NCBI RefSeq assembly: GCF_003971255.1
Contig: NZ_CP034660.1
Span: 2,604,001-2,668,000, forward strand
Direction: 5' to 3'
Origin: Colwellia sp. Arc7-635
GTDB lineage: Bacteria; Pseudomonadota; Gammaproteobacteria; Enterobacterales; Alteromonadaceae
DNA length: 64,000 bases
Made by a program: the position numbers and the translations under genes. Position 1 is the first letter of the stretch; every line of letters begins with the position of its first letter. The notes below the pieces were generated by a model. The model worked only from the letters and a program-made list of their open reading frames with translations. It ran no database searches and was not told where the DNA came from. Shown in pieces: positions 1 to 64,000 of the stretch.

Positions 1-859
1 TGATATTATTCGCGCCTGTGGTGAGGCCAATGTTTTACCCTCTTCAACGAATCCAACACGGCCATATACGATTAATACCATCGACGAACACTTAGATATG
101 TTAATGGTTTGTCATCATTTAGACCCATCAATTCCTGAGGATATTGCTTTCGCTGATTCTCGTATTCGCAAAGAAAGTATTGCAGCTGAAGACATAATGC
201 ATGACTTAGGTGCTATCAGTATGATCGCTTCTGATTCTCAGGCCATGGGGCGTGTGGGTGAAATGATCACCCGTACGTGGCAAACAGCGCATAAAATGAA
301 ACAACAACGAGGACCACTAGCGCCCGATACAGAGCGAAGTGACAATTTCAGGCTAAAACGCTACATCGCGAAATATACTATTAATCCTGCGATTAGCCAT
401 GGTATTAGTCATGAAGTTGGTTCAATTGAAGTTGGTAAACTAGCTGACTTAGTCCTGTGGAAACCCGCTTTTTTTGGAATAAAACCAGCGCTGATTTTAA
501 AATCAGGTTTTATTGCTGCAGCACCGATGGGCGATGCAAATGCCTCTATTCCAACCCCGCAACCTGTTTACTATCGTCCAATGTTTGGAGCATATGGCAG
601 TGCATCAGCTAAAACGTCAATGACTTTTATGTCACAAGCATCTATTGACGCTAAAGTGCCCGAAAAAATTGGCATGACACGCATGATAGGTGTTTGCAAA
701 AACACGCGAAATATAGGTAAAAAAGACATGGTTCATAACAGTTGGCAACCCAAAATTGAAGTGGATGCTCAAACTTATGAAGTAAGAGCTAATGGTGAAT
801 TGTTAACCTGCGAGCCTGCAACTTCTCTTCCGCTTTCACAACTTTACTGCTTATTTTAG
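1..859 (+). CDS. ureC: Urease subunit alpha (UreC), 3' part only
   Basis: Catalytic subunit of the nickel urease, which hydrolyses urea to ammonia and carbon dioxide in the cytoplasm. The gene enters from the left edge, open from base 2, so only the last 285 residues of a protein usually near 570 are present. Visible landmarks are MVCHHLD (the mobile active-site flap with its catalytic histidine), SRIR, and [11 protein letters not shown] with the aspartate that ligates the second nickel. The carbamylated lysine and metal-binding histidines lie in the missing half. It ends eight bases before ureE and lies in the usual ureC-E-F-G order. Identity is certain from the motifs. Confidence 0.97.
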
Positions 860-867
860 GAGCTCAC

Positions 868-1359
868 ATGCTACAAGCCTATCAACGTTTTTCTCATACT
901 CATAGTGAAATAGCAGACACCATTACCCTAGATCACGACACTCGTAAAAAAGCCCGCATTAAAGCTAAAACGGATGGAGGCATAGACATTGGTATTTTTA
1001 TGGAACGTGGTCACCCTTTATTAGCCGGTGAAGTATTAAAAACAGAGTGTGGCTTATTCATCGAAATAAAAGGACAAGCAGAGCCAGTGACAACCGCTAT
1101 CGCCAGTGACTGGTTAGTGTTTTCTAAAGTTTGTTATCACTTAGGTAACCGCCACACTTCTCTGCAAATAGGTGATTTGTGGCTGCGTTTTAAACCTGAT
1201 CATGTTTTAGCAGAACTCGCTGAAAAATATGGTCTAACCATTGATAACACACCGGATATATTTGAACCTGAAAATGGCGCTTATGGTGTTGCATCACATG
1301 GTCATTCTCATGACGATAAAGCCCATATTGATACTAACGATCATAGTCATGCACACTAA
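868..1359 (+). CDS. ureE: Urease accessory protein UreE (nickel metallochaperone)
   Basis: Delivers Ni2+ to the UreDFG-apourease complex. The 163-residue protein has the N-terminal UreE fold and the GNRH motif at residues 93-96; His96 corresponds in position to the conserved dimer-interface nickel ligand. The C-terminus is a histidine-rich tail with seven histidines in the last 20 residues, typical of nickel-storing UreE variants. The start follows an AGGAGC ribosome site just after ureC. The last 11 bases overlap the preferred ureF start, so translation of the two is probably coupled. Confidence 0.96.
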
Positions 1360-2116
1360 ATCAATAACGGCAATTGCAACGGCTTCGGTAACAACGACAA
1401 CAACTAAGTTGATTGCCCCTGCTTTTAAGCCACAGGCAGATGCCATAAAACTGAATAGGCTTTTACAGCTATGCAGTGCCAATTTACCTGTTGGAGGCTT
1501 TGCATTTTCTCAAGGCCTAGAGTACGCCGTTGAAATGAATTGGCTAACGTGCTCAAAAACTACTGCGAGTTGGATAAATATTAATTTAGAAGAGTCGATA
1601 GCACACACCGATTTGGCCGTACTAAAACGTTTATATAGCGCGCTGTCTCGCCATGATATGACGGCATTTCAATACTGGAATAACCACTTAATTGCTTGTA
1701 GAGAAAGCCATGAATTATTATTAGCCGATGTCGCCATGGGTAAAGCGCTCATTCGCCTTATTAAACAGTTGGATAAGTTAGATACTAGTGAATATCAAAT
1801 CATTATCGCGCTTAAAGACATTAGTTTTGTTAGTGCCTTTACCCTGTGTGCCTATTTGTTCAAGTTAGATTTAACCTCGGCCCAAAGCGGCTACTGTTGG
1901 ACCTACATCGACAACCAAGTGGCTGCTGCAACAAAGTTAGTGCCGCTTGGGCAAACACAAGCGCAGAACTTGCTATTTGAGCTCACTGAAAATATCCAGT
2001 TTATTATCGAAAAATCAAACCAGGTTGATGACGAAAATATCGGCGCGAGCTTACCGCATTTAGCGATGGCAAGTGCTTGGCACGAAACACAATACTCACG
2101 ACTATTTCGTTCTTAA
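1349..2116 (+). CDS. ureF: Urease accessory protein UreF
   Basis: Part of the UreDFG chaperone complex that loads nickel into urease, gating UreG GTP hydrolysis. The recognisable family domain begins with the [17 protein letters not shown] region and ends with the typical [11 protein letters not shown] terminus. The open frame extends up to base 1241 inside ureE, but I place the start at the ATG at 1349, which overlaps the ureE stop and gives 255 residues. No good Shine-Dalgarno site precedes it, consistent with coupling to ureE. About 35 Thr/Ala-rich residues precede the conserved domain, so a later start cannot be excluded. Confidence 0.9.
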
Positions 2117-2260
2117 ACCGCGAATACTTATTTACAAAGGCGAGCAAATAGATACAGGGACAAATACAGATAACCTAGCGGCGAAGCCAGCAGATGTATT
2201 ACGTACTTTGATAACGACTTTAAGCATCATATTTAAAAACAGATTTAAGAGAGAAATAAA

Positions 2261-2872
2261 ATGAAAAAACAAGTATTACGCATTGGCGTTGGCGGCCCTG
2301 TAGGGTCAGGTAAAACAGCCTTGTTACGTGAATTATGTTTAGCCCTGCGCGATAAATATAATATGGCAGTAGTTACCAACGACATTTACACCCGAGAAGA
2401 CGCCCAATTCTTAACTAAACATGGTGCACTTGCCGCCGATCGAATTATGGGGGTTGAAACTGGCGGCTGTCCTCATACGGCTATTCGTGAAGACGCCTCG
2501 ATGAATTTAGCCGCAATAGATGAGTTGCAAGCATTACATAGCGATTTAGATTTTGTTTTAATTGAAAGTGGTGGTGATAACCTCAGTGCAACCTTTAGCC
2601 CCGAATTGTCGGATTTAACCCTTTACGTGATTGATGTTTCAGCCGGCGATAAAATCCCTCGCAAAGGTGGTCCTGGTATCACAAAATCAGATTTACTCAT
2701 TATTAACAAAATAGATGTTGCTGATTTAGTGGGTGCATCCCTTAAAGTGATGGCTCGCGATACTAAAAAAATGCGAGGCGATAAAAGCTTTATTTTTTCC
2801 AATATGAAAACACAACAAGGCTTAGCTGAAATAATTGAATTTATCGAACAAGAAGGTATGTTGAAAATATAA
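2261..2872 (+). CDS. ureG: Urease accessory GTPase UreG
   Basis: SIMIBI-class GTPase that supplies energy and nickel for urease maturation. The P-loop [12 protein letters not shown] lies near residues 11-22. [15 protein letters not shown] carries the conserved Cys-Pro-His nickel site, and NKID is the guanine-specificity motif. Length (203 aa) is normal. A 144-bp gap separates it from ureF, longer than the other spacings in this operon and without a convincing gene. It is the last recognisable ure gene on this side. Confidence 0.97.
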
Positions 2873-3022
2873 ATTATTCAGTACGTTAGCAGCTTCATAG
2901 TCGATTTTATAGTCGGTTACATAATCGATTGTAAAGCGGCTTAATATTATAAACTGAACTCAGTCAAAATAAATAAAATAACGAAACGCATAATTCACAT
3001 AAAACAAAACAAAGGATATAAC

Positions 3023-3223
3023 ATGAAACTTTTAACCATGCTCATTAGCGTTATTAGCCTATTTACCACACAAGCTTTCGCACATACCGACCATGCCTTA
3101 GGTGAAGGCTCTGGCCATGCCATTTATCATGCTGTTTTTTGGACCGTATTTGCCATCGTTATATACAAAGCTTATAGCTGGTTTAAAAACAAAAATATTA
3201 AAAAAAATTATCCTGAAGATTAA
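3023..3223 (+). CDS. Small exported/membrane peptide with histidines, downstream of ureG
   Basis: A 66-residue protein I do not recognise. Residues 1-20 look like a signal peptide ending in QAFA. The predicted mature part begins HTDH and has further histidines (GSGHAIYH), then one hydrophobic segment (about residues 39-55) and a short Lys/Asn-rich tail. An AAAGGA ribosome site precedes the ATG by a suitable distance. It is 150 bp after ureG on the same strand. The histidines and position suggest a periplasmic metal (nickel) link to urease, but that is inference. Confidence 0.6.
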   Translation: MKLLTMLISVISLFTTQAFAHTDHALGEGSGHAIYHAVFWTVFAIVIYKAYSWFKNKNIKKNYPED

Positions 3224-3529
3224 CTCATCATAAGAGCAATGAGTACGTGCTGGTTAGTTATTCTTTTCAACTAATATAAACAATTAACACTGAGCACTGA
3301 ATATTAATATAGATAATGCTAATAACGAGCCCTTGGTTAACTATTAGCATTTACACCTGTTATTTACCTTGGTGGAACATGCAGATAATAAGCTCATTAC
3401 CGCCCCAATAACATTAGCCTTTCCTCTTCTAATAATGGCAAGACTTTTTCTTCTGAACTTTAGGGTGATTGCTTTTAAAACAGATCCTACCTACACTAAA
3501 TTCATTGAATTAATGAGGGATTATTAATT
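3224..3529. other. Intergenic region with a 10-bp inverted repeat
   Basis: No gene is visible. The region contains a perfect inverted repeat, AATGCTAATA at 3315-3324 and TATTAGCATT at 3342-3351, with a 17-base loop and no T-run. It could be a weak hairpin after the upstream gene or a protein site. Confidence 0.4.
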
Positions 3530-4297
3530 ATGAAAATTATTTACGGCATTTATTTACTTGTCTTAGCGGCGGTAGTTCAAGCGGATGATGAGAGCGACTG
3601 TCTTGATTTTCATGTGATAAATAATGCCCCTTTAGGATTTATAAATACTAACAACGAAAGTGTTGGTGTTCATTGGGAGTATTTAACCGCTCTGGAAAAA
3701 GAGACCGGTTTTTGTATCAATAAAACCCTACTACCCTATGCTCGAGTTTGGCAGAGTATGGAACAAGGAGATCATGATGGCGGTATCATGTTTAAGTCAG
3801 AGTCGCGTTCAAACTTTGTTAATTATGCAGGATTCGTTCGCACTGTTAATGTCGTAGTGATCCCTGTTAATAGTCTAAAAATTGAAAATTATAATGATTT
3901 ATATAGCTTAACTATCGGTAAAACAAGAGGCACTCATTTAAGTCAAAAGTTTGATGCAGATGCCAATATTAATATTGTCGAACTCAATAATTACGCAATG
4001 GCCGCTCAAATGATAAAATTTGGCCGTATAAATGCCATAGCAGGTAGTGCATTAGTCTTGAGCTATCAATTAGCAAAGTACGATGCGCTTGAAAGCGTTA
4101 GTCATATCAACAAATTAATTTTAGGTAAGAAAGAACAGTGGCTACAATTGTCAAAAAATTCAAAACATCTAGATAAAATTCCGGTCTTAAATAAAGCGAT
4201 AAATAAATTAAGACGTAATGGTACATTTGATGTGATCATGAACAAATATTATGGCACTCAGTGGCAAGCAATAAACCGCGAAGACATCCCCGAATAA
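3530..4297 (+). CDS. Periplasmic solute-binding protein, SBP_bac_3-like
   Basis: A 255-residue protein with an N-terminal signal peptide (cleavage near VVQA, residue 18). Its fold resembles the type-3 extracellular solute-binding family seen in polar amino-acid ABC transporters and orphan sensors. Family-like features are an N-terminal ligand domain with the PYARVWQSME segment, a hinge region, the TIGKTRGTH segment typical of the second lobe start, and a C-terminal MNKYYGTQW. No permease or ATPase gene is adjacent, so it is an orphan binding protein. The ligand is unknown. The start has a GAGGG ribosome site about ten bases upstream. Confidence 0.75.
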   Translation: MKIIYGIYLLVLAAVVQADDESDCLDFHVINNAPLGFINTNNESVGVHWEYLTALEKETGFCINKTLLPYARVWQSMEQGDHDGGIMFKSESRSNFVNYAGFVRTVNVVVIPVNSLKIENYNDLYSLTIGKTRGTHLSQKFDADANINIVELNNYAMAAQMIKFGRINAIAGSALVLSYQLAKYDALESVSHINKLILGKKEQWLQLSKNSKHLDKIPVLNKAINKLRRNGTFDVIMNKYYGTQWQAINREDIPE

Positions 4298-4316
4298 TAT
4301 GTTCAATGTCGAATAA

Positions 4317-4524
4317 TACCAAATGTAATAAGTTATTGATCAATTTTAAGCTTGGATAAATTGTTCAAGAACAAGGCGCTTGCTTGATTCTTACATGGAT
4401 GTAAGTCATTAGCGCAATGCAGGAGCATATTGCCGAGTAATAGCGGGCGTGTGTGATTGAAAGCAACGCAGTTATTGACGATTTAAACCGCCTTAAAAAG
4501 ATCGATTGCTTATTTCAATTGGTA
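4317..4524. repeat. 208-bp interspersed repeat, copy 1 (MITE-like)
   Basis: Matches the block at 56509-56716 over its full 208 bp with no gaps and 7 mismatches (about 97% identity). The ends form an imperfect terminal inverted repeat of about 25 bp (TACCAAATG... against the complement of ...CAATTGGTA). The middle contains a hairpin with core CTTACAT-GG-ATGTAAG flanked by GCGCT/AGCGC. It has no coding capacity and lies between the solute-binding gene and serS. Consistent with a non-autonomous mobile element or a structured intergenic repeat family. Confidence 0.85.
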
Positions 4525-4591
4525 AAACAAGCCTGTTAAGTTTATTCCCACTCAAAGCTTCATAGATTGGGTATAATTAGTTTGGGTGAAA

Positions 4592-4621
4592 AAAAATCCA
4601 ATACCTAGGTATTGGATTTTT
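4592..4621 (-). terminator. Intrinsic terminator after serS
   Basis: A perfect 30-base palindrome (arms AAAAATCCAATACCT / AGGTATTGGATTTTT) directly after the serS stop on the minus strand. It has T-runs on both sides, so it may act in both directions. Confidence 0.8.
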
Positions 4622-4648
4622 CATTAACAACAAGCAACATAGCGATAA

Positions 4649-5935
<1,287 letters not shown>

Positions 5936-5955
5936 TCACGTGTTTTCTTTGTTAT

Positions 5956-6357
5956 TTACTTGTTAAAAATAGATACGATAAACATACCTAAAGCCGCTGC
6001 AAAAATGCATAAACTGACGTTTAGTAAAATGTTTATTGTTGCTTTTATTACGTCACCTTGTTGTATTAATAACAAAGTGTCTAATGAGAACGTTGAAAAG
6101 GTGGTAAATGCGCCTAAAAAGCCAATACCAATGAGCGTTCGATAAACCCCCACTTCAATTACACCTTGTTCAATTAACCCATAAAGTGCTCCCATGATAA
6201 GGGATCCGGAAATATTAACCGCCAGCGTCGCAAAAGGGAATCCTTTTCCGAGCCAATTCAAAATTAATTGCGAAATATAAAATCTTGAGCTGGCACCAGC
6301 AGCACCACCAATGGCAACAAATAGATATAAAGTGAAGTTACTCAAGGTATTAGTCAT
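5956..6357 (-). CDS. crcB: Fluoride ion exporter CrcB/Fluc
   Basis: Small membrane protein forming a dual-topology dimeric fluoride channel. About 133 residues with four hydrophobic segments. The family signatures are [12 protein letters not shown] near the N-terminus, NISGSLIMG (conserved Asn), and [13 protein letters not shown] (the phenylalanine box and central sodium site). I choose the ATG at 6357, which overlaps the rarA stop, over an upstream GTG at 6372. No fluoride riboswitch is seen, as expected for an internal operon gene. Confidence 0.93.
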
Positions 6358-7705
6358 ATCGTCGCTGGTCACTTTGTTGATCTAATTGGTTTAAATAGTT
6401 TAACTTATCGCGCAGTTGTTTTTCGAGTCCGCGATCAGTGGGTTGATAAAGTGTCGTTTGCGCTATTTCTTCAGGAAAGTAGTTTTCACCCGCAGCAAAA
6501 CCGCCGACTTCATCATGTGCATAACGATATTCACTACCATGGCCTAGCTCTTTAGTGATAGCACTTGTGGCATTTTTTAAATGTAATGGTACGTCTAGAT
6601 CGCTTGTTGCTGCTGCTAATGCTTTTGCTTGATTAAAAGCACTATAAACAGCATTACTTTTTGGCGCTAATGCCATATAAACAGCAGCTTGTGCTATGGC
6701 TCTCTCACCTTCACTTGGGCCAACACGTTGAAAAGTATCCCAAGCGTTGATGGCCAATTGCATTGCCCGAGGATCTGCATTGCCAATATCTTCACTAGCA
6801 ATAGCTAACAATCTTCTAGCAACATACAACGCGTCACCGCCGCCTTGTAAAATTCGGGCGTACCAGTATAAAGCCGCATCTGGGTCTGAGCCGCGTACTG
6901 ATTTATGAAAGGCACTGATTAAATCATAAAAGGCATCACCGCCTTTGTCATAAAGGGCAATTTTATTGCCTGCTACTTGAATTAATTGCGCTTTAGTCAA
7001 GACTTGCTGATTATTTTCAACGGGCGTAATTTCCAAACAGTTTTCAAATAGGTTTAACAACCTGCGTGCATCGCCATTCGCTAAAGCAATCAGTTGTTTT
7101 TTTGCTTCATCATCAATAACAATATCTAACTGTGCAGTTTTAGTTTGGTAACTAATAGCACGAGCTAAAACATTACTGAGGTTGCTTTTACTGAGTTTTT
7201 TTAAGGTATATACACGTGCACGCGACAATATCGCTTGATTCAGTTCAAATGCCGGGTTTTCAGTGGTTGCACCAATAAAGATAATCGTACCGTCTTCAAT
7301 GTGCGGTAAAAATGCATCTTGCTGACTCTTGTTAAAGCGATGTACTTCATCAACAAAAAGTACGGTTCTTCGTTGTTGATGAATGGCCCGATCTTTCGCA
7401 TTTTCAATGGCTTGGCGTATGTCTTTAATGCCTGATGTTACGGCAGAAACACGTTCAATATCAGCATTGGCATGATTGGCAATAATTTCCGCAATGGTCG
7501 TTTTACCGGTTCCTGGTGGGCCCCAAAATATGATGGAATGCACTTTACCCTGCTCAATAGCTAACGGTAGTGGCATGCCTTTGGCCAGAATATGTTCTTG
7601 GCCCTCATATTCGGCCAGTGACTTAGGTCTTAGCTTTGCGGCCAACGGTTTAAAACTGTCGTCTTGTGCAAAGCCTAAATCGAGTGAGCCGTTAACGTTG
7701 GTCAT
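6350..7705 (-). CDS. rarA: Replication-associated recombination protein A (RarA/MgsA)
   Basis: AAA+ ATPase of the clamp-loader class that acts at stalled replication forks. The 451-residue protein has Walker [10 protein letters not shown], Walker [16 protein letters not shown], and sensor 1 [11 protein letters not shown]. The C-terminal tetramerisation region includes [16 protein letters not shown]. Its start overlaps the end of lolA by 14 bp and its end overlaps crcB, indicating tight translational coupling. The lolA-rarA-serS order is conserved in gammaproteobacteria. Confidence 0.97.
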
Positions 7706-8471
7706 CTAAATAAACACCTTCGGGAACAGAAAACTCAAATAAACTCGCATCGGGTATTTGATTTTTATGCGTCAACGTAATAACACTTAACTGACCCGTA
7801 GCATCTAAAATATTAAATGATGAAAGCTCAATTTTATCATCATGTTGAGAAAAGTTAAGTGCTAAGCTTTTTACCCGTGAGTTTTCATTGATGGCACTGA
7901 TCAAATAACGATTATCGCTTAATTTACTTACCGAGTAATCTTGCCAAAGTTTGGCGTCATTACTGGTGATCAATAAAATAGGGGTGTTTGCTATCGCGCT
8001 TTCTAAACTGTAAACACTGACTTGTTCAACAAAGGGATCGTAAAACCACAAATTACTACCGTCTGACACAATTAACGACTCATCGGGTAATACCGTTTGC
8101 CAATTCACTAGATTAGGTTTGCTGACAGAAAGTAAGCCGCTACCCTGCTGTAATTCGGTGCCTGCTTCATCAAATATTTGCTGATTAAACTCAGCACTGA
8201 AAAATTCCACTTTTGCTAATATCGCCATTAACTCAAGTTTACTTTTATCAACTGAACTATCACTGTTAATGATATTTTTATCGATACTAACAGTACCCAT
8301 AGTATTATCAGCAGCGGTTAGCTCGGTCAATGCCGATGTTTTGAGTTCTGCAACTACAGCATGATTAGCCGTTGCAGCTACGCTGCTTGTTGATAATGCG
8401 AGATTTAAGAACGCTGCTATAGCAACGCTACTTTTTATTAATTTCATTTTGCTTTGCATCTGAGATTGCAT
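7692..8471 (-). CDS. lolA: Outer-membrane lipoprotein carrier protein LolA, with extended N-terminus
   Basis: Periplasmic chaperone that carries lipoproteins from LolCDE to LolB. The LolA core is visible from about residue 80 ([43 protein letters not shown]). At 259 residues it is some 50 longer than usual. The signal peptide (about residues 9-33) is followed by roughly 45 Ser/Thr/Asn-rich residues before the core. AAGGA at the end of ftsK supports the ATG at 8471, although an internal ATG eight codons later also fits. It starts 1-2 bp after ftsK. Confidence 0.92.
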
Positions 8472-8472
8472 A

Positions 8473-11010
8473 TTAATGTTCCTTAACTGGCGGTGGTGCT
8501 AGCACTTCTCGTGCACCATTATTGCCTGGCCTACTTACGACTCCGTTTGACTCCATTTGTTCAACAATACGGGCCGAACGGTTGTAACCAATTCTAAATT
8601 TACGTTGAATACTGGAAATAGACACTCGGCGTGATTCAGTGATAAAAGCAAGTGCTTCATCATAGAGTGTGTCTATTTCTTCTTCGCTATCAGCGTCTGA
8701 TTGTTCACCTGGGAGTAAAATATCTTGTTCGGAATCACCCGATAAAATGTCTTCAATATAATTAGGCTCAGCTCTAGATTTCCAATCATTAACAACGGCA
8801 TGTACTTCATGGTCATCAACAAAAGCGCCATGCACACGAATAGGCACAGCTTCACCTGGCGGTAAATAAAACATGTCACCCATGCCCAAGAGCTGATCTG
8901 CACCTTGTTGATCTAATATAATACGAGATTCAATACGAGACTGCACTCTTAACGCCATACGCGTTGGAATGTTCGCTTTAATTAAACCGGTAATAACATC
9001 TGCTGACGGTCGTTGTGTCGCTAAGATCAAGTGAATACCTGCAGCACGCGCTTTTTGCGCAATTCGGGCAATTAATTCTTCGACCTTTTTACCTACAATC
9101 ATCATCATGTCGGCAAATTCATCGACGATAATAACAATAGAAGGCAATTTATCTAACGTTGGCGGTGTTTGCGTAAAGGCATCACTGGGTTGCCATAGAG
9201 GGTCTATCATCGGCTCACCCGCCGCAATCGCCTTAGCAACTTTATCGTTGTAGCCTTTGAGATTTCTCACCCCAAGCTTCGACATGAGTTGATAGCGTCG
9301 TTCCATTTCGCCGACACACCAACGTAGCGCATTAGCCGCTTCTTTCATGTCGGTTACCACTTCAGAAAGTAAATGAGGAATACCGTCATAAACTGATAAT
9401 TCAACTTGTTTAGGATCAATCATAATCATACGAACATCTTCTGGTGAAGACTTATATAAGATACTGACAATCATAGTATTAACCGCAACAGACTTACCTG
9501 AGCCGGTGGTACCCGCGACTAATAAATGCGGCATTTTGGCTAAATCAGCAATGATAGGTTCACCTGAAATATCGCTACCGATAGCCATCGCTAAATTAGA
9601 TTTCGAATTAGCAAATTTATCGGAAGAAATAACGTCAGAGAAAAACACCGTTTCACGATGTTTATTTGGTAACTCAATACCAATAACTGATTTACCTTCG
9701 ATGACTTCGACTACACGTACGCTTTTTGCCGATAGTGAACGGGCTAAATCTTTTGATAAATTAGTAATTTTACTGGCTTTAACTCCTGGTGCTAAGTTCA
9801 ACTCAAAACGAGTAATAACAGGTCCTGGGAACACCCCGACTACATCAGCTTTAATGCCAAACTCCATCAATTTTGCTTCAACTAAGCGAGAAACTCGGTC
9901 GAGTTGCTCTTGATCAATTGGGTTTTCAACTTTGTCAGTGCGATCCAATAAATCTAGTGAAGGCATATCACTATAATTAGGCTCAGCAGGTTTATCATTT
10001 TCTAATTGTTGATAAATTTTATCGTGTAGCGTTGTCGGTTCATCAACAACAATTTTTTCAACCGGTTCAAATGCAGCCGCTATTTCATCATCACTAACAT
10101 GCTCTTGTACATTCATTGCTAACGGCTCGCCCATCAAATCATTGATATCAAGATAAGGTTCCCGCTCGTCATTAGTGTAAGCACTATCGTCAGCACTTTT
10201 AGCAAACATACCTTCGTGCTCAGCTTCACTTAAGCTTTCTAGCGCTTGCTTGACTTCATCGGACTCTTTTTCAAAAGCAATAAAGTGCTCAGTGTCGTTA
10301 TCAGGAGTTTCATTAGCTAAATGTAAACTTTCTACTGTACTCTCGGTTTTAACCACCGGCTTAGCTTTAGCCGTGTTTACCGAAGTTGTACCTAAATGAT
10401 GCTTAATAAAGGCAGGTAAGGTTAATGCGTATTCAATCCCCTTAATTGCATATTCACCGACTCTGTCGATAGCATTAAGTAATGAAAATCCGGTTAATAG
10501 CACAAAGCCTGAACCGCAAAAGGTAACAAATAACAACGTGCTACCAACAAAAGAAAAATAAGGTAGTAATGAATTACTTAGCACGTCACCTAAAATACCA
10601 CCCGCGGAAAAATAAAATACATCATCAAAATTCATACTGGCAATCGAGGTAACGCCAATATAGAGCAAAATAAAGCCAATGAACTTTAAGCCAAGCGTTA
10701 AATAATCTAAACGAATGAGTTGATGATATTTTTGAAATAATAACCAACCCGTTACAGCTATAACAAACGGCAGACTATAAGCGACTAAACCGAATAAATT
10801 AAGTAAAAGATCAGACATGTAGGCACCAACGGCCCCACCTAAATTGCGTACGGGACTTTGGTAACCGGTTTGTGACCAGCCAGGGTCAGCGGGATCAAAA
10901 CTAAATAGCGCTAACATGATGAACATGGCAAACACGCAAAACACTAATAGTCCTGCTTCGAGAAGGCGTTGAACGCCATTTAACTTGGGAGACGTTGAAG
11001 ACAAATGCAC
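8473..11010 (-). CDS. ftsK: DNA translocase FtsK
   Basis: Septum-anchored motor that pumps chromosome ends apart and activates XerCD recombination at dif. The 845-residue protein has four hydrophobic segments in the first about 170 residues, then an acidic linker (about 200-360). The RecA-like motor follows, with Walker A AGTTGSGKSVAVN and Walker B IVIIVDEFADMM. The C-terminal gamma winged helix (residues about 770-835, RKFRIGYNRSARIVEQME) reads KOPS sequences. The linker is short compared with E. coli FtsK. No LexA box is seen upstream, unlike E. coli. Confidence 0.97.
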   Translation of the reverse strand: MHLSSTSPKLNGVQRLLEAGLLVFCVFAMFIMLALFSFDPADPGWSQTGYQSPVRNLGGAVGAYMSDLLLNLFGLVAYSLPFVIAVTGWLLFQKYHQLIRLDYLTLGLKFIGFILLYIGVTSIASMNFDDVFYFSAGGILGDVLSNSLLPYFSFVGSTLLFVTFCGSGFVLLTGFSLLNAIDRVGEYAIKGIEYALTLPAFIKHHLGTTSVNTAKAKPVVKTESTVESLHLANETPDNDTEHFIAFEKESDEVKQALESLSEAEHEGMFAKSADDSAYTNDEREPYLDINDLMGEPLAMNVQEHVSDDEIAAAFEPVEKIVVDEPTTLHDKIYQQLENDKPAEPNYSDMPSLDLLDRTDKVENPIDQEQLDRVSRLVEAKLMEFGIKADVVGVFPGPVITRFELNLAPGVKASKITNLSKDLARSLSAKSVRVVEVIEGKSVIGIELPNKHRETVFFSDVISSDKFANSKSNLAMAIGSDISGEPIIADLAKMPHLLVAGTTGSGKSVAVNTMIVSILYKSSPEDVRMIMIDPKQVELSVYDGIPHLLSEVVTDMKEAANALRWCVGEMERRYQLMSKLGVRNLKGYNDKVAKAIAAGEPMIDPLWQPSDAFTQTPPTLDKLPSIVIIVDEFADMMMIVGKKVEELIARIAQKARAAGIHLILATQRPSADVITGLIKANIPTRMALRVQSRIESRIILDQQGADQLLGMGDMFYLPPGEAVPIRVHGAFVDDHEVHAVVNDWKSRAEPNYIEDILSGDSEQDILLPGEQSDADSEEEIDTLYDEALAFITESRRVSISSIQRKFRIGYNRSARIVEQMESNGVVSRPGNNGAREVLAPPPVKEH

Positions 11011-11106
11011 ACTCTTGAGAAAATTTTCATAATAAGACTGCTAAAATACCAAACATTAGCGATGAATAAAACGTAATACCCGACATTAGCTCAGAAATAT
11101 GCTGTT

Positions 11107-11589
11107 TTAGTACTTGATTGATAACAAATTCGACGACTTTACTTCTTCCATCACGACATAAGTTCTACTTTCGCTAACGGCTGGCAATCTCAATAAAGTA
11201 TTACCAAGCAATTCACGATAAGCCGCCATATCCGCTACCCGTGTTTTCAATAAGAAATCAAAGTCCCCTGAAACCAAATGACATTCTTGGATTACGTCTA
11301 AACCATGAACCGCTTTTGAAAAATCATCAAACACATCAGGGCTTGTTTTAGTTAACGTAATTTCAACAATAACTAATAAAGCGGCTTCTAGTTGTTGCGG
11401 ATTTAACATGGCTTGATAACCTAGGATAAAACCGTCATTTTCTAAACGCTTTACACGCTCTAAACAGGGTGTAGCACTCAACCCTACTCTTTTCGATAGT
11501 TCAATGTTCGATAAACGCCCGTTCTTTTGCAGCTCTATCAAAATGTTTTTATCAATGCGATCAATTTTTTTTATTGGTGCTGAGCCCAT
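11107..11589 (-). CDS. lrp: Leucine-responsive regulatory protein Lrp
   Basis: Lrp/AsnC-family global regulator that responds to leucine and alanine. The 160-residue protein has an N-terminal helix-turn-helix (about residues 12-60, with LSNIELSKRVGLS) and a C-terminal RAM ligand domain including ECHLVSGDFDFLLKT. It diverges from ald with 124 bp between start codons. Its place next to ftsK matches E. coli. It probably controls ald and itself from the shared promoter region, which is inference from family and layout. Confidence 0.95.
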   Translation of the reverse strand: MGSAPIKKIDRIDKNILIELQKNGRLSNIELSKRVGLSATPCLERVKRLENDGFILGYQAMLNPQQLEAALLVIVEITLTKTSPDVFDDFSKAVHGLDVIQECHLVSGDFDFLLKTRVADMAAYRELLGNTLLRLPAVSESRTYVVMEEVKSSNLLSIKY

Positions 11590-11604
11590 ACGAATTATTC
11601 ACTA

Positions 11605-11620
11605 CAAATAAAGATATTTG
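11605..11620. promoter_or_regulatory. Palindrome in lrp/ald divergent promoter region
   Basis: CAAATA-AAGA-TATTTG, a perfect 6+6 AT-rich palindrome just upstream of lrp. Lrp-family sites are AT-rich and degenerate, so this is a plausible but unproven Lrp site. Confidence 0.3.
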
Positions 11621-11713
11621 CAGAATTATATCCTAGCTAAGCACAAATAACGACATGTTAATCCGCTATAAAGTATCTATACTAGCTGCATATTTTTCAG
11701 TAGAGATAAAACT

Positions 11714-12835
11714 ATGATTATTGGTGTACCAAAAGAAATAAAAAACCACGAATACCGTATTGGCTTGACTCCAGCAGGTGTTAAAGAATTAGTTGTTAAC
11801 GGCCATGAAGTTATCGTTGAAAATAATGGTGGTGCTTCAATCGGTTTTGATAATGAGCAATACATTACAGCCGGTGCTAAGATTATCGACACAGCAGCAG
11901 AAATATTTGCTAGCGCTGATATGATCATCAAAGTAAAAGAACCACAACCGATTGAATGTAAAATGCTTCGCCCTGGCCAAGTATTATTTACCTATTTACA
12001 TTTAGCACCAGATCCAAAGCAAACTGAATTGTTAATTGCTTCTGGCGCAACTTGTATTGCCTACGAAACCGTGACACAAAATGGCGGCGGTTTACCGCTT
12101 CTAGCTCCTATGTCTGAAGTTGCTGGTCGTATGTCTATCCAAGCCGGTGCTCATGCACTAGAAAAAGCTCAAGGTGGCCTAGGCGCATTACTTGGTGGTG
12201 TACCAGGTGTTGCTCCAGCTAAAGTGTTAATTATTGGTGGCGGTGTTGTTGGTACTCAAGCAGCACGTATGGCTGTTGGCATGGGCGCAGATGTAACTAT
12301 CTTAGATCGCTCTTTACCACGTCTTCGTCAGTTAGATACTGAATTTGACGGTCGCTTAAAAACAGTTTATTCAACTGCTGATGCGATGGATCAACTTATT
12401 GTTGAAGCTGACTTAGTCATTGGTGCTGTTTTGATCCCTGGTGCTGCTGCACCAAAATTGGTTACAGCTGCACATATTAAAATGATGAAGAAAGGAGCTG
12501 TTGTTGTTGATGTTGCTATCGATCAAGGCGGTTGTTTTGAAACATCTAAAGCGACAACCCATCAAGAGCCAACTTATGTTGTTGATGATGTTGTACATTA
12601 CTGTGTAGCAAACATGCCAGGTGGTGTTGCAAGAACATCAACAATGGCCTTAACTAATGCAACAATGCCATTTACTGTTACGCTAGCAAATAAAGGTGCT
12701 AAGCAAGCATTGCTTGACGATGTACATTTAATGGCTGGTTTAAACGTTTTAGGTGGCAAAGTTACTTACAAGCCTGTTGCAGATGTATTAGGTTATGACT
12801 ATGTGACGCCTGAAGACGCCATAGCGACATTATAG
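11714..12835 (+). CDS. ald: Alanine dehydrogenase
   Basis: NAD-dependent oxidative deamination of L-alanine to pyruvate and ammonia (reversible). The 373-residue protein has the N-terminal MIIGVPKEIKNHEYRIG signature with substrate-binding Arg and nearby lysine (KVKEPQP). The Rossmann motif is VLIIGGGVVGTQAARMA (about residues 170-186). It diverges from lrp; Lrp-type control of ald is common in bacteria. A strong terminator follows. Confidence 0.97.
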   Translation: MIIGVPKEIKNHEYRIGLTPAGVKELVVNGHEVIVENNGGASIGFDNEQYITAGAKIIDTAAEIFASADMIIKVKEPQPIECKMLRPGQVLFTYLHLAPDPKQTELLIASGATCIAYETVTQNGGGLPLLAPMSEVAGRMSIQAGAHALEKAQGGLGALLGGVPGVAPAKVLIIGGGVVGTQAARMAVGMGADVTILDRSLPRLRQLDTEFDGRLKTVYSTADAMDQLIVEADLVIGAVLIPGAAAPKLVTAAHIKMMKKGAVVVDVAIDQGGCFETSKATTHQEPTYVVDDVVHYCVANMPGGVARTSTMALTNATMPFTVTLANKGAKQALLDDVHLMAGLNVLGGKVTYKPVADVLGYDYVTPEDAIATL

Positions 12836-12854
12836 GTTTTACCAAGAGAATACT

Positions 12855-12883
12855 AAAAGCCGCTAATTAATAGCGGCTTTTTT
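12855..12883 (+). terminator. Intrinsic terminator after ald
   Basis: Hairpin AAAAGCCGCTA-attaa-TAGCGGCTTTT with an 11-bp stem and a run of T, 19 bp after the ald stop. Confidence 0.9.
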
Positions 12884-12944
12884 GTTTTTCATTAGCCATA
12901 CATTGTAGTAAAAAAAGCAACACCCTATCCAACACAGCAGCTCA

Positions 12945-13003
12945 TTTTGTAAAATTATGCTTGCAGTTTTACAAAAGAAATTATTATTTATAATTATTTC
13001 TTT
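12945..13003. promoter_or_regulatory. Two adjacent inverted repeats upstream of trxB
   Basis: First a perfect repeat, TTTTGTAAAA (12945-12954) and TTTTACAAAA (12967-12976), with a 12-base spacer. It is directly followed by a near-palindrome of 30 bases at 12974-13003 (ends AAAGAAAT / ATTTCTTT). They lie 75-135 bp before trxB, where a promoter or operator would be. No known regulator is assigned. Confidence 0.4.
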
Positions 13004-13075
13004 GTTGCTCTCTTGAGATAATCACTTAGAATCCCAACTATTAAGACATTATTGTATTTTTATTTTTTGGAGTAG

Positions 13076-14038
<963 letters not shown>

Positions 14039-14041
14039 TTT

Positions 14042-14752
14042 ATGACCCGAGCTATTCCTTGGTTATCATCGGATAGCTCGACTTTCCCAGCCTTATCTAA
14101 CGCATTAACAGACCCTAATGGTTTACTTGCTTTTGGTGATGATTTATCACCAGAACGTATTATTCAAGCCTATCAGCACGGTATTTTTCCTTGGTTTAGT
14201 GATAATGATCCCGTCATGTGGTGGAGCCCTGATCCGCGAGCGATTATTAATATTGCCGAAATTAATATTAATAAAACCTTAAAAAAAGTACTAAAGCGTG
14301 AGAGTTTTCAGGTCAGCCTTAATCAAGCTTTTGAGCAAGTTATCGAACTATGTGCAGATGCGCCTTTTCGTCGCGAGGAAACCTGGATTGTCAATCCTAT
14401 GTTGTCTGTCTACAAAACATTGCATCGTCAAGGCATCGCGCATTCAATAGAAGTATGGCATGAGCAACGATTGGTCGGTGGTTTATATGGAGTCGCTGTC
14501 AATGGTTATTTCTCAGGTGAGTCAATGTTTTACCGAGAAAGTAATGCTTCAAAAGTAGCCTTAGTTTATTTAGCTAAATTACTTAACTCGATAAATATTG
14601 AGTTTATAGATTGCCAAATGCTCAATCCTTTTTTAGCTTCTATGGGCTGTATCGAAGTCTCTCGAGAGCAATTTATCCGTCAACAAATAACCGCAAAAGC
14701 CATCATTCCTCCCATAGATTTTTGGCAAGCACGAACGTTAGTAAACAAATAA
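14042..14752 (+). CDS. aat: Leucyl/phenylalanyl-tRNA--protein transferase
   Basis: Adds Leu or Phe from charged tRNA to N-terminal Lys or Arg of proteins, creating N-degrons read by ClpS. The 236-residue protein carries the conserved GLLAFGDDLSPERIIQAY, HGIFPWF and WWSPDPRA segments and the catalytic-region GGLYGVAVNGYFSGESMF. The start is 3 bp after trxB. Together with bpt, clpS and clpA nearby it completes the N-degron route. Confidence 0.97.
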   Translation: MTRAIPWLSSDSSTFPALSNALTDPNGLLAFGDDLSPERIIQAYQHGIFPWFSDNDPVMWWSPDPRAIINIAEININKTLKKVLKRESFQVSLNQAFEQVIELCADAPFRREETWIVNPMLSVYKTLHRQGIAHSIEVWHEQRLVGGLYGVAVNGYFSGESMFYRESNASKVALVYLAKLLNSINIEFIDCQMLNPFLASMGCIEVSREQFIRQQITAKAIIPPIDFWQARTLVNK

Positions 14753-15056
14753 ACGTGATCATTGTTTAATATCGATCTTAACCTCTATTAGAATTCCCAA
14801 TATAACCTTAAACTTTTCGAGTTTAGCTCCCAGTAATATCGTAGCTATTTCCAGTTAAAATTTTGGTCACACTCGCTACTTTCATTAATATAATTTGTTA
14901 AATTCGCCTGTTCACTCTCTTTTGCATTAACCACAAAAATGCCAATCTAGCCTTATTCATATTGTTCTAGAAGCAGTACCCCTTATTGGCACTTAAAGTT
15001 GTTATAATAAAATTATCTTTTTTCATTTAGCCTAATACCAAGCAGGTAAATTATTG
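14753..15056. other. Intergenic region before bpt
   Basis: No gene found. It is AT-rich, with a possible TATAAT -10 element near 15004 and a loose GCCAAT/ATTGGC inverted repeat. The last 25 bases (ATACCAA... TTATTGAT) resemble one end of the 208-bp repeat, perhaps by chance. Confidence 0.35.
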
Positions 15057-15758
15057 ATGAATGTAAACTATAAATTAGGTATTACTAAATCGTTTCCATG
15101 CAGTTATCTACCTGAGCAAGAAGAGCGCCTGTTAATCGCTGTCGACGATAATTTACATGATAGCGAGCATTATGGCTGGCTGATGCAACAAGGCTTCAGA
15201 CGCAGCGGTAATGACATTTATCGGCCACATTGTTTAGCTTGTCAGGCTTGTCAATCATTGCGGGTTTTAGTGGCGGATTTTATGCCCTCAAAAAGCCAAA
15301 AACGTTTATTAAAGCGCAATCAGTCATATCAAGTAAAAATGAGTAAAGAGATCAAAGCGAGCTACTACCCGTTATATGAGCAATATATTAATACTATTCA
15401 TCATGATGGCAGTATGTTCCCCGCAACGTACGAGCAATTTCAAAGCTTTACCCAAAACAATATCACTGAACAACGTTACATTGAAATTTGGCATGACGAT
15501 TTATTGATCAGTGTTGCGGTAACAGATGAAATACCAGAAGGTTTATCAGCTGTTTATACTTTTTATCATCCGAATTATAGAAAGGATGGTCTTGGTGTTT
15601 TTTCAATTTTAAAACAAATAGAAATAGCAGCACAGCTAGCACTAAAATTTCTCTACTTGGGTTATCAGATAGAAGGATGCCAAAAAATGAATTATAAAAA
15701 CCGATACTATCCGCACCAAATTTTAGTCGAAAATCAATGGAAAAACATAAATAAATAA
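15057..15758 (+). CDS. bpt: Aspartate/glutamate leucyltransferase (Bpt/Ate1-like)
   Basis: Transfers leucine from Leu-tRNA to N-terminal Asp or Glu of proteins, the bacterial counterpart of arginyl transferase. The 233-residue protein has the N-terminal cysteine cluster of the family ([12 protein letters not shown], then [15 protein letters not shown]) and the C-terminal GNAT-like half ([36 protein letters not shown]). I choose the ATG at 15057 over an immediately preceding TTG. It lies between aat and infA, near clpS/clpA. Confidence 0.95.
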
Positions 15759-15836
15759 CACTATAGCTTTACATTAGCGCTGCAATTCGGCATTATCTGC
15801 GCAGCTTTTTATTTACGCATTAATTTAGAGGTTTAG

Positions 15837-16061
<225 letters not shown>

Positions 16062-16085
16062 AAATTAATTAATTCAGTTTTAAAG

Positions 16086-16120
16086 ACGCTTTAATAATTA
16101 ACTTAGTAAAGCGTTTTTTT
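16086..16120 (+). terminator. Hairpin with T-run after infA
   Basis: ACGCTTTA (16086-16093) pairs with TAAAGCGT (16107-16114), followed by seven or more T. The loop is 13 bases. Confidence 0.65.
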
Positions 16121-16181
16121 TACATCTTGAATTTTATTAATGGCAATTTATAGTAATTGAAATAACGTGAATTACTAGAAC

Positions 16182-16209
16182 AAAAAACCGAGCTTAAGCT
16201 CGGTTTTTT
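16182..16209. terminator. Bidirectional terminator between infA and clpA
   Basis: Perfect 28-base palindrome (AAAAAACCGAGCTT / AAGCTCGGTTTTTT) in the convergent infA-clpA gap. It is 40 bp after the true clpA stop. Confidence 0.88.
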
Positions 16210-16249
16210 TTATGCCATTTACATGCTGTTCTGCATGTAAATTATTTCG

Positions 16250-18501
16250 TTAGTGTTCAACGAGTTCTTTTTTAGGTTCATAGTTGATCACGAGTTTATC
16301 TTTCTTAACAGCAACTTTAGCTACGCCACCTTGCGTTAGCTCACCAAACAGTAACTCATTCGCTAATGGTTTCTTCAATTGTTCTTGAATCAGCCTTGCC
16401 ATTGGGCGTGCCCCATTGTTTTATCGTAACCTTTTACTGCCATCCATTTTTTAGCATCTTTGGTTATCTCAAGTGAAACACCTTTTTCATCAAGCTGTAC
16501 TTGCAACTCAACAATAAATTTATCAACAACTTGTTGGATAACTTCATCACCTAAATGATTGAACCAAACAATATTATCAAGACGGTTACGAAACTCTGGC
16601 GAAAATACTTTATTGATTTCTTCCATCGCATCAAGGCTATTATCTTGTTGTTTAAAGCCAATAGATTGCTTCACGGTATGTGCTACACCAGCATTAGTTG
16701 TTAAGACTAAAATGATGTTTCTAAAATCAGCTTTACGACCATTATTATCCGTTAATGTGCCATGGTCCATCACCTGTAGCAAAATATTGTAAACATCTTC
16801 ATGCGCTTTTTCTATTTCATCTAGTAGTACAACAGCATGAGGATTTTTAATAACAGCGTCAGTGAGTAAACCACCTTGCTCATAGCCAACATACCCAGGA
16901 GGAGCACCAATTAAACGGCTAACAGCATGCTTCTCCATGTATTCAGACATATCATAACGTAGCAGCTCAACACCAAGTACTTTAGCTAATTGCTGAGTAA
17001 CCTCTGTTTTACCAACCCCTGTTGGGCCAGCAAAAATAAATGAACCAATCGGTTTATGTTCATTACCTAAGCCTGCTCGTGATAAGCGAATAACAGAAGA
17101 TAGTTCATCAATCGCATGATCTTGCCCGAAAACCACTAATTTTAAATTACGATCCAGTGTTTTTAAGCTATCGACTTCTGTCGATGACACTGATTTTTCT
17201 GGTATACGCGCCATTTTAGCGACAATATTTTCAATATCAGTATTGCTGATCACTTTTTTACGTTTTGATGCTGCAACCAACTGTTGACGCGCGCCCGCTT
17301 CATCAATAACGTCAATCGCTTTATCTGGTAAAAAACGGTCGTTAATATATTTAGCTGAAAGCTGTGCTGCTGCTCTTAATGCATTGTTAGAGTAGCGAAC
17401 ACCATGATGCGCTTCGTACTTATCTTTCAAGCCATGCAAAATTTTCGTCGTATCATCAACACTCGGCTCTATCACATCTATTTTTTGGAAACGACGTGCT
17501 AATGCTCGATCTTTTTCAAAGATACTTTGGTATTCTTGATAGGTTGTTGAACCGATACAACGCAACTTTCCAGATGAAAGCAAGGGTTTGATCAAGTTAG
17601 ACGCATCTAACATGCCACCAGACGCCGCTCCGGCACCTATGATGGTATGTATCTCATCAATAAAGAGTATCGCATTGCCATCTTGCTCTAGTTCTTTTAA
17701 CAGTGCTTTAAAGCGCTTTTCAAAATCACCACGGTATTTAGTACCGGCTAACAGTGCGCCCATATCCAACGAGTAAATAGTGGCATCGGCCAAAAATTCT
17801 GGCGCTTTATCTGAAACCAATAAATTAGCGAGTCCTTCAGCAATTGCTGTTTTACCTACGCCGGCTTCACCTACATATAATGGGTTATTTTTACGACGAC
17901 GACTCAGGACTTGTAACGTTCGCTCTAGCTCGCTATCACGACCGATAAGTGGGTCAATATTACCTTTCAACGCTTCTTCATTGAGGTTAGTGGAAAAGTT
18001 ATCTATCGTGCGAGGTTCTTCTTCCGTTGCTTGTGCTTGCTCTTCTGGACGACCATTGTCTTGATCTATTTTGGCAATACCGTGAGAAATAAAATTAACA
18101 ATATCTAAACGGCTAATGTCCGATTTCTTTAAAAAATAAGCAGCTTGCGACTCTTGTTCACTAAAGATAGCAACCAATACGTTAGCACCATTAACTTCAC
18201 TCTTTCCTGAAGACTGAACATGAAAAACTGCACGTTGTAAAACACGCTGAAAGCCAAGTGTTGGTTGCGTTTCTCTTTCTTCCTCACCAGCAGGGATGAC
18301 AGGAGTGGTATCGGCAATAAAGGCTAATAGATCTTTCTTTAACTTCGCCATATCAACGTCACAGGCATTTAAGGCCTCAATAGATGATGGATTATCTAAC
18401 AACGCCAACAATAAATGTTCAACCGTCATAAATTCATGGCGAGACTCTTTAGCCTGGCGAAAAGCCATGTTTAACGATACTTCTAAATCTTTATTCAGCA
18501 T
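16250..18501 (-). pseudogene. clpA: ClpA, AAA+ unfoldase of ClpAP, frameshifted near the 3' end
   Basis: Hexameric unfoldase that feeds N-degron and other substrates to ClpP. Visible are the N-terminal ClpS-binding domain, two AAA+ modules ([13 protein letters not shown] and FAGPTGVGKTEVTQQ, each with Walker B), the IGL-type ClpP loop near SIGFKQQ, and normal length up to residue 697. The frame then runs into HAQWQG and a stop at 16390. Shifting by one base at the GGGG run (16411-16414, plus strand C's) restores ARPMARLIQEQLKKPLANEL and 53 further residues to a stop at 16250, a normal 750-residue ClpA. One G appears to be missing. It may be a sequencing or assembly error, a real mutation, or (less likely) recoding. 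Start ATG has GGAG six bases upstream. Confidence 0.85.
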
Positions 18502-18529
18502 AGGTTACTCCAATTTGAATCTTGCGTTA

Positions 18530-18850
18530 TTACGCTTTTTCCATAGTACATTTAAGCGGATGCTCATTGCTTGTCGCGTAACTCAACACCTGATCAACTT
18601 TAGTTTCTGCTACTTCAGCAGTAAAGGTACCACACCGCCCTTTCCCCTTGTAATGAATCGCTAACATGATCTCTGTCGCTTGCTCTGAGTTCATGTTAAA
18701 AAACTTACACAATACGTCAATAACAAAATCCATTGGGGTATAGTCGTCATTTAATAGCACTACATTATACATTGGGGGCTTTTCAAACTTTTCAACAACC
18801 TCATCATCAAGAACAGTTTGGTCATCTATTAACTCTTTCCATTTACTCAT
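18530..18850 (-). CDS. clpS: ClpS adaptor, N-recognin
   Basis: Delivers proteins with destabilising N-terminal residues to ClpA. The 106-residue protein has the core [17 protein letters not shown] (N and D residues that bind the substrate alpha-amino group), then [13 protein letters not shown] and the C-terminal [10 protein letters not shown]. The clpA start lies about 28 bp downstream, so they are co-transcribed. It diverges from cspD. Confidence 0.97.
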
Positions 18851-19063
18851 AATTCTATATTAGTCTGTCAGTTAAATTTTTGCTTTAAGATTTGAAAATA
18901 ATAATAACTAAAAAAAATCAAAATATGTAACATTGTACTTGACTATTTTTATTTATTATCTACGATTTACTTTGGTGGCTATTTTTTAGTCACTTCAATT
19001 TGATATATGCTACGTTAAGGAAAGCATACCTAATTACCGATGATTTTAGAAGGATGTTGAAGT

Positions 19064-19285
19064 ATGGCTCACGGTACAGTTAAATGGTTTAATAATGCAA
19101 AAGGTTTTGGTTTTATTCGTCCAGAGGATGGTGGTGAAGATATTTTTGCACATTATTCAACAATTCAAATGGAAGGATACCGTACGTTAAAAGCAGGTCA
19201 GGATGTAAACTACGAGTTAAATGCAGGGCCTAAAGGTGATCACGCGGCAAGTATTACCCCATCAGAAGTAGAATCAGACGATTGA
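19064..19285 (+). CDS. cspD: Cold-shock domain protein, CspD-like
   Basis: 73-residue single-strand nucleic-acid-binding protein. The OB fold has RNP1 KGFGFIRP and RNP2 DIFAHYS. The position next to clpS, divergent, and the acidic tail (SEVESDD) fit CspD, the replication inhibitor of slow or stationary growth in E. coli, rather than CspA. The start has an AGGA-type ribosome site (AGAAGGA, about ten bases upstream). Confidence 0.9.
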   Translation: MAHGTVKWFNNAKGFGFIRPEDGGEDIFAHYSTIQMEGYRTLKAGQDVNYELNAGPKGDHAASITPSEVESDD

Positions 19286-19311
19286 TTTAATCGTTACTAT
19301 TACTTTAAAAC

Positions 19312-19343
19312 AAAAAAACACAGCAATTTCACTGTGTTTTTTT
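19312..19343. terminator. Bidirectional terminator between cspD and icd
   Basis: Arms AAAAAAACACAG / CTGTGTTTTTTT with an 8-base loop, 26 bp after the cspD stop and serving the convergent icd gene too. Confidence 0.85.
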
Positions 19344-19452
19344 ATGCTTAAAAATCAAAGCTAACTAATTTCAACTCGAAACAACGATTAGCTTTGCCAC
19401 ATAGCACGTCTGCATTCGTGCAGCTTACATGTAAGAAACTACATATACTCGA

Positions 19453-20703
19453 CTACATGTGATCAATAATACAATCACCAAATTCAGAACACGTCACTAA
19501 GGTAGCATTATCCATTAATCGTTCAAAATCATAAGTCACTGTTTTGGCATTAATTGCACCCGACATACCTTTTAACAGTAAATTGGCGGCTTCTGTCCAG
19601 CCCATATGGCGTAACATCATTTCTGCAGATAAAATAACGGACCCTGGATTAACTTTATTTAAACCAGCATATTTTGGCGCTGTACCATGTGTTGCTTCAA
19701 AAATAGCAACATCATCATTCAAATTGGCACCTGGTGCAATACCAATACCACCAACTTGCGCCGCTAGTGCATCAGATAAGTAATCACCATTCAAATTTAG
19801 CGTAGCAATCACGCTATATTCCGCCGGACGTAATAATATTTGCTGTAACATGGCATCAGCAATAACATCTTTGATGATAATGTCTTTACCCGTGTTAGGA
19901 TTTTTCAGGCTACACCAAGGACCACCATTTAATAAATCAGCACCAAACTCTTCTCGCGCTAGTTCATAGCCCCATTCCTTGAATGCTCCTTCGGTAAACT
20001 TCATTATGTTACCTTTATGCACCAGAGTAACGGACTCTCGATCGTTATCTATTGCATATTGAATAGCTTTTCTGACGAGTCTTTGCGTGCCTTCTTTAGA
20101 AACAGGCTTAATACCAATACCACAATTTTCTTGGAAGCGAATTTTTGTCACGCCCATTTCTTCGGTTAAAAACTTGATCATTTTTTTAGCTTGGTCGCTA
20201 CCAGCTTGATACTCGATACCAGCATAGATATCTTCAGAGTTTTCTCTAAAAATAACCATATCAACTTCACCAGGTTTTTTTACAGGACTTGGAACACCTG
20301 TAAACCATTGTACTGGGCGTTGGCATACGTATAAGTCGAGAATTTGTCTCAAGGCAACATTTAATGAACGCATACCTCCACCAACCGGCGTTGTTAGTGG
20401 TCCTTTAATACCTACTTTATACTCTTTAAACATGGCTAAGGTTTCGTCAGGTAACCAAGTTTCAGAGTCATATACTTGGGTCGCTTTTTCCCCTGCGTAA
20501 ACTTCCATCCAATAAATTTTTCTTTCTGTGCCATAGGCTTTGTTCACCGCTGCATCGACAACTTTCATCATAGGTGGCGTTACGTCGACACCGATGCCAT
20601 CACCTTCAATATAAGGAATAATCGGATTATTAGGTACTTTCAACAAACCTTGCTCTGAGGTGATTTTAGCACCTGCACTAGGAATATTTACATGGTTCGA
20701 CAT
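19453..20703 (-). CDS. icd: Isocitrate dehydrogenase (NADP), homodimeric type
   Basis: TCA-cycle oxidative decarboxylation of isocitrate to 2-oxoglutarate. The 416-residue protein matches the E. coli Icd type: [13 protein letters not shown] contains the serine phosphorylated by AceK in E. coli, and there are the NADP/substrate segments [11 protein letters not shown] and [18 protein letters not shown]. It lies downstream of the monomeric isozyme in the same orientation. A terminator separates the two, so they are separately transcribed. Confidence 0.97.
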
Positions 20704-20826
20704 ATGACTTCTCCTAAACTTACTTATTAAAAATAGCCGCTTGCTAGTTTCTTTATCTCTAAACTAATAGAAAAAGAGCAATGACACTAATGCTAAAGTC
20801 GTGATAACCAACATCACCGTTATGAA

Positions 20827-20850
20827 TAATTAAAACGCTTGTTTTAATTA
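20827..20850. promoter_or_regulatory. Palindrome upstream of icd
   Basis: TAATTAAAAC-GCTT-GTTTTAATTA, a perfect 10+10 inverted repeat 124 bp before the icd start, without a T-run. It looks like an operator. The AAAC-N4-GTTT core resembles sites of the TetR-family PsrA type, but that link is speculative. Confidence 0.45.
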
Positions 20851-20931
20851 ATTGCAAATTTTTAATTATTAAATTTTAAGGTCTAAAGGTAAATATAAGG
20901 AGTTTGTCTATCGTGGAACTATATTTTAAAC

Positions 20932-20960
20932 AAAAAAAAGCTAGGCAGTGCCTAGCTTTT
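20932..20960 (-). terminator. Terminator after monomeric isocitrate dehydrogenase
   Basis: Stem AAAAGCTAGGCA / TGCCTAGCTTTT with a one-base loop gap and eight A on the plus strand, giving a U-run in the minus-strand transcript, 28 bp after the stop. Confidence 0.85.
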
Positions 20961-20988
20961 AGCGATTTACTTTTTTTACAATATCAAA

Positions 20989-23220
<2,232 letters not shown>

Positions 23221-23247
23221 TTAAAATCCTTTGCTGATTTGCCATTA

Positions 23248-23302
23248 ATCGATAAAATGAATAGCCATTCAATTTCGATAAATTGATATTCATTTTATCG
23301 AT
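23248..23302. promoter_or_regulatory. 16-bp perfect inverted repeat in icd2 leader / icd2-rluE intergenic
   Basis: ATCGATAAAATGAATA (23248-23263) and TATTCATTTTATCGAT (23287-23302), 23 bases apart, in the 175-bp divergent region between icd2 and rluE. In the minus-strand transcript it would form a hairpin ending 27 bases before the icd2 start codon. It could be an operator or a temperature-responsive leader structure. Confidence 0.55.
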
Positions 23303-23395
23303 AAAAAAATATTTTTCGCGCGCATAGTATCGGAATTCAAAGCGCATTAAAATAGATGAATTATGAGCAGTCTATATTCCACAAAGGAAAAGCTA

Positions 23396-24013
23396 GTGAC
23401 AATTAAACAGAATCAACAACTTAACAACAAATTCAAGCGAAAACCGGCAAAGGTACGACCAGTTGACTTCAAGACAGAAGTGTTACTTTTTAATAAACCT
23501 TTCGATGTATTGAGCCAATTTACTGATGATCAAAACAGAAAAACCTTAAAAGATTTCATTGATGTGAAGGACGTATACGCAGCAGGTCGCTTGGACAGAG
23601 ATAGCGAAGGACTATTATTGTTAACTAACGATGGTAAGCTTCAGCATAAACTGGCTAACCCTAGTCAAAAAACAGACAAAACTTATTGGGCACAAGTCGA
23701 AGGAGTGCCAACAGAGCAAGATATCATCGCACTTCGACAAGGTGTTAAGTTAAAAGATGGGTTAACAAAACCAGCAATCATTAACATCATGGCCGAGCCA
23801 AAGGTCTGGGCGAGAGTGCCCCCAATAAGAGAAAGAGCGGCTATTCCAACAACATGGTTAGAAATTACCATACAAGAAGGCAGGAATCGCCAAGTGAGAA
23901 GAATGACGGCCCACATTGGTCACCCTACTTTAAGATTAATTAGGTATCGTATTGGTCAATGGACTTTAGATGGCATAGACAATGGTGATTATAAAAGGTT
24001 AAGTCATGTCTAA
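23396..24013 (+). CDS. rluE: 23S rRNA pseudouridine(2457) synthase RluE
   Basis: RsuA-family pseudouridine synthase. The catalytic motif [19 protein letters not shown] contains the essential Asp, and [14 protein letters not shown] is the C-terminal signature. I prefer the GTG at 23396 (205 aa) because AAAGGA lies 8 bases upstream. An ATG at 23363 (216 aa) without a clear ribosome site is the alternative. It overlaps nudJ by 8 bp. The rluE-nudJ-mnmA-hflD-purB order is that of E. coli. Confidence 0.92.
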
Positions 24014-24530
24014 CGTTACTGATAATAGCCATATATATGTTAAGCAATCGGCATCAGTTGATAAAGATGACCCGCACGGCAGTCGTCAATTCAAACCAAA
24101 CACTACCGTCGCGATAGTTGTATCATGCCAAGATAAATTCCTCTTAGTTGAAGAAAAAGAACACGGCAAGACCGTTTATAATCAGCCTGCAGGTCATTTA
24201 GAGGCTGATGAAAACTTAGTGAATGCTGCCATGCGAGAATTAGCAGAAGAAACAGGATTAAACGCTACTCCAGAGTACCTGTGCGGCATTTACTATTACT
24301 ATCGAGCCGACATTAATTTATATTATTTACGTTTTTGTTTTGTTATTGAGTTCAATACATTCGTTTCATGCCAACCACAAGATGATGAGATTATTGCTTG
24401 CCATTGGCTAACCTTGGCAGAAATAAAAGCAAAATCTGCACAATTACGCAGCCCATTAGTGCTCGAATGTATTGAAGATTACCTCAGTGGTAAAAAAATC
24501 CCATTAAGTCACCTAAAATCTAATCTTTAA
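24006..24530 (+). CDS. nudJ: Nudix hydrolase NudJ
   Basis: Phosphatase of the Nudix family; E. coli NudJ acts on thiamine pyrophosphate and hydroxymethylpyrimidine pyrophosphate as well as nucleoside di/triphosphates. The 174-residue protein has the Nudix box GHLEADE...RELAEETGL. The extra about 30 N-terminal residues before [11 protein letters not shown] could be an extension or reflect a later true start. It overlaps the end of rluE and precedes mnmA by 64 bp. Confidence 0.92.
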
Positions 24531-24594
24531 TCTATCTTCGCGCTAAATGACCATGCTATAATTTCGCGCCATTTTCCATTGAAATGTAGTTGTC

Positions 24595-25740
24595 ATGACC
24601 TCGAACAAACATGTAAATTTAAACTCAATTGAGCCAAACGATAAATTACCACAAGACACAAAAGTGATTGTTGGTATGTCGGGTGGTGTTGATTCATCTG
24701 TCTCCGCATATTTATTACAACAACAAGGCTATCAAGTAGAAGGCCTGTTTATGAAAAATTGGGAAGAGGATGACAACGATGAGTATTGCGCCGCAGCAGA
24801 AGATTTAGCCGACGCGCAAAATGTTTGTGAAAAATTGGGCATGAAGCTACATACCATTAACTTTGCCACTGAATACTGGGACAATGTTTTTGAGTACTTC
24901 CTGGCCGAGTATAAAGCCGGCAGAACACCTAATCCTGATATTATGTGTAATAAGGAAATTAAATTTAAAGCCTTTCTTGAATTTGCTTGTGAAGACCTAG
25001 GCGCTGATTACATTGCGACTGGTCATTATGTACAACGCAAATTCAATGATGGTAAATGGCAGATGCACCGTGGTCTAGACAGTAACAAGGATCAAAGTTA
25101 TTTTCTTTATACATTAAGCCATGAACAAGTTGGCAAAACACTTTTTCCTGTTGGCCATATTGAAAAGCCAGAAGTAAGAGCTATCGCAGAGAAAGCTGAC
25201 TTAATTACTCATAACAAAAAAGACAGTACTGGTATCTGTTTTATTGGTGAGCGTAAATTCAAAGACTTTCTTGGCAAATATTTACCTGCTCAACCTGGGG
25301 TGATAGAAACGCCAGAAGGCGAAGCTATTGGTGAACATGATGGTTTAATGTATCACACATTAGGTCAGCGCAAAGGCTTGCGTATCGGCGGTCTTGCCAA
25401 TGCAGGTGAAGCGCCATGGTACGTGGTTGACAAAGACTTAACACGTAACGTGCTCATCGTTGGCCAAGGACATGATCACCCTCGCCTGTTCTCTAAAGGC
25501 TTAATTGCCAATCAATTACATTTAGTTGATCGCGTTGAATTAACGACACCTATCACTTGTACCGTTAAAACACGCTATCGACAAGACGATGTCGCCTGTA
25601 ATTTATCACCGATGGCCAATGGCGAATATTTAGTTATGTTTACTGAAGCACAAAGTTCAGTAACACCTGGCCAGTCTGTGGTGTTTTATCAAGACGATAT
25701 TTGCCTTGGTGGCGGTATTATTAATTCCCTTATTCGTTAA
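24595..25740 (+). CDS. mnmA: tRNA-specific 2-thiouridylase MnmA
   Basis: Inserts sulfur at U34 of tRNA Lys, Glu and Gln. The 381-residue protein has the PP-loop [15 protein letters not shown], catalytic cysteines in [12 protein letters not shown] and [11 protein letters not shown], and the tRNA-recognition segment [13 protein letters not shown]. Start ATG at 24595. hflD follows 12 bp downstream. Confidence 0.97.
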
Positions 25741-25752
25741 TATAAGGCATTC

Positions 25753-26376
25753 ATGAATAGTATAGAAAAACAAACAATTACCATGGCAGCTATCTGCCAA
25801 GCTTCGGCATTAGTGCAGAAAGTTGCACGTACTGGCTCTATAGCAGAGCCAGATCTCGCCATAATGCTAAACAGCATTATGAAAACGTCACCCGATAGTA
25901 TTTTAGATGTTTATGATAATAATGTTGCGCATTTAGCCCTTGGGTTAAAAACCTTAATCGAGCAGCTAGGTAGCCAAACTAAGGAAAAAGATCCCGAATT
26001 AACACGCTATGTCGTCAGCTTATTAGGGTTAGAGCGTCGTTTAGCTAACAAAAAAAATCAGTTTTCATTACTGGGTGAGCGTATTGAACAAAGCCAACGA
26101 CAGCTTGCACATTACGACATCACCAGTGATACGCTAATTGCTAGTTTAGCCAGTATTTATAGCGACTTGTTAAGTCCTATCGGTACGCCTATACAAGTGG
26201 CAGGTGAGCCTAGCTTACTTAAGCAGCAGAGTAATCAACATAAAATTCGCGCCTTATTACTTGCTGGTGTTCGCTCTAGCGTATTATGGCGTCAAGTTGG
26301 CGGAAAGCGTCGAAATATTCTATTTGGTCGCACAAAAATGGTCGCGTGTGCCCAACAATTACTTAAAGAAATATAA
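25753..26376 (+). CDS. hflD: High-frequency lysogenization protein HflD homolog
   Basis: 207-residue helical membrane-associated protein. In E. coli HflD binds phage lambda CII; its housekeeping role is unclear. Assignment rests on sequence (GLKTLIEQLG, VSLLGLERRL, RALLLAGVRSSVLWRQVGGKR) and on the fixed mnmA-hflD-purB order. Spacing to purB is 21 bp with AGGA before the purB ATG. Confidence 0.93.
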   Translation: MNSIEKQTITMAAICQASALVQKVARTGSIAEPDLAIMLNSIMKTSPDSILDVYDNNVAHLALGLKTLIEQLGSQTKEKDPELTRYVVSLLGLERRLANKKNQFSLLGERIEQSQRQLAHYDITSDTLIASLASIYSDLLSPIGTPIQVAGEPSLLKQQSNQHKIRALLLAGVRSSVLWRQVGGKRRNILFGRTKMVACAQQLLKEI

Positions 26377-26382
26377 AACTAA

Positions 26383-27768
<1,386 letters not shown>

Positions 27769-27799
27769 TTTTTAACTAGACACTCAGTTTTTAATGATG

Positions 27800-27829
27800 A
27801 AAAAGGGATCCTGTTGGCTCCCTTTTTTT
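27800..27829 (+). terminator. Intrinsic terminator after purB
   Basis: Stem AAAAAGGGA / TCCCTTTTT with further internal CC/GG pairing and seven T, 31 bp after the purB stop. Confidence 0.82.
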
Positions 27830-27862
27830 CGTTTTATGACCAACACCTTATGAGGTTTTCTT

Positions 27863-29017
27863 ATGAATATGGATTCATTAAATTGGGGTGATTTAACTCC
27901 AGAAAAATTTCTTGCTGAATATTGGCAAAAAAAACCATTAATCATCAAACAAGCATTTACTAATTTTCAGGACCCTATTCCAGCGGATGAACTCGCCGGG
28001 TTAGCAATGGAAAGCGAAATAGAGTCACGCATTGTAAGTGTTGACAGCGAGGGAAATTGGCAAGTCGATCATGGCCCTTTCGAAGACTTTTCTCAATATG
28101 GCGAGTCTCAATGGACACTACTAGTGCAAGCTGTTAATAATTGGTCTCGCCCTACCCATGAACTACTTAGCCCGTTTGCTTTTATTCCAAGCTGGCGCAT
28201 CGACGATGTTATGGTAAGTTTTTCGACTCCTGACGGCGGTGTCGGCGCACATTTAGACCAGTATGATGTGTTTATCATTCAAGGCAGCGGCAAACGTCGT
28301 TGGCAAGTCGGTGCACCTGATAAAAGCTTAAGCACGTTATTGCCTCACCCAGATCTCAAACAAGTTTCAAGTTTTCAACCTATTATTGATGAAATCACGG
28401 AGGTAGGTGATTTACTCTATATTCCACCTAACCACCCTCATAACGGCGTATCAATTGAAAACTCGGTTAATTTTTCTATCGGATTTCAGGCTCCATCAAG
28501 CCAAGACCTTTGGTCAAGCTTTGCTGATAAGCTCATCGATTTAAATATTGGCGAAGAAAGGTTTAGCGATCCAGATAGAACTCAATGCCAGCAAAACTTT
28601 ACTATTACCGCACATGACAAAAAGCAGTTGAAATCATTCATGCTAGCGCAACTTGATAATGACGAGCTTTATGAGCAATTTATTGGTCAATATCTAACCC
28701 AAGGTCACCATGCACTTGAGATATTAGTTCCTGTCAATGACATTGATAACGCTAAGTTACTCGATATATTATCAGAGCCAGATATTTTATTTATGCCGGT
28801 ATCAGGATTAAAAGCGGCGATAGTCAATGACACGAAAGCGACACTTTTCATCAATGGTGATAGTTTTCCACTAGAAGATCAAACGCTTGCGTTAGCTGAA
28901 AAGTTAGCTCAGCAAAATCCTTTAACGACTAGTGAAATAAAAAAACTTAATAACTGTTTGAAAAATACTGAATTATTAACTAGTGTGTTAAATAAGGGTT
29001 ATTGGTATATAGAATAA
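27863..29017 (+). CDS. roxA: Ribosomal protein uL16 3-hydroxylase RoxA (YcfD), JmjC/cupin
   Basis: 2-oxoglutarate/Fe(II) oxygenase that hydroxylates an arginine of ribosomal protein uL16. The 384-residue protein has N-terminal WQKKPLIIKQAF, metal ligands in GAHLDQYDVFIIQ (HxD) and PPNHPHNGVSIENSVNFSIGF (second His), and a C-terminal dimerisation/winged-helix region. Length fits (E. coli 373). The next gene begins 3 bp downstream. Confidence 0.93.
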   Translation: MNMDSLNWGDLTPEKFLAEYWQKKPLIIKQAFTNFQDPIPADELAGLAMESEIESRIVSVDSEGNWQVDHGPFEDFSQYGESQWTLLVQAVNNWSRPTHELLSPFAFIPSWRIDDVMVSFSTPDGGVGAHLDQYDVFIIQGSGKRRWQVGAPDKSLSTLLPHPDLKQVSSFQPIIDEITEVGDLLYIPPNHPHNGVSIENSVNFSIGFQAPSSQDLWSSFADKLIDLNIGEERFSDPDRTQCQQNFTITAHDKKQLKSFMLAQLDNDELYEQFIGQYLTQGHHALEILVPVNDIDNAKLLDILSEPDILFMPVSGLKAAIVNDTKATLFINGDSFPLEDQTLALAEKLAQQNPLTTSEIKKLNNCLKNTELLTSVLNKGYWYIE

Positions 29018-29020
29018 AAA

Positions 29021-29482
29021 ATGTCATACACGGTTAGTAGAGTTCAATGGGAGCAAGCCGCTCCCTTACTGAAAAATGTCAGAGAGCAAGTATTTGTTTG
29101 CGAATGGCGCATTCCAAAAAGCATAGAATTTGATAAAAATGATCACCTCGCTCAACATGTTTTAGCTTGTCATGATAAAACACAAGAGCCGGTTGGTACG
29201 GGTCGCATACTTTCTTCTGGTGAAGTCAGCCGAATAGCCGTCCTGAAGTATTATCGTAAGGAACAAGTTGATAAAATCATCATACAAAGGTTGCTGACGA
29301 TAGCACGAGAGATGAAACTTAAAGAAATTTTTATTTACAGTCCATTAGATGTAAGAGACTATTTTCGACAGTTTAATTTTAATACTTGTGGGACGGTATT
29401 TATGGAAGCGGGTATGCCAAAACAGAAGATGACCTGTCAATTGAATCAAATTAGCATCGAAGATTATTATTTTAGCCATTAA
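29021..29482 (+). CDS. GNAT-family N-acetyltransferase
   Basis: 153-residue acetyltransferase-like protein. The N-terminal VREQVFVCEWRIPKSIEFDKND and the acetyl-CoA-binding region around GTGRI...VSRIAVLKYYRKEQVDKII match the ElaA/YjcF-type GNAT pattern. Substrate unknown. Only 3 bp after roxA, so probably co-transcribed. Confidence 0.8.
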   Translation: MSYTVSRVQWEQAAPLLKNVREQVFVCEWRIPKSIEFDKNDHLAQHVLACHDKTQEPVGTGRILSSGEVSRIAVLKYYRKEQVDKIIIQRLLTIAREMKLKEIFIYSPLDVRDYFRQFNFNTCGTVFMEAGMPKQKMTCQLNQISIEDYYFSH

Positions 29483-29593
29483 TAGCTATTTTTAATGGCT
29501 AGCATTAATGGCTAAAATTTATTCTCGATGTTTATTCCAGATAATAACTACAACTTCGATTATTACCCAGTAATTGTTACGAACAAAGTATGA

Positions 29594-30019
29594 TTATTGC
29601 TGAGCCCACAGTTCATCTTTTTCAAACAACTGATATAGACCATCTGCTCGAGTAATTAATAGCTTAGCAAACTCTTGTTGACCCTCTGTTTTCATTCGTA
29701 ATAAGTTTTCAGCCTGTAATTGCCACTTTAATGAAAAGTGTCTAATAACATCGCGTGCGGACTCGCCATTATCTAATACCACGTGATCCGTTGGCAAATC
29801 ACCACAAATAACCCAAACTTTAGTTTTATCTAATAGGTTAATCTTCCATATCGCCATAATAGGAACTAAGTAGCGACTCTCTGTTTCAGCAACACTTTCA
29901 GCCACTAAACCTTTTTCAGCAAGATATTTAGTCGCTTTTAAGTATTGCTCTCTTATCCATGCATGTTGCTGTTCTTGAGTCAGCGCTTGTTCTTGTGGTG
30001 TTGATGTTTTTTCAGTCAT
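29594..30019 (-). CDS. Small conserved protein, DUF4826-like
   Basis: 141-residue soluble protein, no signal peptide. It contains a Gln-rich start (QEQALTQEQQHAWIREQYLKA), a central VWVICGDLPTDHVVLDNGESARDVIRHFSLKWQ-type region and a C-terminus rich in Leu/Glu. I recall this pattern as the DUF4826 family of gammaproteobacteria, with no known role. Start placed at the ATG at 30019; the frame also reaches a TTG at 30040. Stands alone, divergent from the dehydrogenase gene. Confidence 0.7.
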   Translation of the reverse strand: MTEKTSTPQEQALTQEQQHAWIREQYLKATKYLAEKGLVAESVAETESRYLVPIMAIWKINLLDKTKVWVICGDLPTDHVVLDNGESARDVIRHFSLKWQLQAENLLRMKTEGQQEFAKLLITRADGLYQLFEKDELWAQQ

Positions 30020-30225
30020 ATTTATAGTCTTTTTTGTCAATAATTTTAATTAGATGTTAACAATCGAAAGTTGTATGAATTACTTCACAGCAAAATTCAA
30101 CTTTATTAATAGCTCCACTAGCGAAGCATTTGCCTAAATGGTATTGTGCGCAGCGAATTATTACAACCTTAGTTCAATAAAAATTTATAATTGAACTACT
30201 TATCAAATTATTGGAGATTACGATA

Positions 30226-31275
30226 GTGGCCGTTTTTGATTTAGTGGATTTTGATAACCACGAGCAAGTCGTTTACTGTAGTGACGAAGCATCCGGACTT
30301 AAAGCCATCATTGCCGTGCATAGCACTGCTTTAGGGCCAGCAGCAGGTGGTTGTCGTTTTTGGGATTATGCAAGTGATGAAGCTGCTTTAAAAGATGTTT
30401 TACGTTTATCAAAAGGCATGACTTATAAGAATGCCATGGCGGGTTTAAAATTGGGCGGTGGTAAAGGTGTTATTATTGGCGATCCGAAAAAATTAAAATC
30501 AGAGACTTTATTTAAAGCATTTGGTCATGCGGTAAATAATTTGAATGGTCGTTACTATACCGCTGAAGACGTTAATATCACTACTGGCGATATGGCTATC
30601 GTCAATCAAAGTACTGAATTTGTTTCAGGTCTTGAAGGCAAAAGCGGAAACCCTGGTCCATTTACGGCTTTAGGTACATTTTTAGGTATCAAAGCGGCTG
30701 TTAAATTTAAGTTAGATAGAGATGATTTAACGGGTATTAAAGTAGCAGTACAAGGACTAGGTAGCGTTGGCTATTCTCTTTGTGAAAAATTGCATGCTGC
30801 AGGTGCAGAGCTATTTGTTACTGATATAAACCAGGCAACATTGGATAAAGCAGCAACTGAGCTTAATGCTAAAGTTGTTGGCTTAGACGAAATTTATAGT
30901 CAAGATGTTGATGTATTTTCTCCTTGTGCACTGGGTGCCTCTATTGACGATGACAGTATCGCGCAATTGAAAGCCGTCATCATTGCAGGTTGTGCTAACA
31001 ACCAACTCGCTGAAGCACGTCATGATCAAATACTTTTAGAAAAAGGTATTCTATACGCACCTGATTACGTTATTAACGCCGGTGGTATTATTAATGTTGC
31101 TTTAGAAATCTACCCAGAACCTTATTGTGCTGATAGTGCAACAAAGCTTGTTGAAAATATTTACAACACATTAATGACTATTTTTGAAACAGCGGCATCT
31201 AATAACATGCCGACAGGTTTTATTTCTGATGAAATGGCACGTAGTATCATTGCTAATGGTGCTAACGCTAAGTAG
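30226..31275 (+). CDS. Leu/Phe/Val-type amino acid dehydrogenase
   Basis: NAD-dependent oxidative deaminase of the Glu/Leu/Phe/Val dehydrogenase superfamily. Its size (349 aa) and the GMTYKNAMAGLKLGGGKGVI segment (catalytic lysines) match leucine/valine dehydrogenase. The Rossmann motif is VAVQGLGSVGYSLCEKL. The GTG at 30226 is chosen because GGAG lies nine bases upstream; a TTG at 30211 is in the same frame but overlaps that site. Probably converts branched-chain amino acids to 2-oxo acids. Exact specificity cannot be read. Confidence 0.9.
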   Translation: MAVFDLVDFDNHEQVVYCSDEASGLKAIIAVHSTALGPAAGGCRFWDYASDEAALKDVLRLSKGMTYKNAMAGLKLGGGKGVIIGDPKKLKSETLFKAFGHAVNNLNGRYYTAEDVNITTGDMAIVNQSTEFVSGLEGKSGNPGPFTALGTFLGIKAAVKFKLDRDDLTGIKVAVQGLGSVGYSLCEKLHAAGAELFVTDINQATLDKAATELNAKVVGLDEIYSQDVDVFSPCALGASIDDDSIAQLKAVIIAGCANNQLAEARHDQILLEKGILYAPDYVINAGGIINVALEIYPEPYCADSATKLVENIYNTLMTIFETAASNNMPTGFISDEMARSIIANGANAK

Positions 31276-31375
31276 CTATATATTAGTCATTATGTATCAG
31301 CAATTATGCATTACGGAACATGGCTAGCCGTGAAACTCACGTTTTATCTAGTAAGCCTAAAATAGTTTGATGCAT

Positions 31376-31403
31376 AAAAAAAGCACCTTAAGGTGCTTTT
31401 TTT
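31376..31403. terminator. Intrinsic terminator after the amino acid dehydrogenase gene
   Basis: Perfect 28-base palindrome, AAAAAAAGCACCTT / AAGGTGCTTTTTTT, 100 bp after the stop. Symmetric T-runs allow bidirectional action. Confidence 0.85.
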
Positions 31404-31658
31404 ATGTGCTCTATAATCGTTATCTCAAATTTAATCATCACGATACAGAGCAGTATGAATAAGACTAGATGATGCTATTGCTCATATCAGATAAGTAAGT
31501 CAACGTATTCATCAGCACCAGTTCAGCATGACGTCACGGCAACAATAAACTCTTCTGATAAGCATAAGTTTAATGGCTCTAGTATCAGAGGAGCCGAGCC
31601 GTTAACTTATAATAAACTTACTATCAAAAATAAGCATGCCATCACATAAAGTAATCAA
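31404..31658. other. Gene-free spacer before the ydiJ stop
   Basis: No gene seen. An imperfect hairpin at about 31566-31607 (AAGTTTAATGGCTC against GAGCCGTTAACTT) may help end the convergent ydiJ transcript. Confidence 0.35.
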
Positions 31659-34600
31659 CTAAAGCGCGTTTAATAAAGCCTGAACGGGATGTAATGTAAC
31701 TTTATTATCCAAGCGTTTTATTTGGCTGCGGCAAGAATAGCCTGTCACTAATATCTGCTCTGTCGCTAAATTATCGACCTTATGCTGCCAGCTCATTTTA
31801 TAAAGCGCTTTAGAGTTCTCTAAATTCACTTTTTCGTGACCATAAGTCCCTGCCATGCCGCAACAGCCAACAGGAACACTTGAGAGTGATAAGCCAAAGT
31901 GCTGAAAAATATGTTGCCACTGCCCTTCACTACCCGATAATGCCGTTTTCTCGGTACAATGCGCAAATAACTTGTATGCTACAGTCACTTTATTATCGGT
32001 ACTTTCATCAATGTTGGCACTCTTTGAGCTATTTTTAGCGTCCAAAATAGTCAGTAACCATTCATGGGCTAGATTAACCACAAAATCACCTCGGTTATCG
32101 CCCAGTGCCTGTTTATATTCATCTCTAAAACATAAAGTCAACGATGCATCAAGACCGACCATCGGGATTTCAAGTTGATGTATTTTATTCAAAAATTGTG
32201 CTGTTGATGTAGCCGTTTTTGCAAATTTTGCTAAGAAACCTTTCACATGTTGAGGCTTACCATTAGGTTTAAAAGGCAGCAAGATTGGTTCAAAGCCTAG
32301 TTTTTTAACTAACAGCATAAAGTCTTCAACCACTTTCGCATCGTAAAACGAAGTGAATGGGTCTTGAACAATTAAAAGTAACTTAGCGCGATCATCACGA
32401 GATAGTTTTTCAAGGTACTCCAAATCAAAAACGGTAAACTTATGCTCAGCCGCTCTTTGCGTTAACGTCGGTATCGATAATAGCGGCGTATCAACATAAC
32501 CAATACTAACCTGAGAAAGTTTATCGTAGATACTTGACGCTAAAACACTGTTCACTATTTTTGGCGCTTTAGCCATCATTGGTGTCATGACTTCAACATT
32601 AGCAACGAGATGATCTTTTAATGGCCTGAAATAACGTGAATGATAAAGATTAATAAATCGTGCTCTAAAATCAGGTACATCGACTTTAATTGGACACTGA
32701 CTCGCACATGCTTTACAGGCTAAACAACCTTGCATTGCTTCCATGACTTCATGAGAAAAGTCCTCATCTTGCTTCGTACTAAATTGACTCGTAAAGCGAT
32801 TTTTAACTTTATCTAATAGTCGCTTAACCGACCATTGTTGGATGTTTTGCTCGAGTGCTAATACATCGACACCTTTAGACTCAACTAAGCGTAGCCACTC
32901 ACGCATCAAACCTGCTCTACCTTTAGGCGAATGTCGGCGATCGCGTGTTACCTTGCTTGAAGGACACATTGGACTATCTTCATCGTAATTAAAGCATAAG
33001 CCATTGCCATTACAATCAAGTGCTGAACTAAAAGAATCCTTTACCGTTACAGGTATTTGTCGGTCATAAAAGCCACGTTTTTTATCATCAACTGAAACTA
33101 ATTTTTCAGTTGAATGGTAAGGCGTACAAATCTTCCCTGGATTCATTTTATTAAAGGGATCAAAAGCGGCCTTAATTTTTCTGAGTTCGGTAAATAACGT
33201 GGCGCCAAAAAATTCTGGACCATATTCACTGCGATAACCTTTACCATGTTCACCCCACATTAAACCGCCATATTTCGCGGTAAGAGCAACCACTTTATCT
33301 GAAATGCTTCTCAGTAAAACTTCTTGTTCAGGATCGCACATATCTAATGCCGGGCGCACATGCAAAACACCCGCATCAACATGACCGAACATACCATAAT
33401 GTAAACCATGGCTATCAAGTAGTTGTTTAAATTCAACAATATAGTCAGCCAAATTTTCTGGTGGAACGGCGGTGTCTTCGGCAAATGCTAATGGTTTTTG
33501 ACTTCCTTTAGTATTACCTAATAACCCTACTGCCTTCTTACGCATGGTATATAACTTACCGATGCTGGCTAAATCTGAGGTTACTTGGTAACCAATAACC
33601 CCCGTTTTATTGGCAATATCTTTATCAAGCTCTGCACATAATGCGCTAACTTGTGCTGATACACTGGCAATGCTCTCACCATTATATTCCACCATATTGA
33701 TGCCATCCATAACGGCACCATCAACATCTTGCAACATGTCACTGACTAGTTGCCAAACAATATCTTGCTTAGCCAAGTTCAGCACTTTACTGTCAATGGT
33801 TTCAACCGACGTTGCTTTTGCTTCGACCAAACGCGGAGAATGGCGAAGTGCTGAATCAAAACTGTCATATTTAATATTGATCAGTGTTTTGGCTTTCGCT
33901 ATCGGTGTTAGATTGAGTTTTGCTTCACAAACAAAGGCTAATGAACCTTCTGAGCCGGTAATAATACGACTTAGATCAACCATAGATAAGTCGTCATTAA
34001 AGACGTTTTCTAAATCATAACCAGTTAAAAATCGATTCAGACGTGGGAATTTTTCTAATATTAATGTCCGATTATCAAAACAAGACGCTAGCACTTGCTG
34101 CATCAGTTTAGCTTCACAACTGTCTTGTTTAGCTAATGCTCGCGCAGCTTCCATTGTTTGGGGTTTGGTCGTGAGCAATTCACCATTGGCCAAGACACTT
34201 TCAAGACCCAGAACATGATCTGAGGTTTTACCATAAACTAAAGAGCCTTGCCCTGAGGCATCTGTATTTATCATGCCGCCAATAGTGGCACGGTTGCTGG
34301 TGGACAAATCAGGTGAAAAGAAGAACCCATGCGGTTTTAGGTAATCGTTGAGTTGATCTTTGATCACACCCGCTTCAACTCGAACCCAGTTTTGTTCAAT
34401 ATTGATTTCTAATATACGATTCATATATTTTGATAAATCAACAACAATGCCTGGTGTCAAACTTTGTCCATTGGTGCCAGTGCCGCCGCCGCGGGCACTA
34501 AACTTGATATCATTAAACTTTTCTTCGCAGCCCAGTAGCGTAATAATTTGAATATCTTGCTTACTGCGAGGATGTAGAACCAATTGAGGTAATTGTTGAT

Positions 34601-34742
34601 AAATACTGTTATCTGTCGCGTGTGCTAAGCGGGCACTATATTGAAAATTTATATCACCGGTAAAGTGTTTAGTCGCCAAGATTTTGGCAAATTCTTGATA
34701 TAAAGGAGAAACTAACTCTTCGGGACTTAAGCGAGGCAACAT
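31659..34742 (-). CDS. ydiJ: FAD/4Fe-4S D-2-hydroxyacid (2-hydroxyglutarate) dehydrogenase YdiJ
   Basis: Large flavin/iron-sulfur oxidoreductase of 1027 residues. The N-terminal half is a GlcD-type FAD-binding domain (FSARGGGTGTNGQSLTPGIVVD, GEHGKGYRSEYGPEFFG). The C-terminal half is a ferredoxin/CCG region (CLACKACASQCPIKVDVP, and GCCGMAGTYGHEKVN). E. coli YdiJ is reported to oxidise D-2-hydroxyglutarate. The frame extends to a TTG at 34763, but the ATG at 34742 is the likelier start. It sits beside ppsA as in E. coli's ydiJ-ppsA-ppsR-aroH neighbourhood. Confidence 0.9.
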   Translation of the reverse strand: MLPRLSPEELVSPLYQEFAKILATKHFTGDINFQYSARLAHATDNSIYQQLPQLVLHPRSKQDIQIITLLGCEEKFNDIKFSARGGGTGTNGQSLTPGIVVDLSKYMNRILEINIEQNWVRVEAGVIKDQLNDYLKPHGFFFSPDLSTSNRATIGGMINTDASGQGSLVYGKTSDHVLGLESVLANGELLTTKPQTMEAARALAKQDSCEAKLMQQVLASCFDNRTLILEKFPRLNRFLTGYDLENVFNDDLSMVDLSRIITGSEGSLAFVCEAKLNLTPIAKAKTLINIKYDSFDSALRHSPRLVEAKATSVETIDSKVLNLAKQDIVWQLVSDMLQDVDGAVMDGINMVEYNGESIASVSAQVSALCAELDKDIANKTGVIGYQVTSDLASIGKLYTMRKKAVGLLGNTKGSQKPLAFAEDTAVPPENLADYIVEFKQLLDSHGLHYGMFGHVDAGVLHVRPALDMCDPEQEVLLRSISDKVVALTAKYGGLMWGEHGKGYRSEYGPEFFGATLFTELRKIKAAFDPFNKMNPGKICTPYHSTEKLVSVDDKKRGFYDRQIPVTVKDSFSSALDCNGNGLCFNYDEDSPMCPSSKVTRDRRHSPKGRAGLMREWLRLVESKGVDVLALEQNIQQWSVKRLLDKVKNRFTSQFSTKQDEDFSHEVMEAMQGCLACKACASQCPIKVDVPDFRARFINLYHSRYFRPLKDHLVANVEVMTPMMAKAPKIVNSVLASSIYDKLSQVSIGYVDTPLLSIPTLTQRAAEHKFTVFDLEYLEKLSRDDRAKLLLIVQDPFTSFYDAKVVEDFMLLVKKLGFEPILLPFKPNGKPQHVKGFLAKFAKTATSTAQFLNKIHQLEIPMVGLDASLTLCFRDEYKQALGDNRGDFVVNLAHEWLLTILDAKNSSKSANIDESTDNKVTVAYKLFAHCTEKTALSGSEGQWQHIFQHFGLSLSSVPVGCCGMAGTYGHEKVNLENSKALYKMSWQHKVDNLATEQILVTGYSCRSQIKRLDNKVTLHPVQALLNAL

Positions 34743-34813
34743 GGATAAAAATTCTATTAACAATATAAAGTGCTTAATATTATATCATGGCAATTTAGCA
34801 ATTTGCTCACTTA

Positions 34814-34869
34814 ACAAAAAAAGCCTAAGAACTTTTTATCATCGTCATGACAAAAAGCCCCTAGGCTTA
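34814..34869 (-). terminator. Terminator after ppsA
   Basis: In the minus-strand transcript AAGCCTA pairs with TTAGGCTT, with inner pairing of CTTTTT with AAAAAG, followed by a U-run (plus-strand A-run at 34816-34822). Confidence 0.65.
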
Positions 34870-34946
34870 ATTTTATAGCAATTGAAATAGTGATGTTCTG
34901 CTGAACGACGTAATGCGCTGAGCAATGTCATCACTAACCGTAATGC

Positions 34947-37325
34947 TTACTTCTTATTATGTTGCTCAGCTAAGTATAACCATGTTGGTAAGACAGTATC
35001 AGGGTTAAGCGATAAACTTTCTATACCTTTATCAACTAACCATGCAGCAAAGTCAGCATGATCAGATGGGCCTTGACCACAAATACCGACATACTTACCA
35101 CGCGCCTTACAAGCTTTAATCGCCATTTCTAACAAGATTTTAATCGCTGGGTCTCGCTCGTCAAATAAGTGTGCAACTAAGCCAGAATCACGGTCTAAAC
35201 CTAAGGTTAATTGAGTTAAGTCATTAGAGCCAATTGAAAAACCATCAAAATAATCTAAAAATTGATCGGCTAATAAAGCATTCGACGGTAGTTCACACAT
35301 CATGATAACGCGCAAGCCGTTTTCACCACGTACTAAACCATTATCAGCTAAAATATCAATAACTTGAGATGCTTCTTCTAAGGTACGTACAAATGGGATC
35401 ATCACCTCAACATGCGTCATATCCATGTCGTTACGTACACGTTTAATCGCTTCACATTCAAGCGCGAAACAATCTCTAAAATCTTTAGAAATGTAACGAG
35501 AAGCACCACGATAACCAATCATTGGATTTTCTTCTTCCGGCTCAAAACCTTCGCCGCCAACTAAGTTAGCGTATTCGTTTGATTTAAAATCAGACATACG
35601 CACAATAACTTTTTCAGGCGCATAAGCAGCAGCTAACGTAGAAATACCTTCAGTAAGCTTAGCAATGTAAAACTCAACAGGGCTTTCGTAACCGGCGATA
35701 ATATCGCGAATTTCATCTTGAAGATCGGCAGATTGCTCATCAAAGTTTAATAGCGCTTTGGGATGAACACCGATCATTTTATTAATAATAAACTCTAAAC
35801 GTGCTAAACCAATACCCGCATGCGGTAATCGAGCAAACGCAAACGCGCGATCAGGGTTACCGACATTCATCATTATTTTCAATGGCAAATCAGGCATAGA
35901 GTCAACTTCAGACGTTGTTACTTTAAAATCGAGCTTGCCTTGGTAAATAAAACCGGTATCGCCTTCCGCACACGAGACAGTAACTTCATCACCCGTTGCT
36001 ATTTTACTGGTAGCGTCGCCACAACCAACAACCGCTGGAATCCCCATTTCACGAGCAATAATCGCCGCATGACAAGTTCGACCGCCACGATTAGTAACAA
36101 TCGCAGAAGCACGCTTCATGATTGGCTCCCAATCAGGGTCAGTCATGTCAGTAACGAGAACATCACCAGGTAATATTTGGTCCATTTCAGCGAGTGACGA
36201 TAAAACCTTCGCTTTACCACTACCGATTTTGTGACCAATTGAGCGCCCTTCACAAATAATATCTGCGGTAGTTTGTAATTGGAATTGCTCCATTACATTG
36301 GCATTTTCACGACTTTTAACTGTTTCTGGACGTGCTTGTACAATATAAAGCTTACCGTCTAGGCCATCTTTCGCCCATTCAATATCCATAGCACGTCCGT
36401 AGTGTTTTTCAATCACAACGGCTTGAATAGCTAATTCTTCAACTTCTTTATCAGTAAGTGAGAAAGTATCCGATTGTGCTTGCTCAATGTCGACTATTTC
36501 AACTTGCTTGCCGTGTTCTTGAGTGTCTGCGTAAATCATTTTAATCGCTTTGCTGCCAATGTTTCTTCGTACTACAGCAGGCTTACCTTTTGCTAAGGTT
36601 GGTTTATGAACATAAAATTCATCAGGGTTAACAGCGCCCTGCACAACCATTTCACCTAAGCCATAGCTTGAAGTAATAAACACAACATCTTCAAAGCCTG
36701 ACTCTGTATCAATAGAGAACATTACGCCACTAGAAGAAATATCGCTGCGAACCATGCGTTGAATGCCAGCAGAAAGTGCTACACCACGATGGTCGTAACC
36801 TTGATGTACACGATAAGAGATTGCACGGTCATTAAATAGTGAGGCAAATACATGCTTAACCGCGATCATTACTGCGTCTAAACCACGGACATTAAGGAAA
36901 GTTTCTTGTTGACCAGCAAATGAGGCGTCTGGCATGTCTTCTGCGGTCGCAGATGAGCGAACTGCAAATGAGGCATCGTCAGCGAAGCCGCCAGCGAGTT
37001 TTGCGTAAGCTTGGTCGATATCTTTTTGCATATCGGGTAAAAATGGTGTGTCGATAATCCATTGGCGGATTTTACTACCACACTCTGCCAAGGCATTCGT
37101 GTCATCAACATTTAAATCATCAAGTAATTGATAAATTTTGTCGTTGAGACCACTTTGTTCTAGAAATTCGTTAAAGGCAAATGAGGTAGTTGCAAAACCA
37201 CCCGGCACTTGCACGCCCATATTTGAAAGATTAGAAATCATTTCACCTAATGAAGCGTTCTTACCACCAACGCGATCAACATCATTCATTCCTATATCTT
37301 CATACCAAAGTACGTATTCTTGCAC
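34947..37325 (-). CDS. ppsA: Phosphoenolpyruvate synthase
   Basis: Makes PEP from pyruvate with ATP (giving AMP and phosphate), the first step of gluconeogenesis from pyruvate. The 792-residue protein has the N-terminal ATP-grasp domain ([31 protein letters not shown]), the central phosphohistidine domain ([23 protein letters not shown]) and the C-terminal TIM barrel ([27 protein letters not shown]). It diverges from ppsR, its regulator, with a 241-bp gap that holds both promoters. Confidence 0.98.
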
Positions 37326-37566
37326 GACAACATCTCCACTGGAAATAATAAAATTTAAGGAAGCTATCTTTAAAACAATCGTTAAATATAAAACTAAATT
37401 TCAATCTAAAAATGAATGTAAAATAACTTTCTTAACGTTTTTATCAAACTAAGTTTCATTAAACGTTGTATTTCGCGCTACATACATTTTACACTGCTAA
37501 CCCTGAAACTAAAGCACTATTTGAAAGTTTTCACTATCCACTACAAAATAAAATAATAGGTTTACT

Positions 37567-38376
37567 ATGCGCGCAGCTTTTTATATTTCTGACGGTACAG
37601 CAATCACTTCTGAAGTTTTTGGTCACGCTTTGTTGTCACTTTTTCCGGTAAAATTTGAGCACGACACCATTTCATTTGTCGAAACCAAAGAAAAAGCACT
37701 TGAAGCATGTAAACGAATAAATAAAGCCGCCAAGCGAACCGGTGTTCCGCCTTTGGTTTTTCATACTTTTGTTAATCCAGATATCCGAGAAATTATCGAC
37801 GGCTGTGATGGTATTATTTACAACTTTCTTGAACACTTTGTGGCCCCACTTGAAGAGACCTTAGGCACGAAAGCAAAACCTAAAGCACATAGAACACACA
37901 GTATTCATGAAAATAGTTATGATTACCGAATTGATGCCGTAAACTATTCTCTTGCCAATGATGATGGCTCAAACGTCACTAACTATGAACATGCCGATGT
38001 CATCCTCGTTGGTGTATCTCGCTCGGGAAAAACCCCGACAGCGCTTTATTTAGCGCTGCAATACGGTATCAAAGCGGCAAATTATCCTTTTACTGATGAT
38101 GATATGGACGAACTTAAGCTGCCGCCTTTTTTAAAAATGTATAAAAAGAAGATATTTGGTCTCACCATTGATGCCGAGCGTTTAGTGGATATTCGTGACG
38201 GCAGAATGTCGAACACTAAATATTCTTCAGCTCGCCAATGTCGTATGGAAGTACGAGAAGTAGAAAAACTTTATAAGCAGGAAAAAATCCCTTTTTTAAA
38301 TACCACAAAACTTTCTGTTGAAGAGATAACAGCAAAAATATTGTCAGAAACAGGTCTTCAGCGCTATAAATATTAA
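37567..38376 (+). CDS. ppsR: PEP synthase regulatory protein PpsR (bifunctional kinase/pyrophosphorylase)
   Basis: DUF299-family enzyme that inactivates PpsA by ADP-dependent phosphorylation and reactivates it by phosphorolysis. The 269-residue protein has the P-loop ILVGVSRSGKTPTALYLA (about residues 145-162) and KAANYPFTDDDM, with C-terminal YSSARQCRMEVREVE. Divergent pairing with ppsA supports function. Confidence 0.96.
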   Translation: MRAAFYISDGTAITSEVFGHALLSLFPVKFEHDTISFVETKEKALEACKRINKAAKRTGVPPLVFHTFVNPDIREIIDGCDGIIYNFLEHFVAPLEETLGTKAKPKAHRTHSIHENSYDYRIDAVNYSLANDDGSNVTNYEHADVILVGVSRSGKTPTALYLALQYGIKAANYPFTDDDMDELKLPPFLKMYKKKIFGLTIDAERLVDIRDGRMSNTKYSSARQCRMEVREVEKLYKQEKIPFLNTTKLSVEEITAKILSETGLQRYKY

Positions 38377-38440
38377 TATATAACAATTTAGTTGCATAAA
38401 AACTTAGAAAGCGGTTCACTTAATTGCCTATATTCGTTAT

Positions 38441-38487
38441 GTTAGCGCGATGTAATTATTGCGCTGCACTTAGATATGCACGCTAAC
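38441..38487 (+). promoter_or_regulatory. Inverted repeat before DAHP synthase gene
   Basis: GTTAGCG (38441-38447) and CGCTAAC (38481-38487), with inner GCGC elements, end 16 bp before the start codon. It could be a leader hairpin or operator. It does not clearly match TrpR or TyrR sites. Confidence 0.3.
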
Positions 38488-38503
38488 CAGTATTTGATAG
38501 CAC

Positions 38504-39556
38504 ATGACCATAAAAACAGATGAATTTAGAACAACATTAATTGATAACTTAGTTTCTCCTGCTGAACTAGCTGAGCAAATCCCGCTCGACGATAGCACCG
38601 CTAATTTTATCATCCAAAGCCGCAAAGATATTGAAGCCATTATTAAAGGCGATGATAAACGTTTACTCGTTATTATCGGCCCTTGCTCAATTCATGATAC
38701 TGACGCGGCAATAGATTATGCAAAAAAACTAAAAACCTTTCAGGAAAAATACGCCAATGAGCTATTGATCGTGATGCGGGTTTATTTTGAAAAACCTCGT
38801 ACTACTGTTGGTTGGAAAGGCTTAATTAGTGATCCTGATTTAGATAAATCATTTCGTGTTGCTAAGGGATTAAACTTAGCGCGTAATTTGTTAATGGAAA
38901 TAAACAAATTAGGTTTAGCGGCTGGTACTGAATTTTTAGACATGGTAACAGGCCAGTATATTTCTGATTTGATCAGTTGGGGCGCTATCGGCGCACGTAC
39001 CACCGAAAGCCAAGTACACAGAGAATTGGCTTCTGCACTTTCTTGCCCTGTTGGTTTTAAAAACGGCACTGACGGTAATATTCAAATTGCGGTTGACGCG
39101 ATTAAAGCCTCAAGTGTGCCGCATGTACTTTATTCACCAAACAAAAGTGGTCAAATGTGTATTTATCAAACACATGGTAACCCTTTTGCTCACGTTATTT
39201 TACGTGGCGGTAAAGAGCCGAATTACCACGAAGACGACATAGCAGCGACTTGTAAAACATTAACTAAAGCATCATTATCTGAAAAAATAATGATCGATTG
39301 TAGTCACGGTAATAGCTACAAAGATCATAATAAACAGATGGATGTAGCTCAATCACTCGCTGAGCAAATTCAGCAAGGCAATCAATCTGTCTTTGGTGTG
39401 ATGGTGGAAAGTTTTCTGGTCGAAGGTAATCAGAAGGTTATTGAAAAACAACCTTTAGTATATGGTCAAAGTATTACTGATGCTTGTATTAACCTAGATA
39501 CCAGTGAAGAAATATTAACTGTTTTAGCGAATGCTGTTAAAACCAGAACGTCCTAG
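38504..39556 (+). CDS. aroH: 3-deoxy-7-phosphoheptulonate synthase (class I DAHP synthase)
   Basis: First step of aromatic amino acid synthesis, PEP plus erythrose-4-phosphate to DAHP. The 350-residue protein is of the E. coli AroF/G/H type: IIGPCSIHD, KPRTTVGWKGLISDPDLD, GAIGARTTESQVHRELAS, IMIDCSHGNS. Which amino acid inhibits it cannot be read with certainty. The position after ppsR matches E. coli aroH, so the symbol rests on synteny. A strong terminator follows. Confidence 0.88.
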   Translation: MTIKTDEFRTTLIDNLVSPAELAEQIPLDDSTANFIIQSRKDIEAIIKGDDKRLLVIIGPCSIHDTDAAIDYAKKLKTFQEKYANELLIVMRVYFEKPRTTVGWKGLISDPDLDKSFRVAKGLNLARNLLMEINKLGLAAGTEFLDMVTGQYISDLISWGAIGARTTESQVHRELASALSCPVGFKNGTDGNIQIAVDAIKASSVPHVLYSPNKSGQMCIYQTHGNPFAHVILRGGKEPNYHEDDIAATCKTLTKASLSEKIMIDCSHGNSYKDHNKQMDVAQSLAEQIQQGNQSVFGVMVESFLVEGNQKVIEKQPLVYGQSITDACINLDTSEEILTVLANAVKTRTS

Positions 39557-39602
39557 TTTATACAAGATAATAAACTAAACATAATAAACGTTAAGCAAAA
39601 AT

Positions 39603-39636
39603 AAAAGCCGGTTATCAAATTGATAACCGGCTTTTT
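39603..39636. terminator. Bidirectional terminator between aroH and the TonB receptor gene
   Basis: Arms AAAAGCCGGTTATCAA / TTGATAACCGGCTTTT, a 16-bp perfect stem with one central base, in a convergent gap. Confidence 0.93.
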
Positions 39637-39669
39637 CATGTTGTTATTTTACTGTTTAACGAGTGTTAG

Positions 39670-41937
39670 TTAGTAAAAGTTCGCTTTAAACTCAATGCCC
39701 CAGAAACGTGGTTCGTTTGTGTAGCCAGTTAAATTGTTAAAGTCGATTGCACCAGTAAGTTGCTCTTCATCAGTAATATTACGACCAAATAATGCAACTT
39801 CATATTCTGCACCATCGGTGTACCATTCATAACCAACACGAACACCGCCTTCTAATAATGCATCACCAGTAAACTCAGTTGATTCATACAAGAAGAAGTT
39901 CACTTCACTGCGATAAGACCAATCAGTGTAAACATAAAGTTCGCCTTCACCAATTTCTTTGGTCCAACGTGCACTTAAGTTACTTATCCACTCAGGAGAT
40001 TGTGGTAAAGAATTACCGTCAATTAGTGCTAAGCCATCACCATTTATTGGGTCAGTAACAGTACAACCACCGCCACAACCAGGTACAGCAACACTACTAT
40101 CTTGTAGCTCTGTATGGTTATAACTAACACTAGCAGCAAGTACTAAATCAGCCGTTAAGTAATATTCTGAATCTAGCTCAAAACCGTACCCCACAGACTT
40201 ATCTGCATTCAGTAAACTAGCAACATTACCTGAGCCACCAACAGCAGTTAATTGTTGATCGTTAACAACGTAGTAGTATATTGAACCATCAACACGAGCC
40301 GTATTATCTAAGAATACTGATTTAAAGCCGGTTTCAACAGAGTCAACAGTTTCTGAATCAGCGGTTGTTGAATTAGCTGAGAATAATAAACTACGACCTT
40401 GAATACTTGGTGCGCGATAACCACGGGCAATACGAGCATAAATATTCGTTTCATCGTTAAGCACGTAAGACGCACTTAAATCACCACTAACTTGTGAATC
40501 ATCAACATCATTGCTTTCAGAAAAGCCTGGTGCGCCAAAAGGTGATAAGACTAACTCACCATCCCATTTACGCTCATCATCTGAATAGCGTAAACCACCA
40601 TTGATGCTTAATCTATCTGAAACTTCATAGTCTAGTGAAGCAAACACCGCCCAAGCCGATGTTTCCATTTTTTGAATAGCAAGACCGTCTTGTACGCCGC
40701 CGCCTAAGGTATTAAAGCTTAAATTATTAATGGTTAAGTCTTCATCAAACAAGAAGAAGCCAAATTGGTAATCTAATGCACCTAAGTCGTTACTCGCAAT
40801 GCGAATCTCTTGTGTAGACTGCGCATGATCTGGCATTCTAGCACCCGTTTCAGATGGGAATGGAATTAAACCTGGACCACCACCTGTAGGTAAAAATACT
40901 GCACCGTAACCGCCATCAATATCACCTACTGAAAACATTTCAGCTGATTCATGGCCGGTGATAGACGTTAACGTGTAATCACCAAAATCATATTCAATCT
41001 TTAAACTAGCACCTTTCATATCAACCGTTTGGTTGTTACGAGAAGCAGCATCATGATAAACAGTTGCACGATCAAAATTATCAACTAAGTCATTAGTACC
41101 TGGCTTGATAATGTTAGCTCTAAATACACGTGCATCGGCTTCTGCATCTCTAAAGTGGTAATTAAATAACGCTGAAAAATCGTCATTTGGCTCCCATAAT
41201 AGTTGCAAGCGCCCAGCTGTTTCGCTGTAACCACCTAATTGATCTTTCTGCTCAAAACCAGGAGCTTTGTTGTCAATCCAGTCATCGCGATCTTGTTGTA
41301 ATAAAGCAACTCGCGCTGATACAGTATCAGTTAAACCGCCACCTACAGCAACACGAAAGTCGGTTGAACCAAAGCTACCATACGAGCCAGAAATGCTAGC
41401 ATCAAAATCTTGAGTTGGCTTTTTCGATTCAACTTTAACAATACCCGCTGGTGTATTACGGCCAAATAAAGTTCCTTGCGGACCACGTAAAACTTCTACG
41501 CGTTCAATATCAAACATTGGCATACCTTTCGTTAAGGCATTTTCCAAAACAACATCATCATAAATAAGAGAAACAGGTTGTGAAGCTAGTAGATCGAAAT
41601 CTGTATTACCTAGACCACGAATATAAAAACGTGGAAAAGTACGACCAAAAGAAGACTCAATTAATAAGCTTGGTACTTTCGCAGAAAGAGATCTTACATC
41701 CATACCAGAAGAACCCAATACTTCGAGTTTTTTAGGGGTAAGCGCCGACACAGAAATAGGTACATCTTTTACATTTTCTGTACGCTTACGTGCTGTAACT
41801 TCGATAACTTCGATACCAACAACTTTGTTACTATCTATTTTTTCTTGTGCTAATGCTGATGTTGTTACACCTGCACCACACGCGAAAATAGCCGCGTTTA
41901 CACATAGTGCAAGCGACGTTTTATTGAAAACATTCAT
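39670..41937 (-). CDS. TonB-dependent outer-membrane receptor downstream of deoB
   Basis: 755-residue receptor. Signal peptide about residues 1-30 (ending SALAQ), a TonB-box-like GIEVIEVTARKR near residues 42-53, then the plug domain (VPISVSALTPKKLE, RGPQGTLFGRNTPAGIVKV). A beta-barrel follows, ending in aromatic ...FKANFY as usual for BamA recognition. It lies 90 bp after deoB on the same strand, possibly in one transcript, so the neighbourhood suggests nucleosides or related compounds as ligand. That is inference; the barrel class is also used for many other substrates. Confidence 0.92.
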   Translation of the reverse strand: MNVFNKTSLALCVNAAIFACGAGVTTSALAQEKIDSNKVVGIEVIEVTARKRTENVKDVPISVSALTPKKLEVLGSSGMDVRSLSAKVPSLLIESSFGRTFPRFYIRGLGNTDFDLLASQPVSLIYDDVVLENALTKGMPMFDIERVEVLRGPQGTLFGRNTPAGIVKVESKKPTQDFDASISGSYGSFGSTDFRVAVGGGLTDTVSARVALLQQDRDDWIDNKAPGFEQKDQLGGYSETAGRLQLLWEPNDDFSALFNYHFRDAEADARVFRANIIKPGTNDLVDNFDRATVYHDAASRNNQTVDMKGASLKIEYDFGDYTLTSITGHESAEMFSVGDIDGGYGAVFLPTGGGPGLIPFPSETGARMPDHAQSTQEIRIASNDLGALDYQFGFFLFDEDLTINNLSFNTLGGGVQDGLAIQKMETSAWAVFASLDYEVSDRLSINGGLRYSDDERKWDGELVLSPFGAPGFSESNDVDDSQVSGDLSASYVLNDETNIYARIARGYRAPSIQGRSLLFSANSTTADSETVDSVETGFKSVFLDNTARVDGSIYYYVVNDQQLTAVGGSGNVASLLNADKSVGYGFELDSEYYLTADLVLAASVSYNHTELQDSSVAVPGCGGGCTVTDPINGDGLALIDGNSLPQSPEWISNLSARWTKEIGEGELYVYTDWSYRSEVNFFLYESTEFTGDALLEGGVRVGYEWYTDGAEYEVALFGRNITDEEQLTGAIDFNNLTGYTNEPRFWGIEFKANFY

Positions 41938-42027
41938 TAAGTACTCTCCAAGAACTGTTTATGTTTTGATGTGTTTTTATAACTTTGTTTATTATAACTT
42001 GCCGTGTGAAGCTTTCACCAATAAATT

Positions 42028-43251
42028 TTATTTTTTAAAATTTAAATCAGCTAAGAAACTTGTACCGTACGGCATTTTATTTAATTCAAAAAGTTCTGCC
42101 AAGGTTTGACCTAAATCAGCAAAGGTACTTCTCTCACCCAAATCGACTGATGATATATTGTGGTGATAAGCTATCATCGGGACATACTCTCTCGTATGAT
42201 CATTACCAGGCCATGTTGGATCACAACCATGGTCAGCGGTAATAAATAGTATATCTTCTTCGCCCATGGCTTGATAAACATCTTCTAAGCGGGTATCTAA
42301 ATACTCTAATGCTTGTGCATAGCCAACAGGGTCTCTGCGATGACCAAAGTCTTGATCAAAGTTAACTAAATTAGTAAATATTAAACTATTGTCTTTAGCA
42401 CGATGAATATGTTCAATGGTGCTATCAATAAGTGCAGGTAATCCCGTTGCTTTTGTTTTTTCAGAAATGCCCTGATGAGCAAAAATATCAGCAATTTTAC
42501 CCACACTAATAACATGTCCACCTGCAGCAGAAAATTTATCAAGTAATGTTTTAGCGGGTGGTAAAACTGAGTAGTCACGTCTATTGCCCGTACGAGTGAA
42601 GCTTGCAGGGTCTTCACCAATAAATGGTCGGGCAATGACTCTGCCAATATTTAAGTTTTCTTTATCAAGTAACGCTCTGACTTGTTCACAATAGGTATAT
42701 AAATTATCTAAACCGAAATGCTCTTCATGTGCAGCTATTTGAAATACACTATCAGCTGAAGTATAACAAATAGGTAATCCTGTATTAATGTGCTCTTGGC
42801 CTAAAGCAGCAATAATATCAGTGCCTGAAGCATGACAATTACCGAGTATGCCAGAAAAGTTAGTCGCTTTATTAACCTTCTCAATAAGGTCTTTTGAAAA
42901 GCTTTCTTTTCTATTCAAAAAATATCCCCAATCAAAAAGCACAGGGACTCCCATCATTTCCCAATGACCACTGGGTGTATCTTTACCGGTACTAATTTCT
43001 GCTGCATAACCAAAGGCGCCTTTATCTGGCAACACGCCTTCATAAGGAAAGGTTAAATCAGATGCTTGTTCACATGCGCTCACTAAACCAAGAGAAGAGA
43101 GTTTTGGTATCTTGAAAGCTTTACCTGTTTGTTGATGAAAGGCAATCGCAAGGTTAGCAAATGTATTAGCTGAAACATCACCAAAGGCTGCCGCGTCAGG
43201 AGCGTGCCCTATACCTAAACTATCAATAACTAAAATAATTGCTTTTGCCAC
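42028..43251 (-). CDS. deoB: Phosphopentomutase DeoB
   Basis: Interconverts (deoxy)ribose-1-phosphate and (deoxy)ribose-5-phosphate, linking nucleoside phosphorolysis to DeoC. The 407-residue alkaline-phosphatase-superfamily protein has metal motifs IILVIDSLGIGHAPDA and ITADHGCDPTWPGNDHTREYVP. The start is GTG with AGGA about seven bases upstream. It diverges from udk; a RutR-like operator lies in the 349-bp gap. The gene sits apart from deoA/deoC, which are usually adjacent in E. coli. Confidence 0.97.
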   Translation of the reverse strand: MAKAIILVIDSLGIGHAPDAAAFGDVSANTFANLAIAFHQQTGKAFKIPKLSSLGLVSACEQASDLTFPYEGVLPDKGAFGYAAEISTGKDTPSGHWEMMGVPVLFDWGYFLNRKESFSKDLIEKVNKATNFSGILGNCHASGTDIIAALGQEHINTGLPICYTSADSVFQIAAHEEHFGLDNLYTYCEQVRALLDKENLNIGRVIARPFIGEDPASFTRTGNRRDYSVLPPAKTLLDKFSAAGGHVISVGKIADIFAHQGISEKTKATGLPALIDSTIEHIHRAKDNSLIFTNLVNFDQDFGHRRDPVGYAQALEYLDTRLEDVYQAMGEEDILFITADHGCDPTWPGNDHTREYVPMIAYHHNISSVDLGERSTFADLGQTLAELFELNKMPYGTSFLADLNFKK

Positions 43252-43482
43252 TATCGTTCCTAAAATATTAAATTTAAAATTCTAATAAAAAAACCTGACA
43301 CAGAAGTCAAGTTACAGTAAGATTACATTAGCACCTAATTATACTAAATGGCAATTGATAAAACCTAATCTATATTAAAATGAATTCAAAAATTTATTAA
43401 TAACACTTTAAATACAGTAACTTATAGTAAACCGATGAATTTCAATACAATTTTTTTTATTTAAAAAAACACTTAATAAATG

Positions 43483-43496
43483 TGACCATATGGTCA
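43483..43496. promoter_or_regulatory. RutR-like operator between deoB and udk
   Basis: TGACCATATGGTCA, a perfect 14-base palindrome matching the core of the E. coli RutR consensus TTGACCA-N2-TGGTCAA. It lies 104 bp before udk and 232 bp before deoB in the 43252-43600 gap, which otherwise holds no gene. A related site precedes cdd and another precedes the second TonB receptor/regulator pair. Confidence 0.75.
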
Positions 43497-43600
43497 GGTT
43501 ATGATAAGATCTAACAAATATATATATTTTACTTCTCAGTATCTAAGCTAGATAATATAAAGTAATTAATTGAAGTGATAAATTAGGAAAGGTCAACATT

Positions 43601-44245
43601 TTGCAAACCAATAAACCGACTATTATTGCGGTAACTGGTGCTTCAGCATCAGGTAAATCTCTTTTTGCGCAAACTATTTACGATGAACTCCTTCCTGAGC
43701 TCGGGCCAAGCGGTATTGCCATCATTAAAGAAGATTCGTATTACAAGAGTCAATCCCATCTATCGATGGAAGAGCGCATTAAAACAAATTATGATCACCC
43801 TAGTGCTTTTGAACATAGTCTATTGTCTCAACATTTAACGCAATTAGCGTCAGACGGTGAAGTCGACATCCCCACTTATTGCTATAAAACACACACTCGC
43901 CTAGATGAAACCCTACGTTTATCAACCACACCAATTATATTGGTTGAAGGTATTCTATTGTTTTCTGATAAAGAACTACGCGATAAGTTTGATATTAAAA
44001 TCTATATTGATACACCATTAGATATTTGTTTGGTGCGCAGAATAAACAGAGACACTGTCGAACGTTCTAGAAGCATTGAATCAATCACAGAGCAATATTT
44101 AACTACCGTTCGTCCTATGTATCATCAATATATTGAACCGAACAAACCCTTTGCCGATGTTGTTGTTACCCGTGGTGGTAAAAACAGAATGGCAATTGAA
44201 ATGTTAAAGGCGAAAATTCGTCAAGTTATGCATAGACGTTCATAG
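43601..44245 (+). CDS. udk: Uridine kinase
   Basis: Phosphorylates uridine and cytidine to UMP/CMP. The 214-residue P-loop protein has GASASGKSLFAQTIYDEL near the N-terminus, KEDSYYK, NYDHPSAFE, and the lid region RRINRDTVERSRS. The start is TTG with an AGGAAAGG ribosome site, since no suitable ATG is nearby. It leads a run of udk-nupC-deoC-tdk. Confidence 0.94.
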   Translation: MQTNKPTIIAVTGASASGKSLFAQTIYDELLPELGPSGIAIIKEDSYYKSQSHLSMEERIKTNYDHPSAFEHSLLSQHLTQLASDGEVDIPTYCYKTHTRLDETLRLSTTPIILVEGILLFSDKELRDKFDIKIYIDTPLDICLVRRINRDTVERSRSIESITEQYLTTVRPMYHQYIEPNKPFADVVVTRGGKNRMAIEMLKAKIRQVMHRRS

Positions 44246-44326
44246 CACTTTACGAACGAGCTAACCCACAATAAAAATAATTAGAATAAATCTAATAAAG
44301 ATAACAAAGTAATTTATGAGGTAAGT

Positions 44327-45568
44327 ATGGAATTAGGTGCACTTAGAGGTGTCATTGGCATTTTCGCGCTATTAGCAGTAGCGTTCTTTTTATCAAAAGA
44401 TCGCAAAGCAATTAATTGGCGAACAGTAGGGTTTGCATTTTCTTTACAAATTATACTCGGTGCATTTGTACTGTATGTACCTTTTGGTAAAGATGTTTTA
44501 GGCTCGGTCACCAATGGTGTTCAACAAGTTATTAATAGCGCACAAGCCGGCATTAATTTTTTATTTGGCGGTTTAGGCACCGATGCCATGTTTGATAATG
44601 GTGTTGGTTTCGTTTTTGCTATTCGTGTGTTACCGGTAATTATATTTTTCTCATCACTTATCGCGGTACTTTATTATTTAGGTATTATGCAATGGGTAGT
44701 GAAAATAATCGGTGGCGGTTTGCAAAAGTTATTAAAAACTTCAAAACCTGAATCCTTATCTGCTACCGCTAATATCTTTGTTGGCCAAACAGAAGCTCCT
44801 TTAGTTATCCGCCCTTATATCGCAAAAATGAGTCAGTCTGAGCTTTTTGCTATTATGGTCGGCGGCTTAGCATCTGTAGCGGGCTCTATTCTTGCCGGTT
44901 ATGCTGGCTTGGGTGTCAAACTTGAGTATCTAATTGCCGCATCTTTTATGGCTGCACCTGGTGGTTTGTTAATGGCGAAGTTATTAATGCCTGAAACTGA
45001 AACTATCAACAATGACTATAGCGATGTTGAGATGGACCAAGACGATAAACCAGCTAATGTCATCGACGCAGCAGCCACTGGCGCTGCTTCGGGCTTGAAG
45101 CTGGCTGTTAACGTTGGTGCTATGTTACTTGCCTTTATCGCTATCATCGCTTTATTAAACTCAATGGTCTCTGGCATTGGTGGCCTACTTGGCTACGAAG
45201 GTATTACGATTGAATGGATGTTAGGCTATATTTTTGCACCATTTGCATTCCTTATCGGTGTGCCATTTGATGAAATGCTGCAAGCTGGCAGCTTTATCGG
45301 TCAAAAAGTTGTCGTCAATGAGTTCTTTGCTTATGTAAACTTTGTTGAAATAAAAGATACGCTATCTCCAACAACTCAAGCCATTATTACTTTTGCTTTA
45401 TGTGGTTTTGCCAACTTATCTTCAATCGCTATCTTATTGGGTGGTATTGGTTCTATGGCACCTAATCGCCGTCCTGATATTGCACGCTTAGGTATGAAAG
45501 CTATGTTAGCTGCTACCATGGCTAACTTAATGAGCGCCGCAATTGCGGGTGTATTCGTTAGCTTATAA
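44327..45568 (+). CDS. nupC: Concentrative nucleoside transporter (CNT/NupC family)
   Basis: Inner-membrane ion-coupled nucleoside importer. The 413-residue protein has about ten hydrophobic segments and conserved CNT motifs GQTEAPLVIRPYI and NEFFAYVNF, the family substrate and cation sites. GAGGT precedes the ATG. It lies between udk and deoC, giving import next to salvage and catabolism. A terminator follows, so deoC may have its own promoter. Confidence 0.95.
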   Translation: MELGALRGVIGIFALLAVAFFLSKDRKAINWRTVGFAFSLQIILGAFVLYVPFGKDVLGSVTNGVQQVINSAQAGINFLFGGLGTDAMFDNGVGFVFAIRVLPVIIFFSSLIAVLYYLGIMQWVVKIIGGGLQKLLKTSKPESLSATANIFVGQTEAPLVIRPYIAKMSQSELFAIMVGGLASVAGSILAGYAGLGVKLEYLIAASFMAAPGGLLMAKLLMPETETINNDYSDVEMDQDDKPANVIDAAATGAASGLKLAVNVGAMLLAFIAIIALLNSMVSGIGGLLGYEGITIEWMLGYIFAPFAFLIGVPFDEMLQAGSFIGQKVVVNEFFAYVNFVEIKDTLSPTTQAIITFALCGFANLSSIAILLGGIGSMAPNRRPDIARLGMKAMLAATMANLMSAAIAGVFVSL

Positions 45569-45616
45569 TATTTTAATTAGCCGTTAAGCATTAACGCAAT
45601 TAGCTAAACATCTAAA

Positions 45617-45646
45617 AGCCTAGCCCTCTGTGCTAGGCTATTTTTT
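45617..45646 (+). terminator. Terminator after nupC
   Basis: AGCCTAGC / GCTAGGCT stem with a 7-base loop and a T-run, 49 bp after the nupC stop. Confidence 0.75.
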
Positions 45647-45673
45647 AACTTTTTATAAATTATGGGGTATATC

Positions 45674-46447
45674 ATGAGTACTACACAAACCTACGCACAA
45701 CGTGCACTTCATATGATGGACTTAACAAGCTTGACTGACTGTGAAAGTTCTGACGATATTATTCAACTTTGTCAAAATGCTAAATCAGCTTGTGGTAACA
45801 CCGCGGCTATTTGTATTTTTCCGCGTTTCGTACCACTAGCAAAGAAAACCTTGGCATTACAAGGCACGCCTGAAATAAAAATTGCCACGGTAACGAATTT
45901 CCCACACGGTAACGATGACATCGAAATTGCGGTTGCTGAAACCAAAGCCGCTGTAGCTTATGGTGCAGACGAAGTAGATGTTGTTTTCCCTTATCGCGCA
46001 TTAATCGATGGCAATGAAGAAGTTGGCTTTGAGTTAGTAAAAGCGTGTAAACAAGCCTGTGGTAATAACGTACAACTGAAAGTGATCATTGAAACAGGGG
46101 AACTTAAAACTGACCAACTTATCATCAAAGCAAGTGAAATTTGTATTGCTGCCGGTGCTGATTTTATCAAAACATCGACCGGTAAAGTTGCGGTGAATGC
46201 AACACCAAAATCAGCTGAGTTAATGCTAAAAGTTATTAAAGATAAAAACACAAATGTAGGTTTTAAACCAGCTGGTGGCGTAAAAAACGCGGAAGATGCA
46301 GCAGTTTATCTTGATTTGGCAAGTGATATTTTAGGGGCTAATTGGGCAACGAAAGCTAACTTTAGATTTGGTGCTAGCAGTTTACTAACGAACTTGTTAA
46401 ACACGTTAGGTGCTAGCGATAAAACGGCAGATCCAACAAGTTATTAA
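45674..46447 (+). CDS. deoC: Deoxyribose-phosphate aldolase DeoC
   Basis: Splits deoxyribose-5-phosphate into acetaldehyde and glyceraldehyde-3-phosphate. The 257-residue TIM-barrel protein has the Schiff-base lysine segment DFIKTSTGK and conserved [15 protein letters not shown] and [10 protein letters not shown]. The ATG at 45674 is chosen because GGGG lies eight bases before it; an upstream ATG at 45662 contains that site. Last step of the deoxynucleoside route present here. Confidence 0.97.
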
Positions 46448-46566
46448 GTTATCATATAGCGCTTAAGTTAGCGTACAAAGTTTACATTGAAGGTTAATGC
46501 GACAAGTTAGCACTTGCATTAATGGCTTAACCCAAAAATAATCATTATTAGGATATCAATATAGCC

Positions 46567-47148
46567 ATGGCACAATTATATTTTTATTATTCCACCATGA
46601 ATGCCGGAAAATCGACGCATTTATTACAATCTTCATATAATTATCGTGAACGTGGTTTAGAAACCTTGCTGTTTACAGCAAAAATCGATGATAGATTTGC
46701 TGAAGGTAAAGTATCATCTAGATTAGGTATTCACGCTGACGCACGATTGTTTGATGACAGTACTGATGTTTTTGACGACGTAAAACAACAAAGTCAACAG
46801 ACCAAAATCGCCTGTATATTGATTGATGAAGCACAATTTTTAACCAAACAACAAGTAAAGCAATTAACTGACATTGTTGATGAATTAAAAATTCCAGTAC
46901 TTGCTTATGGTATTCGTACTGACTTTTTAGGTGAAACCTTTGTCGGTAGCGCCGCCCTACTTGCCTGGGCTGACAAATTAGTGGAATTAAAAACCATTTG
47001 TCATTGTGGTAAAAAAGCAAACTTCGTCATGCGCTGCGATGAGCACGGTAATGCCGTGATCGGTGGTGAACAAATTGAAGTTGGCGGAAATGAACGTTAC
47101 GAGTCTTTATGTCGTAAGCATTTCAAGGCCCTTGTTTGGGAGCAGTAG
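46567..47148 (+). CDS. tdk: Thymidine kinase
   Basis: Phosphorylates thymidine to dTMP (salvage). The 193-residue TK1-type protein has the P-loop [13 protein letters not shown], Walker B-like [10 protein letters not shown], and zinc-ribbon cysteines in [13 protein letters not shown] and a final Cys near the C-terminus. It follows deoC by 119 bp with no terminator seen. A strong terminator lies between it and the convergent deoA. Confidence 0.97.
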
Positions 47149-47205
47149 AAACTTACAAAGGCACTAAAACAAAGCAATTAAGTACTTTAAAATAGCTTTA
47201 TGACG

Positions 47206-47234
47206 AAAAAAGGAATGCTATGCATTCCTTTTTT
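47206..47234. terminator. Bidirectional terminator between tdk and deoA
   Basis: Arms AAAAAAGGAATGC / GCATTCCTTTTTT, a perfect 13-bp stem with a TAT loop. Confidence 0.93.
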
Positions 47235-47252
47235 GTTTTCACACCTTAAACG

Positions 47253-48569
47253 TTATGCTGAAATAGTTTGATAAATAACCGGAGGTTGTTCCGCTTGTTT
47301 TTCATTAATCACTAATGCATTAAGATATTGCTCGCCGGCTTGTAATGCTGCACTTTCATCGCTTGCATGAACACGTGCTACCACATCACCACGATTAACT
47401 AAGGTGCCGATAGGTAATATTCTATCAAAACCAACACTGTGATCAATTTGTTGACCATTAGCAGTACGACCGCCTTTTAAGCCAACAACAGCCATACCGA
47501 TGTCACGGGTTTGCATGCCAACAATGTAACCATGTCCTGGTGCAATAATATCTTTGATACACTGACCACGTTGCATTGAACGCCAAGGATCTTCCATAAA
47601 GTCGCTTGGTCCACCTAATGCGTGAATCATTTTACCAAAAATTTCAGCGGCAGCACCTGATGCCAATACAGCGTTAATTTTTTCTAACGCTTGTGCTTCA
47701 TCTGTCGCCACTTTAGCGCTAACGAGCATAGCTTTCGCCAATGCTACTACCACAGCATGTAAACGTGGCTCTCGTAATGAACCATTCAAGTATTTAACCG
47801 TTTCAGCCATTTCTAGCGCATTACCGGCTGTAGCACCTAATACTTGGTTCATATCAGTAATAATCGCTTGTGTTGGTACACCTGCGCCATTAGCTACGTT
47901 AACAATACTTTGTGCTAGAGCTCTAGCATCGTCAATATTTGACATCATAGCGCCGTTGCCGACTTTAACGTCCATAACCAAAGAATCAAGGCCTGCTGCT
48001 AATTTTTTAGATAAAATAGAAGCCGTGATTAACGGTATAGATTCAACCGTAGCGGTAATGTCACGTATACCATAAAGTCGCTTATCTGCTGGGGCTAAAT
48101 TATCAGTTTGAGAGATAATCGCCATGCCTAAGTCTTTAACAATACGCTTAAATTCACCAATACTTGGTTGAACATTAAAACCAGCAATACTTTCTAGTTT
48201 ATCAGACGTACCACCGGTATGGCCTAGACCACGACCAGAAATCATAGGTACATAAGCGCCACATGCAGCTACAATAGCAGCTAACATAAAGCTGACCTTG
48301 TCACCTACACCACCGGTTGAATGTTTATCAACAACCGGACCGTCTAATTCTGGCCAAGATAAAACATCACCTGAATTTTTCATCGCCATGGTAAAATCGA
48401 TAATTTCACGAGTTTCCATGCCTTTTTGAAAAATAGCCATCGCCATTGAACCTGCTTGAGCATCATTAAAATTTAATGTTACTAAACCGTCGACAAAACT
48501 TTGAATCTGTTCTTGGGAGAGTGAACCACCATCACGTTTGGTGCGAATAATTTCTTGCGGTAATAACAT
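47253..48569 (-). CDS. deoA: Thymidine phosphorylase DeoA
   Basis: Phosphorolyses thymidine/deoxyuridine to free base and deoxyribose-1-phosphate. The 438-residue protein has the family signature MISGRGLGHTGGTSDKLE and phosphate-binding KHSTGGVGDKVSF. It starts 12 bp after cdd and shares its promoter and operator. Its product thymine is one of the known RutR ligands in E. coli, which would link catabolism to induction. Confidence 0.97.
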   Translation of the reverse strand: MLLPQEIIRTKRDGGSLSQEQIQSFVDGLVTLNFNDAQAGSMAMAIFQKGMETREIIDFTMAMKNSGDVLSWPELDGPVVDKHSTGGVGDKVSFMLAAIVAACGAYVPMISGRGLGHTGGTSDKLESIAGFNVQPSIGEFKRIVKDLGMAIISQTDNLAPADKRLYGIRDITATVESIPLITASILSKKLAAGLDSLVMDVKVGNGAMMSNIDDARALAQSIVNVANGAGVPTQAIITDMNQVLGATAGNALEMAETVKYLNGSLREPRLHAVVVALAKAMLVSAKVATDEAQALEKINAVLASGAAAEIFGKMIHALGGPSDFMEDPWRSMQRGQCIKDIIAPGHGYIVGMQTRDIGMAVVGLKGGRTANGQQIDHSVGFDRILPIGTLVNRGDVVARVHASDESAALQAGEQYLNALVINEKQAEQPPVIYQTISA

Positions 48570-48581
48570 TAACTTTAATCC

Positions 48582-49001
48582 TTATAGTTCAAGTAAATCT
48601 TTTGGCGTAAAAGCATCGGGTAATAACTGATTAACTGTCCATTGCTTTTTATCGTTGTTATGGTTAACAGCCATAACTAATGCATCGGGTGCTAAAAATT
48701 CAACAATCACTTGTCGACAAGCACCACAAGGCGGCGTTAGCTTTTCTTGATTGGTATAAATAACAATCGCAGAAAACGCTTGTTCACCTGAAATCACACC
48801 TTGTGCTAAACAATTGCGTTCAGCACAAACCGTTAAGCCATAAGAGGCATTTTCAACGTTACAGCCTTTGACAATATTGCCATTAGTGGTTAACGCAGCA
48901 GCACCGACATGAAAGTTGCTATATGGTGCGTAAGCTTTTGCAAAGCCATCTTTTGCGGCTTCAACAAGCGCTGAGATTTCATTATCTTTAATATTTGACA
49001 T
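48582..49001 (-). CDS. cdd: Cytidine deaminase
   Basis: Deaminates (deoxy)cytidine to (deoxy)uridine. The 139-residue small homotetramer-type protein has zinc site VENASYGLTVCAERN (Cys-Ala-Glu) and PPCGACRQVI (Cys-x2-Cys). The ATG at 49001 is preceded by AAAGGG; the frame also opens at a TTG two codons earlier. It leads the cdd-deoA operon, with a RutR-like palindrome directly upstream. Confidence 0.96.
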   Translation of the reverse strand: MSNIKDNEISALVEAAKDGFAKAYAPYSNFHVGAAALTTNGNIVKGCNVENASYGLTVCAERNCLAQGVISGEQAFSAIVIYTNQEKLTPPCGACRQVIVEFLAPDALVMAVNHNNDKKQWTVNQLLPDAFTPKDLLEL

Positions 49002-49017
49002 TATCAAACCCTTTAAC

Positions 49018-49031
49018 TGACCATTTGGTCA
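49018..49031. promoter_or_regulatory. RutR-like operator and promoter of cdd-deoA
   Basis: TGACCATTTGGTCA; read on the minus strand it is TTGACCAAATGGTCAG. It lies 17 bp before the cdd start. Upstream on the minus strand a TTGCTT and a TAGGAT with a 17-base spacer form a plausible sigma-70 promoter, so the palindrome would cover the transcription start, a classic repressor position. Confidence 0.75.
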
Positions 49032-49164
49032 ACTTATTAACTATCCTAATAAAATAATCCATAAAAAGCAACTGAAGAATGAGTGAATACAACACTTTAT
49101 CGATATAAATATGGGTTAAGAATTTATCAGCTATAAAAATAATAACTGGAATAAAATGCAAAAA

Positions 49165-49192
49165 AAAAGCCAGCATTTAAATGCTGGCTTTT
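49165..49192 (-). terminator. Terminator after the Oar-like receptor gene
   Basis: Perfect palindrome AAAAGCCAGCATTT / AAATGCTGGCTTTT with an A-run on the plus strand, 18 bp after the receptor stop. Confidence 0.9.
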
Positions 49193-49210
49193 ATTACGAG
49201 TTAAGTTGTA

Positions 49211-52200
49211 TTAGAACTTGTAGCTAACACCAACTTTTACGCGCCATGTAGAATCAGCTGCATAAAATTTATTACTGTTAGTTGTAGGATTAGTGTATTG
49301 GTATTTTCTTGTTGCTGGGTCAATAGTAAATTCAACCAACTCAGACGTACCAAAATCATTTCCGTAAACTTTACCTTTACTATGGTCAATCATGTTAAGG
49401 AAGTTATCAACAGTAAAATAAACAATCGCTTTATGATCTTGCGAGAATCCAGGAATTTCTTGACGAACACTTAAATCAAGTGTTGTTACCCAAGGTGTAG
49501 TGATCACGCCTTTAGGTAAATAACCGCCTGCATACTTGTCTAAACCAAGCGCATTAATGTTATTGTAGAAATCAGTTTTATCTTGCTCAGTTAAGAATGT
49601 AACGTTTGAATCATCTTGCGTTGGAATATATGGCAAAAATGCATCTTGCGTTGCGCCTGGGCTTAATAAACCGTAAGGGTCACTTAAACCACCACGTACA
49701 CTGTTTCCGTCAGCAAAATAACTTACCGGACGACCTGAACGACGTTCAAAGAACATGTTGATATTAGTTTTATAACCTGAAACAAACTCTGCTTCATAGC
49801 CAAGGTTTAATACAAATCTATGCTCTGTTTCAAAGCTTGAGCGACCCACTAAAGATTCATTACGGTTAATAACAGGGTTAAAACCAAAGTTACTACCAGC
49901 TGTTGAGCTGCTGTTCGCATGTGAATCTGTGATGTCTTGATTGGTATATGATGTAGTCATGCTAACACCACTGTCCCAGCTTTTATTTAATACTAAGCTC
50001 AGTATTTTCGAACGACCTTCAGTATCTGCATTAGTTAGCATTAAGTCATTTGTTCGACCAGTAGGATCATTGTAAATTGTTCTGCCGCCATCTGCGGTAG
50101 TACCATCTTCAGTGCCAGTTAGTGTTACATCTTTCCAAAACGCAGTATTCTCAGGTTTTTTGTATAAGTACTCTGCTGTCAATAAGAAATTATCACCAAT
50201 TACTGGGATATCGAAACGATAATCCGCAGCTATTTGATAACGCCAATCTGATGGAATTTCAAAGTTTGGATCGCTGAAGTTAGTACCTGTAAACTCGGTA
50301 GAGTTAGCTACAGCATCCATATCTTCTTGACGAGGGCCAGAAATATCAACATTTTCAAATGCACCATTCAAGAATACATCGCCGATACCAACGCCTGGAT
50401 TAGAGTAAGCGTTTGAAATCCAAACTGTAGGTTGTCCACCTGCGAAGCGACCAAAACCACCTCGAACTACTAATTCATCAGTTGCATCCCACTTAAAGCC
50501 AAAGCGAGGAAGAACAATATCTAAACCGTCAAGGTTTTCAGTGTTGTTATAACCTGTACGATCGTACATCTGACCGTTAAATTCAGGCTTGTCATCAGAA
50601 GATAAACGTTCATAACGAATACCAAAGTTTAACGTTAAATCGTCCGAAAATGCCCATTCATCTTGAATGTAAAATGCATGTTCATCACGAACAAATTCTG
50701 CAGCAGCATCATCTGGGTTTAAACTTGTAGCATTTTTATAGATAATACGTGAAGCAATTTGGTTTTCAAAATCTTCAATACTAGCAAATTTATAATCGCC
50801 TCTTGTATTTTGCAAAAACAGATTGAAAATATCTAAACGTTTAAATTGATAACCAGCAGTAATCGCATGATCACCTACTAAGTAATCCGCATCAAATGAC
50901 GTAATAAATGTCTTTTTATGTAATTCATTTGAATGACGTGAGTGATCAGAACCAATGGCAATATCACCTGATGCAGCTTCAATCACGGTATCAGAGAAAT
51001 CACTTAATGATGCTTGTGTTGTTGGATTATCTAAGTAAGTAACACTTATTTGTGTTGAAAAGTCATCATTCCAATCAGAATAGAATTTAAGCGCATAGTT
51101 ATTTAACTCTTCAGTACGGTCATACCAATGAGATGAAAGTCTTAACTCACGTCCGCTTGTAGACTGGTTACGTGTGCTGTTACCTTTCGTAAATTGATAA
51201 GTGAATGCTGCACGGTGATCATCATTGATATTCCAATCTAGTTTCAATAGGAATTTTTCATCATCAATTTTCGGTGCAGAATTCCAATCACCTGCATCAA
51301 GACCATAAACCTCTTGAGCTATTCGTTGAACTTCTGCAACGTCAGTTGAGCTCGCTTCTGCGCCATTAGCAACATTTGCGTCACCTGGACCCCATTCAAC
51401 AGGAGAAGTAGCGTCATAATATTCATAAGAAGCAAAGAAGAACAACTCATCTTTAATAATTGGGCCACCTAAAGTAGCACCAAAAGTTGTTTCATCAAAT
51501 TCTAATGGCTGTTTGTTACCATTATCATTTGGCTTTCCTGCTAAACCATCATTTTGTGTTTCATAGAAAAATGAACCTGATAGCTCGTTAGTACCCGATT
51601 TAGTAACCGCGTTAATTTTTGCACCTTGGAAGCCACTATCTTTTGCATTGAATGGTGTTACATCAATAGTAATCTGTTCAATTGCATCAAGAGAGATTGG
51701 TGAACGCGTTGTAGGGTAACCGTTAGCATTAAGACCGAAATCATCGTTTTGTCCAATACCATCAACACTAATGCTGTTAAAACGAGGATTTGAACCAGCA
51801 ACACTCAATTCGCCATTTACAGGAGAAAGAACCGCTAGTGGGTTATTACGAACAATATCTTTAATATCACGGTCAAAACTTGGTGCATTAGTAATATCTT
51901 CAGAGCCAAAGTAGCTGTTGCTACCTATATTACCCTGTAAAATGCTGCTACCAGTGATTGAGATTCTTTCTATTTGCTGTTTAGGCTCAAGTTGTACATT
52001 TAATTTAAATGTATCACCTAATGTTAAATAGACGTCATTGTAAGTATTAGCGCCATCTTTACCTGTGATGGTAACTTTGTAAGGACCACCTACACGTAAA
52101 CCACGACTTGAAAATGAACCAGAATCGTTCGTTGTCGTTGTTGTTTTTCTGCCTGAAGGTATATGCAAAATTTCAACTTGAGCATTTACCGAGCTTTCGC

Positions 52201-52324
52201 CGGCCGGGTTCAAAATACTGCCGCGAATTGCAGAAGATGTGTCATCTGCCATGGCTGATGTTGACAATCCTAGTGCAAGTACAACTGCGCCAGTAATACG
52301 TGAGAGACGATGATTTTTCATCAT
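49211..52324 (-). CDS. TonB-dependent receptor, Oar-like with N-terminal carboxypeptidase-regulatory domain
   Basis: 1037-residue outer-membrane receptor. Signal peptide about residues 1-26 (ending SAMA). A carboxypeptidase-regulatory-like beta domain follows (about 30-115, with GSILNPAGESSVNAQVEI), then a TonB-box-like RISITGS, the plug (DIKDIVRNNPLAVLSPVNGE, GAKINAVTKSGTNELSGSFF) and a long barrel ending VGVSYKF. This architecture is typical of Oar receptors in marine proteobacteria. It sits between cdd and the RutR-like regulator, which makes a nucleoside, nucleotide or nucleic-acid fragment ligand plausible but unproven. Confidence 0.93.
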   Translation of the reverse strand: MMKNHRLSRITGAVVLALGLSTSAMADDTSSAIRGSILNPAGESSVNAQVEILHIPSGRKTTTTTNDSGSFSSRGLRVGGPYKVTITGKDGANTYNDVYLTLGDTFKLNVQLEPKQQIERISITGSSILQGNIGSNSYFGSEDITNAPSFDRDIKDIVRNNPLAVLSPVNGELSVAGSNPRFNSISVDGIGQNDDFGLNANGYPTTRSPISLDAIEQITIDVTPFNAKDSGFQGAKINAVTKSGTNELSGSFFYETQNDGLAGKPNDNGNKQPLEFDETTFGATLGGPIIKDELFFFASYEYYDATSPVEWGPGDANVANGAEASSTDVAEVQRIAQEVYGLDAGDWNSAPKIDDEKFLLKLDWNINDDHRAAFTYQFTKGNSTRNQSTSGRELRLSSHWYDRTEELNNYALKFYSDWNDDFSTQISVTYLDNPTTQASLSDFSDTVIEAASGDIAIGSDHSRHSNELHKKTFITSFDADYLVGDHAITAGYQFKRLDIFNLFLQNTRGDYKFASIEDFENQIASRIIYKNATSLNPDDAAAEFVRDEHAFYIQDEWAFSDDLTLNFGIRYERLSSDDKPEFNGQMYDRTGYNNTENLDGLDIVLPRFGFKWDATDELVVRGGFGRFAGGQPTVWISNAYSNPGVGIGDVFLNGAFENVDISGPRQEDMDAVANSTEFTGTNFSDPNFEIPSDWRYQIAADYRFDIPVIGDNFLLTAEYLYKKPENTAFWKDVTLTGTEDGTTADGGRTIYNDPTGRTNDLMLTNADTEGRSKILSLVLNKSWDSGVSMTTSYTNQDITDSHANSSSTAGSNFGFNPVINRNESLVGRSSFETEHRFVLNLGYEAEFVSGYKTNINMFFERRSGRPVSYFADGNSVRGGLSDPYGLLSPGATQDAFLPYIPTQDDSNVTFLTEQDKTDFYNNINALGLDKYAGGYLPKGVITTPWVTTLDLSVRQEIPGFSQDHKAIVYFTVDNFLNMIDHSKGKVYGNDFGTSELVEFTIDPATRKYQYTNPTTNSNKFYAADSTWRVKVGVSYKF

Positions 52325-52647
52325 ATTATTCCTTGGTAATAGTTAAATTTTGTTATGTAAAATGTTTAATTTAGTTTCACTTAGCTAATTTTTAATCTAT
52401 TTATTATTTTTATAAGTGTATTTCGGGTGAAATTAGAACAGAGTTTTCTTACATTTTCATTACAAAAATTTACAAGTTTGTTTTCAGTTATTTTCATCTT
52501 TAAAATAAACTCAAGAATAAAACAAAACAGTTCAACTTAATCCTATAACTAACAATACGTTAACTTAAAAATTAAAACACAAGCAAAAAACACTTATAAC
52601 CAAAACCAAGTAAAACCAAATTACATATAACAAAAAATCATAAAAAC

Positions 52648-52661
52648 AAACCATATGGTCA
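52648..52661. promoter_or_regulatory. RutR-like operator between TonB receptor and rutR-like gene
   Basis: AAACCATATGGTCA: the ACCATATGGT core and the right half TGGTCAA fit the RutR pattern, the left half is degenerate. It lies in a 693-bp gene-free gap, 324 bp from the receptor start and 357 bp from the regulator start. The gap is very AT-rich and no other gene is seen. Confidence 0.6.
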
Positions 52662-52940
52662 AGATAAAATAAAGTATGATTTTAATGAAGTTTATAGAGG
52701 GCTGCGTTAAAAAAAATAAATTAACCATAAGAACAGAACATTTAAAAATATCAAGTTTTTACTATTTTACTAGCCTATAACGTATTAAAACAGTGCCTTA
52801 AACAACAAATCAAATTAAACTAGCGATTTTATAGCGGTAATTCATTGATTTAATGTCGTAACCGTGACTGTTAACTTGTAAAATCACTTGAAATATTCAT
52901 CGGTAAAAAGTGCATTTTTATTACAATGAAATTAAGTCTA

Positions 52941-52957
52941 ATAAATGTAACATTTAT
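52941..52957. promoter_or_regulatory. Palindrome upstream of rutR-like gene
   Basis: ATAAATGT-A-ACATTTAT, perfect 8+8 arms, 61 bp before the regulator start. It differs from the RutR-like operator, so another regulator may bind there. Confidence 0.35.
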
Positions 52958-53017
52958 GCAATAAACTAGCGTTAATTAAAATAGCTAAATATAACTATAA
53001 ATAGAAAGGTTATTCGT

Positions 53018-53650
53018 GTGAGCAACAATACCACTACTGAAAAGCAAGGAAGCATTAGGGCAAGAAGTGAAGCTATTATTTTAGCTTCGGCCCAAAAAGA
53101 GTTTATCTTGCAAGGATATAAAGGCGCAACGGTGCAATCTATTGCCGACACCGCAGGTCTGCCGAAAGCAAACGTACTGTACTACTTCAAAAATAAAGAA
53201 AATATCTATCATGCCGTATTACAATTAACGCTAGATACATGGGACCAAGGTATTGGTGACATCGACAGTAGCGATGGCCCTGTTGTTGCCATTGAAAAGT
53301 TTATTGCTGCAAAAGTCAAAATGTCATTTGAACATCCGCAAGCGTCAAAAATTTATGCCATGGAAATTATTCAAGGTGCACTGCATCTAAAAGAATTTGC
53401 CCGTACTTATTTACGTCAATGGGTACGAGAAAAAGCCAAGTTGTTCCAAGTGTGGATTGATAGCGGTGAAATGGTCGATGTAGATCCCGTAAAATTGATT
53501 TTCTTGATTTGGTCTTCTACTCAGCATTATGCTGATTTTGAACAACAAATATTGACCATCATGAATCGTGCTGATTATGAAGAAGACGATATGACCCAAG
53601 TCACCAATTTTCTAACAGACTTTGTATTACGTGGTTGTGGCTTAAAGTAG
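53018..53650 (+). CDS. rutR: TetR-family regulator closely resembling RutR
   Basis: 210-residue repressor/activator. The helix-turn-helix spans about residues 36-60 (ATVQSIADTAGLPKANVLYYF). The ligand domain shares long stretches with E. coli RutR, notably PQASKIYAMEI and IWSSTQHYADF (about residues 164-174). RutR binds uracil and thymine and controls pyrimidine use in E. coli. GTG start with GAAAGG nine bases upstream. It is followed after 12 bp by a secreted phosphodiesterase-fold gene and then an alkaline phosphatase, likely one operon. RutR-like operators occur at three points in the surrounding locus. Confidence 0.87.
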   Translation: MSNNTTTEKQGSIRARSEAIILASAQKEFILQGYKGATVQSIADTAGLPKANVLYYFKNKENIYHAVLQLTLDTWDQGIGDIDSSDGPVVAIEKFIAAKVKMSFEHPQASKIYAMEIIQGALHLKEFARTYLRQWVREKAKLFQVWIDSGEMVDVDPVKLIFLIWSSTQHYADFEQQILTIMNRADYEEDDMTQVTNFLTDFVLRGCGLK

Positions 53651-53662
53651 GAATATATCAGC

Positions 53663-54877
53663 ATGAAAATTTTAACGCATTTATTAGCAACAACCTTGTT
53701 AGTATATTCGGGGATAGCTATGTCAGAAACAACCGAGCAATCTTCATCGAAGTTACGTATTGCCACTTTCAATGTCAGTATGGAAGCTTTAAATTACTTA
53801 CCCTCAACGCCAGGAAAAGAGGTTCACGTTAAGGGCAATGAATTAGCCTTAGCACTCGCCCAAGATCACCAACAAATAAAAAACATTGCTGAAATTATTC
53901 AACGCGTTAATCCTGATATCATTTTATTGAATGAGTTCGATGGTAATGACGAAAATCATCAATCATTAAAGCTTTTTTTAACAAAATACTTAGCCAAAGG
54001 GCAGCAAGGTAATAGCGCCGTTAGCTACCCTTATTTTTATCAAGGTCCCGTTAATACCGGTGTTGCGACATCGTATGATTTAAATAATGACGCTAAAAAA
54101 GGCCAATTGCCTGGTGATGCTTATGGCTATGGTCATTTCTCGGGTCATTTTGCGATGGCGCTTTTATCTAAGTATCCCATCAATGTTGATGAAGTCAGAA
54201 CATTCCAGTTATTTAAATGGCGTGATATGCCAAACGCATTGATGCCTGTAGAGCCAAAAACTCAGCGCCCTTGGTATAGTGCACAAGCATGGAATAATTT
54301 TCGATTGTCATCAAAATCTCACTGGGATATTCCGGTTAACGTTAATGGCAACGAATTGCACATATTAGCAAGTCACCCTACTCCACCAGTTTTTGATGGT
54401 CCAGAAGACAGAAACGGCAAGCGAAACTTTGATGAATTACGTTTTTGGATTGATTATTTAACCCCAAGCGCTGCCAGTTATATTTATGATGATAACAATC
54501 ACTTTGGTGGCTTAGCTAAAGACAAAGCCTTCGTTATTTTAGGTGATTTAAATGCCGATGCTATTGATGGCAATGCAATAAAATCTGGCATTCATCGTTT
54601 AACACATCACCCTCGCATTATCGATCCTCAACCCCGAAGCGAAGGCGGTAAAATGCACAGAAAAGACAACCCGAATGCCCAGCATCATACGGCATTTTGG
54701 GGTATGCGCGCCGACTACGTTTTACCTGCTAAAGCGCAATTGAACGTTCTCGACGCTGGTATTTTTTGGCCACAAGTCAACGAGCCAGAATTTCGCTTAG
54801 TTAAAGACCGTGCAGCATCGTCTGATCACCGACTTGTGTGGGTAGATCTGACATTTAAAAATTCACCTGACAAATAA
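53663..54877 (+). CDS. Secreted endonuclease/exonuclease/phosphatase-family protein
   Basis: 404-residue protein with a signal peptide (about residues 1-20, ending GIAMS). It has the full EEP (DNase I-like) catalytic set: RIATFNVS (Asn37), IILLNEFDG (Glu91), ILASHPTPP (His), GDLNAD (Asp, Asn), MRADYVLP and SSDHRLVW. The fold includes nucleases, phosphodiesterases and lipid phosphatases. Context, between a RutR-like regulator and a phosphatase, favours periplasmic or extracellular cleavage of nucleotides or nucleic acids. The substrate is not proven. Confidence 0.85.
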   Translation: MKILTHLLATTLLVYSGIAMSETTEQSSSKLRIATFNVSMEALNYLPSTPGKEVHVKGNELALALAQDHQQIKNIAEIIQRVNPDIILLNEFDGNDENHQSLKLFLTKYLAKGQQGNSAVSYPYFYQGPVNTGVATSYDLNNDAKKGQLPGDAYGYGHFSGHFAMALLSKYPINVDEVRTFQLFKWRDMPNALMPVEPKTQRPWYSAQAWNNFRLSSKSHWDIPVNVNGNELHILASHPTPPVFDGPEDRNGKRNFDELRFWIDYLTPSAASYIYDDNNHFGGLAKDKAFVILGDLNADAIDGNAIKSGIHRLTHHPRIIDPQPRSEGGKMHRKDNPNAQHHTAFWGMRADYVLPAKAQLNVLDAGIFWPQVNEPEFRLVKDRAASSDHRLVWVDLTFKNSPDK

Positions 54878-54940
54878 CTGCTTAAACTTAACAAAAAGCT
54901 GAGCGGTTATATTTATCTCAAACATTTAGTGGAAACAAAG

Positions 54941-56368
54941 ATGAAAAAATTCATTCCTACATTATTAACTAGCCTATTGGTCATGTCATGTAGCCAATTA
55001 CAAGCTGACACTAGCACGCAAGCAAGTACGGTTATTGCTGATGCCGTGGCCGTTAGTGCGCCACAAAATATTATTATGATCGTTGGCGATGGTATGGGCC
55101 CTGCCTATACTAGCGCTTATCGCTATTTTCACGACAATCCAAACACCGACGTTATTGAAGAAACGGTATTTGACCGTCACCTCGTTGGTATGAGCAGTAC
55201 TTATCCTGCTCGCATTTCTGGCTACGTTACTGACTCTGCTGCAGGTGCTACGGCACTTGCTACAGCGACTAAGTCTTATAATGGTGCTATCGCTGTTGAT
55301 GTGAATAAGCAACCGGTTGAATCAGTATTGGTTTGGGCTAAAAAACAAGGTAAAAAAACCGGTATGGTTGTGACTTCACAAATCAACCATGCAACGCCTG
55401 CTTCTTATTTAGCACATAATGAAAGTCGTAATAATTACAATGAAATTGCTGATAACTTCCTGCAAGATGCTGACAATATTGACTTAATGTTTGGTGGCGG
55501 TTGGCAATATTTCATCCGTAAAGACGTCAACCTTGTTGATGGTTTTAAAGCGAAAGGTTTTAACTATATTGATAGCTATGACCAACTTGAACAGCTAAAA
55601 AACGGTGAAAAAGCGCTTGGTTTATTCGCTGATAAAGGCTTACCTTGGGCGCTTGATGATACTAACCCACATCGTCTGTCAGCTATGACAAAAACCGCTA
55701 TCGCCCAGCTAGAAAATGAACAAGGCTTTTTTATGCTCGTCGAAGCAAGTCAAGTTGACTGGGGTGGACACGGTAATGATATCGCAGCAGCAATGGCTGA
55801 AATGGACGACTTAGCAAAAACACTTGAGTACCTTGAAAGCTACATCGCTAAAAACCCAAATACCTTGGTCGTGCTAACCGCAGATCACAGTACTGGTGGT
55901 TTTACTATAGGTAAAGATGGCGACTACTTATGGCAACCTGACGTTTTACGCAACATGATCATGTCGCCTGAAACTATCGGTAACACATTAGCAAAAGAGA
56001 AAATCGTTAAAGCTAATGTCAGTAAAATGCTTAATTTTATGATCACTGATGTTGAGTTTGATACTTTAAAAGTCGATAAAGTGAAAGCTCAAAAAGCATT
56101 GGTTGAATATAATGCCTTAAGTACTGTAGCGAAAAAACAAGCGCGTAAGCCATCATTAAATAAAGCGATGCACTTAAGTGTTAATCACATTATCGACCAA
56201 CGTACTGTCACTGGTTGGACGACATTTGGTCATACCGGTGTTGATGTACCTGTGTTCGCTATGGGCAAGCAAAAAGAGCTGTTCCAAGGTTTAAGCGATA
56301 ACACTGAAATTTCTGAAAAGATTTTTCATCTGCTAGGTAAAAATAAGCTGAGTAACAACATGTTTTAA
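54941..56368 (+). CDS. Secreted alkaline phosphatase
   Basis: 475-residue alkaline phosphatase of the PhoA superfamily. Metal-binding IIMIVGDGMG begins near residue 44, the nucleophile is the Ser of VTDSAAGATA (about residue 99), and further metal ligands lie in EASQVDWGGHGND, VVLTADHSTGGF and GWTTFGHTG. The N-terminus has a signal with a possible lipobox (LLVMSC, Cys17) as well as a possible AxA-type cleavage site, so it may be lipid-anchored. ATG at 54941 chosen over GTG at 54929. It would strip phosphate from nucleotides before nucleoside import. Confidence 0.93.
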   Translation: MKKFIPTLLTSLLVMSCSQLQADTSTQASTVIADAVAVSAPQNIIMIVGDGMGPAYTSAYRYFHDNPNTDVIEETVFDRHLVGMSSTYPARISGYVTDSAAGATALATATKSYNGAIAVDVNKQPVESVLVWAKKQGKKTGMVVTSQINHATPASYLAHNESRNNYNEIADNFLQDADNIDLMFGGGWQYFIRKDVNLVDGFKAKGFNYIDSYDQLEQLKNGEKALGLFADKGLPWALDDTNPHRLSAMTKTAIAQLENEQGFFMLVEASQVDWGGHGNDIAAAMAEMDDLAKTLEYLESYIAKNPNTLVVLTADHSTGGFTIGKDGDYLWQPDVLRNMIMSPETIGNTLAKEKIVKANVSKMLNFMITDVEFDTLKVDKVKAQKALVEYNALSTVAKKQARKPSLNKAMHLSVNHIIDQRTVTGWTTFGHTGVDVPVFAMGKQKELFQGLSDNTEISEKIFHLLGKNKLSNNMF

Positions 56369-56383
56369 GTTGTAGTTCAGCAT

Positions 56384-56423
56384 AAAAATGCCGAGTAATT
56401 TAATTATTACTCGGCATTTTTTT
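56384..56423 (+). terminator. Strong terminator after alkaline phosphatase
   Basis: Arms AAAAATGCCGAGTAAT / ATTACTCGGCATTTTT, 16-bp perfect stem, 16 bp after the stop. Ends the rutR-phosphatase unit. Confidence 0.92.
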
Positions 56424-56508
56424 ATTAATAAGCTGTGCTAATCGTCAATGGCTGCGCTAGGTAACCTATCTGCTATTCAGTTAAATACACACATACAGGG
56501 CTGAATAA

Positions 56509-56716
56509 TACCAAATGTAATAAGTTATTGATCAATTTTAAGCGCGGATAAATGGTTCAAGAACAAAGCGCTTGATTGATTCTTACATGGATGTAAGTCA
56601 TTAGCGCAATGCAGGAGCATATTGCCGAGTAATAGCCGGCGTGTGTGATTGAAAGCAACGCAGTTATTGACGATTTAAACCGCCTTAAAAAGATCGATTG
56701 CTTATTTCAATTGCTA
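56509..56716. repeat. 208-bp interspersed repeat, copy 2 (MITE-like)
   Basis: Same orientation as the copy at 4317-4524, equal in length with 7 substitutions. It lies just after the terminator of the phosphatase operon and ends 6 bp before the metC stop codon. The flanking bases are TAA on both sides of this copy, which could be a short target duplication, though copy 1 does not show it clearly. Confidence 0.85.
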
Positions 56717-56722
56717 TAACGA

Positions 56723-57904
56723 TTACTGCGCTTTTAATACCGCATTAAAGCGTTCAAAACCTAATGTTAAGTCATCAATTAAATCATCGACATTTTCCAA
56801 ACCCACATGTAAACGAATTAAAGGAAATTGATAAGGCCAAGTAGTCGCCGTTCGCATATTTTTAACGCTTGAAATACCTAAAATAAGACTTTCAAAACCG
56901 CCCCACGAGTAACCCATTTTAAAATGCTCCATACCATCTAAAAATGCAGTTAACGCCGCTTGATTACCTTTATTGAGCACAAAAGAAAATAAGCCGTTTG
57001 AGCCAGTAAAATCACGTTGAAAGATCTCATGTCCCGGGCAAGATGGTAAAGCCGGATGCAAAATAGTTTCAACTTCTGGTCGCGTAGATAACCAATTCGC
57101 AATTTTCAAGGCACTGGTTTGATGTTGTTGCAAGCGCACACTTAAGGTTCTAATACCGCGCATTGCCAGATATAAATCATCAGGAGAGGTACATTGGCCC
57201 ATAATATAACTACTTTCACGCAATTGTGGCCAATGCTCTTCATTCGCCGTTGCTGTACCTAACATCACATCTGAGTGGCCAACAATATATTTTGTTGCCG
57301 CTTGTATTGAAATATCAACGCCAAAATCAAAGGGTTGAAAATTAACGCCCGCTGACCAAGTATTATCCAACATCACGACACAATCATGACGGTGAGCAAC
57401 TTCGGCTATCGCAGGAACATCTTGAACTTCCATTGTAATTGAACCGGGTGATTCAAGAAAAACCACGCGAGTGTTTGGTTTAATTAACGCTTCAATACCT
57501 TTACCGATAAGGGGATCGTAATAGGTGGTTTCGATACCCAACTTCGTTAATATTTTATCGCAATAGTCACGTGTGGGTTCATAGGCATTATCCACCATCA
57601 ATATATGATCGCCCGTTTTAACAAACGCTAATATCGCATTGGTGATTGCAGCAGTACCTGATGGATAAATAGCACAACCCGCACCACCTTCAAGCTCTGT
57701 CATTGCGTCACTAAACGCAAAAGAAGTTGAGGTACCGCGACGACCATAAAACAGCACTTGGTTAGTTTTATTTGCTGTGGCATGTTTCATTTCTTTAACT
57801 GAATTAAAGACCACTGTCGAAGCACGTTCAACCGGTGGATTAACAACACCGCGAGTCCATTGGCTTTTGCGACCGGCATTTATGAGTTTTGTTTCTTTTT
57901 TCAT
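56723..57904 (-). CDS. metC: Cystathionine beta-lyase (MetC), PLP enzyme
   Basis: Cys/Met-metabolism PLP enzyme that cleaves cystathionine to homocysteine, pyruvate and ammonia. 393 residues from the ATG at 57904 (the frame also reaches a TTG at 57928). Typical segments are NPPVERASTVVF, the PLP site with Lys in SIQAATKYIVGHSDVMLG, and YSWGGFESLI near the C-terminus, the MetC-specific pattern. Alone between the repeat and polB. Confidence 0.93.
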   Translation of the reverse strand: MKKETKLINAGRKSQWTRGVVNPPVERASTVVFNSVKEMKHATANKTNQVLFYGRRGTSTSFAFSDAMTELEGGAGCAIYPSGTAAITNAILAFVKTGDHILMVDNAYEPTRDYCDKILTKLGIETTYYDPLIGKGIEALIKPNTRVVFLESPGSITMEVQDVPAIAEVAHRHDCVVMLDNTWSAGVNFQPFDFGVDISIQAATKYIVGHSDVMLGTATANEEHWPQLRESSYIMGQCTSPDDLYLAMRGIRTLSVRLQQHQTSALKIANWLSTRPEVETILHPALPSCPGHEIFQRDFTGSNGLFSFVLNKGNQAALTAFLDGMEHFKMGYSWGGFESLILGISSVKNMRTATTWPYQFPLIRLHVGLENVDDLIDDLTLGFERFNAVLKAQ

Positions 57905-58093
57905 CTCTAAGTTACATCCCACAGTCAATATTGAATTATAGCTATCTAGCCATCTATAATATTTATAGCTTGAATCAAGATAAGAAGCACGCTTTATTTT
58001 GTCATACCATAGACATAAGCAGTATTAGCTTTTAAATTTGCTCTGATGACGTTAGATTTCAGCGATATTTTGAGCTTACTTAAATCAATGCTT

Positions 58094-60691
58094 TTATAAA
58101 TCAAACAAGTTCATCTGGGCATTCGTGATTTCATCAAAGCTAGTATTAATAAAAGGCAAAATTGCATCGGCAACGGCCAATAATTGTCGGTCAATATACA
58201 ACTGATAATCTAGCGCAGCGGTTTGATAACCTTTAGGTTGTGGACCACTGGTGGTCATCACGTATTCAATCCAACCTTTATTTTGATATTTTAACGGTTT
58301 GCCCTGCTCTTTATTAATGTCATCCGCTAATCGGGCTGCACGCACATGTGGCGGCACATTCTTCACATAAAGGTCTAATTTACGGCGTAATCGTTTACGA
58401 TAAACCAAAAGCTCATCATGTTCGCCTGCTAGCGTTTGTGCGACAATTTGTTTGATATATTCAGCGACAGGCTCATCATTAAAGATCATATGATACAACT
58501 TACGCTGAAACTGCTTCGCTAACTCCGTCCAATCTGTGCGCACACTTTCTAAGCCTTTAAAAATTAACTGTTGTTCTTCACCTTTTTGCACAAGTCCTGC
58601 ATAACGTTTCTTTGTACCCACATCTTGGCCGCGCACAGTTGGCATTAAAAATTTACTAAAGTGAGTTTCAAATTCAATTTCAAGTTCGCTGTAGATATTA
58701 AACTGCTCTTGTAATAATGTTTGCCAGCGCTGATTAATAAAATCTTGTAGGGTTTTCCCAAGCGCCTGGCTATTCTGCGCACTTTGCTCATCACCAACAT
58801 GAACAAATATTGAATCCGTATCACCGTAAATAACCTGATACCCCTTATCTTCAATCCATGCTTTGGTGGTTTTTAAAATACTGTGGCTACGCTTAGTAAT
58901 AGAGCCAGATAAACGCGGATCAAAAAATCGACAGCCAGTTGAACCCAAAATGCCATAAAACGAGTTCATGATAATTTTTATTGCTTGTGACAGCGCCGCG
59001 TTTTTTTCTTCTTTTGCCTTATCTCGCTCTTTCCAAAGTTCAGTGATAATACCGGGTAAAAAATGGTGTTCTCTTGAAAAATAAGCACCATCAAAACCTT
59101 CAATTGCGGTTTCAGGTGATTTTAAACCTTCAATTAAGCCCATAGGGTCAATGTTAAAACTGCGAATAATACTCGGGTATAGACTTTTAAAATCTAATAC
59201 CAATACATTTTGATAAAGCCCAGGAGTCGAGTCCATCACAAAGCCACCAGGTGATTCAAAACCTTGGTCGCCATCGCCCATGTTTGGCGCAACATAACCA
59301 CTGCGATGTAATTTCGGTAGATACAAATTAATAAAAGCGGCCACCGAGCCGCCCACCCGATCAATAGCTAACCCCGTTAATTGTGCCCTGAGCATGGCAA
59401 ACTCTAACAGTTGTGTATGCTGAAAAATTAACAGCACTAACCGGCAATCTTCTAAGTTGTAGCGCGCTAATGCCGTTTTATCATGATGAAAGTTATCGGT
59501 AATTTCTTGAATACGATTATCGACATCATCTACTTTTTTACCCATACCTAATAGCGTATTAGCAACGTTATCGAGTGAAAAGCTAGGGAAGTTGTAAGTC
59601 GCTGTTTTCAGTAAATCGATACCATCGAGCACCACACGACCATTAATTTCAATAAATTGCTGCTCACTGGCTTTATTTTTATGCCAATAAGGCACATTAC
59701 CGTCTCGACCAAGCGTAAATTTAATACCATGTAAATCAAAACGTTTTTGTAGTAAATCGAAATCAAAATTGACCACATTCCAGCCAATGATAATATCCGG
59801 ATCGTGCTGGGTAAACCAAGTTAATAAACTGAGCAGTAACTGTCGTTCATCAGCTTGCCAAACAATGTCAATATTATTGTCAATATCGCTATCGCTGCCA
59901 ATATCATTATTGCCGTCATGCTCGCCATTGTCTTTTCTAGTACAATGACTAATTCCTGCGCCATCGTTATCTTGCACCCTTTCGTCGGCATGTTTACTGT
60001 CATCGGCATGCTTGTTCGCCGCGCTATTCTTTCTTTCGACTTCTCGTACTATTTCTTGCTCATTGGCAATCATTAACACTTGCTGACACTTTTCACTGTA
60101 CAAACCAATCGAGTACAACTCACCTGACATAGCACATTCAATATCTAGCGATACCGTAGATAATACAATATCGCGTTGTTGTTCTTTATCAATACGCTTG
60201 CATTTCACTTGCTCAAAACGGCGATAATCATTGGCTAATGCTAAAGCCGTTTGTTGACCATCAAAAGTGATATCCGCGGTGATAAAGCGTTCCATTAAAA
60301 AGCGATCATCAGGGCGAATATCGTCTTCATAGCACTTAATACCCCGTTGTTTCAGTGCTTCTCTTGCTTGATAAAAATCACGCATGGTTAAAAAGTAAAT
60401 CGCAAAAACCTTCACCTGATTAAATGCTTTCAGTGCCACGGGTTTCATTTCGTCAACATGAATACTCTGCTGATGTAGAATAGCTTTTGCATTGTCAGCA
60501 GCAACATCTTCAACAAAAAAAACCGCCCGTTCGTTAGCAATAATTAACTGCGTCGGACCCTGCGGCGTTTTTAACCATAAAGTAATTTCAATATGATTAT
60601 TACGATCTCTAGCGCTTCTGGTTAAAAGAAAACCACGTTTAGCATCAGATATTTTTGCTGTTAGCGATAATTGTTCAGGAGAAAGTTGCAT
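58094..60691 (-). CDS. polB: DNA polymerase II (family B), with low-complexity insertion
   Basis: SOS-induced family B polymerase used in lesion bypass and repair. 865 residues against 783 in E. coli. Exonuclease motifs SLDIECAMSGE and GWNVVNFDFDLL and polymerase motifs LDFKSLYPSIIRSF, NSFYGILGSTGCRF and YGDTDSIFVHV are intact. The extra length is mainly an Asp/Asn/His-rich segment at about residues 216-276 (59864-60046) inside the exonuclease domain. It diverges from dinG across 83 bp that hold a LexA box. Confidence 0.96.
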   Translation of the reverse strand: MQLSPEQLSLTAKISDAKRGFLLTRSARDRNNHIEITLWLKTPQGPTQLIIANERAVFFVEDVAADNAKAILHQQSIHVDEMKPVALKAFNQVKVFAIYFLTMRDFYQAREALKQRGIKCYEDDIRPDDRFLMERFITADITFDGQQTALALANDYRRFEQVKCKRIDKEQQRDIVLSTVSLDIECAMSGELYSIGLYSEKCQQVLMIANEQEIVREVERKNSAANKHADDSKHADERVQDNDGAGISHCTRKDNGEHDGNNDIGSDSDIDNNIDIVWQADERQLLLSLLTWFTQHDPDIIIGWNVVNFDFDLLQKRFDLHGIKFTLGRDGNVPYWHKNKASEQQFIEINGRVVLDGIDLLKTATYNFPSFSLDNVANTLLGMGKKVDDVDNRIQEITDNFHHDKTALARYNLEDCRLVLLIFQHTQLLEFAMLRAQLTGLAIDRVGGSVAAFINLYLPKLHRSGYVAPNMGDGDQGFESPGGFVMDSTPGLYQNVLVLDFKSLYPSIIRSFNIDPMGLIEGLKSPETAIEGFDGAYFSREHHFLPGIITELWKERDKAKEEKNAALSQAIKIIMNSFYGILGSTGCRFFDPRLSGSITKRSHSILKTTKAWIEDKGYQVIYGDTDSIFVHVGDEQSAQNSQALGKTLQDFINQRWQTLLQEQFNIYSELEIEFETHFSKFLMPTVRGQDVGTKKRYAGLVQKGEEQQLIFKGLESVRTDWTELAKQFQRKLYHMIFNDEPVAEYIKQIVAQTLAGEHDELLVYRKRLRRKLDLYVKNVPPHVRAARLADDINKEQGKPLKYQNKGWIEYVMTTSGPQPKGYQTAALDYQLYIDRQLLAVADAILPFINTSFDEITNAQMNLFDL

Positions 60692-60717
60692 TAAGGGTTC
60701 TAATTCTTCATAACAAA

Positions 60718-60733
60718 CTGTTAATATATACAG
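60718..60733. promoter_or_regulatory. LexA (SOS) box shared by polB and dinG
   Basis: CTGT-TAATATAT-ACAG, a perfect match to the gammaproteobacterial CTGT-N8-ACAG LexA core. It lies in the 83-bp divergent gap, 27 bp from polB and 42 bp from dinG start codons. Confidence 0.9.
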
Positions 60734-60774
60734 CAGTGTAAATCATCTATTGTCGATAGGAAACTACAGCCGCG

Positions 60775-62889
60775 ATGTTAAGCGATAAAATTAAACAAGT
60801 GATCAGAACGTCCTATAAGGCCATAGGTGAAAACCTAACCAACTTTAACCCGCGCAAGCAACAAACCTTTTTGATTGCCGAAATTGCTAAAACACTAGCG
60901 GGTGATTACGACAAAGTACGCAAAATAATAACCATTGAAGCAGGCACAGGTACAGGTAAATCATTGGCTTATTCACTTGGCTCAATTCCTCTGGCCTTAA
61001 GTCGTAATAAAAAAGTCTGTATTGCCACCGCTACTGTCGCTTTACAAGAGCAATTAGTGGATAAAGATCTGCCTTTTCTGAAAAAGCATAGCGGCTTAAA
61101 TTTTAGTTTTACGCTAGCAAAAGGCCGACAACGTTATGTTTGTCGACAAAAACTTGCCCTAGCCGTTGCCAATGACGATGGCCCACAAGCCGGTTTTACC
61201 TTCGCAGAAAAACCGCAAGCCAGTGACATTCGCACCTTAAATAAAATGCATAAAGCGCTGAATGATAACAGCTGGCCGGGCGATATTGACGCTTGGCCAG
61301 AGCCTGTTAATCATCATATTTGGCAACAAATACAAGCCGATAAACATAGTTGCCTAAAACATTTATCAGACCATACCCATTGTCCATTCCACAAAGCTCG
61401 AGAGAGCATGGAAGCGGCTGATGTGTTAGTGGTTAATCACAGTTTGTTATTAGCTGATTTAGAACTAGGTGGTGGTAAAATACTTCCCTCACCAGAAGAC
61501 ACCTTTTATATTATTGATGAAGCCCATCATTTACCCAAAGTAACACGTGATCACTCCAGCGCTAACCTCACGCTCAGAGGAGCAATCGACTGGTTAGGTA
61601 AATTACCGGAAACGGGTGATAAAATAGCAAAATTAGTTAAATCGAATAGCGCAATATCGCCATCAATAAAATTAGCTGATGATTGCCAAGATATTTTGGC
61701 TGACATGCAAAAAGTATTGAGCTTTGTTGACAATAATCGCAGCCTTTATTTTCAGCAAGCTGCAGAGAGCAATTCATACAAACAGATGCAAAATCAAACA
61801 CCACTGTATCGCTTTGAAAACGGCATTGTTCCAAATACATTAAAAGAATGGGCTGCTGATTTAACCGACAGCTCTAAAAAATGTTTAGCACATTTAAACA
61901 AGCTTTATAATATGCTGATGGAATCAGTTAAAGACGGCGATACGCAAATGTATTTAGCCGAACCTTTACTGGCCGAATCGGGCTTTATGATCCAGCGCTT
62001 AGAAAACTTTAACTCGCTATGGCAAATGTACGCCAAAACCGATAATGAAAAAGGCGCGCCAATGGCTCGTTGGTTAGAGCAAGTTGAAGGTAAGCGCAGT
62101 GACTATCTTATTAGTGGCTCGCCAATTGAAGTCGGTTTTACTCTCGAAGACATGCTTTGGTCTAAATGTGAAGGTGCGGTGCTATGTTCAGCCACTATTT
62201 TGGCATTGAACTCTTTTGAGCATTTTCGTCGACAAGCCGGTTTAAGAACCGATGACGGTAGCCAATATCAAAAAGTTGACTCACCTTTTGATTATCAAAA
62301 CAATGCGCAGCTTATTGTACCTAAAATGCAATACGAGCCTAGCGCCGATCAGTTCACCGATGAATTAATTGCAAAGTTACCCGAGCAAATAAAACGCGGT
62401 AAAGCCACCCTAGTGCTATTTTCATCCTACTGGCAAATGGATAAAGTGGTTACTGCTCTACGCGAAAAAACCGAACTGAGCATTTTGGTACAAGGTGAAC
62501 AATCTAGACAAAAAATTATCGAAACCCACAAAGCACTTTGTGACAAAAAAGAAGACAGTATTATTTTTGGTACGCAAAGTTTTTCTGAAGGTTTAGATTT
62601 ACCAGGCGACTACCTCACCAATGTTATTATCACTAAATTGCCTTTTTCAGTACCATCATCGCCAGTTGAAGAAGCACAAGCAGAGTATATTACGGCAAAA
62701 GGTGGTAACCCATTTATGTCTATTTCAGTGCCTGAAACCTCGAAAAAACTGATCCAAGCGACGGGTCGCTTATTGAGAAATGAAAAAGATTACGGCGTGA
62801 TCACCTTAATGGATAGGCGCGTGGTTAATAAGCGTTACGGAAAAGATTTATTGAACTCTCTGCCACCATTTAAACGCATCATTGAATAA
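60775..62889 (+). CDS. dinG: ATP-dependent DNA helicase DinG
   Basis: XPD-like superfamily 2 helicase that resolves R-loops and damaged forks. 704 residues, with Walker A IEAGTGTGKS (about 54-63), DEAH-type YIIDEAHHLPK, and C-terminal motifs FGTQSFSEGLDLPGD and QATGRLLRNEKDYG. Cysteines at about 123, 193 and 203 lie where the iron-sulfur cluster should be; the fourth expected Cys appears to be Ser198. It shares a LexA box with polB. Confidence 0.94.
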   Translation: MLSDKIKQVIRTSYKAIGENLTNFNPRKQQTFLIAEIAKTLAGDYDKVRKIITIEAGTGTGKSLAYSLGSIPLALSRNKKVCIATATVALQEQLVDKDLPFLKKHSGLNFSFTLAKGRQRYVCRQKLALAVANDDGPQAGFTFAEKPQASDIRTLNKMHKALNDNSWPGDIDAWPEPVNHHIWQQIQADKHSCLKHLSDHTHCPFHKARESMEAADVLVVNHSLLLADLELGGGKILPSPEDTFYIIDEAHHLPKVTRDHSSANLTLRGAIDWLGKLPETGDKIAKLVKSNSAISPSIKLADDCQDILADMQKVLSFVDNNRSLYFQQAAESNSYKQMQNQTPLYRFENGIVPNTLKEWAADLTDSSKKCLAHLNKLYNMLMESVKDGDTQMYLAEPLLAESGFMIQRLENFNSLWQMYAKTDNEKGAPMARWLEQVEGKRSDYLISGSPIEVGFTLEDMLWSKCEGAVLCSATILALNSFEHFRRQAGLRTDDGSQYQKVDSPFDYQNNAQLIVPKMQYEPSADQFTDELIAKLPEQIKRGKATLVLFSSYWQMDKVVTALREKTELSILVQGEQSRQKIIETHKALCDKKEDSIIFGTQSFSEGLDLPGDYLTNVIITKLPFSVPSSPVEEAQAEYITAKGGNPFMSISVPETSKKLIQATGRLLRNEKDYGVITLMDRRVVNKRYGKDLLNSLPPFKRIIE

Positions 62890-62951
62890 ATTTTTACCTC
62901 GATCACTTGAGGTAACGCTAACGACGGTGTAATGGTTACTTGATGACTATG

Positions 62952-62973
62952 AGTCAATCAGTCAATCAGTCAA
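62952..62973. repeat. Short tandem repeat, 8-bp unit
   Basis: Unit AGTCAATC repeated about 2.75 times between dinG and the VOC-protein gene. Too short to assign a role. Confidence 0.5.
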
Positions 62974-62994
62974 AGCGAGCTTTACTCATGAGTT

Positions 62995-63369
62995 TTACCT
63001 GTGTTGATCGATAAGAATGACATTGCCATCAGGGTCGGTAAATGAAAAACTTGCTGGCCCTTGCTCACCTTCTACATTTTTATTGTTAACGTCAATTCCT
63101 TGCTGCTCAAGCTTTGTCAGTAATTTTCTAATATCAGTGAAATTTTCAAGTTGTTGAGAATTTTGGTCCCAACCAGGGTTAAAGGTTAATATATTTCCTT
63201 CAAACATACCTTGGAAAAGGCCAATATTAGTGTCACCATTTTTCATCATCAAATAATGCTGCGACATTTCCCCCGCAAAAACACTAAAGCCTAGTTTTTG
63301 ATAAAAGTTGCGAGAAGCTTCTAGGTCTTTTACTGCTAAACTCATTGAAAAACAATCTAATTTCATCAT
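62995..63369 (-). CDS. VOC-family (glyoxalase/bleomycin resistance-like) protein
   Basis: 124-residue single-domain VOC protein with two beta-alpha-beta-beta-beta halves (MSLAVKDLEASRNFYQKLGF, then FSFTDPDGNVILIDQ). The frame opens at 63426, but I place the start at the ATG at 63369, which has AGGA upstream and begins the conserved domain. The metal ligands of true glyoxalase I are not clearly all present, so the function is unknown. Confidence 0.85.
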   Translation of the reverse strand: MMKLDCFSMSLAVKDLEASRNFYQKLGFSVFAGEMSQHYLMMKNGDTNIGLFQGMFEGNILTFNPGWDQNSQQLENFTDIRKLLTKLEQQGIDVNNKNVEGEQGPASFSFTDPDGNVILIDQHR

Positions 63370-63426
63370 TATGTTCCTAAAGGTAGCGGATATATCAGAT
63401 AGCGGTGTCATCAACTTCATTAACAA

Positions 63427-63803
63427 TTCACGCCGAATAAAGTGAATGTAACCAAAAGAGCAATACTCAACTTTTTTTGGCTAGTTAGCGTTAAATAATA
63501 GTCGACATAACTAAATAAAAATCAAATAAAAAATTAAATAAAAAATAAAAAAACAAAAATTATTCCTCTACTCCAATCCAGCGAACTTATCTCCAAAGCC
63601 TAAACTCTGGTTAAGGCGCGTCACTTAAATCAAAGCAATGACAATAAAAATAGTCGGTTATAAAATTGTAATGACATTTAAAAGGCAAAAAAGTTATTCA
63701 GTACTCTGGCGACATAACAAATTTTTAAATACTGAAATTTAACTTTGATTACTCGGTCTCATAACTTAGTTACCAAAACTTTATATTTAATTCAGGAATT
63801 TTT
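63427..63803. other. Gene-free, A-rich intergenic region
   Basis: Contains an A/T-only stretch at about 63510-63562 made of AAATAAAA-like units. No gene or clear hairpin seen. It probably holds the promoter of the downstream gene. Confidence 0.5.
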
Positions 63804-64000
63804 ATGTCAAGCACAGCTACTCTCGAAAACAAAAATCTAGAAAACAATCTGCAATGGTCATTACTTTTATTACGTGTCGGTGTGTTTATCGTTATGTTTT
63901 TCTGGACACTAGATAAGTTTGTTAACCCTGGTCATAGTATTAGAATTTTCGAACATTTTTATAATATCAGTGGCTTTAGTGAAATGATTGCTTATGTCTT
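63804..64000 (+). CDS. Membrane protein, N-terminal part, possibly DoxX-like
   Basis: Open frame of 65 codons running off the right edge. Ribosome site AGGA about seven bases before the ATG. After about 17 polar residues a hydrophobic segment follows (WSLLLLRVGVFIVMFFWTLD), then FVNPGHSIRIFEHFYNISG. The LLRVG start and the short loop resemble DoxX-type or related small membrane proteins, but too little is present to be sure. Confidence 0.65.
   Translation, partial: MSSTATLENKNLENNLQWSLLLLRVGVFIVMFFWTLDKFVNPGHSIRIFEHFYNISGFSEMIAYV

Follow-up and report, generated by a model that had tools for sequence, protein, structure and literature searches.

A 64,000-nt stretch of Colwellia sp. Arc7-635 DNA (NZ_CP034660.1, 2,604,001-2,668,000; the window) carries three similar palindromes among genes of nucleoside use and beside a gene for a TetR regulator, and the question that it raises is whether the palindromes are operators of that regulator, how far such a regulon extends and what signal might govern it. 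A first-pass annotation had placed the palindromes before deoB/udk, before cdd-deoA, and between an Oar-like receptor and the regulator, and both the sites and these neighbours are real (Table 1); two are perfect against the reference pattern used for all mismatch counts, TGACCANNTGGTCA, and the third departs from it at two positions. The pattern is of the RutR type, judged by the published RutR consensus. The same annotation found the pattern nowhere else in the window, which is correct at 0 or 1 mismatch and incorrect at two, where TGACCAACTTATCA at 46111 matches inside deoC. At up to 3 mismatches the window holds 24 sites against a mean of 19.5 in shuffles, which is chance level. The two-mismatch version at 52648 is nonetheless in place in 15 of the 16 same-genus genomes, being absent in G070.

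Table 1. Genes and putative operators of the window (mismatches are counted against the reference pattern).
Feature	Position	Strand	Basis
deoB, phosphopentomutase	42028..43251	-	TIGR01696 over cut-off
Putative operator between divergent deoB and udk-nupC-deoC-tdk	43483..43496	.	TGACCATATGGTCA, 0 mismatches; perfect palindrome; kept before udk
udk, uridine kinase	43601..44245	+	TIGR00235 over cut-off
nupC, nucleoside transporter	44327..45568	+	TIGR00804 over cut-off
deoC, deoxyribose-phosphate aldolase	45662..46447	+	TIGR00126 over cut-off
tdk, thymidine kinase	46567..47148	+	NF003300 over cut-off
deoA, thymidine phosphorylase	47253..48569	-	TIGR02643 602 bits, cut-off 571
cdd, cytidine deaminase	48582..49007	-	NF004064 and TIGR01354 over cut-off
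Putative operator before cdd-deoA	49018..49031	.	TGACCATTTGGTCA, 0 mismatches; perfect palindrome; kept before cdd
Oar-like TonB-dependent receptor	49211..52324	-	PF25183, PF00593, PF13620
Degenerate putative operator between Oar-like receptor and regulator	52648..52661	.	AAACCATATGGTCA, 2 mismatches; conserved
RutR-family (PF08362) TetR regulator	53018..53650	+	PF08362 153.8 bits, cut-off 25; model nearest E. coli RutR
Endonuclease/exonuclease/phosphatase-family protein	53663..54877	+	PF03372 95.6 bits
Alkaline phosphatase family protein	54929..56368	+	PF00245 313.7 bits

The 4.74 Mb genome has 4 perfect sites, the reversed control none; with a control rate of 0.32 per genome (59 family genomes) the Poisson P of at least 4 is about 3.5e-4. 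Two of the four lie far outside the window, before an ExeM/NucH nuclease gene and a pgi paralog, which rules out the purely local regulon originally proposed, and conserved sites also lie before carA. At up to two mismatches the genome holds 166 sites against 177 in the control, and given this lack of excess degenerate sites were counted only where conserved; counting every one of them was rejected. In the 35 genomes with PF08362 there are 55 perfect sites against 8 in the control, and in the 24 without it 13 against 11; a perfect site is absent in 10 of the former and present in 8 of the latter. Around perfect sites in relatives 20 stretches were inspected; in some relatives add, deoD or apt has a site upstream. 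Eight of the stretches have no recognised nucleic-acid link (L128, L131, L132, L138-L141, L144), two of which, L131 and L139, have their perfect sites at exporters beside unrelated TetR genes; the target list leaves out these exporter/TetR sites and the perfect sites of L128, L132, L138, L140, L141 and L144.

Comparison of orthologous loci found the window sites kept alongside the regulator. Among window-clade regulator loci, whose counts are not independent given their relatedness and the presence of duplicates (L066 and L137 seem to be records of a single genome), a site with at most one mismatch lies upstream of cdd in 43 of 47 and upstream of udk in all 20 with a complete 400 bp upstream, 11 of the 31 udk loci having been set aside for incomplete upstream DNA. 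A first count within 300 bp had found udk sites in 19 of 25; four of the six misses have less than 170 bp of upstream DNA, and the sites of L130 and L134 lie farther out. In family genomes lacking PF08362, which are also more distant relatives, none of 17 cdd and 23 udk regions has a site even at two mismatches, the E-value limit having removed a single match for each gene (L288 for cdd, L312 for udk), and 150 permuted palindromes matched a mean of 0.03 loci each. The arms of the palindrome are kept while spacer and distance vary, with 11 of the 16 possible dinucleotides in the spacers of 64 sites that were themselves picked by arm match. Judged by their sequence, the palindromes are not chance.

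The distant sites were followed in the 16 same-genus genomes, all of which hold the regulator at no less than 90% identity, and before exeM, pgi and carA alike the pattern ranked 1/180 among permuted palindromes. All seven same-genus exeM orthologs counted (L145-L151; homologs from L153 on were excluded, the match beginning inside the gene) have a site with at most one mismatch; the homolog L152 (57% identity) has none, and nine of the 16 genomes have no full-length exeM match. Such a site precedes pgi in 8 of 13 same-genus orthologs with at least 91% identity and is absent in the other five, all with the regulator, as it is from the nearest copies (77-83%) in the remaining three genomes. The carA site of the Colwellia genome has one mismatch and starts 273 bp before carA; sites with at most two mismatches occur in 14 of the 16 genomes, and these are weak, with one mismatch only in the genome's own copy and another permuted palindrome reaching 9/16. 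In G003, which lacks the regulator, no site precedes the carA gene (90% identity). The E. coli carAB box fits the same pattern with one mismatch and starts 291 bp before carA; the regulon had been held to differ from the carAB targets of RutR, and yet the carA site seems kept here.

The regulator itself had been called RutR-like, which is borne out by family and fold and not by closer measures. Its TetR_C_3 and TetR_N domains (PF08362, PF00440) are over cut-off, the latter with 42.2 bits against 24, while the RutR equivalog profiles are missed (TIGR03613, 165.7 against 368 bits; NF011584, 143.5 against 230). Identity with E. coli RutR is 34.5%; the figure for the genome's purine-cluster paralog is 37%. 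In a quick tree with a long E. coli branch, L235 and L236 join E. coli RutR (SH-aLRT 100) and the window clade stands elsewhere on a separate deep branch, where the two nearest relatives checked (L099, L103) have their regulators in xanthine-dehydrogenase clusters. The uracil-contacting W77, W167, Q171 and Q179 are kept and are invariant in 28 aligned sequences, W167 being replaced by F in two clade members (L062 and L083); position 97, where Y97 makes a water contact to uracil, is F. An alignment-based fold model (pLDDT 85.8), which replaced a poor single-sequence fold (pLDDT 42.1), has only E. coli RutR chains at Foldseek ranks 1-8, with TM 0.74-0.84 by query length. In the E. coli rutA-rutR interval the best match to the pattern has three mismatches. 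By profile score, identity and tree position the regulator is no RutR equivalog.

RutA has no match in the Colwellia genome and is over cut-off in 0 of 40 genomes searched, so that the reported absence of a rut operon holds for this marker, the sole rut gene searched. Dihydropyrimidinase has no match over cut-off in the Colwellia genome either; as far as these two markers tell, the cell has none of the known routes for degrading uracil, which could therefore persist as a signal. The endonuclease/exonuclease/phosphatase-family gene adjoins the regulator in 51 of 53 loci, and the N-terminus of its product looks by eye like a signal peptide.

Given that the same type of operator stands before exeM, the oar receptor, the regulator-phosphoesterase-alkaline phosphatase genes, deoB/udk-nupC-deoC-tdk, cdd-deoA and the pgi paralog, with a weaker form before carA, we think it probable that the regulator runs a scattered regulon of nucleic-acid scavenging with the palindromes as its operators. 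ExeM would cleave DNA outside the cell, and the fragments, the putative substrate of the Oar-like receptor, would enter by way of this TonB-dependent protein. Phosphoesterases would then remove phosphate and NupC import the nucleosides, from which Cdd, DeoA, DeoB and DeoC would pass deoxyribose to glycolysis while Udk and Tdk carried out salvage; Pgi would hand on fructose-6-phosphate of pentose origin. Without substrate a dimer of the regulator would sit on the operators and repress uptake and breakdown, and, as in E. coli, it may act in support of carAB from a distant upstream site; a base freed by breakdown would enter the two-tryptophan pocket, and the protein would leave the DNA. Promoter scans placed no convincing promoters under the putative operators, and repression is therefore something that we infer.

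As to the inducer, thymine, one of two bases initially suggested, is doubtful, given that, according to part of a review, E. coli RutR has uracil and not thymine for its physiological ligand (PMC6245113); uracil, which DeoA may release, is the leading candidate, with chances that we regard as evenly balanced. The same operators and regulator could instead answer to a purine base (hypoxanthine or xanthine, for instance), which we consider rather unlikely and which keeps some weight because the nearest regulator relatives sit in purine clusters, as beside the xanthine dehydrogenase genes of L099 and L103. A relative in a third clade (L142) has a perfect palindrome before xdhA, the pocket residues do not separate the groups, F at position 97 is common to many purine-cluster relatives, and the sites before add, deoD or apt point the same way. 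However, the most constant targets are the pyrimidine genes cdd, deoA, udk and tdk, carA sites are kept, and E. coli RutR binds uracil according to the portions consulted of PMC10891134 and PMC6245113.

Exclusive repression of the scavenging genes is likewise only one mode of action; the varying site distances, and the activation of carAB by RutR in E. coli (stated in part of PMC6245113), would suit a regulator that activates, or does both, but the putative operator of cdd sits where bound protein would block, 16 bp before the likely ATG at 49001, and activation or a dual role appears improbable. It is more improbable still that the sites serve another TetR protein, whether the purine-cluster paralog or some unrelated one: the palindrome does occur at the exporters beside unrelated TetR genes, and one such genome (G019) lacks PF08362, but the paralog's own cluster has no site with at most one mismatch, its recognition helix reads ARANIHYY against PKANVLYY, and the sites at cdd and udk track the window clade. 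A separate operator TGTCCA-N2-TGGACA for the paralog was ruled out, no site with at most one mismatch being found in L044. That the palindromes have no operator role, being chance, inherited sequence or RNA hairpins, would fit the chance level of degenerate sites genome-wide and the listing of a terminator-like hairpin of five pairs for the palindrome at 43483, but is scarcely credible given that arms are kept while spacer and distance vary, that cdd and udk sites are missing from PF08362-less genomes and that scans list nothing terminator-like at 49018 and 52648.

Extracellular DNA is an important source of phosphorus, nitrogen and carbon in the seafloor, as stated in the abstract of PMC8289736, and the scavenging regulon proposed here yields a candidate regulator, exact putative operators and a set of targets through which a culturable marine group might use it, together with a proposed substrate for the Oar-like receptor. 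More tentatively, with chances somewhat short of even, nucleic-acid foraging in Colwelliaceae might have as its master switch a RutR-family repressor that senses a base and shares its branch with regulators of purine catabolism, coupling secreted nuclease, TonB-dependent uptake, phosphate stripping, nucleoside import, deoxyribose breakdown and sugar-phosphate disposal, set against de novo carbamoyl-phosphate synthesis, with a signal that is a base for which the cell, having neither RutA nor dihydropyrimidinase, would lack both known routes of degradation.

With E. coli RutR (YcdC), the uracil-responsive TetR regulator of rut and carAB, the window regulator has in common PF08362, the fold, the uracil-stacking tryptophans with the glutamines, the operator pattern and a site far upstream of carA; it differs in its 34.5% identity, scores below the equivalog cut-offs, deep separate branch and exchange of Y97 for F, and Colwellia, unlike E. 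coli, has no RutA gene and carries its sites in front of genes for a nuclease, a receptor and nucleoside use. The finding is also a warning that where a RutR-like protein occurs with an operator of the RutR type, a rut regulon need not follow. In E. coli the deo genes and nupC, for nucleoside uptake, are repressed by CytR and DeoR, which belong to other protein families with other operators and effectors than the window regulator. The literature searched yielded no regulon of the RutR type that serves the use of DNA or nucleosides in this group, though an earlier prediction may stand in the supplementary target tables of PMC5343134, which lay outside the search. The part of that work compared predicts RutR regulons in Proteobacteria (68 genomes, 13 groups, 10.9 genes on average), labels them pyrimidine catabolism and names neither a nuclease nor a nucleoside transporter nor a deo gene as target; overlap in the tables is possible. 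The same part describes HypR regulons in Alteromonadales, in which one regulator likewise serves secreted hydrolases (collagenases), a TonB-dependent transporter and catabolic genes, there for proline/hydroxyproline and with a different regulator. In related bacteria, DeoR* and PnuR of Shewanella are likewise predicted to exert local control of nucleoside use, and these differ in being Crp-family regulators (PMC3223726, in the part compared).

The palindromes preceding deoB/udk and cdd-deoA are perfect copies of TGACCANNTGGTCA in a motif scan of the window, and the third, in front of the Oar-like receptor and regulator genes, is AAACCATATGGTCA, with two mismatches, both in one arm. All three stand where the first-pass annotation had placed them, and the case for them has been strengthened. 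The genome is a single contig of 4.74 Mb (window at 2604001-2668000), and a scan of its whole length, as proposed in that annotation, gave four perfect sites against none for the reversed palindrome used as control, while sites with up to two mismatches showed no excess (166 versus 177 for the control). Given these counts, a perfect site carries information by itself, a degenerate one only if conserved. Promoter scans at the palindromes located no promoters.

Coordinates of the regulator, its sites and related features (G000, the window's own genome; other G numbers, relatives; L numbers, stretches from relatives or from G000)
Feature	Location	Remarks
Palindrome, deoB/udk	window 43483	
Palindrome, cdd-deoA	window 49018	
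Palindrome, Oar-like receptor/regulator	window 52648	
RutR-family regulator gene	window 53018..53650 (+)	
Phosphoesterase gene	window 53663..54877 (+)	
Second TonB-dependent receptor gene	window 39670-41937	adjoins deoB; related gene kept there in G058 and G029
Second exeM site	L032:8979 (G000:C1:78978)	one mismatch; within called exeM frame, 308 bp after first
Glucose-6-phosphate isomerase paralogs (three)	G000:C1:1335939-1337612, 1439183-1440790, 3847923-3849410	only first known to have site
Site before pckA	L034:5721	one mismatch, flanks also matching (TTGACTACTTGGTCAA); ~258 bp before gene
Second PF08362 TetR gene	G000:C1:2535263-2535688 (L044:9258-9884)	outside window, inside purine cluster
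Window-clade regulator copy	L094:6485-10621	adjoins acetate-CoA ligase and deoC-like genes
Palindrome pairs at ABC exporter genes	L131 (8264, 8307), L139 (8056, 8121)	adjoin unrelated TetR genes
Perfect sites before chemotaxis-receptor-like gene	L128:8053 (G058), L132:8186 (G013)	close relatives; ~210-230 bp before gene
Sites before udk-nupC and oar-phosphoesterase pair	L143 (G035)	

Comparison of orthologous loci had likewise been suggested, and the scan took in 80 loci surrounding the regulator's relatives together with 20 stretches that flank perfect sites in relatives. Within the window clade, the regulator's own branch (SH-aLRT 100 in a quick tree, some of whose branches are long), 43 of 47 loci carry a site with at most one mismatch upstream of cdd, and in 32 of them it is perfect; 150 permuted palindromes reached a mean of 0.03 loci each and a maximum of 2. 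Upstream of udk, such a site is present in all 20 loci for which 400 bp could be scanned, perfectly matched in 19. These counts are not independent trials, because the sets include related genomes and some duplicate records (L066 and L137, for example, are on equally long contigs). The usable cdd (17) and udk (23) regions of family genomes lacking PF08362 contained no site even at two mismatches, a contrast not independent of kinship since those genomes are more distant. The spacer varies, with 11 different dinucleotides among 64 cdd/udk-type sites, which were picked by their arms. Upstream of the regulator itself, a site with at most two mismatches is found in 43/56 loci, and in 15/16 genomes within the genus.

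The description of the regulon as local was not borne out: of the other two perfect sites, one begins 106 bp upstream of the gene for an extracellular nuclease (ExeM/NucH), the other 120 bp upstream of a glucose-6-phosphate isomerase paralog (pgi). At up to one mismatch, the exeM site is kept in 7/7 full-length same-genus orthologs and the pgi site in 8/13; the five genomes without the latter have the regulator. Sites of this quality also occur, in one relative each, before genes for adenosine deaminase (followed by a transaldolase gene), transketolase, endonuclease I, deoD, adenine phosphoribosyltransferase and an MFS transporter. In L094, sites with 0 and 1 mismatch lie between the deoC-like and acetate-CoA ligase genes, and the cluster is perhaps a second deoxyribose/acetaldehyde branch. 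The PF08362 regulator of G035 belongs to a third clade and is encoded away from the L143 sites.

Perfect sites number 68 across 59 family genomes, the control 19, and they co-occur with the regulator family: 55 versus 8 in the 35 genomes encoding a PF08362 protein, and 13 versus 11 in the 24 without. The association is not strict: perfect sites are absent from 10 of the 35, and one or more occur in 8 of the 24. Eight of 20 stretches around perfect sites in relatives have no recognised nucleic-acid link, and in two stretches palindrome pairs accompany exporters beside unrelated TetR genes; within the family, more than one regulator thus uses this palindrome. The sites in L128 and L132 perhaps concern taxis towards nucleic-acid products, the gene behind them scoring below the cut-off of its named family.

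The regulator is 98% identical to its Cognaticolwellia aestuarii counterpart, which makes its host a Colwellia relative. It comprises TetR_N and PF08362 domains, and its gene is followed by that of the phosphoesterase in 51/53 loci (gaps -19 to 46 bp). Its closest solved relative, by sequence and by structure model, is E. coli RutR. Of the residues described for RutR in PMC10891134, the tryptophans that stack on uracil and both glutamines are conserved, but Y97 is replaced by F; two clade members (L062, L083) have F in place of W167. The first-pass annotation was right about family and operator type, but overstated the identity with RutR: both NCBI RutR equivalog cut-offs are missed, and identity to the E. 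coli protein is 34.5%, versus 37% for the purine-cluster paralog of the same genome. That cluster encodes xanthine dehydrogenase, allantoinase and guanine deaminase, and contains no site at up to one mismatch.

We infer repression that would be lifted by a free base. Uracil would be the preferred candidate, since pyrimidine genes are the most consistent targets and both a carA site and the pocket are retained. The carA site begins 273 bp before the gene, and its counterpart is present at up to two mismatches in 14/16 same-genus genomes, although another permuted palindrome reaches 9/16 in this region; the E. coli K-12 carAB box, which starts 291 bp upstream of carA, fits this pattern at one mismatch. 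The carA gene of the relative G003 (90% identical) has no site, and that genome has only the purine-type paralog. The inducer could possibly be a purine base instead. The nearest tree neighbours of the window clade are regulators of Oceanospirillales, Cellvibrionaceae and others, and the two checked (L099, L103) both adjoin xanthine dehydrogenase genes. The genome has no match to RutA and no dihydropyrimidinase over cut-off, the best match in the latter search being the purine-cluster allantoinase. According to a review (PMC6245113), the physiological ligand of E. coli RutR is uracil rather than thymine. The inducer originally proposed, uracil or thymine, is uncertain, and the initial interpretation as a whole is supported in part. 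From pathway knowledge, Pgi would dispose of ribose carbon via fructose-6-phosphate.

RutR, its operator and its regulons across Proteobacteria are already known from PMC5343134. A RutR-family regulon for nucleic-acid scavenging is new as far as our literature search reaches, the supplementary target tables of that paper lying outside it. The architecture has precedent, since the HypR regulons described in PMC5343134 bring secreted collagenases together with a TonB-dependent transporter and catabolic genes.
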